Positions 1 to 20,158 of a DNA stretch of 20,158 nt are shown here, one piece after another. Position numbers and translations under genes: made by a program. Location of the stretch: IMG/VR virus record IMGVR_UViG_3300021185_000055, positions 1-20,158 of that record. One strand, 5' to 3'. A model generated the notes under the pieces. That model worked only from the letters and a program-made list of their open reading frames with translations. It did no database searches and had not been told where the DNA came from. Origin of the DNA: a virus. Positions within the stretch are counted from its first letter, which is position 1. Every line of letters begins with the position of its first letter.

Positions 1-30
1 AGGCATACCTAAAGCCTCTCTACGGGGCTG

Positions 31-166
31 CATAATGTATTAACATAATAAGGAAGATAATGGGGTAACATTATCACCAATATCTATATAATGATAAGTA
101 GATTAAGTATTACCCCAGTTTCAGGGATAATGTTATAATATAACGTATTTACATAATGTAGTTAAC
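31..166. repeat. Direct repeat CATAATGTA(G)TTAAC, two copies
   Basis: CATAATGTATTAAC at 31-44 recurs as CATAATGTAGTTAAC at 152-166, with a single inserted base. Between them TAACATTAT (66-74) is inverted as ATAATGTTA (127-135), and TGGGGTAA (61-68) is inverted as TTACCCCA (110-117). The nested order of direct and inverted copies suggests a protein-binding or origin-like region. Low sequence complexity could also produce some of this. Confidence 0.4.
131..145. promoter_or_regulatory. Operator-like dyad, copy 1
   Basis: TGTTATA-A-TATAACG has 6-bp arms, GTTATA and TATAAC, around one central base. The same arms recur at 369-383, and a weaker copy lies near 654-666. Repetition of one dyad in a non-coding region suggests a repressor or activator site. 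The AT richness of the arms is the main caution. Confidence 0.35.
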
Positions 167-215
167 AGCTTTAAAAATACCCCCCGCTGTCATTGGCTGT
201 ATACGCTACCTAGTA

Positions 216-242
216 CCCCCCGTCTGCCCCATGCCCCCTCCC
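216..242 (-). other. Putative G-quadruplex motif on the minus strand
   Basis: The plus strand shows four C-tracts of 6, 4, 5 and 3 bases (216-221, 227-230, 234-238, 240-242) separated by 5, 3 and 1 bases. The minus strand therefore has four G-tracts of at least three with short loops, which is the classical intramolecular quadruplex pattern. A further C6 run lies at 180-185, and TACCCCCCG is directly repeated at 178-186 and 214-222. This contrasts sharply with the AT-rich surroundings. Confidence 0.55.
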
Positions 243-368
243 TTTTGTTCCTGTTCTGTTCTTATCAAGAATTTATTTATGTTTATTTCTAGCTAAGTCA
301 TTGAAATTATTACATTATTTATATAATTATGAATTATCTATAAGGTAAATACGCAATGAAATATGTTA

Positions 369-383
369 TGTTATACTATAACA
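369..383. promoter_or_regulatory. Operator-like dyad, copy 2 (perfect)
   Basis: TGTTATA-C-TATAACA is a perfect 7-bp inverted repeat around one base. It matches the dyad at 131-145 at all but the central and last positions. Part of it (TATACT) also resembles a sigma70 -10 element, so a promoter function cannot be excluded. Confidence 0.4.
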
Positions 384-430
384 CCTCTCAACAGTAATTT
401 AGAAGTATAAACACCACCTATCTAAATGCT

Positions 431-509
431 TTAATATTAAACCATACCCCTAGTAAAATAAGGTTCAACATTAAACTAAATTATAATGATAGCTTAATAC
501 TAAACCATA
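431..509. repeat. Imperfect 16-bp direct repeat, two copies
   Basis: TTAATATTAAACCATA at 431-446 recurs as TTAATACTAAACCATA at 494-509, with one mismatch in 16 bases. The 63-base offset places the copies about six helical turns apart. No function can be assigned. Confidence 0.4.
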
Positions 510-536
510 ATCATAGGAACGAAAAGAGAACATCCC

Positions 537-580
537 ATAGAGCGATTTTAAAGGGGTCTAGACTGGCTCTATATCTTTTT
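537..580 (+). terminator. Possible rho-independent terminator upstream of the first gene
   Basis: ATAGAGC (537-543) pairs with GCTCTAT (566-572) around a 22-base loop, and a T-run follows at 576-580. The loop contains the palindrome GTCTAGAC. The stem is only 7 bp and the loop is long, so this is weak. If real, it would stop rightward transcription entering from further left, before the promoter at 753. Confidence 0.35.
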
Positions 581-752
581 GGCTATCCAACATTATAAAA
601 TAATCCAATGCCAATTTTTAGGTTTTCAATTACCATTTTATAGGCTGTTTTTAGTTATACTATATAATAGCAAAATAAAAATTACTTATAAATTAACAGC
701 TGGTAACTTAACCTATTGAAAACATTATATAAAATATTTATTAATTTTTTTA

Positions 753-780
753 TTGACCTTTATAATATACTCTATATGAT
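753..780 (+). promoter_or_regulatory. Sigma70-type promoter for the first early gene
   Basis: TTGACC (753-758) is separated by 16 bases from TATGAT (775-780). Both hexamers are one mismatch from consensus. Transcription would start near 787, about 27 bases upstream of the ATG at 814. Host RNA polymerase is the likely user, since no phage RNA polymerase gene is seen in the window. Confidence 0.6.
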
Positions 781-813
781 CTACTATAATTATTAATCGA
801 AAGGGCTTTAGCT

Positions 814-1029
814 ATGACAAAAAAACCATATTATATATTATTCGTTTATAATACTGATACTCAAACTTGGTTTGATGAATTCGGAGATTATACGAAAGCA
901 TCTTTAAAAACCGAAATTGAATATTCACATTATGATATTAAAAAGAAACATATTAAAATAATCAAAACTACTGATGATAAGAACGCAATTAAAACAGCCT
1001 ATAAAAACTTAGAAAAGGAAATAGCTTAG
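814..1029 (+). CDS. Small early protein, 71 aa, function unknown
   Basis: This is the first gene after the left non-coding region and has its own promoter and terminator, so it is probably a single-gene early transcript. The start is supported by AAAGGG (800-805) 8 bases upstream of the ATG. The protein is soluble, rich in Lys, Tyr and Thr, with no signal peptide or membrane segment. The N-terminal part reads as alternating hydrophobic and polar residues (YYILFVYN), suggesting a beta strand, and is followed by a WFDEFGDY stretch around residues 19-26. The C-terminal third is Lys-rich and probably helical. I do not recognise a characterised family. Small, immediate-early phage proteins in this position often bind and redirect host proteins, but that is inference from position only. 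Confidence 0.75.
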   Translation: MTKKPYYILFVYNTDTQTWFDEFGDYTKASLKTEIEYSHYDIKKKHIKIIKTTDDKNAIKTAYKNLEKEIA

Positions 1030-1040
1030 TTTAATTAATA

Positions 1041-1063
1041 AGCACTATATTTTTTATAGTGTT
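1041..1063 (+). terminator. Hairpin terminator after the first gene
   Basis: AGCACTATA (1041-1049) pairs with TATAGTGTT (1055-1063) across a 5-base T loop. The stem is AT-rich and the T-run is partly inside the loop, so it is weaker than the terminator at 2211-2241. It shares the outer frame AATAAGCAC...GTGTT with that one. Its place 11 bases after the stop codon supports a termination role. Confidence 0.5.
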
Positions 1064-1405
1064 TAGATAATCAAACTTTATTTGATTACATAGCTATTTT
1101 TTGGTTATGGCTCTTTGACATAGGTTCTAGTTTTTTATGGGTTTTATTTTCTATTAGGTAAAACGAAATAAAAGACATGTTGAAAAAAGAACCAGTTTTT
1201 TGCTTTCGGTTTGGGCAAAATTCGGAATTCATTCCAACAGGTAAGACAATCAAACTTAAACGAGACAATAAAAACTAGCAATTTTTATCTATTGTTTATT
1301 CCGAATAAGGTAAATGAATTTAGACTATACTATTAGAATGATAGATAGAGCTTTCTAAATTCCTCTTTATATAAAAGGGAAAGCCCAAAGAGGTGAATAA
1401 TTTAT
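1064..1405. other. Non-coding interval and start of the structured leader
   Basis: No gene is supported here. The minus-strand 60-codon ORF in 1086-1268 lacks a convincing ribosome binding site. ATTCGGAAT at 1220-1228 is inverted as ATTCCGAAT at 1298-1306. A possible -10 element TATACT lies at 1326-1331, but no good -35 is placed correctly. The right end carries a hairpin that overlaps the ribosome binding site of the 18-codon ORF at 1406. Confidence 0.45.
1362..1393 (+). promoter_or_regulatory. Hairpin that can sequester the ribosome binding site of the 18-codon ORF
   Basis: CCTCTTT (1362-1368) is perfectly complementary to AAAGAGG (1387-1393), which is the Shine-Dalgarno core of the ORF starting at 1406. 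A short GGG-AAAG-CCC hairpin (1377-1386) sits inside and would stack on the outer stem. In RNA this structure would block ribosome loading until opened, consistent with translational control. Confidence 0.5.
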
Positions 1406-1462
1406 ATGGCTATAGGTGGTAAAGGTATTAGACGACAGTCTTTCTTGATTGAACAAAATTAA
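1406..1462 (+). CDS. Possible 18-aa leader peptide
   Basis: ATG at 1406 follows a strong Shine-Dalgarno sequence (AAAGAGGTG, 1387-1395) with a 10-base gap and opens an ORF of 18 codons (MAIGGKGIRRQSFLIEQN) ended by TAA. The good ribosome binding site, its burial in a hairpin, and the hairpins following at 1482 and 1565 before the gene at 1652 make a leader-peptide arrangement plausible. It could instead be the remnant of a longer decayed gene. The peptide is basic in its centre and has no run of a single amino acid, so classical amino-acid attenuation is not indicated. Confidence 0.4.
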   Translation: MAIGGKGIRRQSFLIEQN

Positions 1463-1481
1463 AGATATTGATAGCACCTAT

Positions 1482-1520
1482 TAATAAAATTCAGTTGGTT
1501 ATGCTAAACTGGTTTTATTA
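1482..1520 (+). terminator. AT-rich hairpin, possible attenuator
   Basis: TAATAAAA (from 1482) pairs with TTTTATTA (ending 1520). A few bases further in, CAGTT pairs with AACTG, leaving a loop of about 10 bases. Sequence downstream is T-rich but interrupted by A. It begins 20 bases after the stop of the 18-codon ORF and lies 130 bases before the gene at 1652, so an attenuator role is possible. Confidence 0.4.
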
Positions 1521-1564
1521 TTAAGAAATATATCTAATGAATATTAAAAATTATTAATCAGTTA

Positions 1565-1593
1565 TGACAGCGGTTTCAATTAGGCCGCTGTTA
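1565..1593 (+). terminator. GC-cored hairpin before the second early gene
   Basis: ACAGCGG (1567-1573) pairs with CCGCTGT (1585-1591), extended by two weaker pairs, around an 11-base loop. Only a broken T-rich stretch follows (TTATTGATGTTT). It is the most GC-rich feature in this AT-rich leader. It may be a weak terminator, an RNA stabiliser or a binding site. Confidence 0.4.
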
Positions 1594-1651
1594 TTGATGT
1601 TTAATGATAGCATTAAGCAAAATGAAATAATATAAAAAGGAAAGAAATATT

Positions 1652-2191
1652 ATGACTTATACAACTTTAGAGACTGCTTTTAATCGTGCTTTAGGCAATG
1701 GTGCAAACTTAGGTTTTACATTTAATGAATTAATTAAGAATGTAGTAACTGGCAAAAGTAAAGGTGATACAACTAGTATCGTGAATGTAATAGCTATGGC
1801 CAACAGAAAAGGTGATAAGATTGAACAAAGAATTAAATTTGTTTTTGGTTTAGTTTATAAAGGTGCTACTTTTAAAACTGAAAAGAATAAAAAGACTGGT
1901 AAAACTACTAGTAAAATGATCATTAAAGGTATCAAACCAAACCAAAAGGTTTTAGCTATACTTGAACAACTAGCACAAGATAAAGTATCAATGCGAGGTG
2001 ATAAATATTTGCAAGCCCTAGTAGGTAAAACAAAAAAGAAACCTACACCTTTAAACGTAAAATCTTTTATTGATACTTGTTCAAAACGTTCAACAGACGA
2101 ATTAAAAGAAATGGAAAAAATAATTAAGGCCGCAATTAAGCACCAAGAAAATAACATAGTTGTTGAATTACCTAATAAAAAGGCCGCTTAA
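1652..2191 (+). CDS. Basic early protein, 179 aa, function unknown
   Basis: The ATG at 1652 follows AAAAAGGAAAG with suitable spacing, and the gene ends just before a strong terminator at 2211-2241, so it is probably transcribed alone under control of the leader at 1330-1650. The protein is Lys-rich and lacks membrane segments. Around residues 75-90 it has a strongly basic patch (EKNKKTGKTTSK), then a hydrophobic helix-like segment, then another basic stretch near residues 125-130 (GKTKKKPTP). The C-terminal part looks helical and charged. Such composition suits nucleic-acid binding, but I see no named motif. The gene is more AT-rich than the replication genes. Confidence 0.75.
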   Translation: MTYTTLETAFNRALGNGANLGFTFNELIKNVVTGKSKGDTTSIVNVIAMANRKGDKIEQRIKFVFGLVYKGATFKTEKNKKTGKTTSKMIIKGIKPNQKVLAILEQLAQDKVSMRGDKYLQALVGKTKKKPTPLNVKSFIDTCSKRSTDELKEMEKIIKAAIKHQENNIVVELPNKKAA

Positions 2192-2210
2192 TATAAATGA
2201 ATATCGAATA

Positions 2211-2241
2211 AGCACCCTATACAATCGTATGGGGTGTTTTT
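2211..2241 (+). terminator. Strong rho-independent terminator
   Basis: CACCCTATAC (2213-2222) pairs with GTATGGGGTG (2227-2236), 10 bp including one G-U, around the tetraloop AATC. Five T residues follow at once (2237-2241). It lies 20 bases after the second early gene. Confidence 0.8.
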
Positions 2242-2270
2242 CCATGTTCAACTATAGAAAGGGAATGAAT

Positions 2271-2396
2271 ATGAGTGTTAGACAAAGGCGTATTGACGCA
2301 GAAAATAGAGCAAATAGGAACGCAATATTTGCGATTGTTTTTCTTTTAGTAATCACGTTTATTATAGGCGTGATGGTTGGAGGTGAACTGCTATGA
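2271..2396 (+). CDS. Single-span membrane protein, 41 aa
   Basis: The preferred start is the ATG at 2271, 7 bases after AGAAAGGG (2256-2263). An earlier in-frame start at 2160 would run through the terminator and inside the previous gene, so it is rejected. Residues 1-18 are polar and basic (RQRRIDAENRANR). Residues 19-37 form one hydrophobic span (AIFAIVFLLVITF...), followed by a short tail. The basic N-terminus predicts that it stays in the cytoplasm. The stop overlaps the next start as ATGA, so the two are translationally coupled. No specific role is recognisable; host-membrane alteration is possible. Confidence 0.65.
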   Translation: MSVRQRRIDAENRANRNAIFAIVFLLVITFIIGVMVGGELL

Positions 2397-2683
2397 GTAT
2401 GGATGTTTGGCTAGGTGAATGGGAGGGTAATATTACCTATAACCTTTCGCCTATGATGCGTGAAGTTTTTGTAATTCCATTGCGTGATATGTATGGAATG
2501 ACAGGTAATCAAATCTCGCATTGTCTTAAAGTAAGTATACAAAGCATGGTGTTTAAGCACGAAAAACTAGAAGAGCTAAACCCTCCTAATGGTTGGGGTA
2601 GCTATGATGTTTTGTTTAATTTTATATTGGATTTGAAACGGGCTTGTGATGAGTACCCAAATGAAAGGTTAAAGGTGTATTGA
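2393..2683 (+). CDS. Conserved-type phage protein, 96 aa, function unknown
   Basis: The ATG overlaps the previous stop (ATGA) and is preceded by a near-perfect Shine-Dalgarno sequence, GGAGGTGA. The N-terminus (MDVWLGEWEGNITYNLSPMM) and the later NPPNGWGSYD motif around residues 63-72 resemble, from memory, a family of small uncharacterised proteins found in many tailed phages. The rest is amphipathic and probably helical with no membrane span. It belongs to a tightly packed run of small genes from 2271 to 6247, so it is probably expressed with them. The family resemblance is recalled rather than tested, and no function is assigned. Confidence 0.75.
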   Translation: MSMDVWLGEWEGNITYNLSPMMREVFVIPLRDMYGMTGNQISHCLKVSIQSMVFKHEKLEELNPPNGWGSYDVLFNFILDLKRACDEYPNERLKVY

Positions 2684-2684
2684 T

Positions 2685-3050
2685 ATGATGAATTATGTTT
2701 TGTGTGGTTGGATTGAGACCGAGTTTGAACTGGAAGAATTTCATATAGAAGGTCTTGATCTAGAAGCATGTGTGGCACAACTAGCCCATGATTATGATGA
2801 GTTAGGTGATGTAGATATGCGAGTAAATGGTGGCTATGGTACGCCTGATTATGATGTAACTTCTAAGGTTATTGAAATGGTGTGTGAACCTACCAAGAAA
2901 CCAACCTATACTAAGGAGGAGTTGATGCTAATAGGTAGATGGAATGTTATTTGTAATTCACCTAGACCTGAGCTTCCTATTGGTGAAACAGAAACCATAC
3001 CTATAAATATAAATGAGTTTGTGTGGCTTAAAAAAGAAGGGTTCGTATGA
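2685..3050 (+). CDS. Acidic small phage protein, 121 aa, function unknown
   Basis: The gene begins two bases after the previous stop. AAAGGTG lies at a suitable distance from the ATGATG, so either ATG (2685 or 2688) may be used. The protein is acidic, with an Asp/Glu-rich stretch through residues 13-50 (such as HDYDELGDVDMRV), then GGYGTPDYDV near residue 49, then a more mixed C-terminal half. I see no membrane segment or catalytic motif. Its stop overlaps the next start as ATGA. The function is unknown. Confidence 0.7.
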   Translation: MMNYVLCGWIETEFELEEFHIEGLDLEACVAQLAHDYDELGDVDMRVNGGYGTPDYDVTSKVIEMVCEPTKKPTYTKEELMLIGRWNVICNSPRPELPIGETETIPININEFVWLKKEGFV

Positions 3051-3289
3051 TGAATAGGGATAGCTTCAATCAATGGTTAGATACATGCCCCACTGATGGT
3101 TGGCGTGTGGTGTCGGATACCTATGGCTTCATTCATGTAGCCTATGGTATAGAAGAAGATCATGAATGGGTGGAGGAATCCTCATGGTCTCAATTTAAGT
3201 TAGCAACACTATGGTTTTTGTTTGGTGGTGTTGTATCTTTAGGCGTGTTCAGTATGTTTATATCGTTCATGTCGTGGTGGTTAAATTAA
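3047..3289 (+). CDS. Small protein with one C-terminal membrane span, 80 aa
   Basis: The start overlaps the previous stop (ATGA), with AAGAAGGG upstream. Residues 1-46 are soluble and acidic (WLDTCPTDGWRV, EEDHEWVEESS). Residues about 50-78 are hydrophobic and aromatic (LATLWFLFGGVVSLGVFSMF...), giving one long or two short membrane segments near the C-terminus. This is a tail-anchored shape with the acidic domain facing the cytoplasm. It sits between unknown soluble genes and another membrane protein. No family is recognised. Confidence 0.65.
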   Translation: MMNRDSFNQWLDTCPTDGWRVVSDTYGFIHVAYGIEEDHEWVEESSWSQFKLATLWFLFGGVVSLGVFSMFISFMSWWLN

Positions 3290-3306
3290 TAAGTGAAAGG
3301 AATAAT

Positions 3307-3597
3307 ATGACAAGTTTTATTATAGACTGGTGGAATTTAATAATGGATCATGAAAGAAATCCATTGTCTAACATTAAAGATTTAAGGGTACGGCATTTAG
3401 TTATGCAGATACTCGCATGGATGTGGTGTATTGTGTTCACTGCAATGACAGGTACTTGGATGTATCTAGGTGTAAACATACTATTCCATGCACTCTTATT
3501 GTGTGGTATCTTTATAACTGTATCAGTATTTGAAGCCGCTAAACGTAAGCCTCAAATCTTTTATACTTTACGAGGTGAAGGTGGAGAACACGAATAA
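3307..3597 (+). CDS. Two-span membrane protein, 96 aa
   Basis: The start at 3307 is chosen because GAAAGGAA lies at the right distance upstream; the in-frame start at 3211 would overlap the previous gene by 79 bases and lacks a ribosome binding site. Residues 1-33 are polar (WWNLIMDHERNPLSNIKDLR). Two hydrophobic spans follow, about residues 34-57 (LVMQILAWMWCIVFTAMTG) and 59-80 (YLGVNILFHALLLCGIFITV). The tail is charged. The role is unknown; a holin is conceivable but unlikely, given its place in the early cluster with no lysis enzyme nearby. Confidence 0.65.
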   Translation: MTSFIIDWWNLIMDHERNPLSNIKDLRVRHLVMQILAWMWCIVFTAMTGTWMYLGVNILFHALLLCGIFITVSVFEAAKRKPQIFYTLRGEGGEHE

Positions 3598-3627
3598 TTA
3601 AACTATTAGTAAACGAAAGGAATAAAT

Positions 3628-5307
3628 ATGAGTTATGAAATTAGAATTGTGAACAGGGAGTTAGCTATTAACTCTCAATTCATTCGTGAGAATGTACAAC
3701 ACTTGGCGTTGATACCTGATTATAAACCCTTCAGTGTTGATGATGACGACATGATCATCGAGTTCAATACACCTACAGGTGCGTTCGTTGAGGTTGGTGA
3801 TGTTAAATTCAGAATTAGTTTTGGCCACGACCCACAGTCAAATGGGTTTGTGGTCAAGCGTATCTTGGATAGTGAACACAGTGACCCTGTAATACAGGCA
3901 TGGGGTGACTGGACATTACCTGCAAGGCAACCTGATGGTGCTTTGCATCAATGGTTGTTGGAGAATATAGGGCATGTGGATAACCCTATTCTAAATGTAA
4001 ACGCTTTACCTCATAGGTTATCTTTGTTTGCACCTATGCGTTCCAAGAGAAGGCATGGGTACATCAGTATCTATCAGAACAGTGATAAGTATTTAGCTGA
4101 TCTTCATACACCTATGAAGCCTGGGAAAGCTATGTCTACTATAGTTCCAGAGCTAGACAACAAGGCTGTTGATATGCTAGTCACTAAGTTTCTAGATGCC
4201 TTTGCACACAGAGAGTACACAGTCAAAACATCTAGTAAGCCTGATGACTTTCGTAAAGTGTATACAGGTAAGATGGTGGGTACACAGAACATTAATACTA
4301 CAAGTATTTACAAGTCACTAGCCTCTAGTTGTATGCGGTATACCTTTGATGATGGTGATGGCCCGATGAACCTACCTATACATCCAACCGAGGTGTATGG
4401 TTCTGGTGATTTCAATATCATATGGGTAGAAGATGCTAGGGGTTTCATAGGTGGACGTGTGGTTGTCTACATGAAGCATGACTCAGGTAAGCCGCAACCA
4501 TCCTATATCTATGGGGCTTGTCAACAAGCATTGGACATGCTAAAAGATCATCTGGATAGTATAGATGCCTGTGATATTCATGACTCTGAATGGTCAGGTG
4601 CTAAACTATCAGCGATCAAAGAGTATGATACTCAGGCTTACATCGGCCCATACCTAGACCTAGAGCCTAGGGCATTAGATGTTCGTCAAGATTACGATGG
4701 TACTAAAGACAGTGATGGTAATCGAAACACCAAAGAATACCTAGTTATAACTAGCTGTGGTGAGCTTGATGGTAATGGTTACTGTGGTATATACAGTGAA
4801 GATATTAATCGTTGTTACAACTGTGAAGAGAATGTGCATGAAGATGATTCACGTTACTCTGAGTACACAGGTAATGTATACTGTGACTGTTGCTTTCACG
4901 ATGAACACTTCTATTGTGATTGGTCAGATGAATACTATCACAATGACCAACACATCAACGTATGGTATACCGATAGTGAAGGTAGAAAGAGATGCCATGA
5001 TGTTGCAGAATCTTGCGATGGATATACATGGTGTGAAAGTGAAGAGGAGTACTGGGATTCTGATGAAGTAATATATGTAGATGGTGCATATATCTCTCCA
5101 GTTCTATTTGAAGAAGACTACTTTGTATCTGAATGGGATGGTGAAGTGTACCACAATGATCAGATGGTCAGCACTATTGAAGATGAGATTGTATCTGAAG
5201 ATGAGATAGATGATCACAATACTAATAATGATGAATATAAATATGTAAAGAATGACTTCGGTATATACATGAAGTCTTATGAAAAGGAAAACAATAATGA
5301 AAAATAA
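3628..5307 (+). CDS. Large acidic protein with Cys-rich C-terminal repeats, 559 aa
   Basis: The start follows CGAAAGGAA with good spacing. The N-terminal 370 residues form a mixed soluble region that includes an SSCMRYTF stretch near 233-240; a similar SCM-type motif occurs, as I recall, in other uncharacterised phage proteins. From about 377 to 515 the protein becomes very acidic and aromatic, with Cys pairs C396-x2-C399 and C419-x-CC422, plus C430, C456, C463 and C469. A loose unit recurs four times, roughly [S/D][E/D][Y/W]x[G/D]-[N/E]-[V/Y]Y, around 411-419, 430-440, 476-485 and 501-511, suggesting small metal-binding or treble-clef-like modules. The tail after 515 is highly acidic and low in complexity. 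It overlaps the peptidase gene by 11 bases, implying coupled expression. The function is unknown; metal binding is inferred from spacing, and the acidity could suit nucleic-acid mimicry. Confidence 0.75.
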   Translation: MSYEIRIVNRELAINSQFIRENVQHLALIPDYKPFSVDDDDMIIEFNTPTGAFVEVGDVKFRISFGHDPQSNGFVVKRILDSEHSDPVIQAWGDWTLPARQPDGALHQWLLENIGHVDNPILNVNALPHRLSLFAPMRSKRRHGYISIYQNSDKYLADLHTPMKPGKAMSTIVPELDNKAVDMLVTKFLDAFAHREYTVKTSSKPDDFRKVYTGKMVGTQNINTTSIYKSLASSCMRYTFDDGDGPMNLPIHPTEVYGSGDFNIIWVEDARGFIGGRVVVYMKHDSGKPQPSYIYGACQQALDMLKDHLDSIDACDIHDSEWSGAKLSAIKEYDTQAYIGPYLDLEPRALDVRQDYDGTKDSDGNRNTKEYLVITSCGELDGNGYCGIYSEDINRCYNCEENVHEDDSRYSEYTGNVYCDCCFHDEHFYCDWSDEYYHNDQHINVWYTDSEGRKRCHDVAESCDGYTWCESEEEYWDSDEVIYVDGAYISPVLFEEDYFVSEWDGEVYHNDQMVSTIEDEIVSEDEIDDHNTNNDEYKYVKNDFGIYMKSYEKENNNEK

Positions 5308-6247
5308 TCTAATAGATATGTTGCAGTACATGCGACCTGAAGGTGCTAAGACACAGAAAGAATTTTGTCTTGAGTATCTCGAACCTGTGTTCGGTAAGCC
5401 TGACCCCTATGGTAATTACATACACCAAGTTGGTGTTAAGCCACGTCTATGCTTCACAGCACACCATGACACAGTACACAAGGCTGAGGGTATGCAGAAA
5501 GTTGTTGTCACTAACAACATAATATCTGTAGCTGACCCCAAGGTATCAAGCTGTCTAGGTGCTGACTGTACCACAGGCATATGGCTTATACTCAAGATGA
5601 TTGATGCAGGTGTTGAGGGTACATATGTAGTTCATGCAGCTGAAGAGATTGGTTGTCAGGGTAGTAAGGCATTGGTCTATGACAATCCACCTTGGTTAGA
5701 TCACACTGATGCTGTTATATCTTTCGACAGGTATGGTACTAAGTCTGTGATCACACACCAGATGGGTATGCGTACTGCATCCAATGAGTTTGCTAAATCA
5801 TTTGCTACTGCACTAAGTCTACCACAGCTAGTAGCTGACGATGGTGGTTCTTATACAGACAGCAATGAGTATGCTCACCTAGTACCTGAGTGTACTAACA
5901 TCAGTGTAGGTTACTACAACCAACACACAGCCAAAGAGACACAGGATATGTCTTATGCAGAGCTGTTACTCAGTAGCCTACTACAAGCTGACTGGACAAA
6001 GATTGTCATCAAGCGTGACCATACCATACAAGAGTGTATCTACACTAAGTATGCAATGAATGATGACTACTATTACTCTAACAACCCTGACTCTACAGAA
6101 GAGATTGTCAATCTAGTATTAGATTATCCTGATAGGATTGCTGATATGCTTGCTACCTATGGTTATTCTGCAGAAGAAATCATGAGAGAGTGTAACATCT
6201 CACCCGACTACTACATCAATGACTATGTAGCTACTCGTTATATGTGA
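5297..6247 (+). CDS. M28/M42/M20-type zinc metallopeptidase, 316 aa
   Basis: The protein keeps the full co-catalytic metal set of the M28/M42/M20 peptidase clan: H56-x-D58 (HHDT), D90 (LGAD), E116-E117 (AAEEIG), D144 (SFDRYG) and H210 (NQHTAKE). The family cleaves N-terminal amino acids or small peptides using two zinc ions. There is no signal peptide, so it would act in the host cytoplasm. A C-terminal extension of about 80 residues after 235 is Tyr- and Asp-rich and falls outside the core. The start at 5297 is preferred over 5279 because AAGGAAA (5284-5290) is correctly placed for it. It overlaps the Cys-rich protein gene by 11 bases. Aminopeptidases are unusual in phage early regions, and the substrate is unknown. 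The superfamily call is firm; the subfamily is not. Confidence 0.8.
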   Translation: MKNNLIDMLQYMRPEGAKTQKEFCLEYLEPVFGKPDPYGNYIHQVGVKPRLCFTAHHDTVHKAEGMQKVVVTNNIISVADPKVSSCLGADCTTGIWLILKMIDAGVEGTYVVHAAEEIGCQGSKALVYDNPPWLDHTDAVISFDRYGTKSVITHQMGMRTASNEFAKSFATALSLPQLVADDGGSYTDSNEYAHLVPECTNISVGYYNQHTAKETQDMSYAELLLSSLLQADWTKIVIKRDHTIQECIYTKYAMNDDYYYSNNPDSTEEIVNLVLDYPDRIADMLATYGYSAEEIMRECNISPDYYINDYVATRYM

Positions 6248-6258
6248 CACGTTGTCAC
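6244..6258. promoter_or_regulatory. Dyad GTGACA-CGT-TGTCAC overlapping the peptidase stop
   Basis: A perfect 6-bp inverted repeat with a 3-base centre spans the TGA stop of the peptidase gene. It could be a protein-binding site or a short hairpin that stabilises the message end. No T-run follows, so it is not a terminator. It opens the control gap before the integrase. Confidence 0.4.
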
Positions 6259-6296
6259 GGAGGGTTGATTAATTTTAAATAATATGTATTTTATAG

Positions 6297-6373
6297 TACT
6301 TAAAGTATACTTAAAGTAACCTTAAGTTTCTATTAATACTTATAAATAATAATACTTTAAGTAACTTTAAGTA
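6297..6373. repeat. Opposed pairs of an 11-bp repeat (TACTTAAAGTA) upstream of the integrase
   Basis: TACTTAAAGTA occurs in tandem at 6297-6307 and 6308-6318. A diverged copy (ACCTTAAGTTT) at 6319-6329 keeps the 11-base period. The reverse complement TACTTTAAGTA lies at 6353-6363 and AACTTTAAGTA at 6363-6373. The last copy runs into the integrase ribosome binding site (AAGGAAAG). Helically phased, opposed pairs beside an integrase gene fit integrase arm sites, excisionase sites or an autoregulatory operator. A weak promoter (TTGATT at 6265-6270) may also lie in this gap. Confidence 0.6.
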
Positions 6374-6382
6374 AGGAAAGAT

Positions 6383-7471
6383 ATGAAGTATACGATAAAG
6401 ACTACTCGTAAAAGTGGCGGTACGTCTTGGGTCTTTAGGCCACCACAAGATGCTGTATCAGCAGGTATAGTTAAGTCTCAAACATTTAGAGATGGACGTA
6501 CTGCAAGAGTAGAGATACCTAAACTGCTAGATAAGATAGATGCCTTTCGTAGAGGTGAGTTAGTAGCAGGTGATATAGGTAGACTATCAAACCTTAATCA
6601 GATAGTGACTTACTACTTAAAGACAAAGCACTTTAATTCTTTGTCGCCCAATACTCAAGATAACTATACTCACAACCTTAAGTGTATCTGTCGTACAGAA
6701 ATATATGGTAAAGAGTTTGGTAGTTTTAGAATTGACAGGGTTACAACTCCAGTATGTACTGAAGCCTACGATGCTTGGGAAGAAGATGTAAGTACCAACA
6801 CAGCTAATGAGTACAGTAGGTCTCTGTCTATGATCATGAACTACTGTCGTTCACTAGACATTGTTAACAACAACCCTGTTACCCATGTTAATAAGAGAAC
6901 TCATGAGACACGTTCAACTATATGGAATAATGAACAGGTTGAAAAGTTCTGTGATACAGCCTTCTCAGATTTTAAGTTTAGGAACATAGGTCTGTGTGTA
7001 CTGATGGCCTATGAGTGGGCGCAAAGACCTATTGATATCTACACTCTTAAATGGGACAACATACATTTTGATATCAACATGGTAAAGATACGTCAGAGTA
7101 AACGTGGTGCTACAGTTGAGCTACCATTAGAAGAACCTTTGACTTCCATGTTACTACAACAGAAAGGTGACTGGGACTTCCAAGAATATGTAGTACCTTT
7201 TCAGAGGCCTTCAGATGGGGCATACAGGGCGTTTGATCATGCCTCTGCAGGTGTACTAGTCAGGGAGATCAAGGAGCTATCAGGGCTACCTTCTGATCTA
7301 CGTGTGGGTGATCTTAGAAAGACAGCCATCAACCAAATGATTGACAGTGAGATAGACCACCTTGCAATCATGTCTGTTACAGGGCATAAGAATGTGGCAA
7401 GTCTTAACCCATATGTTAAACACAATTTAAAAGCGGCTAAGTCCGCATTGAATAGGAGAAGTAAGAGTTGA
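6383..7471 (+). CDS. Tyrosine recombinase (phage integrase), 362 aa
   Basis: The catalytic domain shows R215 (AQRPIDI), K240 in the beta-hairpin (QSKRGA), the box II stretch G309-D310-L311-R312-K313, H335 (TGHKN) and the nucleophile Y344 (PYVKH). The usual box II reads H-x-L-R-H, so the first His is Gly and the residue after Arg is Lys. The N-terminal region (about 1-60) would be the arm-binding domain and about 70-170 the SAM-like core-binding domain. The enzyme would insert and excise phage DNA at an attachment site. AAGGAAAG precedes the ATG. The repeat array just upstream probably belongs to its att site or regulation. No tRNA-like att core was found. The stop overlaps the HNH start (TTGA). 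Confidence 0.9.
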   Translation: MKYTIKTTRKSGGTSWVFRPPQDAVSAGIVKSQTFRDGRTARVEIPKLLDKIDAFRRGELVAGDIGRLSNLNQIVTYYLKTKHFNSLSPNTQDNYTHNLKCICRTEIYGKEFGSFRIDRVTTPVCTEAYDAWEEDVSTNTANEYSRSLSMIMNYCRSLDIVNNNPVTHVNKRTHETRSTIWNNEQVEKFCDTAFSDFKFRNIGLCVLMAYEWAQRPIDIYTLKWDNIHFDINMVKIRQSKRGATVELPLEEPLTSMLLQQKGDWDFQEYVVPFQRPSDGAYRAFDHASAGVLVREIKELSGLPSDLRVGDLRKTAINQMIDSEIDHLAIMSVTGHKNVASLNPYVKHNLKAAKSALNRRSKS

Positions 7472-7932
7472 GTATAAGAAAACATATTACTATGGAAGAA
7501 AGAAAACACTTAAGTCTACCTCTAAAGTATGGGGATACTAGATCTGATGGTGCTATGTTTATATCTTATTATTACAATATAAATACTAACACTAATTATA
7601 AATCAAGACCATTAGAACAATGGATTGTTAAAGAAAACATAGAAAAACAAAGACAAACTAAAGCTGAACATAAAAGAAAAACTTCAATAGCTAATAGAAA
7701 TTTTATTAAGAGGTTAAAAAGGCTTTATGGTTGTTCTGTATGTGGTTACAAGAAATCTTTAGATGCACTTTGCTTTCATCATATACGTGATAAGAAATCT
7801 ATAGTAAGTAGGATGCTACAGTACTCAAGGAAATCTTTAAAAGAAGAAATAAGAAAGTGTATATTAGTATGTCATAATTGTCATAGTGAAATACATGAAC
7901 AACAAAGAAACAACCAAAAGGAGAATGAATAA
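7468..7932 (+). CDS. HNH endonuclease, probably homing-type, 154 aa
   Basis: The Zn-supported HNH fold is visible: C89-x2-C92, the H104-H105 pair, N137, and C135-x2-C138 with H139 and H143. The Lys/Arg-rich region at residues 55-85 would bind DNA. The TTG at 7468 is favoured because AGGAG (7454-7458) sits about 9 bases upstream and because TTGA overlaps the integrase stop; an internal ATG at 7492 is the alternative. Arg codons are nearly all AGA/AGG and the gene is more AT-rich than its neighbours, which use many CGT codons, suggesting recent acquisition. Free-standing HNH genes of this type are commonly mobile in phages. Confidence 0.8.
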   Translation: MSIRKHITMEERKHLSLPLKYGDTRSDGAMFISYYYNINTNTNYKSRPLEQWIVKENIEKQRQTKAEHKRKTSIANRNFIKRLKRLYGCSVCGYKKSLDALCFHHIRDKKSIVSRMLQYSRKSLKEEIRKCILVCHNCHSEIHEQQRNNQKENE

Positions 7933-8132
7933 TGGATGTTCAAGATAGACTAAGGCTAGCCCACATATCAGTGTGTAAAGCTGAGAATGAAAGGATGCGT
8001 GAAGTGTTCAACATGAGAACCTATAAAGAAGGTGATCAATGGACACAACAAAAGAACAGGCAAGTAACTGGAGCTAAAGGTGGTAGACATAAAAGCCTTA
8101 AGAGACTTTGGGTTAAAGAGAGGAGAATATAA
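7932..8132 (+). CDS. Small basic protein, 66 aa, function unknown
   Basis: The start overlaps the previous stop by one base (TAATG) and is preceded by AAGGAGA. The protein is basic, especially the C-terminal half (TGAKGGRHKSLKRLWVKERR), and has no Cys or membrane span. The basic tail suggests contact with nucleic acid. Its stop overlaps the thyX start in the same TAATG manner. I recognise no family. Confidence 0.55.
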   Translation: MDVQDRLRLAHISVCKAENERMREVFNMRTYKEGDQWTQQKNRQVTGAKGGRHKSLKRLWVKERRI

Positions 8133-8842
8133 TGCAATCAATAAAATCAATTTACATTGACCACATGGGTAGTGATTTATCTATAGTCAATGCGGCAAGA
8201 GTTAGCTATGGTAAGATCAGTTCTTGGGAAACGTATGAAGAGTATTCGTGTCCTAACTGGCCTAACTGTGACATGATGGGTTGTCACGATGATATTTACT
8301 ATGAGTTGTCTAAACGTGACACTAAACTTATTAAGTTCCTAGCTAAACATAAACACATGTCCCCATTCGGTCATGCCTTTGCTACCTTCCATGTATCAGC
8401 ACCAGTGTTTGTTGCACGTCAGCTAGTAAAGCATAAGTTCCTACGTTGGAATGAGATAAGTCGTAGGTATGTATCAACAAAGCCTGAGTACTTCGAACCT
8501 ACAACATGGAGGTCTAAAGTAGATGATAAGAAGCAGGGTAGTAGTGAAAGTATTATCATAAGTGATATACATATTAGTACAACATTAGATTACGTTACAT
8601 CTTTGTACAAACATATGATTGACTCTGGTGTTTGCGAAGAGCAAGCACGTATGGTACTACCACAGAACACTATGACTGAGTGGTATTGGAGTGGTAGTCT
8701 CGATGCCTTTGCCGATATGTGTAAGCTTAGGTGTAGTCAAGATACACAGTACGAGACACGTACAGTAGCTAATCAAATCAGTACTAAGATGTCTGAACTA
8801 TTTCCAGTGTCATGGGAGGCATTGACAAATGTTCACAGTTGA
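8132..8842 (+). CDS. Flavin-dependent thymidylate synthase ThyX, 236 aa
   Basis: ThyX methylates dUMP to dTMP using FAD and methylene-tetrahydrofolate. The signature RHR-x7-S appears as K100-H101-K102 ... S110 within KHKFLRWNEISRRY, with both outer Arg residues replaced by Lys. Other family landmarks are NAARVSYG (20-27), LIKFLAKHKHMSPFGH (67-82), the QARMVLPQ segment (171-178) and the C-terminal LRCSQDTQYETR region. An insertion at about residues 31-58 carries C40, C46, C51 and H52, which are not typical of the family. AGAGGAGAA precedes the ATG. With MazG, RNR and glutaredoxin it would raise dTTP supply for replication. Confidence 0.9.
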   Translation: MQSIKSIYIDHMGSDLSIVNAARVSYGKISSWETYEEYSCPNWPNCDMMGCHDDIYYELSKRDTKLIKFLAKHKHMSPFGHAFATFHVSAPVFVARQLVKHKFLRWNEISRRYVSTKPEYFEPTTWRSKVDDKKQGSSESIIISDIHISTTLDYVTSLYKHMIDSGVCEEQARMVLPQNTMTEWYWSGSLDAFADMCKLRCSQDTQYETRTVANQISTKMSELFPVSWEALTNVHS

Positions 8843-9074
8843 ATTTGAAAAGGATTACTCTGTCGTCACCAGTATGGATGAACAGAATAATTTTGATGAT
8901 GTTGAAATGTATCTTGAGAACAATGGTGTTGTTTACTTAAGACAATACGTAGAAGATATAGATACACATCAGGTAATTGAAATATCATATAAACAATTAC
9001 TTGACTTGTGGTCTTCCATGAGGCAGACTGAAGGCCTATTTAAACTAGAACTAATCGGAAAGGAAAAACGATGA
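8829..9074 (+). CDS. Small acidic protein, 81 aa, function unknown
   Basis: The gene starts 14 bases inside the end of thyX and has an excellent Shine-Dalgarno sequence (GGGAGG, 8814-8819) 9 bases before its ATG. The protein is acidic, with beta-rich character in the first half (TVEFEKDYSVVTS, NGVVYLRQYV) and a helix-like segment at about 49-66. No motif is recognised. The stop overlaps the next gene as ATGA. Confidence 0.65.
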   Translation: MFTVEFEKDYSVVTSMDEQNNFDDVEMYLENNGVVYLRQYVEDIDTHQVIEISYKQLLDLWSSMRQTEGLFKLELIGKEKR

Positions 9075-9286
9075 GTAAATCACAACATGAATTAATTATG
9101 ACACACCTTAGAACAACTAAGGGTATTACAGTACGTGAGGCTATGATAGATTATAGCATCAGTTGCTTAACCAAACGTATACAAGAGCTACGTAACTTGG
9201 GTCACGACATACTTAGTGTGAAGAAGAAACACCCTGTTACAGGTCAACGTTATGTACGTTACGTATTACAAGGAGAAGATGGATGA
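9071..9286 (+). CDS. Helix-turn-helix DNA-binding protein, 71 aa
   Basis: The whole protein matches the shape of the small winged-helix-like phage proteins of the HTH_39 type: an N-terminal helix (QHELIMTHLRTTKG), a recognition unit (ITVREAMIDYSISCLTKRIQELRNLGHDI, about residues 19-48), then a basic beta-wing (KKKHPVTGQRYVRYVL). Proteins of this kind probably bind DNA; roles such as excisionase, repressor or transcription modulator are all possible. AAAGGAAA precedes the ATG, which overlaps the previous stop (ATGA). It is the only HTH protein I see in the window, so it is the best candidate partner for the dyads and repeats upstream. Confidence 0.75.
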   Translation: MSKSQHELIMTHLRTTKGITVREAMIDYSISCLTKRIQELRNLGHDILSVKKKHPVTGQRYVRYVLQGEDG

Positions 9287-9468
9287 CACTATACCTCTGG
9301 CCACCTGTCATCATGTATCTACTAGGTATGATGCTAGTCATAGGTATGTTTGAATCAATGGATGATAACAATAAAGGTACACTCAAGCTAGCTATTGTGT
9401 GGCCTTTTATTTCAATCATGTTTATATATGAGATGATAAGGGATATAATTTATGGCGACAGGAGATAA
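9283..9468 (+). CDS. Small two-span membrane protein, 61 aa
   Basis: AAGGAGA lies at a suitable distance before the ATG, which overlaps the previous stop (ATGA). Hydrophobic segments at about residues 3-23 (LYLWPPVIMYLLGMMLVIGMF) and 34-52 (LKLAIVWPFISIMFIYEMI) are separated by a short acidic loop (ESMDDNNK). The C-terminus ends with basic residues. It overlaps the primase-helicase start by 17 bases, so it is expressed with the replication genes. The role is unknown; membrane attachment of replication is speculation. Confidence 0.6.
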   Translation: MTLYLWPPVIMYLLGMMLVIGMFESMDDNNKGTLKLAIVWPFISIMFIYEMIRDIIYGDRR

Positions 9469-11059
9469 CCCACACTTAGCTTGTCCGTATACAGAATGCG
9501 GTTCAAGTGATGCGTTTAATTGGAATGATGATGGCTATGGTCAATGTCATTCTTGTAGTAGATCATATCCATCTAAGGATATGTCACAGGTATATGATTG
9601 GGTCAAGCAGGAGTACCCTCTCAAGGAAAGGAGAAAGCCTATGGAAATACCCGTAACGGGTGGAACTTACAATGGTATCAGGTCTATTGACGCTGATGTT
9701 TGTGAGCTTTTTGGAATACAATTACAGACTGGTGATAAAGGTGAGGCAGTCAGGTATGCGTACAAGTACCCACACACAGTCAAGTACAGGCTAGTGTCAG
9801 ATAAGTCTAAGACTTGGACTAAAGATAGAGGCATGGGCATGAATCATTTATTTGGCCCAGAGTTTAACTCAGGCTCAAGCAAACGTATCTACCTTACTGA
9901 AGGTGAGTTTGATGCGGCAAGTCTATACCAGATATTAGGTAAGACATTTCCAGTTAAGTCATTGCCTAGTGCATCTATTGGTGAGAAGTTTATCAAGCAC
10001 AATCACATCTACCTATCTTCATTCAAAGAGATCATCTATGCAGGTGAGCTTGATGATGCAGGACGTAGAGCTGCAGATAAACTATACGCTGCATTCCCTG
10101 ATAAGTTTTGGTATGTACCAATGTCTAAGCACAAGGATGCCAATGACTTCTTACAGTCAGGTGATGCTGATGATCTAATGTGGGCGGCACGTAAACCTCA
10201 ACGTTACTCACCAGAGAACTTCTTCTGTTCCGATCAAGATGTAGAAGATGCTATCCTCAATGAGAACCCATACGAGTATGTACCTACAGGTCATACAGGT
10301 CTTGATGATAAGATCAGAGGTATGGTCAAGGGTGGTATTACATTCATCAAAGCACCAAGAGGTACTGGTAAGACAGAGGTGATACGTTACTTCGAGACAG
10401 GCCTACTGCGTGACGAAGAGAGCCGTGTTGCTTTACTACACATGGAAGAGATGAAGTCTACTACCTACAGATCAATGGCTACATATCAACTAGGTGTCAA
10501 CGTCAGGACTAAAGATGATGCTAAAGAAAACAATGTGTCTGAGCAAGAAGTTATCACTGCCGCTAAAGAGATGACTAAAGGTGAACGTACTATTATCTTT
10601 GAGATGATGTCGCATGACGATCCACTCAAGCTACTTGATTACATACGCCTTGCGGCTACTGTATATGGTGCAGGGTTTATCTTCATTGACCATGTGCAAC
10701 GTCTTGCTTACTTGTCTAGCTCAGGTGTTGATGGTGCTACAAGTGTACTTACTACACTAGGTTCACGAGCCGCACAGTTAGCCAAGGAGTTAAACATTGG
10801 TGTGATCTTTATATCACAGGTGAATGATGATGGACGTACAAAGTATGCGGCTTCACTAGAAGAAGAAGCAATCATTTGTATTAAGATTGAACGTGATGTC
10901 GAGACTGAAGATGAGGTGCTACAAAATACCACAAACTTTATTGTTGACAAGAACAGACCATTCGCTAAATTAGGTAATGCAGGTTCAGTGTACTACGATC
11001 CAGACACTACGATCTTATCTGAAGATGCACCATATGATAGGAGTGAGATTGCGGCATGA
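9452..11059 (+). CDS. T7 gp4-like primase-helicase, 535 aa
   Basis: The protein joins a primase to a replicative helicase. A zinc finger at the N-terminus has C11, C16, C32 and C35. The Toprim catalytic elements are TEGEFDA (149-155) and GELDDAG (198-204). The RecA-like helicase half has Walker A APRGTGKT (301-308) and a Walker B-like FIFIDHVQ (409-416), then a conserved SQVNDDGR segment (455-462). It would make primers and unwind DNA at the fork together with the polymerase next door. Length is close to T7 gp4 (566 aa). AAGGGAT is the weak ribosome binding site. The stop overlaps the polymerase start as ATGA, ensuring coupled synthesis. Confidence 0.93.
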   Translation: MATGDNPHLACPYTECGSSDAFNWNDDGYGQCHSCSRSYPSKDMSQVYDWVKQEYPLKERRKPMEIPVTGGTYNGIRSIDADVCELFGIQLQTGDKGEAVRYAYKYPHTVKYRLVSDKSKTWTKDRGMGMNHLFGPEFNSGSSKRIYLTEGEFDAASLYQILGKTFPVKSLPSASIGEKFIKHNHIYLSSFKEIIYAGELDDAGRRAADKLYAAFPDKFWYVPMSKHKDANDFLQSGDADDLMWAARKPQRYSPENFFCSDQDVEDAILNENPYEYVPTGHTGLDDKIRGMVKGGITFIKAPRGTGKTEVIRYFETGLLRDEESRVALLHMEEMKSTTYRSMATYQLGVNVRTKDDAKENNVSEQEVITAAKEMTKGERTIIFEMMSHDDPLKLLDYIRLAATVYGAGFIFIDHVQRLAYLSSSGVDGATSVLTTLGSRAAQLAKELNIGVIFISQVNDDGRTKYAASLEEEAIICIKIERDVETEDEVLQNTTNFIVDKNRPFAKLGNAGSVYYDPDTTILSEDAPYDRSEIAA

Positions 11060-12897
11060 TAGTATTCGATGTAGAAGCTGATAACCTTTTGGAAGATGCT
11101 ACTAAAATACATTGTCTATCTTATACTGCTGATGGTTCTAGCCCTACAACTCTATTCAAGTATGATGATATGCGTAAGCTATTGTTATCTCAACAAGGAT
11201 TGATTGGTCATAATATAATTGGCTATGACATACCCTTACTAGAGAAGTTACTTGGTATAAAGATAAAAGCTAGACTGTTTGATACCTTACCTATGTCTTG
11301 GGTTCTCAACTACAACAGACCTAAGCATGGTCTTGATAGCTTCGGTGAGGACTTCGGTATACCTAAACCTGTGATAGAGGATTGGCACAATCTTACTCAA
11401 GAAGAGTATGCCCATCGTTGTTCAGAGGATGTACGTATTAACTGGGCATTGTGGTGTAACTTACTTAAACGTTTTAAGTTTATCTATAACGACAATATGT
11501 TACTAGATAAATTCTTTAGATACCTAGAGTTCAAGATGCGTTGTGCTTCATCAGCTGAGAGAGTTGGTTGGAGATTAGATAAAGCTTTAGCTGAGTCTAG
11601 TATTGCAACATTGGTTGATCAACAAGTGTCCAGAGTAGAAGAACTTAAGACTGTTATGCCTAGACGTAAGGTCATGGCAATCAAACGTAAACCTAAAGTT
11701 TGTTTCAAGAAAGATGGTACACCTTCTTCTCATGGACAAAAATGGTTTGACCTGTTGTCAGAACACAACCTACCTAACCATCATGACGATCCTATATCTG
11801 TCGTCAAAGGTTGGGAAGAACCTAACCCTAACTCTTCTGAACAGGTTAAGGATTGGTTGTACTCACTAGGTTGGAATCCTTGTACACATAAGTATGTTAA
11901 AGAAGATGATGGCAGTGAGAGAACTATACCTCAAGTGCGTAAGGATGGTGAGCTTACTGACTCAGTAAAGCTACTGACAAAGACTAACAACTCTGTCTCT
12001 GTCCTTGATGGTCTCACTGTTATACAACACAGACTATCTATCTTCCAAGCATTCGTTGAGTGTGAACGTAATGGATATGTTAAGGCAGGTATTGCAGGTC
12101 TTACTAACACGTTACGCTTCAAGCATAGGAAGCCATTAGTAAATCTCCCAGGTGTTGATAAGCCTTGGGGTAAAGAGATACGTGGTTGCTTGATAGCTGA
12201 TGATGGTTATGTATTGTGTGGTGCTGATATGACATCCCTAGAGGATACGACTAAGCGTCATTACATGAAACCTTACGACCCAGATTATGTTGAAGAGATG
12301 TCTAAGGAAGGCTTCGACCCTCACCTTGACCTAGCTAAACATGCTGGAGCTGTAACTCAAAAGCAAATAGATGATCACAACTCAGGCAAGACTTCACTAA
12401 AGTCTTTACGTAAGAACTACAAGGTGGTGAACTACTCTGCTACCTATGGCGTTGGCGCACCTAAGTTATCACGTACCACAGGTATGCCAGTCTATGAAGC
12501 AGCTGCTTTGTTATCTGCATATTGGGATCGTAACTGGTCAGTAAAAGCTTTCTCTGAGTCTCAGTCAGTTCGTACAATCAATGGTGAGATGTGGGTACAG
12601 AACCCTGTCAGTCAGTTCTGGCACAGTCTAAGGTATGAGAAAGATGTATTCTCTACACTCAATCAATCAACAGGTGCTTACTGCTTTGACAAGTGGGTAG
12701 CATACTACATGACGAAACGTCCCAATATACTTGGGCAGTTTCACGACGAGTCAATTAACCAAGTTAAGGTAGGTGATGAGAGTGATCATACTGCAACACT
12801 TAACTGGGCTATTGAAAAAGTTAACCAAGAACTCAAATTAAATGTTGACCTTGGTATTGACGTACAGTACGGTAACACGTATAGTGAAATACATTAA
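11056..12897 (+). CDS. Family A (T7-like) DNA polymerase, 613 aa
   Basis: The N-terminal 3'-5' exonuclease domain shows D5-x-E7 (FDVEAD), N53/D58 (HNIIGYD) and D125 in exo III (YAHRCSED). The polymerase domain shows motif A with D391 (ADMTSLED), the O-helix with R452, K456 and Y460 followed by YG (464-465), and motif C H563-D564-E565 (QFHDES). Y460 aligns with T7 Tyr526 and E. coli Pol I Phe762. Motif A is diverged after SLE (DTT in place of the usual LR stretch). An insert-like segment at about 200-310 separates the domains. The length is below T7 gp5 (704 aa). It replicates the phage genome with the adjacent primase-helicase and SSB. Confidence 0.95.
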   Translation: MIVFDVEADNLLEDATKIHCLSYTADGSSPTTLFKYDDMRKLLLSQQGLIGHNIIGYDIPLLEKLLGIKIKARLFDTLPMSWVLNYNRPKHGLDSFGEDFGIPKPVIEDWHNLTQEEYAHRCSEDVRINWALWCNLLKRFKFIYNDNMLLDKFFRYLEFKMRCASSAERVGWRLDKALAESSIATLVDQQVSRVEELKTVMPRRKVMAIKRKPKVCFKKDGTPSSHGQKWFDLLSEHNLPNHHDDPISVVKGWEEPNPNSSEQVKDWLYSLGWNPCTHKYVKEDDGSERTIPQVRKDGELTDSVKLLTKTNNSVSVLDGLTVIQHRLSIFQAFVECERNGYVKAGIAGLTNTLRFKHRKPLVNLPGVDKPWGKEIRGCLIADDGYVLCGADMTSLEDTTKRHYMKPYDPDYVEEMSKEGFDPHLDLAKHAGAVTQKQIDDHNSGKTSLKSLRKNYKVVNYSATYGVGAPKLSRTTGMPVYEAAALLSAYWDRNWSVKAFSESQSVRTINGEMWVQNPVSQFWHSLRYEKDVFSTLNQSTGAYCFDKWVAYYMTKRPNILGQFHDESINQVKVGDESDHTATLNWAIEKVNQELKLNVDLGIDVQYGNTYSEIH

Positions 12898-12914
12898 CAA
12901 TAATGGAGGCCAAT

Positions 12915-13418
12915 ATGGCAACAAGAAAAGTAAAATTAACAGGCATCGGTGAGTGGGCAAAGGTCTTCACTCAGAACCGTGATATGCAAGGATACCAAGG
13001 TGCTTATGAAGCATGTGGTGGTGCATGTACTATTGATGTTATCTTAGATGAAGATAATATGATGGCACTAAAAGCATCTCGGTCTATTAAGAAAGGCTCA
13101 CCTGATCTACAAGGTAGAGGACACAAGGTAAAGTTTGTACGCAAGTTTGATACAGGACGTGACTGGGATAGTGGCGCACCTGTAGTTGTTAAAGCAGATG
13201 ATACAGCTTGGGACTATGAGTTAGATGGAACTATTGGTAATGGTTCTACAGTAGAAGTATTACTATCAGTATATGACACTAAGATGTCAGGTATTGTAGG
13301 AACACGTTTAGATAAGGTTAAAGTATTAGAGCATGTTGAATATGTTCCAGACTCAGATGATTCTCCTCCATCTGATACCCAATCTGAACCTGTAGCTGGG
13401 AACGAGGTACTGTTCTAA
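12915..13418 (+). CDS. T7 gp2.5-like ssDNA-binding protein, 167 aa
   Basis: The start at 12915 is preferred over 12903, because TGGAGG (12904-12909) overlaps the earlier ATG and is correctly spaced for the later one. The protein has a beta-rich body and an acidic C-terminal tail (DSDDSPPSDTQSE) ending in Phe. That tail architecture is typical of T7 gp2.5 and other SSBs, where it contacts polymerase and helicase. The placement after the polymerase and the size also fit. Sequence identity to gp2.5 is not obvious by eye, so the call rests on the tail, size and context. It is the last gene before the terminator at 13428. Confidence 0.7.
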   Translation: MATRKVKLTGIGEWAKVFTQNRDMQGYQGAYEACGGACTIDVILDEDNMMALKASRSIKKGSPDLQGRGHKVKFVRKFDTGRDWDSGAPVVVKADDTAWDYELDGTIGNGSTVEVLLSVYDTKMSGIVGTRLDKVKVLEHVEYVPDSDDSPPSDTQSEPVAGNEVLF

Positions 13419-13427
13419 GCACAACTT

Positions 13428-13470
13428 GTGGGGTAGGTGTTTCCTTTCCTTTCTTCCTACCCCACTTTTT
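13428..13470 (+). terminator. Strong rho-independent terminator after the SSB gene
   Basis: GTGGGGTAGG (13428-13437) pairs perfectly with CCTACCCCAC (13456-13465) and is followed by five T residues. The loop is 18 bases of pyrimidine-rich sequence. An alternative small dyad, CACAA-C-TTGTG (13420-13430), overlaps the first three bases of the stem. The terminator splits the rightward operon into an upstream replication block and a downstream block. Confidence 0.9.
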
Positions 13471-13485
13471 AACTGAGGAGTTAAT

Positions 13486-14349
13486 ATGAAAACAATAGAT
13501 ACATTAATAAAAGATCTTGAGGGTGTTCTCTTGGGAGTTGGTGGTTGGAATGAAGCTATCAGTTCTGAGATGGGTAAGGCTGTCTCTGATACAGCTCTTG
13601 CAAGATTTAGTAAACCCCAAGCACCAAGAGGATACTTATCTTTATCTGGTGTTGGTACAGACTGCGACAGAAAGTTGTGGTACAAAGTAAACAAAGCACA
13701 AGAAGGTATCAAACTCAAGGCTGAGAAGTACTTGATGTTTTTCTATGGTGATATGATAGAAGAGTTAATACTAGCTATGGTGAAAGCCTCTGGTCACTCT
13801 TGTGTAGGTATGCAAGATAGACTATCTGTGCATGGTATTAAGGGACATCGTGATGCTGTTATAGATGGTATGACTGTGGATGTTAAGACAGCTAGCCCCT
13901 TCTCATTCAAGAAGTTTAAAGAAGGTAAGCTGAGAGAAGAAGATCCGTTTGGATATGTGTCTCAGTTGTCGTCCTATGTTTATGCAGGTAAAGAAGATCC
14001 ACTTGTAACAAATAAAAAAGAAGGTGCATTCCTTGTAATCAATAAGGTTACAGGTGAGATGTGTCTAGATAGGTATGATTTCAGTAAAGAACTGAAGACT
14101 AAGAAGAAGGATATGCTACATGCTAAATCATTGGTTGCAGGTAAAATACCTGATGAACGTATATCACCAGTACCTGCCAGCAAAACTAGTCCTAATACTA
14201 AGTTAGCTAGGGCATGTACATTCTGTGACTTCAAGAACCTTTGTTGGCCTAATGCACGTAAGTTTCAATACTCTTATGGTGTTGAGTACTTAGTACACGT
14301 TGAGAAAGAACCTAATGTAGAGGAGATCTTTGATGTCGAGGGCGGGTAA
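13486..14349 (+). CDS. RecB/Cas4-like PD-(D/E)XK exonuclease with Fe-S Cys set, 287 aa
   Basis: The nuclease core shows GHRDAVID (120-127), V131-D132-V-K134 as the D-x-K catalytic pair, and Q160-x3-Y164 (QLSSY) as the RecB-type motif. Four Cys, C60 (GTDCDR) and C244-x2-C247-x5-C253 (ACTFCDFKNLC), are spaced like the [4Fe-4S] cluster of Cas4 and AddB nucleases. The family degrades or resects DNA ends. In T7 the matching slot is held by the unrelated gp6 5'-3' exonuclease, so this is probably the functional substitute for recycling host DNA or for recombination. GAGGAG precedes the ATG. The 3' end overlaps the next gene by 17 bases. Confidence 0.82.
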   Translation: MKTIDTLIKDLEGVLLGVGGWNEAISSEMGKAVSDTALARFSKPQAPRGYLSLSGVGTDCDRKLWYKVNKAQEGIKLKAEKYLMFFYGDMIEELILAMVKASGHSCVGMQDRLSVHGIKGHRDAVIDGMTVDVKTASPFSFKKFKEGKLREEDPFGYVSQLSSYVYAGKEDPLVTNKKEGAFLVINKVTGEMCLDRYDFSKELKTKKKDMLHAKSLVAGKIPDERISPVPASKTSPNTKLARACTFCDFKNLCWPNARKFQYSYGVEYLVHVEKEPNVEEIFDVEGG

Positions 14350-14677
14350 AGCCAAAGGTAGAACTGGTCAACAAGAAGTCAGGGATAAGTTACTTGAAAC
14401 ATTCCCTGAGTTTGAACCAGATGACATCAAGTCAACCACTATGGGCGACTCAGGTGAGGACATACAGTTATCACCTGCCGCACGTAAGACTATGCCTATT
14501 ACAATAGAAGTTAAGAGGCGTAAGTCTGGCTTCAAGACTGCGTATGGTTACATAGATCAAGCAAGTAATCATGCCAAAGGTGAGCCTGTAGTTTTTTATA
14601 GATCCGATAGACAACCGTGGATAGTTATGATAAGTATAGATCATTACATGGAGCTATTAAGGAACTGGAAAAAATGA
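14333..14677 (+). CDS. Small PD-(D/E)XK endonuclease, possible Holliday junction resolvase, 114 aa
   Basis: The core carries G41-E42-D43 (SGEDIQLSPAAR) and E59-V60-K61 (ITIEVKRRK), with Q76 downstream, which is the PD-(D/E)XK pattern. The length and basic surroundings (KRRKSGFK) match small phage junction-resolving or nicking endonucleases; T7 gp3 holds this genomic role. The ATG at 14333 is preferred over TTG at 14330, with AGGAG (14321-14325) correctly spaced. It overlaps the upstream nuclease gene, suggesting joint action on replication intermediates. The nuclease fold is likely; the resolvase role is inferred. Confidence 0.7.
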   Translation: MSRAGKAKGRTGQQEVRDKLLETFPEFEPDDIKSTTMGDSGEDIQLSPAARKTMPITIEVKRRKSGFKTAYGYIDQASNHAKGEPVVFYRSDRQPWIVMISIDHYMELLRNWKK

Positions 14678-14910
14678 GTGTTAAAATTTGGGGTATAATA
14701 TCTGGGCCAACATCTAGAGATGATACTCCTGATAGTGATGATTGGCCTGATGATGCTAACTTCGTATTAGTATGTAAGGCAGAAGTAGACGGTGATGTGT
14801 TCGATGGTAACTTTTATTTTGAAGAACTCAATGACGCATACGAATGGTCATCTTATTTCTATGACAGTATAGAACCATTAATAATATCAGGATACACAAA
14901 TGATTCTTGA
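14674..14910 (+). CDS. Acidic small protein, 78 aa, function unknown
   Basis: The start at 14674 overlaps the previous stop (ATGA) and is favoured over the in-frame ATG at 14617, which lies deep inside the nuclease gene. The protein is strongly acidic, with clusters such as SRDDTPDSDDWPDDANF (residues 14-30) and EELNDAYEW, plus many aromatic residues. There is no membrane span or Cys motif. The acidity gives a DNA-mimic look, but no known inhibitor is recognised. Confidence 0.65.
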   Translation: MSVKIWGIISGPTSRDDTPDSDDWPDDANFVLVCKAEVDGDVFDGNFYFEELNDAYEWSSYFYDSIEPLIISGYTNDS

Positions 14911-14934
14911 CTTGTCTATCAACTTAAATATAAC
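14907..14934 (+). promoter_or_regulatory. Possible internal sigma70 promoter
   Basis: TTGACT (14907-14912) is separated by 16 bases from TATAAC (14929-14934). It lies in the 38-base gap between genes, downstream of the terminator at 13428, where re-initiation would help. Transcription would begin near 14941, just after the ribosome binding site of the gene at 14949, so it would serve mainly genes from 15106 onward. Confidence 0.35.
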
Positions 14935-14948
14935 TAGGAGCTTTCACT

Positions 14949-15113
14949 TTGCTCTATGAAATTAATTTAATAATTAAGGTTGACCCCACTGCAAACTTTT
15001 TAGAGGTTGACCCTAAGTATAATCTTGCCGTACTAGGTGAGGTGATCCGAGATCATCTGTATGATATAGATGATATAAATGTAACTGACTGTGAGGTAAA
15101 ACAGCATGACTAA
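14949..15113 (+). CDS. Small protein, 54 aa, TTG start, function unknown
   Basis: A TTG at 14949 preceded by AGGAG (14936-14940) with 8-base spacing opens a 54-codon frame ending at 15113, filling what would otherwise be a 195-base gap. The product begins LLYEINLIIKVDPTANFLEV, carries two similar VDP stretches, and ends with an acidic helix (EVIRDHLYDIDDINV). It overlaps the next gene by 8 bases, in keeping with the tight packing of this operon. No family is recognised. The good ribosome binding site and the exact fit to the gap support it being real. Confidence 0.6.
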   Translation: MLYEINLIIKVDPTANFLEVDPKYNLAVLGEVIRDHLYDIDDINVTDCEVKQHD

Positions 15114-15309
15114 AATAACTATTGACGATAAAGAATATGATTCGGATAACCTATCTGAAGATCAAAACAAAATCATTCAGACTTTAAATGTAGGTCAGAA
15201 TGCTATCACTTTGTTTAACCACATGTTACAATGTGCAGATGCTATTCAAACTATAAAGACTAAAGAACTTAAAGATTCTTTAGAAGAAGTAACCGAAGAT
15301 AAAAAATAA
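15106..15309 (+). CDS. Small protein resembling DUF6447, 67 aa
   Basis: The N-terminus (MTKITIDDKEYDSDNLSEDQ) closely resembles, from memory, the start of the DUF6447 proteins found in bacteria and marine phages: a short beta-hairpin holding a KEYD motif, followed by one long helix. The rest is helical, with a charged Lys/Glu tail. Function is unknown for the family. GAGGT lies upstream of the ATG, inside the previous gene. Confidence 0.65.
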   Translation: MTKITIDDKEYDSDNLSEDQNKIIQTLNVGQNAITLFNHMLQCADAIQTIKTKELKDSLEEVTEDKK

Positions 15310-15332
15310 TAGTATAAAGCAAAGGAAAAAAT

Positions 15333-15650
15333 ATGGCTATTGGCTTTAGAGAATACCAAAGAAAAGCTGTAAGCTTTGCTATTTACCCTGCAACCCACAA
15401 AGTCCTATACCCTACGTTGGGGCTTTGTGGTGAAGCTGGTGAGGTAGCTGAGAAAGTTAAGAAACAAGTACGTGATGGTACTTTTAACAGGCATGAAGTT
15501 GCTAAAGAACTAGGAGATGTTCTGTGGTATCTAAGTAATCTTGCAAATGATATAGGGTATAACCTAGATGAGATTGCAGATATAAATATTGAGAAGCTTA
15601 CCAGTAGGCAAGATAGAAATAAAATAAAAGGATCAGGAGATAATAGATGA
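15333..15650 (+). CDS. MazG-like nucleotide pyrophosphohydrolase, 105 aa
   Basis: The metal-binding EExxE...ExxD pattern of the MazG/all-alpha NTP pyrophosphatase fold is visible as GE34-AGE37 (GLCGEAGEVAEKVKK) and E59-x-x-D62 (KELGDVLWYL). The enzyme hydrolyses (d)NTPs to monophosphates plus pyrophosphate. In phages it may clean the nucleotide pool or alter host alarmone levels. The single-domain length suits phage MazG proteins. AAAGGAAA precedes the ATG. The stop overlaps the RNR start as ATGA, placing it directly in nucleotide metabolism. Confidence 0.85.
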   Translation: MAIGFREYQRKAVSFAIYPATHKVLYPTLGLCGEAGEVAEKVKKQVRDGTFNRHEVAKELGDVLWYLSNLANDIGYNLDEIADINIEKLTSRQDRNKIKGSGDNR

Positions 15651-17554
15651 ACAACATACTACCAACCGATTATCAATCCTTTATACATAAGTCACGTTAT
15701 GCACGTTGGCTTGATGATGAAGGTCGCAGGGAAACCTGGAGTGAAACAGTGGATCGTTACATGAAGAACTTAGTACGTCCAGCATTAGGTGATAACCCTA
15801 AGCAGATAGCTGAGATTGAACAAGCTATACTAGGACTAGAAGTAATGCCTTCTATGAGAGCATTAATGACTGCTGGCCCTGCTTTAGCTCGTGACAATAC
15901 AGCAGGTTACAACTGTTCTTACCTAGCTGTAGATGATGTTAAAGCATTTGATGAAGCTATGTTTATTCTACTGTGTGGTACTGGTGTTGGCTTCTCTGTT
16001 GAACGTCAATCAGTACAGAAGTTACCAGAAGTTCCTGAGCTTTTGTATGAGAGTGAAACAACTATCGTAGTTAAAGATAGTAAAGAAGGTTGGGCTAAAT
16101 CACTACGTCAAATGGTTGCATTACTTTATAGTGGTGAGATACCTAGATGGGATGTATCTAAGGTACGACCTGCAGGTGCAAAGCTAAAGACATTTGGTGG
16201 TAGAGCATCAGGCCCAATGCCTTTGATTGATTTATTCAACTTCGTTATTAAGACATTCAAAGATGCTAAAGGACGTAAGCTATCGTCACTAGAATGTCAC
16301 GACATCATGTGTAAGATTGGTGAGGTAGTTGTAGTAGGTGGTGTACGTAGGTCAGCTATGATCTCTCTATCTAATCTATCTGATGATCGTATGAGACATG
16401 CTAAGTCAGGCTCATGGTGGGACAATGATCCTCAACGTGCCTTGGCTAACAACTCTGTGTCATACACTGAGAAGCCTGACAGCTTATCTTTCATGCGTGA
16501 GTGGATGGCTTTGGTTGAGTCAGGATCAGGTGAACGTGGTATCTTCAACAGACAAGCATCTAAGAAACAAGCAGCTAAGAATGGCAGACGTGACCCTAAC
16601 TTTGAGTTTGGGACTAACCCATGTAGTGAAATAATTTTACGGCCTAATCAGTTCTGTAATCTAACAGAGGTAGTTGTAAGAGCTACTGATAATTCAGAAG
16701 ACTTAGAACGTAAGGTACGTATAGCTACTATCTTAGGTACAATACAATCATCATTCACTAAGTTCCCTTACCTACGTAAGTCATGGCAGAATAACACTGA
16801 AGAAGAAAGATTACTTGGTGTATCTATGACAGGTATTATGGACAACCCTTTAACTACAAGGGCTAACAAAGGACTGGAGAAAACTCTTGAACACCTCAAA
16901 CAAATCGCCGTTGCTACTAATGCTAAGTGGGCTGAACGCCTTGATATCCCTGTCAGTACTGCTATCAGCTGTGTTAAACCAAGCGGTACTGTCAGCCAAC
17001 TGGTTGACTCTAGCAGTGGCATTCACGCTCGTCACTCAGCCTATTATATTCGCACTGTACGTGGAGACAACAAAGACCCGTTGACACAGTTCATGATGGA
17101 TCAGGGTATACCTAATGAGCCAGACGTAATGAAGCCTGACCAGACTACTGTGTTTAGCTTCCCTATGAAAGCTCCAGATGGTGCAACAGTTACCGCTGAC
17201 ATGTCTGCTATAGAACAACTAGAGATGTGGTTAGCTTATCAACGATCATGGTGTGAACATAAACCATCTGTTACTATCAACGTAAAGAATAACGAATGGT
17301 TTGAGGTAGGTGCATTTGTGTACAAACATTTTGATGAGATGTCAGGTGTATCATTCTTACCATTCAATGAACACACATATCAGCAAGCACCTTATCAAGA
17401 TTGTTTAGCTACAGACTATCATATTCTTTTAGATAAGATGCCTGATAGTATTGATTGGGATAAGTTATCTGAGTATGAACAAGAAGATAATACAGCAGGT
17501 AGTCAGACACTAGCATGTAGTGGTGATAGCTGTGAGATTGTTGACTTAGTTTAA
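15647..17554 (+). CDS. Adenosylcobalamin-dependent class II ribonucleotide reductase, 635 aa
   Basis: The enzyme reduces ribonucleoside triphosphates to dNTPs, using coenzyme B12 to make a thiyl radical. The match to Lactobacillus leichmannii RTPR is clear in residue spacing: C90 (YNCSYL) as the first redox Cys, N324-P-C326-S-E328 with the thiyl C326, C337 as the second redox Cys 11 residues later, and a C-terminal C624-x4-C629 pair. No separate radical-generating subunit or activase is needed, so it is one gene. At 635 residues it is shorter than RTPR (739). AGGAGA precedes the ATG. The glutaredoxin gene starts at its stop codon and probably supplies electrons. The host must provide or import cobalamin. 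No B12 riboswitch is seen upstream. Confidence 0.93.
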   Translation: MNNILPTDYQSFIHKSRYARWLDDEGRRETWSETVDRYMKNLVRPALGDNPKQIAEIEQAILGLEVMPSMRALMTAGPALARDNTAGYNCSYLAVDDVKAFDEAMFILLCGTGVGFSVERQSVQKLPEVPELLYESETTIVVKDSKEGWAKSLRQMVALLYSGEIPRWDVSKVRPAGAKLKTFGGRASGPMPLIDLFNFVIKTFKDAKGRKLSSLECHDIMCKIGEVVVVGGVRRSAMISLSNLSDDRMRHAKSGSWWDNDPQRALANNSVSYTEKPDSLSFMREWMALVESGSGERGIFNRQASKKQAAKNGRRDPNFEFGTNPCSEIILRPNQFCNLTEVVVRATDNSEDLERKVRIATILGTIQSSFTKFPYLRKSWQNNTEEERLLGVSMTGIMDNPLTTRANKGLEKTLEHLKQIAVATNAKWAERLDIPVSTAISCVKPSGTVSQLVDSSSGIHARHSAYYIRTVRGDNKDPLTQFMMDQGIPNEPDVMKPDQTTVFSFPMKAPDGATVTADMSAIEQLEMWLAYQRSWCEHKPSVTINVKNNEWFEVGAFVYKHFDEMSGVSFLPFNEHTYQQAPYQDCLATDYHILLDKMPDSIDWDKLSEYEQEDNTAGSQTLACSGDSCEIVDLV

Positions 17555-17802
17555 TGTGGATAGTAATAACTAGAAACGAATGTAACTTCTGTGATGCCTC
17601 TTTACAATTACTAAGAGGTGTTGCAGGAAGTCAGGTAACAACATACAACGTACAGTCAGCAAGTAGTAAATGGTTGTTGACTTTAATGCGCAAATCAGGG
17701 TACACTACAGTACCACAAATATTTAAACCAGATGGCACTCACCTTGGGGGCTACACAGAACTAAAGGAATACCTAAATGAAACCAGTAAGAAAGAACTTT
17801 AG
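17554..17802 (+). CDS. Glutaredoxin, 82 aa
   Basis: The thioredoxin fold of small glutaredoxins is clear: active site C10-N-F-C13, cis-Pro motif TVPQ (52-55) and the GGYTEL segment (65-70) that binds glutathione. It reduces disulfides, here most likely the C-terminal Cys pair of the RNR encoded directly upstream. The start overlaps the RNR stop by one base (TAATG) and has no clear ribosome binding site, so translation probably depends on coupling to the RNR. Confidence 0.92.
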   Translation: MWIVITRNECNFCDASLQLLRGVAGSQVTTYNVQSASSKWLLTLMRKSGYTTVPQIFKPDGTHLGGYTELKEYLNETSKKEL

Positions 17803-18223
17803 CCGAGCATTATATCAAGCTTACGATAAGAAAGCTAAAGATACTTTGGTCAAACTTTTGGAATCAAAAGGACATACTATAGTTAATACCGAAGAAAACT
17901 ATTTTGTAGATGTCGTCTCTCAGAAAGATGGCTATACATACTTCAATGAAGCTGAAGTCAAAGTAGCCTGGAAAGAAGATTGGCCTACACATTGGTCTGA
18001 GATCCGTATACCAGAACGTAAGCAACGTTTACTGGATAAGTATGATGGTACAAATGGGGTGTTAAATTTCTATGTGTTCCGTGAAGACATGAAACAAGTA
18101 TGGCGTATTAAAGATACCTTGCTAACTAAAGAAAGTTTAGCAGAGGCTAAGGGTAGGTACATACAAAAAGGTGAACTATTCTTTCACATACCTTATACAT
18201 CAGCAGAGTTGGTAAATACATAA
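17777..18223 (+). CDS. Possible PD-(D/E)XK-fold protein, 148 aa
   Basis: The gene overlaps the glutaredoxin end by 26 bases, with AAAGGAAT upstream. A central stretch reads YFVDVV (42-47) and then NEAEVKVAW (57-65), giving D45 and E60-x-K62, as in PD-(D/E)XK nucleases. An RIPERKQR segment (77-84) follows. The N-terminal helix (FSRALYQAYDKKAKDTLVKLLESKG) also fits that fold. I infer a nuclease-like fold, not a proven activity. If real, it is the third such protein in this block. Confidence 0.65.
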   Translation: MKPVRKNFSRALYQAYDKKAKDTLVKLLESKGHTIVNTEENYFVDVVSQKDGYTYFNEAEVKVAWKEDWPTHWSEIRIPERKQRLLDKYDGTNGVLNFYVFREDMKQVWRIKDTLLTKESLAEAKGRYIQKGELFFHIPYTSAELVNT

Positions 18224-18249
18224 TGGCTAAATGGAAGGAGTTTAATATA

Positions 18250-18492
18250 ATGAAAGACCAACCTACTTACGATCCTGTAGAAAAACCTGCACACTACAAT
18301 CAAGGTAACATAGAATGTATTGATTACATTAGACAGGTGTTAGGTCTCGATGGATTCATTGCTTACTGTAAGGGTAATGTTACTAAGTATAATCATAGGG
18401 CATCCTATAAAGGAAACCCATTAGAAGATACTAAGAAAGCAAGATGGTATCTTGATAAGATGATTGAGGCACAATCAGAAAAATATAAATAA
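18250..18492 (+). CDS. DUF3310 protein, 80 aa
   Basis: The core PAHYN-QGNIECIDYI...GFIAYCKGNVTKYNHRA is the recognisable signature of the DUF3310 family, common in tailed phages and sometimes labelled nucleotide kinase-like without proof. The start at 18250 is preferred: AAGGAG (18235-18240) is correctly spaced for it, whereas the in-frame ATG at 18223 has no ribosome binding site. If 18223 is used the protein gains 9 residues. The C-terminal part (DTKKARWYLDKMIEAQ) is helical. The function is unknown. Confidence 0.85.
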   Translation: MKDQPTYDPVEKPAHYNQGNIECIDYIRQVLGLDGFIAYCKGNVTKYNHRASYKGNPLEDTKKARWYLDKMIEAQSEKYK

Positions 18493-18500
18493 GGTGATAC

Positions 18501-18731
18501 ATGGGCAGACCAACTAAAGCAGAGCAGAATAATTTACCACCTCTAGAAGAGGAAGCCAAGGCCTACACTAAAAAGAATAGGCCAAAAGAAAAACCCCTAA
18601 CCTCTCGCCTATACCTGACAGGTCAAGCCTTGTCGGGTATACTTGCAAGTGGTAGGGGTGCTGGTCGTACTGAGGAAGTTAAACGTGAAGCTTATGGTTG
18701 GGCTGATCACATACTGGAAGATGATGATTAA
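18501..18731 (+). CDS. Small conserved-type phage protein, 76 aa
   Basis: AAGGTGAT precedes the ATG, 8 bases after the DUF3310 stop. The first half is Lys/Glu-rich and probably extended (MGRPTKAEQNNLPPLEEEA). The second half holds LYLTGQALSGILASGRGAGRTEEVKREAYGWADHILEDDD, where the Gly-rich turn and the helix may form a small DNA- or protein-contact unit. The coding DNA of residues about 31-53 also forms a strong hairpin and a leftward terminator. It is the last rightward gene; its stop shares bases with the stop of the convergent gene. Confidence 0.7.
   Translation: MGRPTKAEQNNLPPLEEEAKAYTKKNRPKEKPLTSRLYLTGQALSGILASGRGAGRTEEVKREAYGWADHILEDDD
18584..18660 (-). terminator. Leftward terminator embedded in the last rightward gene
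   Basis: Reading the minus strand, ACCCCTACC pairs with GG-T-TAGGGGT (plus positions 18593-18602 with 18651-18659, one bulged base), and the closing G-run is followed directly by TTTTTCTTTT (18593 down to 18584). The loop holds a second inverted repeat (18610-18641; 13 bp with two G-U in the plus-strand RNA, two mismatches in the minus-strand RNA) and the palindrome ACTTGCAAGT (18641-18650). It lies about 70 bases past the stop of the leftward gene, the expected place for its terminator. The long loop is the main weakness. Confidence 0.6.
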
Positions 18732-20158
18732 TCTAGTTTCATGTCTCCATAAAATATAGCATCGTAGTTATCTACAAGGTTTTTAATTCGGGTGAGTTTG
18801 CTTAGTGCATCCTCATCCTTTAGTATGTCTGACAGGTCTCCTTTAATATCTAAGAAGTCCATAACTTCTTTTACTTTCTCATCATTCTTTAAAGAAAGAA
18901 CACGAACCATTTCTAGAGTACGTGGTAATTCACCAGTCTTCATAATTTGACTAGTCTTTTTCTTTGCTTCAGCTATTATCTTACTTACAAGTGCTTGTCT
19001 TTGTTTAGTGCTTAAACCCTTAGACCCTGATTCAAAAAAGTTTGGGTTCTTATCTAAGTATTTCCTAGCTGTAGTCTCTAGTATAGGAGCAACAAGTCCC
19101 TCCATATAATTCTTTACTTCAGCTGGTCCATCAAAGCTTATATTTCTCCAACTAGACATACCTGCAGTGTTTAACATAGCTTCCATCATATTAGGTTCTC
19201 TTGAACCTCTAACACCAAGTAGTTGTTTACCTATATCAATCTCTTGATCAAAACCTCTAGTAGCTGTAGCTCTTCTATCTAAGTCCTGAACTCCACCCAA
19301 TTTACCGAAGAGATTATTTATATATTTAGTGCCTTGATTAAATGATTCTGATCCTTGTTTAAGATCTGGCATCATGTTGCTATCAGTAACTAAACCAACT
19401 AAATTATTTACAGGATCTAAAGGTCGTGTAACACCTTGAGATATCCTACTTGCGGGTGGGCCTAATAGTTTAAACCCTATGTCTAAGGTTTTATCAAGAC
19501 CTTCTTTATCGCCACTAGTAACAGATCCCCAAAGATTATTAAGGTATACCCACAAACTCTTATCAAAGTCTTTAAGGTCACGTAAAGATTGTCCACCTAA
19601 TTGTCTACCTAACTCAATCCAAAGATCTCCAGGCACTTTATCAGGATTAAATTCTGTAACCAAGTCTTTTACATTACTACCATCTAAACCATGAGCCATT
19701 ATTTGACTACCAAGTCTTATAGTAGAACCTGGCCAATCAAATGTACGATCCTCTATAGACCCATCATTATTTCTCTCTTGATTCCAAGCAAGTCCTTGTT
19801 TAATTCTTTCATCTGCACCTAAAAAACCTGCTTGTTTCATCCCATGTACACCTAGTGCAACAGTAGACCAACCAACAATCATTTTAGCTAAAGCTTCAGA
19901 TCCCTCTTGAGTTACAAAATCTGCTTTTTGTCCAGGAACTATCTTTCTAACTGCAAACCTAAAAGCATTTACACCTGTCAGATCAGCAGCTGTAGCAACA
20001 ACAGTATTGAAGAAGCTACCAAAAGGTACAATGTAACCGAACAAGCTTTTGTTTGTAACCCGCTCAACACCCCTAGCCATAGTTCTAAAAAAATTACCTC
20101 TCTGTCGTTCTAACGTTGACCAATTTACAGAAGCAGTTTCACGCATAGTTCTAAATGC
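18728..20158 (-). CDS. C-terminal part of a large leftward gene, probably a virion protein (partial)
   Basis: The frame runs open through the right window edge with no stop upstream of the first visible Met (20146), so at least 476 residues of a longer protein are present. The first visible 110 residues have amphipathic or weakly hydrophobic stretches (SLFGYIVPFGSFFNTVVATA, MIVGWSTVALGVHGM). The rest is helical and rich in Asp, Lys, Gly and Leu, with little Cys. Size, helicity and the opposite strand relative to replication genes fit an internal or ejection-type virion protein at the end of a late operon, but I recognise no motif. The stop codon overlaps the stop of the rightward gene (TTAA, 18728-18731). 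Confidence 0.6.
   Translation of the reverse strand, partial: AFRTMRETASVNWSTLERQRGNFFRTMARGVERVTNKSLFGYIVPFGSFFNTVVATAADLTGVNAFRFAVRKIVPGQKADFVTQEGSEALAKMIVGWSTVALGVHGMKQAGFLGADERIKQGLAWNQERNNDGSIEDRTFDWPGSTIRLGSQIMAHGLDGSNVKDLVTEFNPDKVPGDLWIELGRQLGGQSLRDLKDFDKSLWVYLNNLWGSVTSGDKEGLDKTLDIGFKLLGPPASRISQGVTRPLDPVNNLVGLVTDSNMMPDLKQGSESFNQGTKYINNLFGKLGGVQDLDRRATATRGFDQEIDIGKQLLGVRGSREPNMMEAMLNTAGMSSWRNISFDGPAEVKNYMEGLVAPILETTARKYLDKNPNFFESGSKGLSTKQRQALVSKIIAEAKKKTSQIMKTGELPRTLEMVRVLSLKNDEKVKEVMDFLDIKGDLSDILKDEDALSKLTRIKNLVDNYDAIFYGDMKLD

Follow-up and report, generated by a model that had tools for sequence, protein, structure and literature searches.

The window analysed here, which is the whole stretch of 20,158 bases that makes up one virus record, encodes an integrase, ThyX, a helicase-primase, polymerase A and a ribonucleotide reductase. 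The integrases that best match that of the window are those of the CRP phages and of HMO-2011, with about 30–40% identity, and from these matches and the gene content we infer that the window is part of the genome of an uncultured HMO-2011-like podophage. Phages of the HMO-2011 type have been described as dominant and widely spread in the ocean (PMC9038755).

The tyrosine integrase (6383–7471, plus strand, Pfam PF00589) is the first gene 3' of an array of short repeated sites, the presence of which does not require the integrase. Some integrases of the group, among them that of the window (6383–6580), have about 65 additional residues at the N-terminus, which match no Pfam domain, and others lack them. 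The genome is very compact outside two long ORF-poor stretches (1–813 and 1030–1651), which lie between a second array, predicted off the window, and the first early gene.

Sites and promoter upstream of the integrase

The array consists of operator-like sites read on the plus strand: two tandem copies of TACTTAAAGTA (6297–6307 and 6308–6318), a decayed third site, ACCTTAAGTTT (6319–6329), in place of which the form-B relatives have TACTTTAAGTT, and, beyond an AT-rich centre (6330–6352), two more sites, TACTTTAAGTA (6353–6363) and AACTTTAAGTA (6363–6373), which have one base in common. The Shine–Dalgarno sequence AAGGAA begins at 6373 and the ATG of the integrase is at 6383. The 11-bp repeats that had been noticed beside the integrase, reaching up to its ribosome binding site, are therefore confirmed. 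The centre, which is the apex of the dyad, differs among relatives, with the complementarity of the arms kept.

The exact motif ACTTWAAGT occurs at 6298, 6309, 6354 and 6364 and nowhere else in the whole 20-kb window, and every place in the window that matches the 11-mer with at most one mismatch is inside the array. When the region is compared with its own reverse complement, the match is 75% over 77 bp (E 5e-7). The array is also the top dyad of the window, with a score of 19, the maxima in 20 block-shuffled windows being 12–17.

The unit, TACTT-W-AAGTA, is palindromic except for its odd centre base, so that "direct" and "inverted" copies differ in this single base. The original prediction described opposed pairs of repeats in helical phase. 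The copies are indeed there on both sides, but their opposed orientation rests on the centre base, which is identical in the left and right copies of the close relatives L002–L006 and L008. As for the phasing, the repeat spacing inside each block is 10, 11 or 12 bp in relatives; across the centre of the integrase-side array the helical phase does not hold, because the spacing there varies from 20 to 55 bp (38 bp being the commonest value).

The feature reaches left of the array to a promoter-like pair (6265–6292), made of the -35-like hexamer TTGATT (6265–6270, plus strand), which reads TTGA[C/T] in relatives, and, 16 nt further on, the -10-like hexamer TATTTT (6287–6292, plus strand). The latter is weak in the window and better in relatives, many of which have TATAAT or TATTTT at this place; a stricter consensus promoter scan did not report this -10 in the window. 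In 58 of 60 relatives, TTGA[C/T] is found in the 60 nt that precede the array, and the mean promoter score upstream of the array is 9.8, compared to 7.8 in shuffles. The first site is near the predicted transcription start. Further upstream, a palindrome, GTGACACGTTGTCAC (6244–6258), is found at the stop codon of the peptidase gene, and its TGACA..TGTC pattern is conserved in many relatives.

Relatives and the second array

Relatives were gathered by using the integrase and the M28-peptidase-like gene located upstream as queries, which gave 74 distinct peptidase–integrase intervals. At least one exact site is present at the same place in 70 of them. The usual order is TTGAC, about 17 nt, an AT-rich -10, two sites, an AT-rich dyad, two sites, then either a ribosome binding site or a complete tRNA-Arg(TCT), and then the integrase. 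Where extra genes have been inserted after the peptidase (L106, L126 and L206), the array remains with the downstream operon. No array was found with the more distant integrases (L113, L115–L123, L125 and L130–L132), nor in the cultured HMO-2011, CRP and ctYwJ313 genomes, which contain 0–3 isolated sites each.

The complete tRNA-Arg(TCT) is found between the array and the integrase in L038 (6066–6142), L042 (6063–6139), L040, L041, L043, L044, L046 and L047; its anticodon stem shows paired changes among the relatives that carry it, and the lineage of the window seems to have lost it. Hairpins that could cover the Shine–Dalgarno sequence of the next ORF occur just 3' of the array in L066, L068 and L083, and likewise in L121 and L200 (TATAGGTTCC..GGAGGTGCCTATG; ATACTTCC..GGAGGTAT). 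A short conserved ORF (MDDPHDDCTHWIGKI) overlaps the start of the integrase, between the tRNA and the integrase gene in L042 and others, and upstream of the integrase gene in L014 and L015; its DDPHD.STHW motif is found again in CRP-2 and CRP-603.

A scan of whole records revealed a second cluster of sites in every near-complete genome. The 12 relatives in which both regions were read (11 cluster-scanned regions and L023) all carry two arrays; in L023, a close sister of the window, exact sites are at 1713–1797 and 7784–7850. The second array is 6.0–6.7 kb upstream of the integrase-side array, on the opposite strand, and the two promoters face outward. The leftward promoter has TTGAC[A/C/T], 16–18 nt and a perfect TATAAT in 13 cases out of 13. 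The first site of this copy is mostly 0–3 nt past the -10, and in most genomes the two sides of the centre are spaced by 44 bp. A conserved 84-aa protein is encoded first in the leftward operon, a GH108 endolysin being among the other products. From an alignment to L214, the second array of the window would sit about 190–285 bp left of window position 1. In L215, L217, L221, L222, L224 and L225, perfect inverted repeats of 7–9 bp flank the leftward -10 box, and their sequences differ from phage to phage.

Copies from the same genome are no more alike than copies taken from different genomes. Concerted evolution of the paired copies within a genome is thus not seen, which suggests that it is constraint, not recent duplication, that maintains the motif; both arrays seem to be kept in this way.

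A putative operator at two outward promoters and its rivals

The interpretation towards which we lean is that a shared multi-site operator, bound by a putative phage regulator, is present in two copies at two outward promoters, the array being one of these copies. Each copy would be a row of palindromic ACTTWAAGT sites with a repeat of 10–12 bp, which runs from the -10/start region of the promoter to about 75–105 bp downstream, the integrase-side copy serving the rightward promoter, that of the integrase/replication operon, and the second copy the leftward one, that of the operon that contains the endolysin. A regulator encoded by the phage could bind both arrays cooperatively and block or time the two outward promoters jointly, in the manner of lambda CI at OL and OR; it may be that the two copies also contact each other by looping. 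We infer binding and repression from what was computed, namely the sites, the promoter positions, the paired copies, their conservation and their independence of the integrase. Sites that are 3' of the -10 suit repression or a road-block better than activation, and tandem palindromic sites together with the near-constant 44-bp spacing of the second copy would suit a DNA-binding oligomer. On the other hand, the variable spacing at the centre of the integrase-side copy and the weak -10 of the window count against an operator, and the relatives L107, L147 and L199, in which the motif is lost and arm complementarity is retained, are not explained by a sequence-specific operator alone.

That the repeats could be an operator which shuts off the integrase had been suggested at the outset. 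The operator-like character stands, but a switch specific to the integrase does not: control of the integrase only is rejected, since the array is kept in relatives that have no integrase and since a second copy is found at another promoter, 6.0–6.7 kb away.

The 71-aa HTH_39 protein is a weak candidate for the binder, since it does not track the arrays: homologues are present in the array-less cultured phages L014, L015 and L017, and none was found in many array-bearing loci, most of which cover only part of a genome. Relatives of a 179-aa early protein, encoded between the two copies, are found in 10 of 12 regions; the structural model of this protein (mean pLDDT 81) gave no significant fold match. 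That neither protein points to a regulator counts against the operator reading. No CI/Cro-like protein was seen in the region.

The main rival to an operator is a role of the element as RNA or as a cruciform. The transcripts of both promoters could carry at their 5' end a hairpin that acts in cis and serves, for instance, for put-like antitermination, for processing by RNase III or for protection of the 5' end by its stem; the repeats would then be secondary. We regard this as unlikely. Nearly all relatives have a single long hairpin, whose folding z-score is about -6 in several of them, in 22 of 24 loci no other dyad is as strong as the array, and transcripts from both promoters would start at or within the hairpin. 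The arms covary: when 3' arms were swapped among 25 representatives, none of 5000 permutations reached the observed pairing, whether for the whole hairpin, its outer part or its apex. These arm-permutation tests were used in place of an alignment, since MAFFT/RNAalifold gave no consensus on the hairpins, the AT-rich apex being misaligned.

However, the apex test is weaker with 8 representatives (142/5000), the fold of the window itself is modest (z -2.6), and neither strand folds better after clustering (p 0.26–0.47); in the strand test that opposes G–U to A–C pairs, the raw counts of 83 to 51 are not significant once clustered. Rfam 15 has no match in the window, and in the relatives it matches the tRNA only. 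Nor does an RNA stem give any reason for the presence of at least two tandem copies of a palindromic motif in each arm. The covarying arms are located on either side of the -10 box in several second copies, which leaves one arm untranscribed from the leftward promoter; the corresponding inverted repeats are phage-specific (CACGAAGT/ACTTCGTG, CTCAGAGT/ACTCTGAG and GCGTAATGT/ACATTACGC). Last, the correction of imperfect palindromes by template switching could also produce arms that covary, and is another possible source of the paired changes.

We give even less credit to a variant in which the element is recognised by both its structure and its sequence, as a long palindrome present at both main promoters that forms a cruciform or a hairpin for protein-independent antitermination, and whose arms change in pairs so that the fold stays. 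If this were true, an abundant group of marine phages would have a control element close to its promoters that matches no Rfam family.

It is improbable that the sites are the iterons of a replication origin, in which an initiator would bind the palindromic repeats and the AT-rich centre would melt. The repeated sites do surround a centre that is nearly devoid of G and C, and the integrase-side copy precedes the genes of ThyX, the primase-helicase and the polymerase, but the second copy heads the leftward operon that contains the endolysin, both copies are fixed at the start regions of promoters, and no initiator gene was recognised.

The explanation that fares worst, and which we hold to be very improbable, is the first alternative of the original prediction, an attP with arm-type integrase sites around a crossover core at 6330–6352: as in the attP of other tyrosine integrases, short repeats flank a centre on either side, next to the start of the integrase, but the array is kept without integrase in six records, occurs twice per near-complete genome when a single attP is expected, has inner sites at variable spacing (20 to 55 bp), and is present in many relatives whose integrase is devoid of the N-terminal 65 or so residues. 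The six records are L167, L169 and L173, which retain the array and the tRNA, and L196, L202 and L207, in which other genes separate the array from the downstream primase-helicase; a search of the whole records (52 kb for L169, fragments of 9–15 kb for the other five) found no PF00589 domain. Moreover, the only attP that has been mapped experimentally in the group, that of CRP-3, overlaps the 3' end of a tRNA-Met (PMC6918029). According to the published primers, its position is about 1.7 kb 3' of the integrase gene, where the 3' end of the tRNA is visible and no array is present. Among the 84,980 bacterial and archaeal genomes scanned, there is one relative of the integrase, on a MAG contig that has no array at this place, and no prophage of the group was found. 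As a caution, an array of repeats next to an integrase gene need not be an attachment site.

We return to a putative operator shared by the two promoters. The conserved paired system is operator-like, and we found no mention of it in the literature examined. A single motif present at two outward promoters offers an entry to the regulation of HMO-2011-type phages, with the motif as a bait for the regulator and the promoters as reporters.

Comparison with known systems

The put sites of HK022 and the nut sites of lambda are RNA-level elements located just 3' of the two main promoters. Like them, the element described here is found at both promoters and can fold as a hairpin. However, tandem palindromic DNA motifs make up its arms, which form one long stem, some of the arms are 5' of the transcription start, and there is no preference for one strand.

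The lambda operators OL and OR are described as two groups of three operators each, separated by about 2.3 kb (PMC5880393). The likeness to OL/OR and CI is one of layout: two multi-site clusters of short palindromic sites, kilobases apart, are located at two outward promoters, over the transcription start, where binding would block RNA polymerase. The sites differ from the 17-bp sites of lambda in being 9–11 bp long and nearly contiguous, the copies are 6.0–6.7 kb apart, and the sites run 3' of the start instead of lying between -35 and -10. No CI/Cro-like gene was recognised in the region of the arrays, and an endolysin is part of the operon that the leftward promoter serves. Since no repressor was found in this region and the operator is a putative one, we do not claim membership of the OL/OR type; what is common to the two systems is the arrangement of clustered palindromic sites over the starts of two outward promoters.
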